Assembly (NCBI GenBank): GCA_010365115.1
Contig: JAAFGX010000039.1
Coordinates: forward strand, 1-36,419
Source of the DNA: Paludibacter sp.
GTDB taxonomy: Bacteria; Bacteroidota; Bacteroidia; Bacteroidales; Paludibacteraceae
Length of the DNA: 36,419 bases
Direction of reading: 5' to 3'
Below are positions 1 through 36,419 of the stretch, piece after piece. The notes under the pieces are model-generated. The model saw nothing but the letters and a program-made list of their open reading frames with translations, was not told the origin of the DNA and searched no databases. Each line of letters starts with the position of its first letter. Position 1 is the stretch's first letter. The translations under genes were made by a program, and so were the position numbers.

Positions 1-37
1 CCGAAAAAAAAAACGGAATGTGCCATATGCATTGAAA

Positions 38-68
38 ACTCCTACGGAGTAAATATTAGAAAATATTT
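38..68. repeat. Pair of short inverted repeats at window start
   Basis: Two small hairpins lie in the gene-free first 109 bases. One has stems ACTCC/GGAGT (38-42 and 46-50). The other has stems AAATATT/AATATTT (51-57 and 62-68). They lie just downstream of the flippase gene on the minus strand. No T-run follows on either strand in the right place for a clear terminator, so the function is unknown. Confidence 0.3.
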
Positions 69-109
69 TACCCACACAAAACGTTATAGAGCCATTTAAA
101 TACATATGA

Positions 110-1411
110 TTAAAATGATTTGAAAATATTTTCTTTTTTATTTAAATAAAATAAAATTAAACCAAGCAAAACTAACTCAGCCATAGTTAATGAAATAGCT
201 GCACCAATATCTAAATATCTTATTCCTAAAATATAACAGAAAATTAAATTGAATGCCCCGGCAATTAGAACAAATGTAGTAAATGCATTTTTATGATTAA
301 AATTTAAAAGTCCCACAACGCCAAAATAATAATTTAGACCGCCTACCAAAATAACTGGTGTCATAATGCGAACATCAAGAATTATTTCTGGATACGATTT
401 TCCAAGATATAAATTCAGCAACCAAGGAATAGAAATATATAAACCAATGGAACAACACATTAGAAAAATAGCATAATATATACTAATTTTCTTAAATTTT
501 ATTATGGCCTCTTTTCGATTGTCAATGAGACTATGTCCAAAAAAAGGAAATATAGCTTGTGAAAATGAATTGGCTATCAATTGCATTATTCGAATAAATT
601 TATCGGCTAATGCATAGAATCCAACTAACTCAAAATTATTCGTCAAAAAGCCCAACATCACAGTATTTGTTTCACGATATAGAGAAATACCAATAGTTGA
701 AAAAAATAAACCAAAACTTGAAATCAAATAATTTTTAATAACATGTATTTGTGGTTTTAGTAATTTTAAATTGAAATGTTTAATTGCGAAAAAGTGACTA
801 AATATTCCACCAATTACGAATCCGATGGATTGAAAAAGTATTATTAAATCTACATCTTTTGTAGATTTGACAAAAATAAAAACCAAAACTATCGGTAAAA
901 TACGAATAATTGAATTGACAATAGTAATGAATTTCATTTCCTCCATTCCCTGAAAAAGCCATGTTGGAAAAATTGATTGTCCAACTATCACTCCAATGCC
1001 TAATAGAATTAATTTTGCATTTTCATTAAGCTTGTCAATAAAAAATACACATAAAAAGAGTAATACTATACTAACTAAAAGTAGAAAGAGTCTGGAATAA
1101 AATGTTACAGAAAAAATTTCAGATACTTTATCGATGTCATATTTATGAATTGATATTTCACGTGTAGAACTATAATCAAAGCCGTAATTAACAATAAAAA
1201 TAAAATAATATATAAAAGTCCATGAAAAAATATATATTCCATACATTTCACTTCCTATTGTTTTTATCAAGTACGGAATCAGAATTAATGGAGATATGAA
1301 ATAAATTCCATTTAAAATAGTCAGATATAAAATGTTGATAGCTATGCGTTTATGCTCTGAATTTGAAAATATATGTAAGAATTTATTGAAAAATCGTTTC
1401 AATTCACTCAT
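110..1411 (-). CDS. Oligosaccharide flippase family protein (Wzx/MATE-like)
   Basis: A very hydrophobic protein of about 433 residues with roughly 12 predicted membrane segments and basic loops. This matches the polysaccharide transport/Wzx superfamily, which flips lipid-linked oligosaccharide across the inner membrane. The likely start is the ATG at 1411 (MSELKRF...). It lies inside the end of the upstream gene (TATGAGTGA) and has GGAGA five bases before it. A longer version would need a TTG at 1432. The 8-base overlap with the thiamine-binding-like gene implies translational coupling. No glycosyltransferases are visible in the window, so the transported glycan cannot be named. AT content is high, as is common for surface-polysaccharide genes. 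Confidence 0.88.
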   Translation of the reverse strand: MSELKRFFNKFLHIFSNSEHKRIAINILYLTILNGIYFISPLILIPYLIKTIGSEMYGIYIFSWTFIYYFIFIVNYGFDYSSTREISIHKYDIDKVSEIFSVTFYSRLFLLLVSIVLLFLCVFFIDKLNENAKLILLGIGVIVGQSIFPTWLFQGMEEMKFITIVNSIIRILPIVLVFIFVKSTKDVDLIILFQSIGFVIGGIFSHFFAIKHFNLKLLKPQIHVIKNYLISSFGLFFSTIGISLYRETNTVMLGFLTNNFELVGFYALADKFIRIMQLIANSFSQAIFPFFGHSLIDNRKEAIIKFKKISIYYAIFLMCCSIGLYISIPWLLNLYLGKSYPEIILDVRIMTPVILVGGLNYYFGVVGLLNFNHKNAFTTFVLIAGAFNLIFCYILGIRYLDIGAAISLTMAELVLLGLILFYLNKKENIFKSF

Positions 1412-1694
1412 ATTTCTCCATCTTATCTTCAATACTCACATCATTTCTCGAGCTCTGGATTTTTACATAAGTCATTAGGCTGTCAGCACCTGCTTTGTAA
1501 CATGCTTCTTGTGCTAATTTTACAACTTCCATTATTTTATCATAGCTTCCTTCCATAACAGTTTCGAATGGAGTTACTTTGTAGCGTAATCCGGACGCTG
1601 CAATGACTTCAATTGCTTCATCAACCAATTTATATGGATGAATAGATTTCGAAGTTGGTAAAATTTGAAGTGCGATATTTACTGTTTTGTCCAT
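1404..1694 (-). CDS. MTH1187 family thiamine-binding protein
   Basis: This 96-residue protein matches the MTH1187/YkoF-type family (COG0011). It has the N-terminal strand with ALQILPTS, a central FETVMEGSYDKIMEVV segment and a C-terminal amphipathic helix. Members fold as ferredoxin-like oligomers and some bind thiamine or its pyrimidine precursor. The cellular role is poorly defined. The start ATG at 1694 fits the usual family length of about 95-100 residues. Its 3' end overlaps the flippase start, so the two are probably one transcript, although their functions are not obviously related. It lies about 160 bases downstream of rpsP behind a strong terminator, so it probably has its own promoter. 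Confidence 0.87.
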   Translation of the reverse strand: MDKTVNIALQILPTSKSIHPYKLVDEAIEVIAASGLRYKVTPFETVMEGSYDKIMEVVKLAQEACYKAGADSLMTYVKIQSSRNDVSIEDKMEKYE

Positions 1695-1801
1695 TCTGCA
1701 ATAATATTAAGTTGAAACGTTTTTTTCGTTTAAAAATTGTGTTGGAATTTTAATTAATGAGTAAAAAATATGGTTAAAAAAAAGGAAAGTATAAAGATAC
1801 A

Positions 1802-1831
1802 AAAAAACCCGAAATTTCTTTCGGGTTTTTT
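1802..1831 (-). terminator. Rho-independent terminator of rpsP
   Basis: A 13-bp perfect stem (AAAAAACCCGAAA at 1802-1814 with its complement at 1819-1831, loop TTTC) has an A-tract on one side and a T-tract on the other. It lies 20 bases after the rpsP stop on the minus strand. Confidence 0.85.
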
Positions 1832-1851
1832 GATGTTTGTTTGATATAAAA

Positions 1852-2400
1852 CTATTCTGCAACCTCTTCTGTTGAAGGTGTTTCTACTGGAGCTTCAACA
1901 GCAGCTTCTTCAGCTACTTTCTCAATAGCAGCTTCTATTGCATCAGCTTTTTTCTTTGCCAGTTCAGCAGCTTTCGCTTTGTTTACTTCGGCTTCGGCTT
2001 TTGCACGAGCTTTCAAATCAGCTTGTTTTTCAGCAGCCAATTGTTCTTTTGTTTTAATTACACTTGACTCTTTCAAGGTTTTCCATGCTGCGAAACGTTT
2101 GTCGGCTTCTGCTGCATCAAATGCGCCTTTTGCAACTCCTTCAAGTAAGTGTTTTTTCATTAAAACTCCTTCTGAAGAAAGAATGTTACGCGTTGTGTCG
2201 GTGGGTTGAGCACCTGTTGTCATCCAAAACAAAGCACGTTCGAATTTCAAATCGATAGTAGCAGGGTTTGTGTTTGGATTGTACGAACCGATTCGTTCGA
2301 TAAATTTACCATCACGTGGTGCGCGACTGTCAGCGATAACGATATGATAATAAGCATACCCTTTACGTCCGTGACGTTGCAATCTGATTTTAGTTGGCAT
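1852..2400 (-). CDS. rpsP: 30S ribosomal protein S16
   Basis: Residues 1-80 are a standard S16 domain: [20 protein letters not shown], then [21 protein letters not shown]16 binds 16S rRNA and assists 30S assembly. The protein is 182 residues long. The remaining ~100 residues form an Ala/Lys/Glu-rich helical tail ending in acidic repeats, which is typical of Bacteroidota S16 and absent from the ~80-residue E. coli protein. The usual rimM/trmD/rplS partners are not next to it, so this is a solitary rpsP. A TAnnTTTG promoter (2455-2462) lies upstream and a strong terminator downstream, which fits a monocistronic unit. Confidence 0.97.
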
Positions 2401-2454
2401 TTTTTAAATTTTTATAAATGATTATACCTAATGCTTTTTCTCGAAAAGCGGTTG

Positions 2455-2484
2455 CAAAGGTAATTAATAATTGTCAATTATCAA
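2455..2484 (-). promoter_or_regulatory. Bacteroidota-type promoter of rpsP
   Basis: On the minus strand the -7 element TACCTTTG (2462-2455) fits TAnnTTTG. A TTG (2484-2482) lies exactly 19 bases further upstream, matching the -33 element. The TTG is supplied by the heptamer tandem array at 2474-2502. Confidence 0.65.
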
Positions 2485-2502
2485 TTATCAATTATCAATT
2501 AT
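2474..2502. repeat. 7-bp tandem array (4 copies) at HU/SPOR gene stop
   Basis: Four perfect heptamers. On the minus strand they read ATAATTG four times. The HU/SPOR stop codon TAA lies inside the first unit. The array runs toward rpsP and overlaps its -33 promoter region. Confidence 0.85.
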
Positions 2503-3398
2503 TTGCACAGTACCCAGGCAGTTTCAAATCTACTGTCGGTTTTTCGCAAGTTTTCCATAAATTCGATGGCCTGATTGCGGTCGGAGAAAGATTGGATGGC
2601 AACACGGTAGGTTTTTACAGGTGGTAAGACCTGTGCATTAGCAAAATTATTTTCCAAAAGAGATTTACAAAATTTATCAGCACTTTTCTGATCTCCCAGA
2701 CTTGCCACAATTACATGAAAGTCATAAGATTCTGTTGGTTGTTGACTTGGAGTTACTAAAGAAGTTGTATCTGTTTGTGAAGTTGTGACTGAATCAATTG
2801 CAACTGAAGGAGCATTTAAGAAAGATAACGAAGCAAAATTAGCATAATCAGCCTGACGAACATCGCTTACCGGATTCGAAAATAAAAATAATCCACCAAA
2901 TAATAGACTGGCTGCTGCATATTTGTAAAAAACCGAAGTCCGGAATTTTATCGTGATTTTTCCTGATTCTTTATCGGTGCTTGAATTTCGTGTTCTGATA
3001 TATAAATCTGATAATCCGTAATTTTGTGTTAAATAATCAGCTTTTTCGATGGGTTGAAACTCCAGATTGCCGGATTCGTTTTTTAGAACAACTCCTAAAT
3101 TTCCAAGGCGAACCTGACCCGATGATTTTAAGCGATAATGGATAGCTTCTACTTCCTTATCAATATATTCCATTGCCAATCGATAGCTGATGCGTTCGGA
3201 GCGTGAGATTTCGATAGCCAATAATCCATCGGCATGATGCATTAATGGATTAAAACCAATTGTTGCAAGAGGAGGAGTGATGCGATCAGGAAGAAGTTGA
3301 GCCGATTGCATTTGAACCACAAATCCACCCAATCCGGGTACAACCGCAAAATCGTGATGAGCTAAAAGTTTTTCGATATGTTGACAGAATTTTTCCAC
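2499..3398 (-). CDS. HU-CCDC81 and SPOR domain-containing protein
   Basis: This 299-residue protein is typical of Bacteroidota. Residues 1-135 form the two HU-like CCDC81 domains (VVPGLGGFVVQ at 19-29; GNLGVVLKN at 99-107). A membrane segment follows at about 157-174, then a Ser/Thr/Gln-rich linker and a C-terminal SPOR domain at about 225-299. SPOR domains bind peptidoglycan lacking stem peptides at division sites. The topology suggests a cytoplasmic DNA-binding-like head tied to a periplasmic wall-binding tail, a possible chromosome-envelope link (inference). The start at 3398 matches family N-termini. A -7 element sits only five bases upstream, so the transcript may be leaderless. The stop codon falls within a heptamer array. 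Confidence 0.93.
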   Translation of the reverse strand: MEKFCQHIEKLLAHHDFAVVPGLGGFVVQMQSAQLLPDRITPPLATIGFNPLMHHADGLLAIEISRSERISYRLAMEYIDKEVEAIHYRLKSSGQVRLGNLGVVLKNESGNLEFQPIEKADYLTQNYGLSDLYIRTRNSSTDKESGKITIKFRTSVFYKYAAASLLFGGLFLFSNPVSDVRQADYANFASLSFLNAPSVAIDSVTTSQTDTTSLVTPSQQPTESYDFHVIVASLGDQKSADKFCKSLLENNFANAQVLPPVKTYRVAIQSFSDRNQAIEFMENLRKTDSRFETAWVLCK

Positions 3399-3402
3399 AT
3401 TG

Positions 3403-3410
3403 CAAAAGTA
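3403..3410 (-). promoter_or_regulatory. TAnnTTTG element for the HU/SPOR gene
   Basis: TACTTTTG reads on the minus strand from 3410 to 3403. Transcription starting about 5-7 bases later would fall at or next to the ATG (3398), giving little or no leader. No clear TTG was seen 19-21 bases upstream. Confidence 0.45.
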
Positions 3411-3483
3411 GGATAAAAGCTGGGAAATTGTATTTTTTACTTGAAAAAGTTTTCAACAAGTTTTTAAACATAAAAAAACGATG

Positions 3484-3491
3484 TATCTTTG
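3484..3491 (+). promoter_or_regulatory. TAnnTTTG promoter element of rfbB
   Basis: TATCTTTG exactly matches the Bacteroidota -7 consensus. It is followed by a 9-bp tandem array in the predicted 5' leader of rfbB. Confidence 0.6.
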
Positions 3492-3496
3492 TCATG

Positions 3497-3532
3497 TAGT
3501 TTGTAAAGTTTATAAGGTTAGTAAAGTTTATA
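3497..3532. repeat. 9-bp tandem array in rfbB leader
   Basis: Four degenerate 9-mers in a row: TAGTTTGTA, AAGTTTATA, AGGTTAGTA, AAGTTTATA. Units 2 and 4 are identical. The array fills the space between the -7 element and the first possible start codon (3543). Confidence 0.75.
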
Positions 3533-3575
3533 AAGTGCTGAAATGAATTTAAACCAAGAAAAATATATTTATTCA

Positions 3576-4634
3576 ATGAAGAAAACTATCTTAATTACTG
3601 GTGGTGCTGGATTTATTGGTTCGCACGTGGTTCGTCTTTTTGTTACAAAATATCCTGATTATCAGATTGTAAATTTGGATGCATTGACCTATGCAGGAAA
3701 TCTTGAAAATCTGAAAGATATTGCCGATGCACCTAATTATAAATTTGTAAAAGGTGATATTACCGATCAGGAATTTATAACTAAGTTATTTACACAACAT
3801 TCATTTAATGGGGTTGTACATTTGGCAGCCGAATCGCACGTTGACCGTTCAATTACAGATCCTTTTTCATTTATCAGGACAAACGTTTTCGGCACTTGTA
3901 TTTTGTTGAATACCGCTAAAGAAGCCTGGAAAGGCAATATGGAAGAAAAACGGTTCTACCATATTTCTACCGATGAAGTGTATGGAGCGTTGGAGTTTGA
4001 CGGAACTTATTTTACTGAAACCCACAAATACGATCCACATTCACCTTATTCGGCTAGTAAAGCATCCTCTGATCATTTTGTGCGTGCTTATCATGATACG
4101 TACGGTTTGCCAGTGGTAATTTCGAATTGCTCGAATAATTATGGTGCTAATCATTTTCCGGAGAAACTAATACCGTTATCTATCAATAACATAAAAAATA
4201 ACAAAGCTATTCCTATTTATGGAAAAGGCGAAAATGTACGCGATTGGTTGTGGGTGAATGATCATGCACGTGCAATAGATACCATTTTTCACAATGGAGT
4301 TGTAGGCGAAACATACAATATTGGCGGAAATAACGAATGGACCAATATTGATTTGATTCGTGAATTGTGCAAGATAATGGATAAGAAATTGGGACGCGAG
4401 CCGGGAGAATCTGCCAAATTAATTACTTTTGTGAAAGACCGTGCCGGACATGATTTGCGTTATGCCATCGATTCGTCGAAATTACAACGTGAATTGGGCT
4501 GGAAACCTTCACTTCAATTTGAAGAAGGACTTGAAAAAACCGTGGATTGGTACCTGGAAAATCAGGAATGGATGGATAATATCATGAATGGCGATTACCA
4601 AAATTATTACGAAAAACAATATTCGGAAAGATAG
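3576..4634 (+). CDS. rfbB: dTDP-glucose 4,6-dehydratase
   Basis: This enzyme converts dTDP-D-glucose to dTDP-4-keto-6-deoxyglucose, the second step of dTDP-L-rhamnose and related sugar synthesis. The NAD-binding motif is GGAGFIGS (9-16), followed by STDEVYG (131-137) and the catalytic YSASK (Tyr158, Lys162). Length from this start is 352 residues, normal for RmlB. An upstream ATG at 3543 would add 11 residues (MNLNQEKYIYS) not usual for the family; the start is uncertain between the two. rfbA, rfbC and rfbD are not adjacent, so the gene is isolated here. It has its own -7 element at 3484 and a terminator at 4656, suggesting a single-gene unit. Confidence 0.95.
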   Translation: MKKTILITGGAGFIGSHVVRLFVTKYPDYQIVNLDALTYAGNLENLKDIADAPNYKFVKGDITDQEFITKLFTQHSFNGVVHLAAESHVDRSITDPFSFIRTNVFGTCILLNTAKEAWKGNMEEKRFYHISTDEVYGALEFDGTYFTETHKYDPHSPYSASKASSDHFVRAYHDTYGLPVVISNCSNNYGANHFPEKLIPLSINNIKNNKAIPIYGKGENVRDWLWVNDHARAIDTIFHNGVVGETYNIGGNNEWTNIDLIRELCKIMDKKLGREPGESAKLITFVKDRAGHDLRYAIDSSKLQRELGWKPSLQFEEGLEKTVDWYLENQEWMDNIMNGDYQNYYEKQYSER

Positions 4635-4655
4635 AGTAGAATATTTGCTATTTTT

Positions 4656-4685
4656 AAAAGCTGTCAGATGTAGGCAGCTTTTTTA
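4656..4685 (+). terminator. Rho-independent terminator after rfbB
   Basis: The stem AAAAGCTGTC/GGCAGCTTTT (one G-T pair) is followed by a T-rich run. It begins 22 bases after the rfbB stop. Confidence 0.8.
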
Positions 4686-4707
4686 TTTTTAAATCAGTGG
4701 TTTTTTC

Positions 4708-4715
4708 TATCTTTG
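4708..4715 (+). promoter_or_regulatory. TAnnTTTG promoter element
   Basis: TATCTTTG, the exact -7 consensus, lies 48 bases upstream of the secreted phosphohydrolase gene and just after the rfbB terminator. Confidence 0.55.
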
Positions 4716-4762
4716 TCAAACTAGCATAGCCCCAAAGTCCTTAATACAGTAATTGTTGAAGT

Positions 4763-5791
4763 ATGATGTACAGATTTCAAATCCTTATTGTCTTTTTTTA
4801 TTTTGCTTTTTATTCTTTCTCGCAAGAAATTCAAAAGCATAATTACAAAATCATGTGCTACAATGTGGAAAATTATTTTGATTGTGTAGATGATTCGCTT
4901 ACCGAAGACAGCGAATATTTGCCAATGGGAATGCGTGGCTGGAATACAACTAAATATCTTAAAAAACAAACGAATATTGCACGGGTTATTACCGCAATTG
5001 GTGGCTGGGAAGCTCCGGCAATAGTTGGATTGTGTGAAATAGAAAGCGAAAAATGTTTATTCGACTTAACACACTATTCTGGTCTTAAAAGTCAGAAATA
5101 CAAATTTTTACATCACGAGTCGCCCGATGCACGTGGCGTAGATGTGGCTTTATTGTATCAACCTAAACTATTTAAGCCGATTCATGATGAAGCCATTCAA
5201 ATTAATTTTCCTTTTGCACCAACAAGCAAAACACGTGATATCCTTTTTGCATCAGGAATAATTCCAAGCGGCGACACTTTACATGTTTTTGTATGTCATT
5301 TCCCGTCCCGATTGGGTGGTGAGTTGGAATCGGAGGAAAGGCGAGTATTTGTTGCTAATGTGTTGAGAATAAAATTAGACAGTATTTTTGCAGCAGATTC
5401 AAGCCCGAATATTGTAATTATGGGAGATTTTAACGATTATCCAAAAAATAAAAGTACGCTGAAAGGCATAAAAGCATTGCCTTTAACTGATTCAATTTCA
5501 ACCGAAAAACTTTATAATCTTATGTTTGAAATGCACTCGAAAGGCAAAGGTTCCAATAAACATCAGGGTGAATGGGGTGCATTGGATCAACTTATTGTTT
5601 CAGGGAATTTATTAAATAAAAAGAATGCATTTTATACTCAGCAAGAAGATGCTCATTTTTTTGAAGCAGATTTTTTACTCGAAAATGATAAGCAGTTCCT
5701 TGGTAAGCAACCGTTCAGAACATACGTTGGTATGAAATATCAGGATGGATTTTCGGATCATTTACCAATTTATGCAGATTTCTGGTACTGA
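4763..5791 (+). CDS. Secreted endonuclease/exonuclease/phosphatase family protein
   Basis: This 342-residue protein starts with a signal peptide (hydrophobic core about 6-18, likely cleavage near FSQ-E) and carries an EEP (DNase I/IMPase-like) domain. Visible motifs are MCYNVENYFD (31-40), GLCEIES with the metal-binding Glu, HFPSRLGG with a catalytic His, MGDFNDYP with the Asp/Asn pair, and the terminal SDHLPI containing the catalytic Asp-His. The family cleaves phosphodiester or phosphomonoester bonds with Mg2+; the substrate (nucleic acid, lipid or inositol phosphate) cannot be told from sequence. A second ATG directly follows the first, so the start may be 4766. It lies between two terminators or intergenic gaps and appears monocistronic. 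Confidence 0.9.
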   Translation: MMYRFQILIVFFYFAFYSFSQEIQKHNYKIMCYNVENYFDCVDDSLTEDSEYLPMGMRGWNTTKYLKKQTNIARVITAIGGWEAPAIVGLCEIESEKCLFDLTHYSGLKSQKYKFLHHESPDARGVDVALLYQPKLFKPIHDEAIQINFPFAPTSKTRDILFASGIIPSGDTLHVFVCHFPSRLGGELESEERRVFVANVLRIKLDSIFAADSSPNIVIMGDFNDYPKNKSTLKGIKALPLTDSISTEKLYNLMFEMHSKGKGSNKHQGEWGALDQLIVSGNLLNKKNAFYTQQEDAHFFEADFLLENDKQFLGKQPFRTYVGMKYQDGFSDHLPIYADFWY

Positions 5792-5883
5792 TTTGCTATC
5801 GTAAAATTCACAGATTCTTCGTGAGATGCTAAAAAATATTGATTTTCAATTCATTTTGAAAACTCTAACTCGTAAATAAAATT

Positions 5884-6606
5884 ATGGATATTCAACTTTT
5901 TATACCTTGCTATATCGACCAATTGTACCCTCAAACAGGATTTAATACTATTAAAGTGTTGGAGAAAGCTGGTTGTAAGGTTCATTATAATCCCAATCAA
6001 ACTTGTTGCGGACAACCAGCTTTCAATAGTGGTTATTGGAACGAAGCAGCCGATCTGGCAGAGAAATTTCTTAACGATTTTCAACCAGGGCTGCCTATTG
6101 TTTCGCCTTCAGGTTCATGCTCTAGCTTTGTAATACATCATTATCACAAAATTCTGAAAGAAAATCACGAATTGTTGGAAAAACATTTGCAAATTAAAAA
6201 TTCGGTGTATGAATTATCCGATTTTCTGGTAAATGTCTTGAAAGTTGAAAATTTGGGAGCGAAATTTCCCCATAAAGTAACTTTTCACGATTCGTGCTCG
6301 GCTTTACGGGAATATGGTTTAAAAGACGAACCCCGAAAATTATTGGCACAAGTGGAAGGTCTTCAGTTGATTGAGATGGAAGAAAGCGATACTTGTTGTG
6401 GTTTCGGAGGAACATTTGCGGTGAAGAACAAATCAATTTCTGTGGCAATGGCAGAGAAAAAAGTACGAAATGCATTAGCTACCGGTGTGGAATATATTGT
6501 GAGCACAGAAGCTTCGTGTTTGATGAATATTAATGGATATTGCTCAAAAAATAAACTTGCGGTCAAAGGAGTTCATTTGGCTGATATATTGGCAAGTGGT
6601 TATTGA
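5884..6606 (+). CDS. (Fe-S)-binding CCG-domain protein, LutA/YkgE-like
   Basis: This 240-residue protein has two CCG (cysteine-rich) domains: CCGQPAFNSGY starting at 41 and HDSCSALREYG (135-145) paired with CCGFGGTF (171-178). This is the architecture of LutA/YkgE, a subunit of the LutABC L-lactate oxidation complex, and also of heterodisulfide-reductase-type Fe-S proteins. The conserved cysteines bind a non-cubane or 4Fe-4S cluster. LutB and LutC are expected immediately downstream but are absent; a terminator follows instead. The partners must be elsewhere or the protein serves another oxidoreductase. The start ATG at 5884 fits family N-termini (hydrophobic strand then PCY). Confidence 0.9.
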   Translation: MDIQLFIPCYIDQLYPQTGFNTIKVLEKAGCKVHYNPNQTCCGQPAFNSGYWNEAADLAEKFLNDFQPGLPIVSPSGSCSSFVIHHYHKILKENHELLEKHLQIKNSVYELSDFLVNVLKVENLGAKFPHKVTFHDSCSALREYGLKDEPRKLLAQVEGLQLIEMEESDTCCGFGGTFAVKNKSISVAMAEKKVRNALATGVEYIVSTEASCLMNINGYCSKNKLAVKGVHLADILASGY

Positions 6607-6630
6607 ATTTTGGACAATATATTTAAAATA

Positions 6631-6662
6631 AAAAAGAGATCTGATAACAGGTCTCTTTTTTA
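6631..6662. terminator. Bidirectional terminator
   Basis: The stem AAAAAGAGATCTG/CAGGTCTCTTTTT (one G-T pair) has an A-tract and a T-tract on opposite sides. It lies between the convergent LutA-like and universal-stress genes and can serve both. Confidence 0.85.
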
Positions 6663-6671
6663 TTTTTTTCT

Positions 6672-7775
6672 TTAAACATGTGATACTAATAATGGTATGT
6701 CTGAACTTAAAACCATTTTGTAGGCAAGCCCGGGATTAAAAAGTCTGGCAAAAAGATTGCGTTTGCGGGTATTGAATGCCAACACATTTATATGATGATT
6801 TACTAAATAATCGTTAATTAATTCTGGTGAATCGGAAGAATTCAACAACTCGTAATTTGTAATTAATTGAGGATAATGGTTCGCAAAATACGTTTTTATT
6901 CCACTCAACATCACTTCATTCCAGGCCTGTTTTTTTTCGGATGCATGAATAAAATATATTTCTAGATTATCCGAAGCAAGTAATGAGATAACTCTATCGA
7001 TAGCTATCAGATCTTTTTGATCAAAATTTGTAAGAAATGCCACTCGTTTTATGTCATCTGTAGATTGTAAATCCATTTGTTCGGGTACTGCAAATACTGG
7101 AGAAGAGCAAGCTTCCATCACTTCAGCAGTTACACTTCCAATTACTCCGTTTGAAAGTTTTTTTCCATGTGTACCCATCACCACTAATGCCGGTTCGTTT
7201 CTTTTACAATAATCAAGAATCTGATCTTCCGGAACACCTTCTCTCAGTACAAATCTGAATGGAATATTCGGTATTTCACCTTTAGCGATTCGGGCATGAA
7301 TAAGATTTGTCATGTTTTCCACATCGGCATTGGCAGAACTGATAATACGACGCAAAAGTTCACTATCACTAATACTGTAGGTGCTGATATCATTGTTTGA
7401 CGAAATTGTAAAAGCAGGGCTAAAATAGACATAAATAAACACCACTTCAGCTGCCAAAATATCAGCAAAATGAAATCCGAAATCAGTTACTTTTTGAATT
7501 TGGTCTGCAAAATCGATGGGAATTAATACCTGAGGAGTTGAATTGCTACCTGTAGCTGGTTCTCTTTCCCAGGCACTTTCCATTTCTTCCACAATTTTCA
7601 ATGCTCGAGGCAAATCACTTTCTTTTATTCTAACGCGCACACCTACAGCCATTTCCGGGTGTTCTAGATTCAAATTGTGAATTACTGTATCAATTTCATT
7701 TTCTTCCAGCACTGATTTAATCATCTGTGCCCTTTGGTAGGTGCGTATTGCCAAGGTAACTAATTTGTCTTTCAT
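6672..7775 (-). CDS. Universal stress protein with two Usp domains and DUF2007-like head
   Basis: A 367-residue protein. Residues 1-68 resemble the DUF2007 signal-transducing fold (LVTLAIRTYQRAQMIKSVLEE, then VRVRIKESDLPRALKIVEE). Two UspA domains follow, at about 82-232 and 243-367. The first keeps the nucleotide-binding signature G201-xx-G204-x8-G213-S214. The second has no such glycine motif (it reads NTRKRNLFARLFNPG), so it is probably a non-binding partner domain. Usp proteins are cytoplasmic stress or energy-state sensors. The head domain is an unusual addition and could couple another signal. Promoter element TATATTTG lies at 7807-7800. The gene stands alone. Confidence 0.88.
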   Translation of the reverse strand: MKDKLVTLAIRTYQRAQMIKSVLEENEIDTVIHNLNLEHPEMAVGVRVRIKESDLPRALKIVEEMESAWEREPATGSNSTPQVLIPIDFADQIQKVTDFGFHFADILAAEVVFIYVYFSPAFTISSNNDISTYSISDSELLRRIISSANADVENMTNLIHARIAKGEIPNIPFRFVLREGVPEDQILDYCKRNEPALVVMGTHGKKLSNGVIGSVTAEVMEACSSPVFAVPEQMDLQSTDDIKRVAFLTNFDQKDLIAIDRVISLLASDNLEIYFIHASEKKQAWNEVMLSGIKTYFANHYPQLITNYELLNSSDSPELINDYLVNHHINVLAFNTRKRNLFARLFNPGLAYKMVLSSDIPLLVSHV

Positions 7776-7799
7776 AATATGATTTATTTAATTGATTTA

Positions 7800-7807
7800 C
7801 AAATATA
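7800..7807 (-). promoter_or_regulatory. TAnnTTTG element of the universal stress gene
   Basis: The minus strand reads TATATTTG 25 bases upstream of the start codon, with a short AT-rich leader. Confidence 0.5.
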
Positions 7808-7919
7808 TAAATTCTATAAATACCGAATTAAAGATTTCTAACGAAGTGGTAAAGATAAACATTTTAACGGAATTCTGTTGTTTTTTGAGAAAAAAAATAA
7901 ATGATATAAAAAAATGGAC

Positions 7920-7927
7920 TACATTTG
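7920..7927 (+). promoter_or_regulatory. TAnnTTTG element
   Basis: TACATTTG lies 28 bases upstream of the ATG at 7955. It forms a divergent promoter region with the universal stress gene. Confidence 0.5.
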
Positions 7928-7954
7928 TAATTACATTTAAATATTGAAATTATT

Positions 7955-8335
7955 ATGAACCCGAATATTAAAAAAGGACTCACTATTGCAACAGTTTTAG
8001 GACTTGTTGTGTTCGTTTCATGGATGTATTTCCAGTTTTTCTTTGTTTTTGGTGAAGGCGTAAAAGCCGGAGAGTTAAATTATTTTGTACACAAAGGTTA
8101 TATTTTCAAAACTTACGAAGGAAAAATGATTCAAACCGGTTTCCGATCTCAAACTACAGGAACAATTCAGTCCTACGAATTTCCATTTTCTGTTCAGGAT
8201 AAAACAGTGGCTGATTCTTTGATGCGATGTAGCGGAAAAGAGGTAGAATTACATTATAAAGAATATCTTGGAACGTTGCCATGGAGAGGCGTTAATAAAT
8301 ATGTTGTCGATAAAATTGTTTCTGTAAAGGAGTAG
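7955..8335 (+). CDS. Small single-pass membrane protein, conserved in Bacteroidota
   Basis: A 126-residue protein with one N-terminal membrane segment (about 8-30) and an extracytoplasmic domain of about 95 residues. The segments GEGVKAGELNYFVHKGYIFKTYEGKM and the SFPFSVQDK-like region resemble a family I recall in Bacteroides that is sometimes labelled 6-phosphogluconate dehydrogenase, a name with no support in the sequence because there is no nucleotide-binding fold. The conserved GYxFKTYEG segment suggests a small beta-rich periplasmic domain. Function is unknown. It has its own promoter element and no close partner genes. Confidence 0.8.
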   Translation: MNPNIKKGLTIATVLGLVVFVSWMYFQFFFVFGEGVKAGELNYFVHKGYIFKTYEGKMIQTGFRSQTTGTIQSYEFPFSVQDKTVADSLMRCSGKEVELHYKEYLGTLPWRGVNKYVVDKIVSVKE

Positions 8336-8528
8336 GATTGAATCGTATTATTTTAAATAATTGCTCAATATCTTGATTCCAATGCCAATATTAAAACTGA
8401 AAGTAAATTTTAAATTTAACTACACATGTTTCTAAACCTCACGAAATCAATACAATTTATTAAAAAAAGGTAATTTTTGAAATCGAAAATTATAAAGAAA
8501 ATTCATATTTCTTATCAAAAAAAATAAC

Positions 8529-8536
8529 TACTTTTG
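8529..8536 (+). promoter_or_regulatory. TAnnTTTG element upstream of gldE
   Basis: TACTTTTG lies 55 bases upstream of the inferred TTG start codon of gldE. It is the only consensus element in the 255-base gap before the gldE-gldD-PPTase-GGGPS cluster. Confidence 0.5.
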
Positions 8537-8590
8537 CAGATAAAGAAAAAAACAGTTCTTTAAAAAAGCATTTTATTAAAATCTGACTCA

Positions 8591-9928
8591 TTGGAAACGG
8601 ACTTTTTATATTCAATTTTTGGAGGTATCACACTTTATCCGATATCAATTTCGGCTATCACTTCTCTTATCATTACATTCTTGTTACTTTGCATTTCCGC
8701 CCTTATTTCTGCTTCTGAAGTCGCTTTTTTTTCGCTAGACCCACAAATGTTGAACGAACTTGAGGACAGTGAAGTGAAAGCAAATAAAAATATCCTGCGA
8801 TTGCTTAAAACTCCACAACGATTGCTTGCAAGTATTCTGATCGGAAATAATTTTGTAAATGTGGCTATCATTTTGCTGCTGACTTATGCCACTTCTACAA
8901 TTTTGAATTTCGAAAGTGTCCCAGTTATCGGATTTATTTTTAAGACCATTATTATTACATTTATTTTGTTGCTTTTTGGTGAGATTATTCCTAAAGTGTA
9001 TGCAACTCAATATGCCAAAAAAACTGCAATTAATACAGTTCCCTTTATTTCAGCTTTCGAAAAACTGTTTGGTCCATTTGTGAGTTTGTTAGTTAATTCA
9101 ACGTCAATTGTTAATAGCAGATTATCCAAACGCAATCGATCCAATATTTCGATGGATGAACTTTCACATGCTTTGGAACTTACATCCAACGGCAAAGACG
9201 AGGATACCGATATCTTGGAAGGAATTATTAAATTTGGTAATATTCAGGTTGTAGATATCATGACTTCGAGAGTTGATATGGTTGATATTGATATTAAAAC
9301 AAATTACAGAGAATTATTGGATTTGATAATAAAATCCGGATATTCACGCATACCAGTTAATTCCGGTACACGCGATAATATTAAAGGATTGCTGTATATT
9401 AAAGACTTATTGCCCCATTTAGACAAACCGGCAAATTTCCGTTGGCAAAGTTTAATAAGGCCTGCTTATTTTGTTCCTGAAACTAAGAAAATTGATGATT
9501 TGTTGAATGAGTTTCAAGAAAGTAAAGTGCATTTGGCATTGGTTGTGGACGAATATGGCGGCACTTCGGGATTAGTAACGCTTGAGGATATTTTAGAGGA
9601 AATTGTTGGTGATATCAGCGACGAATACGATGTGGAAGAAGTATTGTTTACCAAAATCGACAATCATACCTTTATATTTGAAGCAAAAATATTATTAAAT
9701 GATTTTTTCAAAATAGCGGAGATTGAAGAAGAAGATTTTGTAAAAGTAACTGAAGAGGTAGAGACTTTGGCCGGTTTAATTCTTGAACTTAAAGGAGATT
9801 TTCCTGCTAAAAATGAGCGTATTGATTACGGTCGGTATGTGTTCGAAATTGTAGCAGCCGATAACCGGCGTATCAAAAAAGTAAAATTATATATTAAAGA
9901 TGATTTTGATAATTCAGACTCAAATTAA
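8591..9928 (+). CDS. gldE: Gliding motility-associated protein GldE (CNNM/CBS/CorC)
   Basis: A 445-residue inner-membrane protein of the HlyC/CorC (CNNM) superfamily. The N-terminal DUF21 region (about 15-190) has four hydrophobic segments, including SALISASEVAFFSLDP. A CBS pair follows (about 205-330: VDIMTSRVDM...SRIPV; LALVVDEYGGTSGLVTLEDILEEIVGDI), then a CorC_HlyC domain (about 345-435). Such proteins are linked to metal ion transport; in Flavobacterium johnsoniae GldE acts with GldD in gliding/T9SS function. No in-frame ATG exists near the N-terminus. The TTG at 8591 gives the normal family start just before the first membrane helix. gldD follows directly, as in many Bacteroidota. Confidence 0.93.
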   Translation: METDFLYSIFGGITLYPISISAITSLIITFLLLCISALISASEVAFFSLDPQMLNELEDSEVKANKNILRLLKTPQRLLASILIGNNFVNVAIILLLTYATSTILNFESVPVIGFIFKTIIITFILLLFGEIIPKVYATQYAKKTAINTVPFISAFEKLFGPFVSLLVNSTSIVNSRLSKRNRSNISMDELSHALELTSNGKDEDTDILEGIIKFGNIQVVDIMTSRVDMVDIDIKTNYRELLDLIIKSGYSRIPVNSGTRDNIKGLLYIKDLLPHLDKPANFRWQSLIRPAYFVPETKKIDDLLNEFQESKVHLALVVDEYGGTSGLVTLEDILEEIVGDISDEYDVEEVLFTKIDNHTFIFEAKILLNDFFKIAEIEEEDFVKVTEEVETLAGLILELKGDFPAKNERIDYGRYVFEIVAADNRRIKKVKLYIKDDFDNSDSN

Positions 9929-9959
9929 GCTAATAAAGGAATTTAAACAAATTAAAAAA

Positions 9960-10538
9960 GTGATTAGGACTTTAAAAATATTGATTTTTTTCTGTGTAAT
10001 AAGTTTAATTTGGTCGTGCAGTGACGCAATAATTCCTCGCCCTTATGGCTACTATAGGGTCGATTTGCCTGCTCATACCTACCGCACAATTGACACATTA
10101 AACCTGCCTTATCGTTTTGATTTGCCGGTGAATGCATTATTAATCGACAGAAAATCACAAGGTGAAAAGTATTGGATAGATATCTTTTATCCGGCTTTAA
10201 ATGCCAGTTTATATTGCAGTTACAAAGCAGTAAATGGAAATCTTTTTGATTTAACGGAAGACTCGAGAAGGATTGTATATAAACATAGCATACGTGCGGA
10301 TGGAATTGGAGAAAAAGTGTTCATTCATCCTGAAAAAAAAGTGTATGGAATTTTATACGATTTATCAGGTAACACTGCATCAACTCTCCAGTTTATGCTC
10401 ACTGACAGCACACAACACTTTTTTCGAGCAGCATTGTATTTCAATAATGTGCCAAATAAAGACTCCATTGTTCCAATGGCAGAATATGTTCGTGAGGATG
10501 TAATAAGAATGATGGAAAGTTTTGAATGGAAAAAATGA
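9960..10538 (+). CDS. gldD: Gliding motility lipoprotein GldD
   Basis: A lipoprotein of about 192 residues. The signal peptide VIRTLKILIFFCVISLIWSC ends in a lipobox cysteine, so the protein is lipidated after export. The first residues after it (SDAIIPRPYGYYRVDLP) match the GldD start. The family is required for gliding and T9SS function in Flavobacterium; the biochemical role is unknown. I chose the GTG at 9960 because it gives a normal-length signal peptide. An ATG at 9900 would overlap gldE by 29 bases and place 20 extra polar residues before it. Co-transcription with gldE upstream and the PPTase downstream (32-base gap) is likely. Confidence 0.88.
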   Translation: MIRTLKILIFFCVISLIWSCSDAIIPRPYGYYRVDLPAHTYRTIDTLNLPYRFDLPVNALLIDRKSQGEKYWIDIFYPALNASLYCSYKAVNGNLFDLTEDSRRIVYKHSIRADGIGEKVFIHPEKKVYGILYDLSGNTASTLQFMLTDSTQHFFRAALYFNNVPNKDSIVPMAEYVREDVIRMMESFEWKK

Positions 10539-10570
10539 TAAGAACGAAATCTAAATTGAAAAATTAGAGA

Positions 10571-11203
10571 ATGTCAGAGGAAAAAATCAATAATGTAATT
10601 TCGAAGAATGAGGAATATTTAAAAGTTTATGAAATAAACGAAAGCGTTGATGAACTTCTTGGTCTATTGCAATTGTCAGATTATGATCAACTTAAATTTA
10701 AAAATATCGTTTCAGAAAAGCGGAAACTCGAATTTTTGGGTATTCGTTTAGCATTTAAGGAATTGTTTGGAACAGAAAAGGATATTCGTTATGATTCCGA
10801 TGGCAAGCCATTTTTTAATGATAATTCTTATAAAATAAGTGTTTCGCATAGTAAAAAATGGGTAGCAGTAATTGCACATCCAATACGTCAGGTAGGTGTT
10901 GATATTGAGTGTCGTACTGATAAAATTCAGAAAATATACAAACGGTTTTTGAGCGAAATTGAGCAAGATGAATTATCAAATGGACAGAATATAAGCCAGT
11001 TATTGTTGGCTTGGTCTGCTAAAGAAACTCTTTTTAAAATCATTGGAAATGAAGCAGTTGATTTTTCGAAACAATTAAGAATCTTTCCTTTTGAAATAAA
11101 AGATCAGGGAGAAATTACTGCAGAGCATATTCAAACAAAAACAAATTACAAACTATCTTATATTCAAACATCATCATACACATTAGTATGGTGTTTGTCA
11201 TAA
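10571..11203 (+). CDS. 4'-phosphopantetheinyl transferase superfamily protein
   Basis: A 210-residue Sfp-type enzyme that would transfer the 4'-phosphopantetheine arm of CoA to a carrier protein serine. The motifs are ISVSHSKKW (89-97), VGVDIE (108-113; metal-binding Asp111 and Glu113) and WSAKE (148-152; Glu152). It probably activates fatty-acid or secondary-metabolite acyl carrier proteins. It lies between gldD and the GGGP synthase with short gaps, an arrangement I recognise as recurrent in Bacteroidota. No polyketide or peptide synthetase genes are nearby, so a primary-metabolism target is more likely than a specialised one. Confidence 0.92.
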   Translation: MSEEKINNVISKNEEYLKVYEINESVDELLGLLQLSDYDQLKFKNIVSEKRKLEFLGIRLAFKELFGTEKDIRYDSDGKPFFNDNSYKISVSHSKKWVAVIAHPIRQVGVDIECRTDKIQKIYKRFLSEIEQDELSNGQNISQLLLAWSAKETLFKIIGNEAVDFSKQLRIFPFEIKDQGEITAEHIQTKTNYKLSYIQTSSYTLVWCLS

Positions 11204-11220
11204 AAAACTAAGGATTTATA

Positions 11221-11973
11221 ATGAGAAACATCTACAAGAAAATACTTCTGAAAAGAGAATTAAAAGATAAAATGTTGGCTGTTTTAATTGACCCCGATAA
11301 ATGCAGGGGAAGTGTGCTGTCCAGCACAATTGCAGCTTTGAAAACAAATGTTCCAGATTTTATCTTTGTTGGAGGAAGTTTTACGCTCAATTCTGTTGAT
11401 TCACTCATTGAGGTTTTGAGAGAGGAAACAAAAGCCGAAATCATTTTATTTCCTGGGCATACATCTCAATTTAGCCCAAAGGCAAACGCCTTACTTTATC
11501 TTTCACTACTATCGGGACGAAACGCTGAATTTTTAATTGGACACCATTTAAATTCGGCATTAATGATTCAAAAATCGAATATCGAAGTAATTCCTACCGG
11601 TTATCTTTTGATTGAAGGTGGAAAATCAAGCTCGGTAGAATACATAAGCAACACCCGACCTATTCCACGGGAAAAAATGGAAATAGTACTATCAACGGCT
11701 ATTGCAGCGGAATTGCTGGGAATGAAATTAGTTTATTTGGAAGCTGGAAGTGGTGCTGAGTTACCTGTTCCATCTGATATGATTTCATATGTGAGCAAGA
11801 GTTTGTCGCTACCGTTAATTGTAGGTGGTGGTATAAAAACGGTAGATCAGTTGTATAAAGCATTTAAAGCTGGTGCCGACTTGGTAGTGGTTGGAAACAT
11901 ATTCGAACAAGAACCCCAAAAAATATCGCAATTTGTTGATTGTGCAAGAAAATTTGGAAAAGAAGAGATTTAG
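11221..11973 (+). CDS. Geranylgeranylglyceryl/heptaprenylglyceryl phosphate synthase family protein
   Basis: A 250-residue TIM-barrel prenyltransferase of the GGGPS/PcrB family. It joins sn-glycerol-1-phosphate to a polyprenyl diphosphate. Motifs visible: LIDPDKCRG near the N-terminus, FVGGSFT, FPGHTSQFSPKANALLYLSL, YLEAGSGA, IVGGGIKT and GADLVVVGNIFE, which bind phosphate. Archaea use this step for membrane ether lipids. Bacteroidota carry group II enzymes, some shown to be GGGP synthases, while the Firmicutes PcrB uses heptaprenyl diphosphate. The chain length here cannot be read reliably. The gene is 17 bases after the PPTase and ends the gldE cluster. Confidence 0.92.
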   Translation: MRNIYKKILLKRELKDKMLAVLIDPDKCRGSVLSSTIAALKTNVPDFIFVGGSFTLNSVDSLIEVLREETKAEIILFPGHTSQFSPKANALLYLSLLSGRNAEFLIGHHLNSALMIQKSNIEVIPTGYLLIEGGKSSSVEYISNTRPIPREKMEIVLSTAIAAELLGMKLVYLEAGSGAELPVPSDMISYVSKSLSLPLIVGGGIKTVDQLYKAFKAGADLVVVGNIFEQEPQKISQFVDCARKFGKEEI

Positions 11974-12026
11974 ACAATGTCTACATTTTTAATGAATCAT
12001 CTTTTCTATTTGTTAGCGTAAATTAG

Positions 12027-13241
12027 CTATCTCAATTTATATTTCACAAAATGTGGTCCAGCTATACTTTTGAAATATAAATACGAAATTGCTGTGGCAA
12101 TGGCTCCTCCAAAATAGGCTAATGGTAAACCACCATTGCTATCGGCTAACCATCCTCCCAAGATCAAACCTATTCCAATTCCAAAATCCCAACTTGTCAT
12201 GTAAGTTGAACTGGCAGTAGCTCGTCTGTTGTTTGGTGCCATATTTACAAAAAGTGTATTATAAGCTGGAAATAAAAGACCGTAACCAATTCCGAGAAAC
12301 AAAGAAATTGAATAAAACAATATTACGATTAATGTGTAGTATTCTGAATTTAGCTGACCTAAACCTGATAGTAATAACATTGAGAGCAAGCAAATCAGAG
12401 TTCCGGTGGCTACAACATTCGTAAGTTTGCCTTTGTCAACTAGTTTCCCGGCTAGTACTCGTGATGTAATTAAACCTAATGCCATAAGCGAAAAAAACAC
12501 TCCAACACCACTTTGGATGCCTAGCTCTTTACCAAAAATCGCAATATAAGTAACTATCATACCATATGGAATTCCCATTAGAAGTAAACATAAACCGGCT
12601 TTAAATCCTTTGAAAAGAAAAAATCTGTCGAATGCCATCGGTTGTTTGACAGTTCTGTCAACTGTATTTGTTGATTTAATGCGTATAGCAAATAATAATC
12701 CTAATAATCCACTCGCAATTGCTGTGTAAAAAATAATGTCAAAATTATAATAATCATGCATATACAGGCTGGTCATTGGTCCAAATGCCATCGACAAAGT
12801 GTTGGAAATTCCAAAATATCCTAATCCTTCCCCTCTGCGCGAAGCCGGCATAATATCCACAATAAAACTGTTGCCTGCTGTAGTTACAAATCCAAAAGTA
12901 AACCCATGTAAAATGCGGATAAACAAAAATGTACTTAATAAATTTGCCAACGGATATCCGATAAATGAAACTACAAACAGCAGATAAGCCAATAAATAAA
13001 TAGGTTTTCGATAAAACATATCGAGTATGAATCCCGAAATGGGACGAATTAGCAAAGCAGCCAGCGTATAGCTTGAAAGTATGACTCCAACCATTAATTT
13101 GGAGCTGTGAAATTCCTCAATTAAATAAAGTGGGAGAATAGGCACCAACAAATAGAATGCAAAGAAGAGTAAAAAATTACCTATACATGCACTTATAAAA
13201 CTAGATGTCCACAGTTCCTCTTTATTTTTATTTTTAATCAT
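12027..13241 (-). CDS. MFS transporter
   Basis: A 404-residue membrane protein with about 12 hydrophobic segments and the MFS signature loop between helices 2 and 3 (GFILDMFYRKP). A repeat-like loop GKLVDKGK in the second half marks the two-fold MFS symmetry. Related proteins include multidrug and arabinose-efflux-like permeases; no substrate can be assigned. The start ATG at 13241 precedes a short polar N-tail. It is convergent with the GGGP synthase gene and lies at the end of a run of minus-strand genes, 134 bases after the DUF2148 gene, so it may have a separate promoter, though no clear TAnnTTTG was seen. Confidence 0.9.
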   Translation of the reverse strand: MIKNKNKEELWTSSFISACIGNFLLFFAFYLLVPILPLYLIEEFHSSKLMVGVILSSYTLAALLIRPISGFILDMFYRKPIYLLAYLLFVVSFIGYPLANLLSTFLFIRILHGFTFGFVTTAGNSFIVDIMPASRRGEGLGYFGISNTLSMAFGPMTSLYMHDYYNFDIIFYTAIASGLLGLLFAIRIKSTNTVDRTVKQPMAFDRFFLFKGFKAGLCLLLMGIPYGMIVTYIAIFGKELGIQSGVGVFFSLMALGLITSRVLAGKLVDKGKLTNVVATGTLICLLSMLLLSGLGQLNSEYYTLIVILFYSISLFLGIGYGLLFPAYNTLFVNMAPNNRRATASSTYMTSWDFGIGIGLILGGWLADSNGGLPLAYFGGAIATAISYLYFKSIAGPHFVKYKLR

Positions 13242-13375
13242 ATTAATATCATTACCTTGGAATAAAAACTTTCAATGTAGAAATTAGCATAAACTTTTAT
13301 ACCGTAAGTATTTGAAAAGTTTTATGAATAAAAAAATCATTTTGAAGCTCTAAAAAGCTGATGATTACTGAAGAA

Positions 13376-13924
13376 TTATTGAATAGGAGGTGTTTTTGAA
13401 ATTCTATCGAAAAACGGATTTTTAGAACTGCAACTAATCGGAATTCCATAGATGTTACTGCATCCTGGCATCATATCCAGTTCTTGTACCACTCTTCCCA
13501 CCGAGAACATTACGCGTGAATCCACCCGATGATCCGAAGCAACCGAACAAGCTGAACCTATGGCAATGCCCACATCTACTGAATTTAATGAGCATGGAAC
13601 GTCAGGAAATCCTTGCTTTTCCGCACAAGTTGGAAATCCGCAATATCCACAATTCAAATTGTGAATCTGTTGTTTTGTTCCAATAAGCACAATGGCTTCG
13701 GCATGGAGGATATTTTCTGCATCCCGAGTAATAAATTTCAAACCTGTTTTTTTGCTATATTCATGCATAGCATCCGATAGTTGTTTGATTGTTTCGCCTG
13801 TTGCCAAAGCAACTTGAATAATATCAAATCCTTTTCCTTTTGGAGCAGTGCGTGCAGCTGTCATCATTTCGTTGGCAACTTGCAATAATCTATCTGTGCG
13901 AGTGTCGCGTTCGTTTATTAACAT
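13376..13924 (-). CDS. DUF2148 ferredoxin-domain protein
   Basis: A 182-residue cytoplasmic protein of the DUF2148 family. Cysteines 92, 95, 100 and 111 are arranged C-x2-C-x4-C-x10-C (NCGYCGFPTC...PC), close to the 4Fe-4S motif of RnfB-type proteins. Further cysteines lie at 126, 155 and 165. A redox role is likely; the partner is unknown. It is only five bases downstream of the inositol-monophosphatase-family gene and is surely co-transcribed with it. Members are common in anaerobic Bacteroidota and Clostridia, which mildly supports an anaerobic lifestyle (inference). Confidence 0.88.
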   Translation of the reverse strand: MLINERDTRTDRLLQVANEMMTAARTAPKGKGFDIIQVALATGETIKQLSDAMHEYSKKTGLKFITRDAENILHAEAIVLIGTKQQIHNLNCGYCGFPTCAEKQGFPDVPCSLNSVDVGIAIGSACSVASDHRVDSRVMFSVGRVVQELDMMPGCSNIYGIPISCSSKNPFFDRISKTPPIQ

Positions 13925-13929
13925 AATGT

Positions 13930-14703
13930 TTATTTCAAAGGTAGCTCCAATAATCCATTTGACGCAACTATTTCTCGTCCAAACAAATAATTTGTCCCAC
14001 CGTTATAATCGGTTACTTTTCCTCCTGCTTCATTTACTATAACCGCTCCAGCAGCTACATCCCATGGTTTTAGGTCGTATTCCCAAAATGCATCAAATCG
14101 TCCGCAAGCCACATATGCCAGGTCTGTCGCTGCTGATCCTAATCGACGCACACCACGTGCATTTTTCATTGTCCATTTCAATATTTCCATATAGTCATCC
14201 AATTTACTAAAATCGTTATATGGAAATCCCGTTGCCAACAAAGTATCATGTATATCGGCACGATCAGAAACATGAATAGGTTCACCGTTCAGGTAAGCTC
14301 CACCATTTTTCCATGCATAAAAACATTCATCCCTGCCCACTTCGTAAACTACACCCAGTACAAGTTCATCATTGTCAAGCAAACCAATGCTGACAGCATA
14401 AATCGGAACTCCCTGAATGTAATTTGTTGTTCCATCCAATGGGTCAATCACCCAATTGAACCGTTCGCCACGTTTGTCATTTGTTCCTTCCTCAGCAATA
14501 AAACCGGCTTCAGGCAATATTTGCTGCAGCTGAGCAATAATTAGTTTTTCAGATTCTTTGTCGACATAGCTTACTAAATCGTGTAAGCCTTTCGTCTCAA
14601 TTTTAGATGTATCAAAACTTTTTCGCTCTTCAGCCATGAATTTTCCAGCTTTTCGGGCAATTTTGCAGGTAGATAAGGTGAGTTGTTCGTGTGTCATGGT
14701 CAT
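13930..14703 (-). CDS. Inositol monophosphatase family protein
   Basis: A 257-residue Mg2+-dependent, Li+-sensitive-type phosphatase. It has all metal-site motifs: EEGT (71-74), DPLDGTTN (87-94) and WDVAAGAVIVNEAGG (Asp215). The family includes inositol-1-phosphatase (SuhB), CysQ-like 3',5'-bisphosphatase, fructose-1,6-bisphosphatase and HisN-type histidinol phosphatase. It lies directly downstream of hisC and hisD in the same direction. The missing histidinol-phosphate phosphatase step makes a HisN role worth testing, but motifs alone do not separate these activities. The start could be the first or third residue, both Met. Confidence 0.9.
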   Translation of the reverse strand: MTMTHEQLTLSTCKIARKAGKFMAEERKSFDTSKIETKGLHDLVSYVDKESEKLIIAQLQQILPEAGFIAEEGTNDKRGERFNWVIDPLDGTTNYIQGVPIYAVSIGLLDNDELVLGVVYEVGRDECFYAWKNGGAYLNGEPIHVSDRADIHDTLLATGFPYNDFSKLDDYMEILKWTMKNARGVRRLGSAATDLAYVACGRFDAFWEYDLKPWDVAAGAVIVNEAGGKVTDYNGGTNYLFGREIVASNGLLELPLK

Positions 14704-14767
14704 TTTTTATTTGTTAATATTACTAATACATACTTAGAAATATAATGCTAATACTGTAAAGAATAAT

Positions 14768-15796
14768 TCAAAAATTCAACAATTCTTCTACTAAAATTTT
14801 GTTTTCTTCGGGTGTTCCAACTGTAATTCTAATACAACCAAGGCATAACGATACTGTGTTGCGGTTTCGAACAATAATGCTTTTGTTGACTAAATATTGA
14901 TAGACTGCATTGGCATCCTCCACTTTAATTAGAACAAAGTTGGCATCGGTGGGATAAATTTTCTTTACAAAAGGTAATTTTTCAAGAGCGTTTAATAATA
15001 CGGTTCTTTCCACTAATAATGTATTCACCCAATTTTTTACTTGACCAGCATTTCCTAATGCTAAAAGTGCTTGTTTTTGAGTAAGGATATTGATATTGTA
15101 TGGATATTTTATTTTATTAAGAATTCCAATAATTTCAACAGAGGCAAACGCCATTCCTAGTCTAATTGCGGCACTTCCCCATGCTTTTGAGAATGTTTGC
15201 AAAATGACCAGATTTGGAAATTGAGTCAGTTTTTCTGAAAAACTTGCTTCACTTGCAAAATCAATATATGCTTCGTCCAACACTACAATTCCTTCAAATG
15301 AAGTCAATAGTTTTATAATTTCATCTCGGCTTAAACTGTTTCCGGTTGGATTATTCGGAGAACAAAGCCAGATAATTTTAGTGTACAAATTTGTTGCCGA
15401 CAATAATTTGTCAGCTGAAAACTGAAAATCATCATCCAATAAAACTTTTCGATATTCTACATCATTTATAGCAGCACTAACTTTATACATTCCGTAAGTT
15501 GGTTCTATAGCCACCACATTGTCGATGCGTGGTTCGCAAAAAGCACGATACAATAAATCAATGGGTTCATCGCTTCCGTTTCCAAGAAAAATATTCTCAG
15601 CAGGAACGTTTTTAATTTTCGAGATTTGCTCTTTCACTTCCCATTGTAAAGGATCTGGATATCGATTGAAAGGAGCATTATAAGGATTTTCATTTGCATC
15701 CAAATAAACGGAAGCTTCCCCTTTAAACTCATCTCTGGCACAAGAATAAGGTTGTAGGGAGCGTATATTTTCACGCAATAATTTTTCTATATTCAT
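14768..15796 (-). CDS. hisC: Histidinol-phosphate aminotransferase
   Basis: A 342-residue class I/II PLP aminotransferase. It converts imidazole acetol phosphate plus glutamate to histidinol phosphate. The N-terminal LDANENP (32-38), SPNNPTG (146-152), DEAYIDF (174-180) and the PLP lysine in [13 protein letters not shown] (Lys204) are typical of HisC. Length is normal. It follows hisD across a 46-base spacer filled with degenerate heptamers. hisB, hisG and the other pathway genes are not in the window. Downstream is an inositol-monophosphatase-family gene. Confidence 0.95.
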
Positions 15797-15798
15797 TC

Positions 15799-15847
15799 TA
15801 TAATTATCTATAAACTAATTACTATCGACTATAAACTACCAACTATC
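15799..15847. repeat. Degenerate 7-bp tandem array (7 units) from hisD stop to hisC start
   Basis: On the minus strand the units are GATAGTT, GGTAGTT, TATAGTC, GATAGTA, ATTAGTT, TATAGAT, AATTATA. The hisD stop TAG lies inside the first unit and the array ends two bases before the hisC ATG, so it fills the whole spacer. Confidence 0.7.
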
Positions 15848-17159
15848 TTCTATGACTGCTATGTCTTTCTTCCACTTCTTTTTCTTCAATTAAACGAACT
15901 TTTACAGCATTACTATGTGCCTGCAATTCTTCGCTTTCGGCCATAATTATTATAGCATTGCTCATATTGGTAAGACCTTCTTGTGTAATTTGCTGGAAAG
16001 TGACTTTTCGGATAAAACTATCTAGATTTACTCCGCTATAAGCTTTAGCATAACCATTTGTAGGCAATGTGTGGTTTGTTCCGGAAGCATAATCACCAGC
16101 ACTTTCTGGTGTGTAATTTCCAAGAAAAACAGAACCTGCATTGATGATATTTGCAGCTACTCCCATATAATAGTGAGTAGAAATAATCAAATGTTCAGGT
16201 GCGTATTCATTGGTCATTTCAACAGCTTCTTCCAATGTTTTCAGAACTATTATCTTGCTATTTGCGAGCGCTTTTCTGGCAAATTCTTTTCGAGGAAGCT
16301 GTTCAAGTTGAATTTCAATTTGTTCCAAAACCGGGGCTACAATTTTTTCACTTACTGTTATCAAAATAGATTGACTGTCCACACCATGTTCGGCTTGCGA
16401 AAGCAAATCTGCCGCCACAAAAACAGGATTTGCAGTATCGTCGGCAATTACTTCTACTTCGGAAGGACCAGCAGGCATATCAATGGCAACATCTCTTAAA
16501 GAGACCAGTTGTTTTGCTGCAGTCACATACTGATTACCGGGTCCAAAAATTTTATACACTTTAGGAACCGTTTCTGTACCATAAGCCATAGCTGCAATGG
16601 CTTGTGTTCCCCCGATTTTAAAAATACGATGAATTCCGGCCACTTTAGCGGCATACAAAACAGCAGGATGAATTTTTCCTTCTTTATTCGGCGGTGTGCA
16701 AAGTATTATCTCTTTACATTCGGCAATTTGTGCAGGGATTCCGAGCATTAAAACAGTCGAAAAAAGCGGAGCTGTTCCACCTGGAACATACAAACCCACT
16801 TTCTCAATTGCAATTGCTTTTTGCCAACAGTAAACACCGGGTGAAGTTTGAATTTCAGGTAAATCATGTTGTTGCTCCGAGTGAAATTTCCAGATATTGC
16901 GACGCGCCATTTCTATGGCTTGTTTCAATTGTGCCGAAACCAGTTTGTCAGCTTCTGCAATTTCCTCTTTAGTAACTTCAATTACATCAAGACTTACATT
17001 GTCAAACTTTTGAGTATATTTTTTTATTGCTTTATCGCCATGCGAACGAACATCGTCCAATACTTTTTGTACCGTTTCGAAAAGTGATGTGCTATCATAA
17101 ACCGGGCGGGTAAGCAGCGAAGCCCAATCTTCACGGGGGGGGTATTTTATAACTTGCAT
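15843..17159 (-). CDS. hisD: Histidinol dehydrogenase
   Basis: A 438-residue Zn- and NAD-dependent enzyme that carries out the last two steps of histidine synthesis, from histidinol to histidine. Recognisable blocks: YVPGGTAPLFSTVLML, GPGNQYVTAAKQ, DMPAGPSEV, LLSQAEHG and EYAPEHLII near the active site, and GDYASGTNHTLPTNG. The C-terminal residues are polar and basic (SSHRR), and their codons run into the heptamer array. hisG, normally just upstream in Bacteroidota hisGDC(B) operons, is absent. The preceding gene is a HAD phosphatase 97 bases upstream. No TAnnTTTG is seen in that gap, so read-through from the HAD gene is possible. Confidence 0.96.
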   Translation of the reverse strand: MQVIKYPPREDWASLLTRPVYDSTSLFETVQKVLDDVRSHGDKAIKKYTQKFDNVSLDVIEVTKEEIAEADKLVSAQLKQAIEMARRNIWKFHSEQQHDLPEIQTSPGVYCWQKAIAIEKVGLYVPGGTAPLFSTVLMLGIPAQIAECKEIILCTPPNKEGKIHPAVLYAAKVAGIHRIFKIGGTQAIAAMAYGTETVPKVYKIFGPGNQYVTAAKQLVSLRDVAIDMPAGPSEVEVIADDTANPVFVAADLLSQAEHGVDSQSILITVSEKIVAPVLEQIEIQLEQLPRKEFARKALANSKIIVLKTLEEAVEMTNEYAPEHLIISTHYYMGVAANIINAGSVFLGNYTPESAGDYASGTNHTLPTNGYAKAYSGVNLDSFIRKVTFQQITQEGLTNMSNAIIIMAESEELQAHSNAVKVRLIEEKEVEERHSSHRR

Positions 17160-17255
17160 AAATTTTAGTTGATTATTTTGTTCGGTAATTAACTATTTAT
17201 ATTCTTTTTTGCTTCTTGCAAGCAATTATTTAGAGAGAATATTAGGGGTCGACTA

Positions 17256-17972
17256 TCAAAAAAGTTTTTCCCAATAGTCATGCAAATCCCTCATGCCATC
17301 CAAAACCAAATTGGCGCCACTATCACTCAAAATAGCCGGATTTAAGGGACCTGTATTTACTGCAATTGTAAACAAACCAGCATTAGTTGCCGATTCTACC
17401 CCTAAAGGCGCATTTTCAATCACTACCACTTCCCACGGTTGAAAACCAGATTTTTTCAAAGCCATTAAATAAGGTTCTGGGTTGGGTTTTCCGTGTTTTA
17501 CATCAAAGGCAGTTACCATTTTATCTTTATGGAAAACACCCGGGAAATTGCCATCCAAACTATCAATAAGGCTTGGTTGACCTGAACCTGTAACTACAAA
17601 AATCTCTAATTTTTGTTTCTGAATTTTATGCAGCAATTCAAGTGCATAAGGCATTCTGTCAGTTTTGCCACACGCTTCGAAAAGTCCGGATTTGATACTG
17701 TAAATTTTCTGTTTTTCTTCCTCAGTGGCATTTCTGCCATGCACTTCCACGAAAACTCCATCTATCGTTGATGATCCGGTTCTGCCTTCATTCATATACG
17801 CTTCGTTTTCAGTGAAAGGCAATCCGACTACTTTCATTGCTTTTACCCAGGCAGTTGCGTGGTTTTTCATCGAATCGAAAAGAACGCCATCCATATCAAA
17901 GAAAATTGCTTTGGGTTGGAAGGTTGGATAATTTCTTGTTTGAATAAATTTATCAATTTCTGCTACAATCAT
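17256..17972 (-). CDS. HAD-family phosphatase (beta-phosphoglucomutase-like)
   Basis: A subfamily I HAD hydrolase of about 238 residues. Motif I is FFDMDGVLFDS with the nucleophile Asp, motif II VVTGSG, motif III the Lys in HGKPNPEPYL, and motif IV VIENAPLGVESA. The alpha-helical cap lies between motifs I and II. Such enzymes act on sugar phosphates or phosphoglycolate. I place the start at the ATG at 17972 (MIVAEIDKF), because a longer TTG start at 17993 would overlap the consensus promoter TATCTTTG. Its position upstream of hisD raises the possibility of a phosphatase role in that pathway, but its motifs resemble the phosphoglucomutase/phosphatase group more than HisB. Confidence 0.88.
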   Translation of the reverse strand: MIVAEIDKFIQTRNYPTFQPKAIFFDMDGVLFDSMKNHATAWVKAMKVVGLPFTENEAYMNEGRTGSSTIDGVFVEVHGRNATEEEKQKIYSIKSGLFEACGKTDRMPYALELLHKIQKQKLEIFVVTGSGQPSLIDSLDGNFPGVFHKDKMVTAFDVKHGKPNPEPYLMALKKSGFQPWEVVVIENAPLGVESATNAGLFTIAVNTGPLNPAILSDSGANLVLDGMRDLHDYWEKLF

Positions 17973-17990
17973 CTGGTTAAAAATTTTGTA

Positions 17991-17998
17991 CAAAGATA
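17991..17998 (-). promoter_or_regulatory. TAnnTTTG promoter element of the HAD/his gene run
   Basis: The minus strand reads TATCTTTG, an exact consensus, about 19 bases upstream of the ATG at 17972. It overlaps the alternative TTG start, which argues against that start. Confidence 0.6.
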
Positions 17999-18144
17999 CT
18001 TATTTTGTAAGTTACAATCGTTTTTTTTATCGTTCTTATTTGCTATTTTAAGCGCTATAAGGAATTTTTAAAGTCAAATTTGTGTTAATACTAACAAATT
18101 GCTTTGAGAATTAATTTGAAATAATTAGAATAATAATAAAAGTG

Positions 18145-18152
18145 TATATTTG
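18145..18152 (+). promoter_or_regulatory. TAnnTTTG promoter element of ridA
   Basis: TATATTTG lies 33 bases upstream of the ridA ATG, divergent from the HAD gene promoter. Confidence 0.6.
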
Positions 18153-18185
18153 CATTCGCAATAATTAAATATTAAAATTACTATA

Positions 18186-18563
18186 ATGAAACGAATAATC
18201 AATACAACTAATGCTCCTGCTGCCATTGGTCCGTACAGTCAGGCAGTGGAAGCCAACGGCACTTTATTTATATCCGGTCAGTTGCCAATAAATCCGAAAG
18301 TTGGAAAAATTGAAGCTACAGAAATTTCAACTCAAACCGAACAGGTTTTTGCCAATATCAGTGCAATTTTAAATAAGGCAGGATATGTATTTGCCGATGT
18401 AGTAAAATCGACTGTTTTTTTATCTGATATTGCAGATTTTGCTGGAATGAATGAGGTATATAAAAAATATTATCAATCGGAATGTCCAGCTCGTTCAGCT
18501 TTTGCTGTAAAGTCTTTGCCACTTGGAGCTTTGGTAGAAATTGAGACGATTGCGGTGAAATAA
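18186..18563 (+). CDS. ridA: RidA family reactive intermediate/imine deaminase
   Basis: A 125-residue YjgF/YER057c/UK114 protein. RidA hydrolyses enamine/imine intermediates released by PLP enzymes such as threonine dehydratase, protecting other PLP enzymes. It has the N-terminal NAPAAIGPYSQAV, LFISGQLPI, and CPARSAFAV with the catalytic Arg that binds the substrate carboxylate. The usual length is 125-130 residues. The stop codon TAA lies at the left edge of a dispersed palindromic repeat. Downstream and facing it is fmt. It has its own promoter element. Confidence 0.95.
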   Translation: MKRIINTTNAPAAIGPYSQAVEANGTLFISGQLPINPKVGKIEATEISTQTEQVFANISAILNKAGYVFADVVKSTVFLSDIADFAGMNEVYKKYYQSECPARSAFAVKSLPLGALVEIETIAVK

Positions 18564-18743
18564 TACCGATTGCAGAAATAATACAGTCCAATGTCGACCC
18601 TGCCTGCCGCAGGCAAGTGCGTCTAATGGAACATCCCGTGTAACGGGATTGTACTGTTTATTTCTCCCGTGTGACGGGATCTCCGCTATGCTAAGATATG
18701 CCTTCCGCAAGCAGAATCTCGAAATACTCAATCGGCATTATAC
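18562..18743. repeat. Dispersed palindromic element, long copy, with terminal inverted repeats
   Basis: The ends are inverted copies: AATACCGATTGCA at the left and CAATCGGCATTATACC at the right. The core matches the element at 36319 (for example GTCCAATGTCGAC, GTCTAAT, GCCTTCCGCA), but three hairpin modules are added: TGCCTG/CAGGCA (18601-18615), ATCCCGT/ACGGGAT (18633-18649) and TCCCGT/ACGGGA (18665-18679). No ORF is inside. It is non-coding and MITE- or REP-like; the left end overlaps the ridA stop. Confidence 0.75.
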
Positions 18744-18758
18744 CAAAGTTGACTTTGG
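18743..18758. repeat. Hairpin next to the dispersed element
   Basis: The stem CCAAAGT/ACTTTGG with a two-base centre immediately follows the right terminal repeat. It may be part of the same repeat patch or help end the convergent ridA and fmt transcripts. Confidence 0.4.
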
Positions 18759-18823
18759 GCTGAAATAAAAATTCATAAGGTATAAGTAGCCCACCAACTT
18801 TCACTTTAGTGAGGTTTATAAGA

Positions 18824-19786
18824 CTATAAGTCACCCTTGGGGGATTTAGGGGGCTTAATTCCCCTCAACAATTCGCCAATTTCCATGCGTTTTTTGCCGG
18901 CAACCTGAACAGATTTCAAATGGATAAAACCATCTGAAAGTGCCATTTTTGCATGTTTTTTTTCATCTGTAACAATTGTTCCAGGAGTTAATGCATGTTG
19001 GATAATTTCTTTATCTGTTTCATAAACTTTCATCAGAATTTGATTCTCCTGATGGGGAAATTGTAATTCAATCCATGCGGTTGGGTAGGGTGACATGCCA
19101 CGAATAAAATTGTATACTTTTTCCACATTCCACTGTAAATCAATCTGACAGGTTTCTTTGAAAATCTTGGGAGCGGATTTTAATTCATTTTCTGATTGAA
19201 TAAATTGAGCTTGATCGATTCCCTCTATTTTATCTTCCATCAATAAATCAACGGTTTTTTTTACCAATTCGGCTCCCATTTCCATCAAATTGTCATGCAC
19301 AATTCCGGCATTGTCGGTTTCTGAAATGGCAATTTTTTCCTGTAAAATTATTTTACCTGTGTCAATTTCGTGTGTTAGGAAAAAAGTGGTAGCGCCTGTT
19401 TCTTTTTCACCGTTGATAATTGCCCAATTGATAGGTGCAGCACCACGATATTGTGGCAGAAGCGATGCATGCAAATTGAAGGTTCCGTAAGTAGGCATGT
19501 TCCATACAACTTCGGGTAGCATGCGAAAAGCAACAACTATTTGTAAATCAGCATTTAAATTTCGTAATTGATCTATAAATGCTTCATTTTTCAATTTCTC
19601 GGGTTGTAAAAGAGGCAGATTTTTCTCTAAAGCATATTGCTTCACTGGCGAGTACTGAATTTTATGTCCACGTCCAGAAGGTTTGTCGGGCATAGTGATT
19701 ACACACACCACATTATACTTGTTTTCAACTAATATTTTAAGGCTTTCCACCGCAAAATCGGGTGTCCCCATAAAAACTATACGCAT
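18824..19786 (-). CDS. fmt: Methionyl-tRNA formyltransferase
   Basis: A 320-residue enzyme that formylates initiator Met-tRNA using 10-formyl-THF. Its N-terminal Rossmann domain begins MRIVFMGTPDFAV. The catalytic residues are Asn104, His106 and Asp142 in FNLHASLLPQYRGAAPINW and THEIDTG. The C-terminal OB-fold domain follows after about 205. The final residues after GELLRGI, namely KPPKSPKGDL, are encoded by a G-rich repeat-like sequence (18827-18856) and look like an added tail. It lies downstream of nadK in the same direction with a short 8-bp array between them, so the two may be co-transcribed. Confidence 0.95.
   Translation of the reverse strand: MRIVFMGTPDFAVESLKILVENKYNVVCVITMPDKPSGRGHKIQYSPVKQYALEKNLPLLQPEKLKNEAFIDQLRNLNADLQIVVAFRMLPEVVWNMPTYGTFNLHASLLPQYRGAAPINWAIINGEKETGATTFFLTHEIDTGKIILQEKIAISETDNAGIVHDNLMEMGAELVKKTVDLLMEDKIEGIDQAQFIQSENELKSAPKIFKETCQIDLQWNVEKVYNFIRGMSPYPTAWIELQFPHQENQILMKVYETDKEIIQHALTPGTIVTDEKKHAKMALSDGFIHLKSVQVAGKKRMEIGELLRGIKPPKSPKGDL
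18827..18865. repeat. G/C-rich repeat overlapping the fmt 3' end
   Basis: The sequence CCCTTGGGGGATTTAGGGGG (18834-18853), with AGGGG/CCCCT as a small hairpin (18848-18852 with 18861-18865), differs sharply from the AT-rich surroundings. Read on the minus strand it encodes the last ten residues of Fmt. I recall similar CCCCCTAAATCCCCC-type repeats, and PPKSPKGDL-type protein tails, in other Bacteroidota; this was not checked. Confidence 0.55.
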
Positions 19787-19813
19787 AACTTTTTAATTAT
19801 TCTATTTAATTAC

Positions 19814-19845
19814 CACATCATCACATCATCATATCATCACATCAT
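19814..19845. repeat. 8-bp tandem array (4 units) after nadK stop
   Basis: The plus strand reads CACATCAT, CACATCAT, CATATCAT, CACATCAT. On the minus strand (ATGATGTG units) it starts in the base right after the nadK stop TAA and runs toward fmt. Confidence 0.85.
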
Positions 19846-20718
19846 TTAATTTCTTTTATCCACTCCCCACAACAATTTGTTTTTAAGTGTATCAAAAAAA
19901 GTGTGGTTCAGTTGTTTTATTATTTTTACGCTGTAATCGGCTTTTGAAAGTCGAAGGATGGTTTTTTGTTCCAGTACTATCGAGCGTCCATCAAGTGCAA
20001 GTAAAAAGCTACGACTTCTGCTGTGAACTTCAAGGTCGATGTTCCAAGAGTCGGGAACAATTAATGGTCTGACATTCAGACTGTGTGATGCAATAGGCGA
20101 AAGTATAAAATTCTCGGTTTGAGGTACTAATAATGGTCCGCCAACACTCATGGAATAAGCTGTAGATCCTGTTGGTGTTGATATTATCAAACCATCGGCC
20201 ATGTATGTGTGTACCATTTTGCCATTTATACTTACATTGATACTAATCATAGACGAACTGTCTTGTTTAAGTATTGCTACCTCATTTAAAGCATAAGGAT
20301 ATTCCAGTTCTGTGCCATCCAATATCTGAACCTGAATTAACGATCTATCTTCAATGGTGTAGTTTTTGTATGTTAACGAATCCAGTGCTATTATAATATC
20401 TTCACTTGGTATATCAGCTAAAAAGCCTAATCGTCCGGTATTAATGCCTAAAATAGGGATTTGTTTTCGACCAATTCGTGCTGCCGAACTTAGAAATGTT
20501 CCATCACCGCCGATGCTTAATACAAAATCAGCTTCAAAATCGTCATTTTGAATAATTTCAGTATTTTTCATACAGCAATCTCCATACTCACGAATAAATT
20601 CGAACAATTGGTTGTCCAAAAGAATTGTAGCACCTTTATCGTTGTAATAATTGAATATTACTTTTATATGCGATAAAATCACAGTGCGATAAATATTCCC
20701 GAAAATGGCAATTCTCAT
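19846..20718 (-). CDS. nadK: NAD kinase
   Basis: A 290-residue ATP-NAD kinase that makes NADP+. It shows the GGDGTF motif (70-75, Asp72), NTGRLGFL, and the glycine-rich PTGSTAYSMSVGGPLL that binds NAD. Length is normal for the bacterial PpnK family. It is divergent from pdxJ across a 350-base gap, an arrangement shared by many Bacteroidota. fmt follows on the same strand after an 8-bp array. Confidence 0.95.
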   Translation of the reverse strand: MRIAIFGNIYRTVILSHIKVIFNYYNDKGATILLDNQLFEFIREYGDCCMKNTEIIQNDDFEADFVLSIGGDGTFLSSAARIGRKQIPILGINTGRLGFLADIPSEDIIIALDSLTYKNYTIEDRSLIQVQILDGTELEYPYALNEVAILKQDSSSMISINVSINGKMVHTYMADGLIISTPTGSTAYSMSVGGPLLVPQTENFILSPIASHSLNVRPLIVPDSWNIDLEVHSRSRSFLLALDGRSIVLEQKTILRLSKADYSVKIIKQLNHTFFDTLKNKLLWGVDKRN

Positions 20719-20911
20719 AGAATTTTATATTAAATATTTGCTGTAATAAATTCAAATTTGTATCCTTCAATTTGGAAATATACCTGTTTGAAGGATAAAA
20801 AAAACCGAAAGATAAATCAACTCTGATAAACCATCAATTATTTTTAGCTATTTTTGTAGCAAAAATAATCTAAGTAGTTACAAGAATTTTGTTACGAGTT
20901 AGAAGGCTATA

Positions 20912-20949
20912 CCGATAGCTATCGGCACTGAAAGTTATTTTGAAATAAC
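20912..20949. repeat. Two palindromes upstream of pdxJ
   Basis: A perfect 14-base palindrome CCGATAGCTATCGG (20912-20925) is followed eight bases later by GTTATTT-TG-AAATAAC (20934-20949). The ATCGGCA and TGAAATAA flanks resemble the right end of the element at 18562, so this may be a diverged relative. Confidence 0.5.
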
Positions 20950-20974
20950 ATATCAATAATTATTTTCAATTACT

Positions 20975-20982
20975 TAGCTTTG
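20975..20982 (+). promoter_or_regulatory. Proximal TAnnTTTG element of pdxJ
   Basis: TAGCTTTG lies 86 bases before the pdxJ ATG. A second match (TATTTTTG) lies upstream at 20849-20856. Confidence 0.45.
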
Positions 20983-21068
20983 TTTAAACTCACTGCAAAG
21001 GAACTAAATGAAAGCCAAACTTCCAAATGTTTTGGTTATAAGTTATATTTAAACGTCAAGTAAAAAAA

Positions 21069-21782
21069 ATGACAAAATTAAGTGTCAACATAAATAAAAT
21101 TGCAACAATTCGCAATGCCCGTGGAGGAAATGTTCCAAATGTTTGTCAGGTAGCATTAGATTGCGAACAATTTGGTGCTGATGGTATTACCGTTCACCCG
21201 CGCCCTGATGAACGTCACATCAGGTTCTCGGATGTTTGGGAATTACGCTCTAAAATCAGCACAGAATTCAATATTGAAGGTTATCCCACAAAAGAATTTA
21301 TCAATTTAGTGAAATTAGTAAAACCACAGCAAGTAACCTTGGTTCCTGATCCACCAGAAGCGATAACTTCTAACTCAGGTTGGAATACTGTAAAGAATCT
21401 TGAATTTCTCAAAGAAGTGGTTACCGATTTCCATTCAGTTGGAATTCGAGTGTCCATTTTTGTAGATACTCAACTTGAAAATATCGAATACGCTGCTAAA
21501 ACAGGAACTGATCGCATAGAATTATATACAGAACCGTATGCTAGCAATTATCTTATCAATAAGGAATTAGCTGTAAGTCCCTTCGTGGAAGCCGCTAAAT
21601 TGGCAAAAAGCCTTGGAATGGGTTTGAATGCAGGTCATGATTTAAGTCTCGAAAATCTGGCATATTTACATTTAATGATTCCCTGGTTGGATGAAGTCTC
21701 GATTGGTCATGCATTGATATCGGATGCCTTGTATTATGGACTTGAAGACACAATAAAACGGTATAAAAATCAGTTAGTATAA
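21069..21782 (+). CDS. pdxJ: Pyridoxine 5'-phosphate synthase
   Basis: A 237-residue TIM-barrel enzyme that condenses 1-deoxyxylulose 5-phosphate with 3-amino-2-oxopropyl phosphate to pyridoxine 5'-phosphate. It starts [17 protein letters not shown], followed by [16 protein letters not shown] with the catalytic His and Arg residues, [15 protein letters not shown] and LNAGHDL, and ends with the phosphate-binding [15 protein letters not shown] segment. Length is usual for PdxJ. It heads the pdxJ-exbB-exbD-tonB run, but a 200-base gap separates it from exbB. Confidence 0.96.
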
Positions 21783-21984
21783 TTACAATTGTAAATCATT
21801 CTGAATTTATTATTTTTCATTTATTTAATTTGCAGGCTGTACTAAAGCTAAAAATAATTGAAAGTTCAGTGTGAAATGGTACGAATTTTGTAACCGCAGC
21901 AATTCAATCCCATAATTTTTATAAAACGAGACTTACTATTAAAATCAAACAAATATTTCAATCACCAAATAAACATCTAAAAAC

Positions 21985-22680
21985 ATGAATTTAATGCTTA
22001 TTTTGCAAGCAAACACGAATCTTGCACAAACTATCGCTACAACAGTTCCTGAACAGCCCGAAATGAGTTTATGGAAAATGGCGATCTACGGTGGTCCAAT
22101 TATGATAGTTTTAGCTCTCATGTTGGCCTTTGCTGTTTATTTATTTATTGAACGGTTGGTAACTTTAAAACAAGCATCCGAAGAAGATAAATCGTTTATG
22201 AATAGAATTAAAGATTATATTTACGATGGAAAAATTGATGCTGCAATGAAACTGTGTCGTGATACGAATACGCCGACTGCGAGAATGGTAGAAAAAGGGA
22301 TCAGTCGGTTGGGTCGTCCAATGAGTGATGTGTTGGTAGCCATTGAGAATGTCGGAAATTTGGAAATAGCTAAACTAGAAAAAGGATTAGTCATAATGGC
22401 TTCCATTTCGGGTGGTGCGCCCATGCTTGGATTTTTGGGAACAGTAACCGGGATGGTAACTACTTTTTATAATATGTCATTGAATAATAGCGGAACCATT
22501 CAACTCAGCGATTTATCAACCGGAATGTATCAAGCAATGGTAACTACTATTGGCGGTTTAATTGTAGGGATTATTGCTTATTTTGCCTATAATTATTTAG
22601 TTTCCAGAGTCGATTCTGTTGTTCGTATTCTTGAAGCGAAAACGATGGAATTTCTCGATTTATTGAATGAACCCGCTTAA
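21985..22680 (+). CDS. exbB: MotA/TolQ/ExbB proton channel family protein
   Basis: A 231-residue inner-membrane protein with three membrane segments (about 35-52, 131-153 and 173-196). The family core is GGAPMLGFLGTVTGMVTTF followed by STGMYQAMVTTIGGLIVGI, in which Thr and Pro/Gly residues line the proton path. With ExbD it forms the pmf-powered motor that drives TonB, or TolR-type partners. The first and fourth residues are both Met; the start may be either. exbD follows after 83 bases that begin with a heptamer array at the stop codon. Confidence 0.94.
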   Translation: MNLMLILQANTNLAQTIATTVPEQPEMSLWKMAIYGGPIMIVLALMLAFAVYLFIERLVTLKQASEEDKSFMNRIKDYIYDGKIDAAMKLCRDTNTPTARMVEKGISRLGRPMSDVLVAIENVGNLEIAKLEKGLVIMASISGGAPMLGFLGTVTGMVTTFYNMSLNNSGTIQLSDLSTGMYQAMVTTIGGLIVGIIAYFAYNYLVSRVDSVVRILEAKTMEFLDLLNEPA

Positions 22681-22715
22681 ATAATTCATAATTCACAATG
22701 CATAATTCATAATGC
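22681..22715. repeat. 7-bp tandem array (5 units) directly after exbB stop
   Basis: Units: ATAATTC, ATAATTC, ACAATGC, ATAATTC, ATAATGC. The array starts in the base after the exbB TAA and lies in the exbB-exbD spacer. Confidence 0.8.
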
Positions 22716-22763
22716 ATTGTCTACAATACATATTTCACAATTACTAAATTGTAAATCAAAATT

Positions 22764-23180
22764 ATGGCAATTAAAAAAAGGACAAAAGTAGAAGCAGGAT
22801 TTTCAATGTCATCAATGACGGATATTATATTTCTTTTGCTTCTCTTTTTCATTATGGCTTCCACCATGTCGTCACCCAATGATATAAAATTGAATCTTCC
22901 TCAAAGTAAAGCAACTTCATCTACTAAAGCTGTAATTGCCAAAGTATCAATTGATGCAAAGGGAAATTATTTTGTAGCAAAAGGCAATGCTCAACCAGAA
23001 GCAATAGCCCCGGAATTACTTGAATCATATATTTTAAATCTTGTTGCACAGGATACTACCACATATATTGCCTTGCATGCCGATCAGGATATTGCATATA
23101 AAGAAGTGGTGAAAGTACTGGATATTGCTAATCATAATAAATTAAAATTAGTAATAGCAACTCAAACCGCCGATAAATAA
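22764..23180 (+). CDS. exbD: ExbD/TolR family biopolymer transport protein
   Basis: A 138-residue protein with a short cytoplasmic N-tail and one membrane segment (about 18-36) carrying the essential membrane aspartate (Asp20 in MTDIIFLLLLFF). A periplasmic domain of about 100 residues follows. This is the stator-like partner of ExbB. The tail is followed by the tonB-like gene four bases later, indicating one transcript. Confidence 0.95.
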   Translation: MAIKKRTKVEAGFSMSSMTDIIFLLLLFFIMASTMSSPNDIKLNLPQSKATSSTKAVIAKVSIDAKGNYFVAKGNAQPEAIAPELLESYILNLVAQDTTTYIALHADQDIAYKEVVKVLDIANHNKLKLVIATQTADK

Positions 23181-23184
23181 CAAC

Positions 23185-23997
23185 GTGAAGAAATCCAATA
23201 AATATGGCGTTCTAGGTTCATTCTTGTTCTGTGGAATTCTTTTACTTTTACTTCTATTTATCTATTTACCCGGACTTAAAAAACCCGAAGATGAAGGTTT
23301 AATGATAAGTTTTGGTGAAACAGAAGAAGGGAGTGGAATGACAGAAACTCCGGTTCCAAAACCGGTTCAGATTCCTGTGTCTGCCCCACCGAAACCAGTT
23401 AAACCGGTGAAGCAAGACTTAATGACTCAAACCGATAATTCGTTTGCTATTGCAGAGCAGAAAAGGAAAGATAAACAACGCAAAGTTCAAGAACTCTTGG
23501 AACGTCAACAACTAGAGAACGTAAGATTAGAGCAACGAAAACAACAAGAAGCCATAGAGCGTCAACGCTTAGAAAACGAAAGAGTACAAGCTGAACAAAA
23601 ACGAAAAGAGCAGGATGCAATAAACAAAGCAAATGCTATGAACGGAATGTTCGGAAATAATAATTCAACTGGTTCGGGATCGAACACCGGCGATACTCAG
23701 CAAGGAAATCCAGTAGGAAAAGGTTCATCGGGTGGCAATTCATGGTCACTCAGTGGACGTAACCTTAGTGGAAGGTTAGTTTCGCCGAGTTACAACGAAG
23801 ATGTAGAAGGGAAGATTACGGTAAATATACGGGTTGATCAAAGTGGTAGAGTAACAAGTGCATCGATAGGTTCTCCTACAACAATCTCTGATAGTCAAAC
23901 CAGAAGTGCAGCCATTTCAGCAGCTCAAAGCACCCGTTTTTCCACAGGAAAAGATGTTTCATCAGGAAGTATTACTTATAACTTTAAATTAAGATAA
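23185..23997 (+). CDS. TonB/TolA-like energy transducer
   Basis: A 270-residue protein. It has a membrane anchor at about 8-28, a Pro/Lys-rich stretch (55-76), a strongly charged coiled coil (about 88-152; Lys/Glu/Gln/Arg-rich like TolA), a Gly/Ser/Asn linker (153-190) and a C-terminal TonB-type domain (195-270) with GKITVNIRVDQSGRV. It would link the ExbB-ExbD motor to outer-membrane receptors or to envelope constriction. The start is a GTG at 23185, four bases after exbD; no nearby ATG fits. The long coil makes it more TolA-like in shape than classical TonB. Confidence 0.9.
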   Translation: MKKSNKYGVLGSFLFCGILLLLLLFIYLPGLKKPEDEGLMISFGETEEGSGMTETPVPKPVQIPVSAPPKPVKPVKQDLMTQTDNSFAIAEQKRKDKQRKVQELLERQQLENVRLEQRKQQEAIERQRLENERVQAEQKRKEQDAINKANAMNGMFGNNNSTGSGSNTGDTQQGNPVGKGSSGGNSWSLSGRNLSGRLVSPSYNEDVEGKITVNIRVDQSGRVTSASIGSPTTISDSQTRSAAISAAQSTRFSTGKDVSSGSITYNFKLR

Positions 23998-23999
23998 TT

Positions 24000-24542
24000 A
24001 TGAAAGTTTTTGTATTTCTGGCCGAAGGTTTCGAGGAAATTGAAGCCATAATCCCTATTGATATTTTCAGACGTGCCGCTTTTGATGTAACTACAATATC
24101 AATTTCTTCAAAAAAAGAAGTTTGCGGAGCACATGGAGTCACAATTATTGCTGACCGATTATTTACTGAAACTAATTTTTCAGAAAACGATTTGCTTTTT
24201 TTACCTGGTGGAATGCCCGGAACAACTAATTTGGATGCACACGAAGGTCTTAAATCACTGCTTGTTAAGCAAATTGCCGAGAAAAAGCCCATTGCTGCAA
24301 TTTGTGCGGCTCCTTTGATTCTCGGAAAGTTAAACCTGTTGAATGGACTTGAGGCTATTTGTTACCCGGGTTATGAGAATAATCTTAAGGGAGCTGCGAT
24401 TTCCAAAGAAAAAATTGTAAAATCAGGTTTAATAAGCACAGCTAAAGGGGCTGGCGTTGCATTACAATTTGCACTAAAAATTGTGGAAGATTTAAAAGGA
24501 AAACAAATTTCGGATAAAATTGCCGATGCAATTTGTATCTGA
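24000..24542 (+). CDS. DJ-1/PfpI family protein
   Basis: A 180-residue DJ-1/YajL-type protein. The reactive cysteine is Cys102 in AAICAAPLIL, with Glu15 from FEEIEAI hydrogen-bonding to it, and GGMPG at 70-74 is typical. Proposed roles are glyoxalase/deglycase or redox chaperone, all debated. It starts two bases after the tonB-like stop, so it is in the same operon, which ends at a strong terminator (24570-24617). Confidence 0.93.
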   Translation: MKVFVFLAEGFEEIEAIIPIDIFRRAAFDVTTISISSKKEVCGAHGVTIIADRLFTETNFSENDLLFLPGGMPGTTNLDAHEGLKSLLVKQIAEKKPIAAICAAPLILGKLNLLNGLEAICYPGYENNLKGAAISKEKIVKSGLISTAKGAGVALQFALKIVEDLKGKQISDKIADAICI

Positions 24543-24569
24543 TGTTTTTTTGAAAATATATTAAAATTG

Positions 24570-24617
24570 AAAACCGCAAAATATTAAGATTAATCTTAGA
24601 TTTTGCGGTTTTTTTTT
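24570..24617 (+). terminator. Terminator of the exbB-exbD-tonB-DJ-1 operon
   Basis: The long stem AAAACCGCAAAAT/ATTTTGCGGTTTT encloses an inner palindrome TAAGATTAATCTTA and is followed by a run of T. It begins 28 bases after the DJ-1 stop. Confidence 0.88.
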
Positions 24618-24739
24618 ATTTCAAAATTTATTTAAAGAAATAAAGAATTTAATTAATATACCAACTAATTCAAATCGACAATTGTTTAATTAATAATGAT
24701 TTTCAGTTCGTAATATTAATCTTTTAACTTTTTAGAATT

Positions 24740-24967
24740 ATGTCGTTAGTTAAAATAATTAGCCAGATAGGACAAGGTTCCTTGGCAAGTGGTAAATGGA
24801 TTATAAGTACTAATAAATGGTCAAAAATTGAAACTGCTTTCCGAAAATATACAACACATCCAACCGGAAAACATACGCTTATTTATATATCGCTTCACGA
24901 AAGAAATGGTAGTAGAGGAAATGGAATAGGTATGGGACATCGTAATCAAAAAGGAAAAGCAAAATAA
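24740..24967 (+). CDS. Small basic protein of unknown function
   Basis: This is a 75-residue protein I do not recognise. It is strongly basic (many Lys, Arg and His), with no signal peptide or membrane helix. The first half has a W-rich segment (GKWIISTNKWSKIETAFRKY); the centre is strand-like (KHTLIYISLH); the tail is Gly/Arg/Asn/Lys-rich. It looks like a nucleic-acid-binding or ribosome-associated small protein, but this is only inference. It is bounded by its own terminator downstream and the operon terminator upstream, so it is an independent unit. No consensus -7 element was found upstream. Confidence 0.6.
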   Translation: MSLVKIISQIGQGSLASGKWIISTNKWSKIETAFRKYTTHPTGKHTLIYISLHERNGSRGNGIGMGHRNQKGKAK

Positions 24968-25019
24968 ACAGGTATGAAGTAACAGGTTTAAAGTTGTTTA
25001 ACCTTTTGTTTTGAAGGAT

Positions 25020-25060
25020 AATAACTCCTCGAGCCAAAAGTATCGTGGAGTTATTTTTTT
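25020..25060 (+). terminator. Terminator after the small basic protein gene
   Basis: The stem AATAACTCC/GGAGTTATT (25020-25028 with 25047-25055) is followed by a T-run. It lies about 52 bases after the stop and shows that the small gene is transcribed separately. Confidence 0.8.
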
Positions 25061-25061
25061 T

Positions 25062-25334
25062 ATTTTCCAGTTTTCTATTAAACCTTTTTGTTTTGATAAT
25101 GTCAAATGTAGAAAGATAAAAAATTGGTAATAAAATATTATGAATATCCGCAATTAACGTTTCTAATCCAATATTGCTTTGTTAGCACACGGAATAAACG
25201 GAGCATACTGATAATCACTGTTTATGATTAACTGATTTCGTTCACATAGTTGTTTGCGAAAGATGATATTCCGGTTTTTTTCTGTGTGTTCAGTATGCTA
25301 ATTCCTTATCTCGACAACATTGATACACTATATA
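25062..25334. other. Gene-free region before the T9SS cargo gene
   Basis: No coding region is evident. It contains a 10-bp inverted repeat, AGCATACTGA at 25202-25211 and TCAGTATGCT at 25290-25299, 78 bases apart, and ends at copy A of a 45-bp direct repeat. No exact TAnnTTTG element is present. Confidence 0.5.
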
Positions 25335-25379
25335 GAAAAGTTAAATAACAAGACTACATATTATGCGGATAATCATTTA
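25335..25379 (+). repeat. 45-bp direct repeat, copy A
   Basis: It starts GAAAAGTTAAATAACAAGAC and ends GGATAATCATTTA. It differs by one base from copy B at 26687-26731 and lies 16 bases before the ATG of the LamG/T9SS cargo gene. Confidence 0.9.
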
Positions 25380-25395
25380 GATTATTTTAGTTCAG

Positions 25396-26463
25396 ATGGA
25401 AAAAATGAGATTAATTATTTTACTAACTTCACTAATAGTTTTGTTTTGGCAAGTTCAAAGTCAGACTATTGATTCAGGACTGGTTTCTCACTGGTCTTTT
25501 GACAATGACATGGATAATATGATCATCGATGCGACTGCAAACAATCTGCATGGGACTTCGTACGATATTACCTACACAGCCGGTCCCATTGCAAAAGCTG
25601 TTTCTTTCAACGGTTTGAGAAGCCGGATTTATTTCCCAGATAAAAATTCGAATCCACCCCAAATAATGAGTACCTTATCTATCGGATCTATTGCTCTGTG
25701 GTTCAAGTTTCAAAATCAGGATGCCGACATTCTGCCGATACTTTATTTTGGTGAATCGGCAACAGGCACGCCTCACAACAGTCTTATCATTGAAATCGGG
25801 CATGGACAAACCATTCTGAACCGTAAATTGTATTTTACAATAGTAAACCAAAGATTTTGCTACGATTCGAAAGTGAATCTTAATGAAAACATCTGGTACC
25901 ATTTTGTGGCAGTTGTTACCCCAACTTTCAACACAGGATATTTAAACGGTGTTGAAATGACCAACAGGAATTATAACCTGGGATCCAATTCGACTTACTC
26001 TGATTTTTTTGCTGATGTGCCAACCCAAAAATCGCTTTCATTGGGTTATGGCAGATACGGTCAGCAAGATCCGTTTTATGCTTTTAAAGGGAGTATTGAT
26101 GATGTGCGAATTTATGACCGTCCTCTGTCTGCAACAGAAGTTGTTACATTGTATGAACTTGCTTCGGCTACCAATATTTCGATTCCGAAACTGGAATTGA
26201 ATGGCATATCCTTAAACCAAAACTACCCCAATCCGTTCAACACTGAAACTGTGATCAGCTGGTATTCATCGAAAAACGGAAAGACTAAACTGGAGTTGTT
26301 TGACATGATGGGAAAGCAAGTAAAAACCTTAGTTGATACCTATAAAAACCCCGGCAACCATCAACTGAATTTTAACTCAGAGAATTTATTGCCGGGAGTG
26401 TATTATTATCAGCTGCAAATTGATAATGAGAGATCCTCAAAGAGAATGATTCTTTTAAAATGA
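25396..26463 (+). CDS. LamG-like domain protein secreted by type IX secretion
   Basis: A 355-residue secreted protein. A signal peptide (about 1-22, ending VQSQ) is followed by a concanavalin A-like/LamG jelly-roll domain (about 28-255; LVSHWSFDNDMDN, GIALWF-type strands, DDVRIYDRPLSATEVVTLY), probably a carbohydrate- or ligand-binding fold. The C-terminal 80 residues are a T9SS type A sorting domain, with NYPNPFNTETVISW, KLELFDMMGKQV and LLPGVYYYQL and a terminal basic tail. The protein should cross the outer membrane by T9SS and be anchored to the surface or released. No catalytic module is visible. The ATG at 25396 gives the expected signal peptide. A 45-bp direct repeat lies just upstream. 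Confidence 0.92.
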   Translation: MEKMRLIILLTSLIVLFWQVQSQTIDSGLVSHWSFDNDMDNMIIDATANNLHGTSYDITYTAGPIAKAVSFNGLRSRIYFPDKNSNPPQIMSTLSIGSIALWFKFQNQDADILPILYFGESATGTPHNSLIIEIGHGQTILNRKLYFTIVNQRFCYDSKVNLNENIWYHFVAVVTPTFNTGYLNGVEMTNRNYNLGSNSTYSDFFADVPTQKSLSLGYGRYGQQDPFYAFKGSIDDVRIYDRPLSATEVVTLYELASATNISIPKLELNGISLNQNYPNPFNTETVISWYSSKNGKTKLELFDMMGKQVKTLVDTYKNPGNHQLNFNSENLLPGVYYYQLQIDNERSSKRMILLK

Positions 26464-26528
26464 TGAGAGAACTAACAGGGATGGAAAAAGATGTTCTACT
26501 TAAATTCAATCGACTCTTTAAATACTCT

Positions 26529-26690
26529 TTAATTGGAATGTTTGGCTGCCACTTTGTCGGACAAATACGATTCGTCGGAGGCATATCCCGAATCATTCAT
26601 CCTGCGCAGGGTGAAACGCATCAGGTCTTGAAGCGATTTCCTTCGAAAGCCGTTTCGAGGGCATGTTCTTCCTGAATCAGATTTTCGAAA
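26529..26690 (-). pseudogene. Possible remnant of a coding region
   Basis: On the minus strand one reading frame here reads like real protein (for example RKSLQDLMRFTLRRMNDSGY, then ASDESYLSDKVAAKHSN) and ends in TAA. By eye the DNA is clearly richer in G and C than the flanks. The frame opens upstream only in AT-rich sequence that includes the direct-repeat copy B, and no start or family is recognisable. It may be the 3' end of a decayed or transferred gene between the two 45-bp repeats. Confidence 0.3.
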
Positions 26691-26731
26691 AGTTAAATAA
26701 CAAGACTGCATATTATGCGGATAATCATTTA
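26687..26731 (+). repeat. 45-bp direct repeat, copy B
   Basis: It matches copy A at 25335-25379 over 45 bases with one difference (A to G). It lies 95 bases upstream of the ATG of the outer-membrane barrel gene. Confidence 0.9.
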
Positions 26732-26826
26732 AAATATATGAATAGGAAGCGATTAATTGCATCCGTTTTTTGTGTTTTGATATCAAGTGATTTGTAAATT
26801 TTCCAAAAATTCATGTATATATTCTT

Positions 26827-29628
26827 ATGAAATATTTAGTTCTTAATTTTCTGCTGTTTCTTAACTTTTATGCGTTTGCCCAACATAGTATTCAATCAAT
26901 TGTTTTTGATTCCAAAAACAGCCTTCCTATAGAAATGGCTACAGTTCGGTTACTTCGGGTAACAGACTCCACTATGGTTCAGGGATGCCAAACCGACGTA
27001 AAAGGGAGTTTTATTTTATCGAAAATTAAATCCGGAGATTATGTTTTGAAAATTTCTACAGTAGGTTATGAAGATTATCGCCGGAATATAAATATTGAAA
27101 ATAAGGATATTATTCTTAAAAACATTCAATTGAAAGAAAATGTACAATTGCTGAGCGAAATTCAGGTGACTGGTACCGCGGCTCAAATGGTGGTAAAAGG
27201 TGATACGTTGGAATATAACGCTACTGCCTTTAAAACAGCCGAAAATGCTGTGGTGGAAGATTTATTAAAGCGACTACCTGGCGTTGAAATCAGTGCTGAG
27301 GGGAAAATTACTGTCAATGGTCAGGAAATAAAAAAAATAAGGGTTGATGGCAAGAAATTTTTCAATGATGATATGGAAATGACTACTAAGAATCTTCCTG
27401 CAGATATGATTGATAAGATTCAGGTATTAGAACAAAAATCGGATATGGCAGTGCTCACAGGCTTTGAGGATGACGATACCGTAAGAATTATAAATTTTAC
27501 GACAAAAGCAAATAGAAAAAAAGGTATTTTTGGAAATATAACAACCGGAGCAGGATTTGATACAGATAAAGAAATTCGTTATGATGGAAATGCATTTGTA
27601 AATATTTTAAATGGCGAAGCACAAACTGCGATAACCGCTGGTGGAAATAATGTAAATAATACCAGAAGTTCAAGAGGTAGATTTGGAGGTGGAGGAGGAT
27701 CGAACAGTGGAATTACTACTACGCAGAACGTTGGTTTAAATAACAATACCATAATTAACTCTAAATTAAAAATAGGTGGAGATGCTTCATTAAATCATTC
27801 TGAAAATGATGCTCAGACGGTGAGCGAAAGAGAAAGTTATTTACGAGGATCGAAGTACAATAACAATGATACAACTGCCTCACTAAATAATAATTACTCC
27901 AGCAATTTGCGTTTGGAAATGGAGTGGAAACCAGACAGTGTTAATACTTTTATTTTTCAACCCAACATAAGTTATGGAAGATCTTTTTCAACCGTTACTC
28001 GTAATTATTTATACCTGACAGATGATCAAAAAACCAGTTGGGGAGATAGTTTCAATAAGGGGAATGGTACAGATATAAATGGAGGTTTAAATGTTATTTA
28101 CAACCGTAAATTTTCAAAAATAGGAAGAACCCTTACCGCTAATGTTGGTGCAGGTTTTACAAATAGCATGAATGAAAGTTTAAACCAATCGAATAAATAT
28201 TACTCAAACGACACTACAATAATTGATCAAACTACTTTTAATACAACGAATAAATTCAATTATAATATCAAATTGTCTTTTGTAGAGCCTCTTTGGAATG
28301 TAAAAAACTTACTCGAAACCACAGTTTCACTTCGCAATACTACCACAAGCAGTGTCAAAGATCAGTACAAAAAAGATAGTTTGGGAAATTATACTCAATT
28401 TGATAGTATTTACAGTAACACCTTCGAAAATATATTTTACCGTGAAACTATTGAATTGAATTACAGGCACAATGAAAAAAATTATTATTACACGTTGGGT
28501 GCAAGAGGCGAGCCATCACAAACAAATAATATACGTTATTACGCAAATGGGGAAACAAGGCCGATAACTTATGGTGTATTTAATTTCGCTCCGAGTGGTC
28601 GCTTTCAATACAACTTCTCGAAAAAGAAATTTGCACGTGTTGATTATAGTGGACGTACTAGCCAACCATCTATAAATCAAATGCAGCCTGTTAAGAACAA
28701 TTCAAACCCAATGAACGAAACAGTCGGAAATCCGAACCTGAATCCTTCGTTTAATCATTCATTCCGCATGTTCTACAGTTCGTTCAACGATAAAACATTT
28801 TCTTCATTCAGCACCCGTTTTTCTGCAGAAGCTACAAGGGATGCTTTGTTGTCGAACAGTATTTATGATGCTACAGGAAAACAATATAATCAAACCGTAA
28901 ATGCAGGAGCAACCGTAGTTCCTTATAATTTTGGTGGAAATATAATGTTCAATACACCAATTATTCAAAAACGACTTCATTTTAATACAAGCACTTCAGG
29001 GAGTTACGATATGCGATATGGTTATTCATCAAAGGGCTTGAATTCTTCTGAAATAAACACTGAAAATCTACTAAAGGGAGACTTGAGCAGTACACGCCGA
29101 TATAATGCATATCAACAATTGTCGCTTACATTTACGCATGATATGCTGGAAATTGGTGCTAGCGGAATAGTTCGATATTCGAACACATTGAATAATTTAA
29201 ATCCTACTATTGCTGAAACCTGGGACTGGACTGGCAGAGGAAATGTGGTGATACATATGCCATACAATTTTAATTTCTCTTCCGATTTGAATTATACTAC
29301 CCGTCAGGGATATTCAAACTTTGATCAGAACGAACTAATTTGGAATGCTTCAATTGATAAAACGTTATTTAAAAACAAAGGCGTGCTGTCATTAAAATGG
29401 AATGATATATTACAACAGCAATTGAATATTCGTCAGTCCATTGGAGATAATTTTGTTCAATATAGCAAATACAATACGTTGACTTCCTATTTCATATTAA
29501 GTTTTTCATACAAAATCAATCAGTTTAAAGGCAGCAAGAATCCTGCAGAATTAAGACCTGATTCCTTTAAATCAAGAGGAGGTGATCATGGTGATCATCA
29601 AAGACGTGGCGGACCTGATGGATTTTAA
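26827..29628 (+). CDS. Outer-membrane beta-barrel protein (TonB-receptor-like, CarboxypepD-reg)
   Basis: A 933-residue outer-membrane protein. A signal peptide (1-18) is followed by a carboxypeptidase-regulatory-like beta-sandwich (about 20-105), a plug-like region (about 115-215; KGDTLEYNATAFKT, VVEDLLKRLPGVEI, NGQEIKKIRVDGKKFF) and a long barrel (about 230-905). This matches the outer-membrane beta-barrel family 3 type common in Bacteroidota. A Gly-rich loop is at about 278-293. After the last barrel strand (ILSFSYKINQF) comes an unusual hydrophilic tail with Gly, Asp, His and Arg repeats (GDHGDHQRRGGPDGF). The classic TonB box is not obvious. It may import a ligand or act in surface assembly. 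The 45-bp repeat is upstream. Confidence 0.9.
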   Translation: MKYLVLNFLLFLNFYAFAQHSIQSIVFDSKNSLPIEMATVRLLRVTDSTMVQGCQTDVKGSFILSKIKSGDYVLKISTVGYEDYRRNINIENKDIILKNIQLKENVQLLSEIQVTGTAAQMVVKGDTLEYNATAFKTAENAVVEDLLKRLPGVEISAEGKITVNGQEIKKIRVDGKKFFNDDMEMTTKNLPADMIDKIQVLEQKSDMAVLTGFEDDDTVRIINFTTKANRKKGIFGNITTGAGFDTDKEIRYDGNAFVNILNGEAQTAITAGGNNVNNTRSSRGRFGGGGGSNSGITTTQNVGLNNNTIINSKLKIGGDASLNHSENDAQTVSERESYLRGSKYNNNDTTASLNNNYSSNLRLEMEWKPDSVNTFIFQPNISYGRSFSTVTRNYLYLTDDQKTSWGDSFNKGNGTDINGGLNVIYNRKFSKIGRTLTANVGAGFTNSMNESLNQSNKYYSNDTTIIDQTTFNTTNKFNYNIKLSFVEPLWNVKNLLETTVSLRNTTTSSVKDQYKKDSLGNYTQFDSIYSNTFENIFYRETIELNYRHNEKNYYYTLGARGEPSQTNNIRYYANGETRPITYGVFNFAPSGRFQYNFSKKKFARVDYSGRTSQPSINQMQPVKNNSNPMNETVGNPNLNPSFNHSFRMFYSSFNDKTFSSFSTRFSAEATRDALLSNSIYDATGKQYNQTVNAGATVVPYNFGGNIMFNTPIIQKRLHFNTSTSGSYDMRYGYSSKGLNSSEINTENLLKGDLSSTRRYNAYQQLSLTFTHDMLEIGASGIVRYSNTLNNLNPTIAETWDWTGRGNVVIHMPYNFNFSSDLNYTTRQGYSNFDQNELIWNASIDKTLFKNKGVLSLKWNDILQQQLNIRQSIGDNFVQYSKYNTLTSYFILSFSYKINQFKGSKNPAELRPDSFKSRGGDHGDHQRRGGPDGF

Positions 29629-29666
29629 TCAGCTAAGTATCCCAAACTAAAAGGAGTTAAAAAAAG

Positions 29667-29708
29667 AAAAGGAAATTATCTTGATAAGTGGATAGTTTCC
29701 TTTTTTTT
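29667..29708. terminator. Terminator of the barrel gene
   Basis: The stem AAAAGGAAATTATC/GATAGTTTCCTTTT (one G-T pair) is followed by eight T. It lies between the convergent barrel and sensor-like genes; a preceding A-tract may let it work both ways. Confidence 0.8.
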
Positions 29709-29751
29709 GTTGAATGGAGTATTGTTTCCATTTGTAGTTGAGAATATTAAT

Positions 29752-30327
29752 TTATTGCTTTTTATATTCGATGACCAAAGCGCCAATTTTATTATTCAGT
29801 CCCATAACAGGGCAAATAATCAACAGTGTGGAATCTTTTGTTTGGTAAATTGGATTGTCAGTCAACAAGGCAGGATTGGTGAAAACGCTGCCTTCGTCAT
29901 TTTTATCTGTCGAGAGCAATACTATTGAAGTATTTGTATCTACAAGTTTTACATTCGTTACGCCCGGTTCTTGAATAAAGCTCAGGAAAAACTGATTAAC
30001 TTGTTCTTTATTTTCACGAGTCAGTTCGCTTCGTATTGCCCAAGAAAAAACTTTTGAAGTCAATACCAACTGCTTGGCTGTCAGGCTGTCAATTTTGTTT
30101 TCGTAATCAGATTGCATTTTCAAAGTATGTTTTTCAAAATTATTCTCCATAATGCTCATTTTAATAAATGCCCAAAGAGCTACAATAAGGAGTCCCAAAA
30201 GAAGTGTAAAGACCATTTTGTGCTGGAGTATAAAAGCTCCAAGTTTTCCGGGTTTTTTCTTAGCAATTGACTGTTCTTGCTGATTTTCCATCAATTTCTC
30301 TTGATCAGTGTTTTTTTCGTTTTTCAT
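29752..30327 (-). CDS. Single-pass membrane protein with extracytoplasmic sensor-like domain
   Basis: This 191-residue protein has no recognised family. The N-terminal tail (1-37) is charged and cytoplasmic, a membrane segment follows at about 38-56, a short coiled coil at 60-90, and a domain of about 100 residues that resembles a single PDC/Cache-type periplasmic sensor (alternating strands such as VTNVKLVDTNTSIVLLSTD and a final IGALVIEYKKQ). There is no kinase, cyclase or HAMP output. It could be a regulatory subunit or a sensor that needs a separate partner. No consensus promoter element was seen. The start could be residue 1 or residue 13 (MENQQ). Confidence 0.65.
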   Translation of the reverse strand: MKNEKNTDQEKLMENQQEQSIAKKKPGKLGAFILQHKMVFTLLLGLLIVALWAFIKMSIMENNFEKHTLKMQSDYENKIDSLTAKQLVLTSKVFSWAIRSELTRENKEQVNQFFLSFIQEPGVTNVKLVDTNTSIVLLSTDKNDEGSVFTNPALLTDNPIYQTKDSTLLIICPVMGLNNKIGALVIEYKKQ

Positions 30328-30502
30328 AATAATATTTGTAAATTTTAGAATTATTTTAGTACATTTTTAAAATGTTATTGTAAACTTGAAATTTTTTTCG
30401 AAGGTATGATTTTTTTTACATAATAAACTATTGACTGCTTCAAGAAATTATAATTAATATTTATTTTTTTAATAAATGTGCGATAGATTCCCATTAAAGG
30501 AC

Positions 30503-31384
30503 TTAATTTAAAATATCGGCTAGTGCCTTTTTTAATTTTGAATATGTAAAATGAAAACCAGCATCCAACAATCGTTTTGGAGCCACATAGGAACTGTCTA
30601 GCAATAAAGATGATTCTACACCAATAAGCTTTGCTCCAATACGAATTGCAAATTCTGGCGCTGGAATTCCAATTGGAACATGAAGAGTTTGTCTGATAGC
30701 ATGCATGAAACTTTTATTGGAAACAGAGTACGGTGATGTGCAATTTATTATGCCGGATAGAGTCGGATATTCAATTAGGAAAAGCAAAATTTGAAAATAA
30801 TCTTCGATATGAATCCAACTGGATTTTTGTTTGCCCGAAGCTTGTTTACCTCCTAATCCAACCTTGCTTAGTGCAACAAGTGGTTTTAAAGCACCCCCAT
30901 TCTTGCCTAATACAACAGAAGTTCGTAACGCAATTTGTCGTGTTTTGGGTAATTGAAATTGGAAAAAAGTTTTTTCCCATTGATGGACTAATTGTGCTAA
31001 AAAATTAGTTCCTAGTTCCGTTTCATTCTCGGTTGCCGGATGAACTTGTGTTGGTTTGTATATTCCACTTCCACTCGCATTTACCCAAAGTTTTGGAGGG
31101 TTTTTACACTTTAGAATCGCATTGCCAATCGAATTTGTTGATTCAATCCTGGAATTTAATAACGCTTTTTTGTTTTCAAGGTTATGCCTGCAATTTATTG
31201 ATTTTCCGGCAAGGTTAATTACTAATTCGGAATTGTCAATCGCATTTGCAAGGTCAAGTGGACTCCAGGAAATATGATTGGTTGACCGTGAAACGATAAG
31301 TACAGTATAACCGATTTCAGTAAACCTATTGGCGATATACTCGCCAATAAAACCGGTACCACCGGCAATGACTACTTTTTCCAT
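30503..31384 (-). CDS. TIGR01777 family epimerase/SDR-like protein
   Basis: A 293-residue extended SDR-type protein. GGTGFIGEYIANRF at the N-terminus binds NAD(P); WVNASGSGIY and the WIHIEDYFQILLFL segment follow the family pattern. The C-terminal DUF1731 domain has IPIGIPAPEFAIRIGAK. Members such as YfcH are linked to cell division control in cyanobacteria, but the reaction is not known. The start ATG lies four bases before GGTGFIG-type residues and fits the family. It is just upstream of the rluB terminator on the same strand, with no clear operon link. Confidence 0.88.
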   Translation of the reverse strand: MEKVVIAGGTGFIGEYIANRFTEIGYTVLIVSRSTNHISWSPLDLANAIDNSELVINLAGKSINCRHNLENKKALLNSRIESTNSIGNAILKCKNPPKLWVNASGSGIYKPTQVHPATENETELGTNFLAQLVHQWEKTFFQFQLPKTRQIALRTSVVLGKNGGALKPLVALSKVGLGGKQASGKQKSSWIHIEDYFQILLFLIEYPTLSGIINCTSPYSVSNKSFMHAIRQTLHVPIGIPAPEFAIRIGAKLIGVESSLLLDSSYVAPKRLLDAGFHFTYSKLKKALADILN

Positions 31385-31449
31385 TTTATTAGTTTAGTTT
31401 TATACAACTAACAAATAATTGCGAAAGAAAGTTTATGTTTTTTCACAAA

Positions 31450-31490
31450 CAAAAAAACTCTTTTGCAAATTCATGCAAAAGAGTTTTTTC
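31450..31490 (-). terminator. Terminator of the pseudouridine synthase gene
   Basis: A perfect 16-bp stem (AAAAAACTCTTTTGCA with its complement, loop about AATTCA) lies 24 bases after the minus-strand stop at 31514. Confidence 0.88.
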
Positions 31491-31513
31491 TTATATATAT
31501 ATTAAATAATTGT

Positions 31514-33265
31514 TTATTCGTGAGCACCCATTTTCAGCATGCTAACCTCACGTTCGCTGAGAAAACGATATTTTCCACGAGTTAAGTTCTTTTTTGTCAG
31601 TCCGGCAAAGTAAACTCTATCCAAACGAATAATTTTATAACCTAATTTTTCGAAAACACGACGAACAACCCTGTTTTGACCCGAGTGAATTTCAATACCC
31701 ACTTGTTTTAAATCACCTTCTTTTACAAATTCCAATGCGTCAGCTGCGATTTTTGTGTCATCCAATTCCACGCCTGCCATTATTGTATTGAAATCAGCTT
31801 CTTCCAAAGCTTTATCCAATGTTACATGGTAGATTTTTTTCTTATCATATTTTGGATGAGTCAGTTTTGAAGCAAGGTCACCATCATTGGTAAGGAGTAG
31901 AACACCGGTAGTATTTCTGTCTAAGCGTCCAACCGGATAAATGCGTTCACTGCAAGCATTTTTTACTAAATCTAATACTGTTAAACGATCATGAGTATCT
32001 TCCGAAGTAGTTACACAGTCTTTTGGTTTGTTAAGAAGTAAATATACCTTGCGTTCTGATTGAACAGTTTGATCGTGGAACTTAACTTTATCAGTCAGCA
32101 ATACTTTTACTCCCATTTCTGTTACAATTTCTCCATTAACAGAAATCACACCGGCCTGAATATATTCATCCGCTTCTCTACGTGAACATATCCCTGCATT
32201 GGCAAGAAATTTATTCAAACGAAGTGGTTTGGTAAGGTCAACAATTGTTTTTTTGAATTCTAATTGTTTTTTATTGCTGTATTTCGAATTCGGATCGTAA
32301 TTGTCATCGGTTCTGCGTGTAGGTTTGCGGAAAGTTACTCCATCTTTTTTGTTGTCAAAGCGGGTTTCTGTAAATTCGGATTTACGGGGTTCGCTTGGCT
32401 TTGAAAAACTCAGTTTGCCATCGCGTGGTTCATCATCGTTGCTTTGAGAACTTCTTCCATATGTTTTCTCCCCATTGCTGTCAAATCTATCTTCCCATGG
32501 TTTCGATTCACCAGTTGATGGTTTTCCTTCTCTTTTTTCCCATGGTTTTTTATCGCCAAATGAAGGACGACTATCTCTGTTTTCGTAAGGTTTACGATCA
32601 CCGTATGCAGGTTTGCTGTCGCGGCTTTCCCATGGTTTTTTTGGAGCAAACGAAGGACGTCCTTCTTTGCTGTCGTATGGTTTACGATCACCAAATGCTG
32701 GTCTATCACCTTTGCTTTCGTATGGTTTACGATCGCCGTATGCTGGTTTATCACCTCGATTTTCCCAAGGTTTTTTGTCACCATAAGCTGGTTTGTCACC
32801 TCGGTTTTCCCAAGGTTTTTTGTCGCCATAAGCTGGTTTATCGCCTCGGTTTTCGTAAGGCTTGCGTTCACCATATGCCGGTTTATCACCTCTGCTTTCG
32901 AACGATTTTTTTGGAGAAAATGTAGGTCTGCCTTCATTATTATCAAATGGCTTTCTGTCGCCATAAGATGAACCACGGCTTTCAAATGATTTTTTTTCGC
33001 CGAATGAAGGGCGGTTGTCACGACTATCGTATGGTTTTCTGTCGCCATATGATGGGCGACTGTCATCTTTTCTTTTGTAATCTGAACTGTCTGATTGACG
33101 ATTATCGTCGCGAGACGATTTTCCTGTTCCTGATTTTGCAGCTCCTCTGGAACCTTTCAATATCGATTTTACATCGCGTTTCTCAAACGATTTACCATCA
33201 CGGCCGGCACCCGAATTCGATTTTGAGCTCGAACTTCCATGCCATTTTTCATTGTTTGTTTTCAT
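31514..33265 (-). CDS. Pseudouridine synthase (RluB/RsuA family) with long repetitive N-terminal region
   Basis: A 583-residue protein. The C-terminal part is a complete RsuA/RluB-type synthase: an S4 RNA-binding domain (about 346-395) and a catalytic domain with GRLDRNTTGVLLLTNDG (446-462, catalytic Asp449), converting uridine to pseudouridine in 23S or 16S rRNA. Residues 1-340 are low-complexity and very hydrophilic; residues 66-257 hold 13 tandem units of about 15 residues (RGDKPAYGDKKPWEN type). No signal peptide. The extension is probably disordered and RNA-binding. Length is roughly double the ~240 residues of E. coli RluB. A near-consensus -7 element (GACCTTTG) lies at about 33293-33300 on the minus strand. 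Confidence 0.93.
   Translation of the reverse strand: MKTNNEKWHGSSSSKSNSGAGRDGKSFEKRDVKSILKGSRGAAKSGTGKSSRDDNRQSDSSDYKRKDDSRPSYGDRKPYDSRDNRPSFGEKKSFESRGSSYGDRKPFDNNEGRPTFSPKKSFESRGDKPAYGERKPYENRGDKPAYGDKKPWENRGDKPAYGDKKPWENRGDKPAYGDRKPYESKGDRPAFGDRKPYDSKEGRPSFAPKKPWESRDSKPAYGDRKPYENRDSRPSFGDKKPWEKREGKPSTGESKPWEDRFDSNGEKTYGRSSQSNDDEPRDGKLSFSKPSEPRKSEFTETRFDNKKDGVTFRKPTRRTDDNYDPNSKYSNKKQLEFKKTIVDLTKPLRLNKFLANAGICSRREADEYIQAGVISVNGEIVTEMGVKVLLTDKVKFHDQTVQSERKVYLLLNKPKDCVTTSEDTHDRLTVLDLVKNACSERIYPVGRLDRNTTGVLLLTNDGDLASKLTHPKYDKKKIYHVTLDKALEEADFNTIMAGVELDDTKIAADALEFVKEGDLKQVGIEIHSGQNRVVRRVFEKLGYKIIRLDRVYFAGLTKKNLTRGKYRFLSEREVSMLKMGAHE
32495..33070 (-). repeat. 45-bp in-frame tandem repeat in the pseudouridine synthase gene
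   Basis: Thirteen units encode G-D-x-P-A/S-Y/F-G-D-x-K-P-Y/W plus a charged spacer. Units 6 and 7 are identical in protein sequence. The period is a multiple of three, so long shadow ORFs appear in the other frames on both strands, none of which is coding. Confidence 0.9.
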
Positions 33266-33611
33266 TCAATAATTTATAATTATATTTGGGGTGCAAAGGT
33301 CGTAAAAATTCCTGAATAAATAGCACATTTTTAGCTTTAAAGGAAGTTATTCACTAAAATTAGATTTCAGTTTTCAATTAGATCAGCCCAATTATATAAA
33401 TTTAATCTTAATCTTCATTTATGCAATAGTTTAAACAAACGTTTGCACACGATAAAAGTATTCTTTTTACTCAAGTGTAATGTTCTAATCAATAGAATGT
33501 GACTAACTCTGTAAAACTGTATAATCATTAAATTAAATCAAATCTCAATCTTTCGGTAGACGATTGATTGGCATTTTTTGTTATTATCAAATTCTAATTA
33601 TTTTACAAAAG
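33266..33611. other. Gene-free region between the pseudouridine synthase and RibD/DHFR-like genes
   Basis: A divergent 346-base gap with high AT content. It contains a 10-base palindrome CAAACGTTTG at 33436-33445, extended on one side by GCACAC, which resembles a LacI-family operator centre. No exact TAnnTTTG element was seen on the plus strand and no coding region is apparent. Confidence 0.45.
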
Positions 33612-34148
33612 ATGAATTCAAGCCAGAAAGTAATACTTTACATTGCGATGAGCGTAGATGGTTACATTGCATCTCCTGATGATAATATTGATTTTTTATC
33701 TACAATGGAAGAAGAAGGTCAGGATTATGGTTATTCTGATTTTATTAATACCGTAGATTGTGTAATTATTGGTCGAAAAACCTATGACATTGTACTTTCG
33801 TTTGGAATTGGCTTTCCTCATGCAGATAAAGATACTTTTATTATAACACACACTTCACGACCGTCAATTGGTTCGGTGAAATTCTATAATGGTGACTTGA
33901 AAGTGCTTATAGATGAGTTGAAAAACAAACACGGAAAGAACATTTTTGTTGATGGTGGTGCCGAAATAGTTAACGAACTGTTGAGAAATGATTTGATTGA
34001 TGAATTTTATATCTCAATAATTCCGGTTTTGTTGGGTGATGGTATTTCTCTTTTTAAGAACGGGCGACCCGAACTGAAATTGAAACTTGTCAACTCAACT
34101 TCATTTAAGAAAGGATTAGTGCAATTACACTTCAGAAAAGATAGATAA
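33612..34148 (+). CDS. Dihydrofolate reductase family protein (RibD C-terminal-like)
   Basis: A 178-residue protein of the RibD_C/DHFR-like family. LYIAMSVDGYIASPDDNIDFL opens the fold; CVIIGRKTYD and ITHTSRPS follow, then KNIFVDGGAEIVNELLRNDLIDEFYIS near the NADPH site and IPVLLGDGISLF at the end. It probably reduces a pterin or riboflavin-pathway-type substrate, though most relatives are uncharacterised. The ATG at 33612 gives the standard N-terminus; a TTG at 33564 would add 16 unusual residues. It stands alone, convergent with the YugP-like gene. Confidence 0.9.
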   Translation: MNSSQKVILYIAMSVDGYIASPDDNIDFLSTMEEEGQDYGYSDFINTVDCVIIGRKTYDIVLSFGIGFPHADKDTFIITHTSRPSIGSVKFYNGDLKVLIDELKNKHGKNIFVDGGAEIVNELLRNDLIDEFYISIIPVLLGDGISLFKNGRPELKLKLVNSTSFKKGLVQLHFRKDR

Positions 34149-34176
34149 ACGAATGCAAATAAACTTGCGATTGCCA

Positions 34177-34222
34177 TAAAAAAAAGATTGTCAACATTTT
34201 TAAAATGCGACAACCTCTTTTC
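34177..34222. terminator. Weak bidirectional terminator-like hairpin
   Basis: AAAAAAAGATTGTC pairs imperfectly with GACAACCTCTTTT (one A-C mismatch and a bulge). It lies between the convergent reductase and metallopeptidase genes. Its strength is uncertain. Confidence 0.5.
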
Positions 34223-34239
34223 CTATATCTTTTTGAGAT

Positions 34240-34923
34240 TTACCTTCTGCTTCCGCCTAAATAAATTAAAATATAATAGACCAAAGTCGCTAAAGAACCC
34301 AGTGCGGCTACAACATAAGTATAAGCAGCTGTTTTCAAGGCATCTTTAGCTTGATCGTGTGTTTCGTAATTTGTAATTCCAGCAGTATTCAACCAGGCCA
34401 ATGCGCGCGAACTAGCATTAATTTCTACCGGCAAAGTTATAAAGCTAAATAAAGTTGTCATGGCAAACAGAACTATTCCAGCTAGCAGCAATTGCGGGAA
34501 AGAATTCACGAAGATAATACCTGCAAGAAGCACCCATTGCATCCAGCTAGAAGCAAAACTCACCACCGGAACTAGTTTAGATCTTAATGTAAGCGGTGCA
34601 TAGGCAAAAGCATGTTGAACAGCGTGCCCGCATTCGTGAGCGGCAATGGCTGCTGCTGCAACACTGCTCGACCCAAACACATTTTCGCTCAGGTTTACCG
34701 TTTTTGTTAACGGGTTGTAATGGTCGGTTAAATGACCATTTGTAGAAATAACTTTTACGTCAAAAATGCCACTGTCGCGCAACATTTTCTCAGCCACATC
34801 TTTTCCTGTCATTCCACGTGGAATAGGGATTTTTGAATAACGAGTGAATTTTGATTTTAAATTATTAGAAATCAACCAGCTTATCAAAGCGAAAATTCCG
34901 AAAATAACATATCCTATTAACAT
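34240..34923 (-). CDS. Zinc metallopeptidase, YugP family
   Basis: A 227-residue membrane protein. A membrane helix at the N-terminus (3-20) is followed by a cytoplasmic-facing or membrane-edge domain with the zinc motif HECGH (96-100) and AVQHAFAYAPL after it, then three or four more hydrophobic segments (about 115-145, 150-170, 205-222). This matches the DUF1385/YugP-type (neutral zinc metallopeptidase) family; the substrate is unknown. The start ATG at 34923 fits the family's MLI-G-Y start. The -7 element TACATTTG lies about 96 bases upstream on the minus strand (35026-35019). Confidence 0.88.
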   Translation of the reverse strand: MLIGYVIFGIFALISWLISNNLKSKFTRYSKIPIPRGMTGKDVAEKMLRDSGIFDVKVISTNGHLTDHYNPLTKTVNLSENVFGSSSVAAAAIAAHECGHAVQHAFAYAPLTLRSKLVPVVSFASSWMQWVLLAGIIFVNSFPQLLLAGIVLFAMTTLFSFITLPVEINASSRALAWLNTAGITNYETHDQAKDALKTAAYTYVVAALGSLATLVYYILIYLGGSRR

Positions 34924-35018
34924 ATATTTTTTTTTAAATTGTTTGTTTTATTTTTTCAACAAATTCCTTGCCAATTGACAAAATGTCAGTAGTAAATAAC
35001 TGGAGGATTTTTGCGTTA

Positions 35019-35026
35019 CAAATGTA
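35019..35026 (-). promoter_or_regulatory. TAnnTTTG element of the metallopeptidase gene
   Basis: The minus strand reads TACATTTG about 96 bases before the start codon. Confidence 0.45.
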
Positions 35027-35116
35027 CAGTGAATCAAGCATTAAAGCAATTCATTTTTAAAATTTTCAGCATAAGTTATATTCTATTAAGCTTAAGCCTT
35101 AACTTTCAAAGGCAAT

Positions 35117-35992
35117 TTACAATCCAACTGATGTTGGGAAAATCGGAGAAGGCTTTTCAAGGTAGTTCTTTAAATATTTTTGCACCGTTTTGTTTAGCTT
35201 TTGTGCTACCTCCATATCATAGCTTTGTGGTGTAGTTTTCTTTATCTGCTCGTCTGCATAATACTCTCCTGAAATAAGGCTGTTTTTGGTTGAATCCATT
35301 AAATAAATTAAAGTTTTGGCGCCTTTTTTAGTAGACACACCCATTAAAAGAAAGATAAGTTTTGAAATCCAGCCGGCACTTCTGCCCAATTCAGTTCTTA
35401 CCATTCCTGGATGTTGGCTGTAAATTTCAATATTGTATTCCTTTAATCTACCCGAAAGTAAACGGCAACATAAAATTACGCCCAACTTTGATTGCCGATA
35501 AGTTCTGTAGCTAGAAAAATTATTTTTAAACTCTAAATTATTAAACATGATTTCGCCCTGGTGTAATCCAGATGCCGTAAATATTATTTTGGGTTCGGTT
35601 GATTTTAAAAGTAAATCAAATAATAGATGACAAATTAATAATGGCGACAACAGATTAACCTGAAATGTTTCCTCAATCCCATCTTTTGATAGGTTAGGTT
35701 TGAAACTCATGATTCCAGCATTGTTTATTATCATATCAATGCTGTCATATTTTGTTTTAAATTCATTGCATGCTGATACAACAGATGCGAACGAACTCAG
35801 GTCGCCTACCAGTATTTCAATTTTTCCAAGTCCATTTGGATAGTTGGATGCATAAAAATTCACAAGCTCCTTGCCTTTCTCCTTGTTTCGGGCAAAGACA
35901 ATGAGCGTTGCTCCACTGTTAGCTGCATGAAGTGCTGCCACTTTGCCTAACCCAGAAGTTGCACCGGTCATAAAGATTACTTTGTTTTTCAT
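35117..35992 (-). CDS. Short-chain dehydrogenase/reductase (retinol dehydrogenase-like)
   Basis: A 291-residue classical SDR. TGATSGLGKVAA (9-20) binds NAD(P), NNAG (90-93) follows, and the catalytic Ser141, Tyr165 and Lys169 sit in ASG and YRQSK. The C-terminal part is long, as in the retinol-dehydrogenase-like branch that includes membrane-associated enzymes. The substrate is unknown. The gene is alone between two gene-free gaps. The -7 element TATATTTG lies at 36086-36079 on the minus strand, about 87 bases upstream. Confidence 0.9.
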   Translation of the reverse strand: MKNKVIFMTGATSGLGKVAALHAANSGATLIVFARNKEKGKELVNFYASNYPNGLGKIEILVGDLSSFASVVSACNEFKTKYDSIDMIINNAGIMSFKPNLSKDGIEETFQVNLLSPLLICHLLFDLLLKSTEPKIIFTASGLHQGEIMFNNLEFKNNFSSYRTYRQSKLGVILCCRLLSGRLKEYNIEIYSQHPGMVRTELGRSAGWISKLIFLLMGVSTKKGAKTLIYLMDSTKNSLISGEYYADEQIKKTTPQSYDMEVAQKLNKTVQKYLKNYLEKPSPIFPTSVGL

Positions 35993-36318
35993 GAGTAATT
36001 TTTGTCAATTAAAATTGTAATTAGGTGCCAATATAAGAAAAAGAATTATTCATAGGTAATGCCCTTTTTCTTACAGCACAAATATATTAATTTGTTTTTT
36101 TTCAAAATCAAAAATTTTTATTGTTTAAAAAAACATGATTATTGAATTATTTGAATTTTTTAGAATACAATTTGTTCAATAATATATTAATGAAATATTG
36201 TGGTTATTTGTTCATTCATTTATTAGTGGGAAATGAATTTAAACTGGTTGAATGTTTTTATTATTTCTTTGTATCGGCATTAAAACTCAATAAATTTGAA
36301 CTGAAATAATAATGCATT
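35993..36318. other. Gene-free region upstream of the SDR gene
   Basis: Very AT-rich, with long T and A runs and no coding region. It holds the SDR promoter element TATATTTG (minus strand, 36086-36079) and ends at the dispersed repeat. Confidence 0.5.
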
Positions 36319-36419
36319 TGGTATAATACCGATTGCACAAACAATATAGTCCAATGTCGACTATGTCTAATTGTACTATTTGTTTGAAAGCCTTCCGCAG
36401 GCGGAATTTGCAATCGGCA
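36319..36419. repeat. Dispersed palindromic element, compact copy (runs off window)
   Basis: It begins TGGTATAATACCGATTGCA and reaches TGCAATCGGCA at the window end, so its ends are inverted repeats. The core shares GTCCAATGTCGAC, GTCTAAT, TTGTACT and GCCTTCCGCA with the copy at 18562. It contains a TTCCGC-AG-GCGGAA hairpin. No ORF is inside; the right edge is cut. Confidence 0.75.

What the first reader, a model, noticed from the sequence alone, without database searches (positions are those of the whole stretch)
22681..22715. Tandem arrays that begin exactly at stop codons: a recurrent spacer type
Four spacers share one layout. A gene ends, and a 7- or 8-bp tandem array starts in or right after its stop codon and runs toward the next co-directional gene. 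The cases are HU/SPOR to rpsP (ATAATTG x4, stop inside unit 1), hisD to hisC (degenerate GATAGTT x7, stop inside unit 1), nadK to fmt (ATGATGTG x4, starts one base after the stop) and exbB to exbD (ATAATTC x5, starts one base after the stop). Three have period 7 and related sequence (ATAATTG, ATAATTC, GATAGTT). The positioning is not explained by hairpins or ordinary leaders. Possible causes are slippage seeded at stop codons or a role in translational coupling or ribosome recycling. The sequence observation is direct; the roles are inference.
Basis: partly seen in the sequence, partly recalled or inferred. Interest (0 to 1): 0.7.

Follow-up and report, generated by a model that had tools for sequence, protein, structure and literature searches.

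The report
Short DNA repeats behind stop codons
In this bacterium, likely a Paludibacter, and in related species, short tandem DNA repeats of seven or eight letters tend to start directly behind the stop codons of genes, with sequences that change from species to species, and they are likely products of slipped DNA copying rather than a conserved signal.

Summary
The arrays are real: three of the four beat all of 2000 shuffles, the hisD-hisC one is weak alone. In 1.385 Mb sampled from this genome, period 7 makes up 51 of 90 non-genic arrays of period 4-13. In co-directional spacers of this genome and congeners, 31 of 72 period-7/8 arrays start within 8 nt of the upstream stop, 12.7 expected by sliding; room explains the short spacers (20 of 45 against 17.6) but not the long ones (11 of 27 against 1.6-2.6). 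Orthologous spacers in congeners carry unrelated arrays in the same slot: 17 of 58, against 44 of 761 in general. Stop-abutting arrays have more G than C on the coding strand 35:7, others 22:25. A like position and direction preference is in print for G-rich heptamers of Xanthomonas and Nostoc (PMC4692102), so this is a new variant of a known kind. The likely cause is replication slippage, filtered by what messages tolerate and perhaps biased by transcription past the stop. Translational coupling and seeding by the stop codon are not supported. Why arrays in long spacers sit at the stop is unsolved.

The parts
2461..2502 (-). tandem array ATAATTG, six units with the last ones degenerate; stop TAA of the HU/SPOR gene lies inside unit 1; it runs into the promoter-like TACCTTTG in front of rpsP
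   Evidence: 0 of 2000 shuffles
2499..3398 (-). upstream gene: HU-CCDC81 domains 1 and 2 plus SPOR
   Evidence: Pfam PF18174, PF18175, PF05036
1852..2400 (-). downstream gene rpsP (30S ribosomal protein S16)
   Evidence: NCBIfam NF011094 above cut-off
15821..15845 (-). degenerate array TAGTTGG/TAGTTTA/TAGTCGA; stop TAG of hisD is its first triplet; fading copies towards 15797
   Evidence: period-7 score reached by 28 of 2000 shuffles; the same slot holds clearer arrays in congeners
15843..17159 (-). hisD, histidinol dehydrogenase
   Evidence: TIGR00069 above cut-off
14768..15796 (-). hisC, histidinol-phosphate transaminase
   Evidence: TIGR01141 above cut-off
19814..19845 (-). tandem array ATGATGTG, 4 units, first base directly behind the stop of nadK
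   Evidence: 0 of 2000 shuffles
19846..20718 (-). nadK, NAD kinase
   Evidence: NF002521 above cut-off
18824..19786 (-). fmt, methionyl-tRNA formyltransferase
   Evidence: TIGR00460 above cut-off
22681..22717 (+). tandem array ATAATTC/ACAATGC, about 5 units, first base directly behind the stop of the exbB-like gene
   Evidence: 0 of 2000 shuffles
21985..22680 (+). MotA/TolQ/ExbB family proton channel gene
   Evidence: PF01618
22764..23180 (+). ExbD/TolR family gene
   Evidence: PF02472

Best explanation
The arrays are short tandem satellites with units of mostly seven bases, likely born by slipped DNA replication, that sit directly behind stop codons at the same slots with different units in different species of one genus. 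Shown: period 7 dominates, coding DNA is poor in arrays, the slot behind the stop is reused by unrelated units, stop-abutting arrays have more G than C on the coding strand, and array load differs widely between species. Inferred: slippage in steps of seven makes the arrays; the stop codon bounds them because coding sequence upstream cannot be altered, and the leader of the next gene limits them downstream; in long spacers, where room does not explain the position, transcription past the stop (nascent RNA no longer covered by ribosomes, coding strand open) likely favours birth or growth there and gives the G-over-C direction.
For: Period: in a first 0.6 Mb sample, 13 intergenic period-7 arrays against 0.1 in shuffles, period 8 4 against 0.0, every other period from 3 to 13 at most 2; 51 of 90 non-genic arrays of period 4-13 in 1.385 Mb. 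Position: 31 of 72 within 8 nt of the stop against 12.7 (P 1e-8); 28 of 59 against 11.1 with reliable upstream genes; long spacers 11 of 27 against 1.6 with 25 nt before the start barred and against 2.6 when room also ends before a TAnnTTTG box. Slot reuse: 17 of 58 orthologous congener spacers (own removed) have a stop-abutting array, general rate 44 of 761, P 1e-7; units include AGAACAA, TGATGTGG, TAAGCAG, TTAATTC, GGTTAATT, TAGTTTA, GTTTCAC, CAGTGAG, TAGTAGG, AATTAAT, GTAGACC, TAATGTGA. nadK ends at the same residue without extension in 17 of the 18 spacers read, own included, so there the arrays came to an existing stop. Turnover: two congeners 88% identical in DNA differ in the hisD-hisC array by a 14-base block and other gaps; overlapping pattern hits per genome run 0-145 for TAGTT and 0-301 for CAAGA over 48 congeners. 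Direction: G>C 35:7 at stops, 13:14 in mid-spacer, 9:11 at starts, share 0.49 in array-free spacers behind stops. Independent loci from 29 congeners picked by pattern alone: TAGTT reads sense at 8 of 11 stops and 0 of 11 other places in co-directional spacers, Fisher P 0.001. Of seven convergent arrays within 12 nt of a stop, six have G at least equal to C in the sense of that gene.
Against: No replication or expression data. In spacers with under 150 nt besides the array the stop position is what room alone predicts (20 of 45 against 17.6), and barring 60 nt before the start removes most of the overall excess (31 against 26.2, P 0.05). Weak period-7 signal is spread over whole spacers without a clear peak behind stops in this genome. 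In the filtered period-7/8 set the direction contrast is weaker: 22:6 at stops, 16:11 elsewhere. Of the 8 sense TAGTT loci at stops 5 overlap the stop, which favours that direction by definition. The window's own exbB-exbD array has more C than G. The seventh convergent array, abutting both genes, reads C-rich with the nearer one. mutS is present in 11 of 11 genomes tested, array-rich and array-poor alike, so its loss is not the cause. Arrays within a genome and species within a genus are not independent, so P values are guides.
Confidence: 0.48

Rival explanations
1. Room and selection alone: slippage arrays arise anywhere, and only those between a stop and the next leader or promoter survive; direction reflects what mRNA tolerates (G- and stop-rich behind genes, A/C- or A/T-rich before starts). 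There is no mutational bias at stops.
For: Short spacers fit fully (20 of 45 against 17.6). Start-abutting arrays have GC 18% (n 16) against 33% at stops (n 34), and TAGTT arrays before starts are reversed in 7 of 7, as if filtered by the leader. Only 8 of 59 period-7 arrays lie in genes.
Against: Long spacers keep the excess under every zone tried (11 of 27 against 1.4 to 2.6). The direction also appears at convergent gene ends, where no downstream gene is affected (seven arrays only).
Confidence: 0.28
2. Functional RNA element: the arrays bind a protein or tune spacing, transcript stability or termination, as proposed for TAACTGA arrays.
For: Recurrent at the same slots, strand-directed, between housekeeping genes.
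Against: No unit is conserved at a slot, and 35 of 58 congener spacers have no array of score 9 at all; G001 has no non-genic period-7/8 array in 200 kb; of 66 hisD-hisC spacers, period-7/8 arrays of score 9 occur in 10 of 31 with HisD at least 75% identical and 1 of 35 below.
Confidence: 0.1
3. Backup stop codons: arrays are kept because sense units close all three frames behind the stop.
For: Stop-abutting arrays close three frames in sense in 31 of 46 and in antisense in 12 of 46; mid-spacer 17 and 11 of 28.
Against: CAAGA units hold no sense stop codon and are still 12 sense to 0 antisense among those counted; 8 of 29 arrays that begin behind the stop contain no sense stop; arrays overlapping a stop must contain one by definition.
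Confidence: 0.07
4. Slippage seeded by the stop codon itself.
For: Stop triplet in phase with the array in 12 of 48 against 5.5; TAG stops 14 of 48 against 245 of 1677 genes.
Against: All 12 in-phase arrays overlap the stop and may have supplied it; arrays starting behind the stop show no match to their gene's stop (4 of 13 against 4.85); many units hold no stop triplet.
Confidence: 0.05
5. Translational coupling or ribosome recycling element.
For: Co-directional placement.
Against: The gaps are 46-98 nt in the window and up to 281 nt in congeners, while most loci of other families have short gaps; arrays also sit at convergent gene ends.
Confidence: 0.02

Closest known systems
GGGAATC / GGGGA(C/T)T heptamer repeats of Xanthomonas and Nostoc (Rehm et al. 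2015, PMC4692102; passages and sections 10, 11, 16 seen)
   Same: Heptamer tandem arrays, mostly intergenic (89%, 93%, 68% in the three genomes), in Xanthomonas nearer the preceding ORF (28 nt on average) than the next (160 nt), mostly between co-directional ORFs, rarer between divergent ones, variable between close relatives; [quoted passage not shown]
   Different: There one G-rich family per organism able to form G-quadruplexes, and overall strand shares between co-directional ORFs are nearly even in Xanthomonas (30 and 35%; 35 and 35%). Here many unrelated, mostly AT-rich units without spaced GGG tracts (none in the window), so quadruplexes cannot be the general cause. Slot reuse by unrelated units is not described in the sections seen.
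TAACTGA direct repeats of marine Beggiatoaceae, cyanobacteria and five Bacteroidetes incl. Paludibacter propionicigenes (MacGregor 2015, PMC4679880; abstract, passages and sections 7, 9, 12, 15 seen)
   Same: Intergenic heptamers, strand-directed, some overlap the stop of an upstream ORF; stops in all three frames are noted there as the reason why forward arrays sit at ORF ends.
   Different: One unit, mostly within a few nt upstream of start codons; no TAACTGA pair in the window.
Long simple sequence repeats of prokaryotes, heptamers the commonest of 5-11 nt in most genomes (Mrazek 2007; seen only as cited in the two papers above)
   Same: Excess of period 7, tentatively put down to polymerase slippage.
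   Different: The paper itself was not seen, so its treatment of position is unknown to me.

Membership tests
bacterial intergenic heptamer simple repeats | unit length 7 in excess over other unit lengths | tested here: met
   13 against 0.1 in shuffles; 51 of 90 non-genic arrays
bacterial intergenic heptamer simple repeats | mostly outside coding sequence | tested here: met
   51 non-genic and 8 in-gene period-7 arrays in 1.385 Mb that is 85% coding by my gene calls
bacterial intergenic heptamer simple repeats | length and sequence vary between close relatives | tested here: met
G-quadruplex heptamer repeats (GGGAATC type) | GGG tracts in successive units | tested here: not met
   no GGGNNNNGGGNNNNGGG in the window
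G-quadruplex heptamer repeats (GGGAATC type) | G-rich strand is the coding strand downstream of ORFs | tested here: met
   35:7 at stops; the window's exbB-exbD array is an exception
TAACTGA repeats | unit TAACTGA | tested here: not met
   0 pairs in the window with one mismatch allowed
TAACTGA repeats | placed just upstream of start codons | tested here: not met
   the four window arrays lie behind stops; in the pooled sample 12 of 58 period-7 arrays end within 8 nt of a start, 7.4 expected
translational coupling spacer | stop and next start overlap or lie a few nt apart | tested here: not met
   gaps of 46, 59, 83 and 98 nt in the window
phase-variation (contingency) repeat | copy number switches expression between strains | not testable with these tools
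   one genome per species held; no expression data

The most novel reading that the evidence does not exclude
The end of translation is a general hot spot for the birth of tandem repeats in bacteria: where ribosomes leave the message, the open coding strand lets the replication machinery slip in steps of seven, so that spacers grow from the stop codon outward, strand-directed, whatever the unit sequence. The GGGAATC repeats of Xanthomonas and Nostoc and the arrays of Paludibacter would be outcomes of the same process.
Probability: 0.2. Interest if true: 0.75.

Novelty: new variant of a known kind. Interest (0 to 1): 0.47.

Why it matters
Why heptamers are in excess among bacterial simple repeats is open, and quadruplex formation was studied as the special property of the best described ones. 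Here one genus shows the same position and direction preference with many unrelated units that lack quadruplex tracts, and with pattern counts from 0 to about 300 per genome. That makes a mutational cause directly testable by comparing array-rich and array-poor congeners. It also warns annotators that such arrays can shape apparent gene ends.

Tried and rejected
Seeding by the stop codon and translational coupling were tested and not supported. Loss of mismatch repair: mutS in 11 of 11 genomes. Avoidance of Rho sites as the cause of the direction was considered and disfavoured because convergent gene ends lean the same way. Promoter boxes as the boundary: TAnnTTTG lies 3' of the array in 9 of 72 array spacers (307 of 931 co-directional spacers of 30 nt or more hold one) and does not remove the long-spacer excess. 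A position profile of lag-7 matches gave no clear peak at stops in the own genome; in G005 it was highest in the first 40 nt. A congener pair (G009/G031) that looked like a clean array replacement was dropped: their hisD-hisC loci are 99.7% identical while the fmt and nadK loci are about 71 and 68%, which suggests mixed bins. A first nadK-fmt/hisD-hisC comparison read some loci on the wrong strand and was redone. Rfam gave nothing.

Rows left out: arrays at contig edges and a contig piece of N only; HU-rpsP spacers were read for 13 of 17 genus loci, nadK-fmt 18 of 29, hisD-hisC 22 of 26 (L250 dropped as duplicate of L249), exbB-exbD 9 of 9; the exbB paralogues L131, L133, L136 and L138, which also carry arrays, were not counted, 14 of 80 loci without hisC; the own-genome locus L273. 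Gene calls come from my own script (hexamer scores), not a published caller; starts are less sure than stops. Paper searches listed no report of stop-abutting arrays in Bacteroidetes beyond PMC4679880; one search had 617 papers of which 12 were listed, and only open-licence papers are held.

Full report
What is there. The window lies in contig C141 of a 4.79 Mb draft genome. Of the first 14 named relatives listed for its hisD (84-90% identical), 8 are labelled Paludibacter sp. and the rest bear wider names, so the organism is likely a Paludibacter. Three arrays beat all of 2000 shuffles of their spacer; the hisD-hisC one does not stand on its own.

Is it more than chance in the genome? In a first sample (603 kb with the window, 390 spacers) intergenic period-7 arrays outnumber the shuffled expectation 13 to 0.1 and period 8 4 to 0.0; no other period from 3 to 13 exceeds 2. 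In the larger sample of 1.385 Mb (29% of the genome) there are 51 non-genic and 8 in-gene period-7 arrays. The units are many: CAAGAAT/CAAGAGC, TAGTTGG/TAGTTTA, TAATTGA/TAATTCA, GTTTTGC/GTTTCGG, AAAACAC and others, often with a fixed core and a few changing bases. So the length, not the sequence, is shared.

Do they begin at stops? I pooled samples of this genome, G016 (400 kb), G005 (200 kb) and G001 (200 kb; it gave no non-genic period-7/8 array). Of 72 period-7/8 arrays in co-directional spacers 31 start within 8 nt of the upstream stop; sliding each array within its spacer predicts 12.7, or 19.0 if the last 25 nt before the start are barred, or 26.2 if 60 nt are (P 0.05). With upstream genes of at least 150 aa and a good coding score it is 28 of 59 against 11.1. 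The excess has two sources. In spacers with under 150 nt besides the array, room explains it (20 of 45 against 17.6). In longer ones it does not (11 of 27 against 2.6 even when room is ended before a promoter-like box). One array per spacer gives 9 of 19 long ones against 1.1. A smaller group ends at start codons (12 of 58 period-7 arrays within 8 nt, 7.4 expected, P 0.045). A threshold-free profile of lag-7 matches shows weak signal all along spacers, without a clear peak at stops in this genome. As a share of spacers the layout is uncommon: 24 of 497 here, 6 of 136 in G016, 14 of 64 in G005, 0 of 64 in G001.

The same slot in relatives. Orthologous exbB-exbD, HU-rpsP, nadK-fmt and hisD-hisC spacers were read in congeners. 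The slot behind the stop holds other arrays in other species: for nadK-fmt an ATGATGTG octamer here, GGTTAATT octamers in four congeners, TAGTTTA or GTTTCAC heptamers in others, and 15-46 nt without array in five. At score 9 or more, 26 of 62 genus spacers (own included, any position) hold an array of period 7-9, where shuffles of the same spacers give 1.3. With own removed, 17 of 58 have a stop-abutting one; the general rate in the four sampled genomes is 44 of 761. The four slots were chosen because this genome has arrays there, several congeners are close, and the array load of most of these congeners is not known, so this shows that slots are reused, not how often. Outside the genus arrays look rare: of 66 hisD-hisC spacers, 10 of 31 with HisD at least 75% identical and 1 of 35 below reach period-7/8 score 9. 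nadK C-termini stay fixed in 17 of 18 spacers, so there the stop predates the arrays.

Direction. Arrays of period 7-9 that abut a stop have more G than C on the coding strand 35 to 7 (4 ties, 46 in all), mid-spacer ones 13 to 14 (28), start-abutting ones 9 to 11 (20); array-free spacers show no skew behind stops. Restricted to arrays that begin behind the stop it is 20 to 5 of 29. CAAGA arrays are sense in 12 of 12 counted there (co-directional, or convergent and abutting a stop); one convergent CAAGA array 150 nt from its nearer stop is antisense to it. In an independent set of loci from 29 congeners, picked only by the TAGTT pattern on either strand, 22 lie in co-directional spacers: sense at 8 of 11 stops, 0 of 7 at starts, 0 of 4 in between. 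Five of the 8 overlap the stop, which favours the stop-bearing direction by definition; of those starting behind it 3 are sense and 1 is not. Start-abutting arrays are poorer in GC (18% against 33%). In the stricter period-7/8 set the contrast shrinks (22:6 against 16:11), and the window's exbB-exbD array goes against it.

What makes them. Turnover between close species in blocks such as 14 bases, an excess of one period regardless of sequence, and species differences from 0 to 301 overlapping pattern hits point to replication slippage; this is inferred. Median co-directional spacers are 46 nt in array-free G001, 76 here, 87 in G016 and 128 in array-rich G005, as if arrays had widened them; four genomes prove little. 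MutS is present in 11 of 11 genomes tested. Position in short spacers follows from room. Position in long spacers and direction do not; I infer a bias linked to transcription beyond the stop. Convergent spacers speak for the gene that ends rather than the one that follows: of seven arrays within 12 nt of a stop, six read G at least equal to C with the gene they abut and one, which abuts both genes, does not; in G005 C3:40147-40391 two such arrays face each other.

Comparison with print. Rehm et al. 2015 (PMC4692102, sections 10, 11, 16; [quoted passage not shown] MacGregor 2015 (PMC4679880) reports TAACTGA arrays before start codons, with stops in all frames as a limit on their place. The present arrays are a further, multi-unit case of that kind. 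What my searches (partly capped lists, open-licence papers only) did not show in print is slot reuse by unrelated units and the direction preference for units without quadruplex tracts.

Noticed in passing
2401-2460 (minus strand) and upstream of rpsP in congeners (L142-L157): A leader of about 33 nt, CCGCTTTTCGAGAAAAAGCATTAGGTATAATCA, with a TATCTTTGCA-type box before it, is strongly conserved in front of rpsP in the congeners read; no Rfam match in the window. It could be an S16 leader.
   Followed up: partly
L240, L247, L251 hisD-hisC spacers: Some congeners carry a second, longer repeat (of the type AATAACGTGAGCGAAGCGAAC) between the heptamer array and hisC.
   Followed up: no
G000 C50:1-250 and C90:5559-5662; G005 C3 and C77: Nine-base arrays (AAAGTTTAT, GTTGATTAA types) occur beside the heptamers; pooled, 5 of 14 in co-directional spacers start within 8 nt of a stop, 1.3 expected.
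   Followed up: partly
32536-32911: Coding tandem repeats of 45/90 bp in ORF 31514-33265, whose N-terminal half repeats DKPAYGDKKPWENRG; the C-terminal half looks like an RsuA/RluB-type pseudouridine synthase by eye (recalled, not searched).
   Followed up: no
L249 and L250 (G009, G031): Two genomes share a 99.7% identical hisD-hisC locus although their fmt and nadK loci are only about 71 and 68% identical; possibly mixed metagenome bins.
   Followed up: partly
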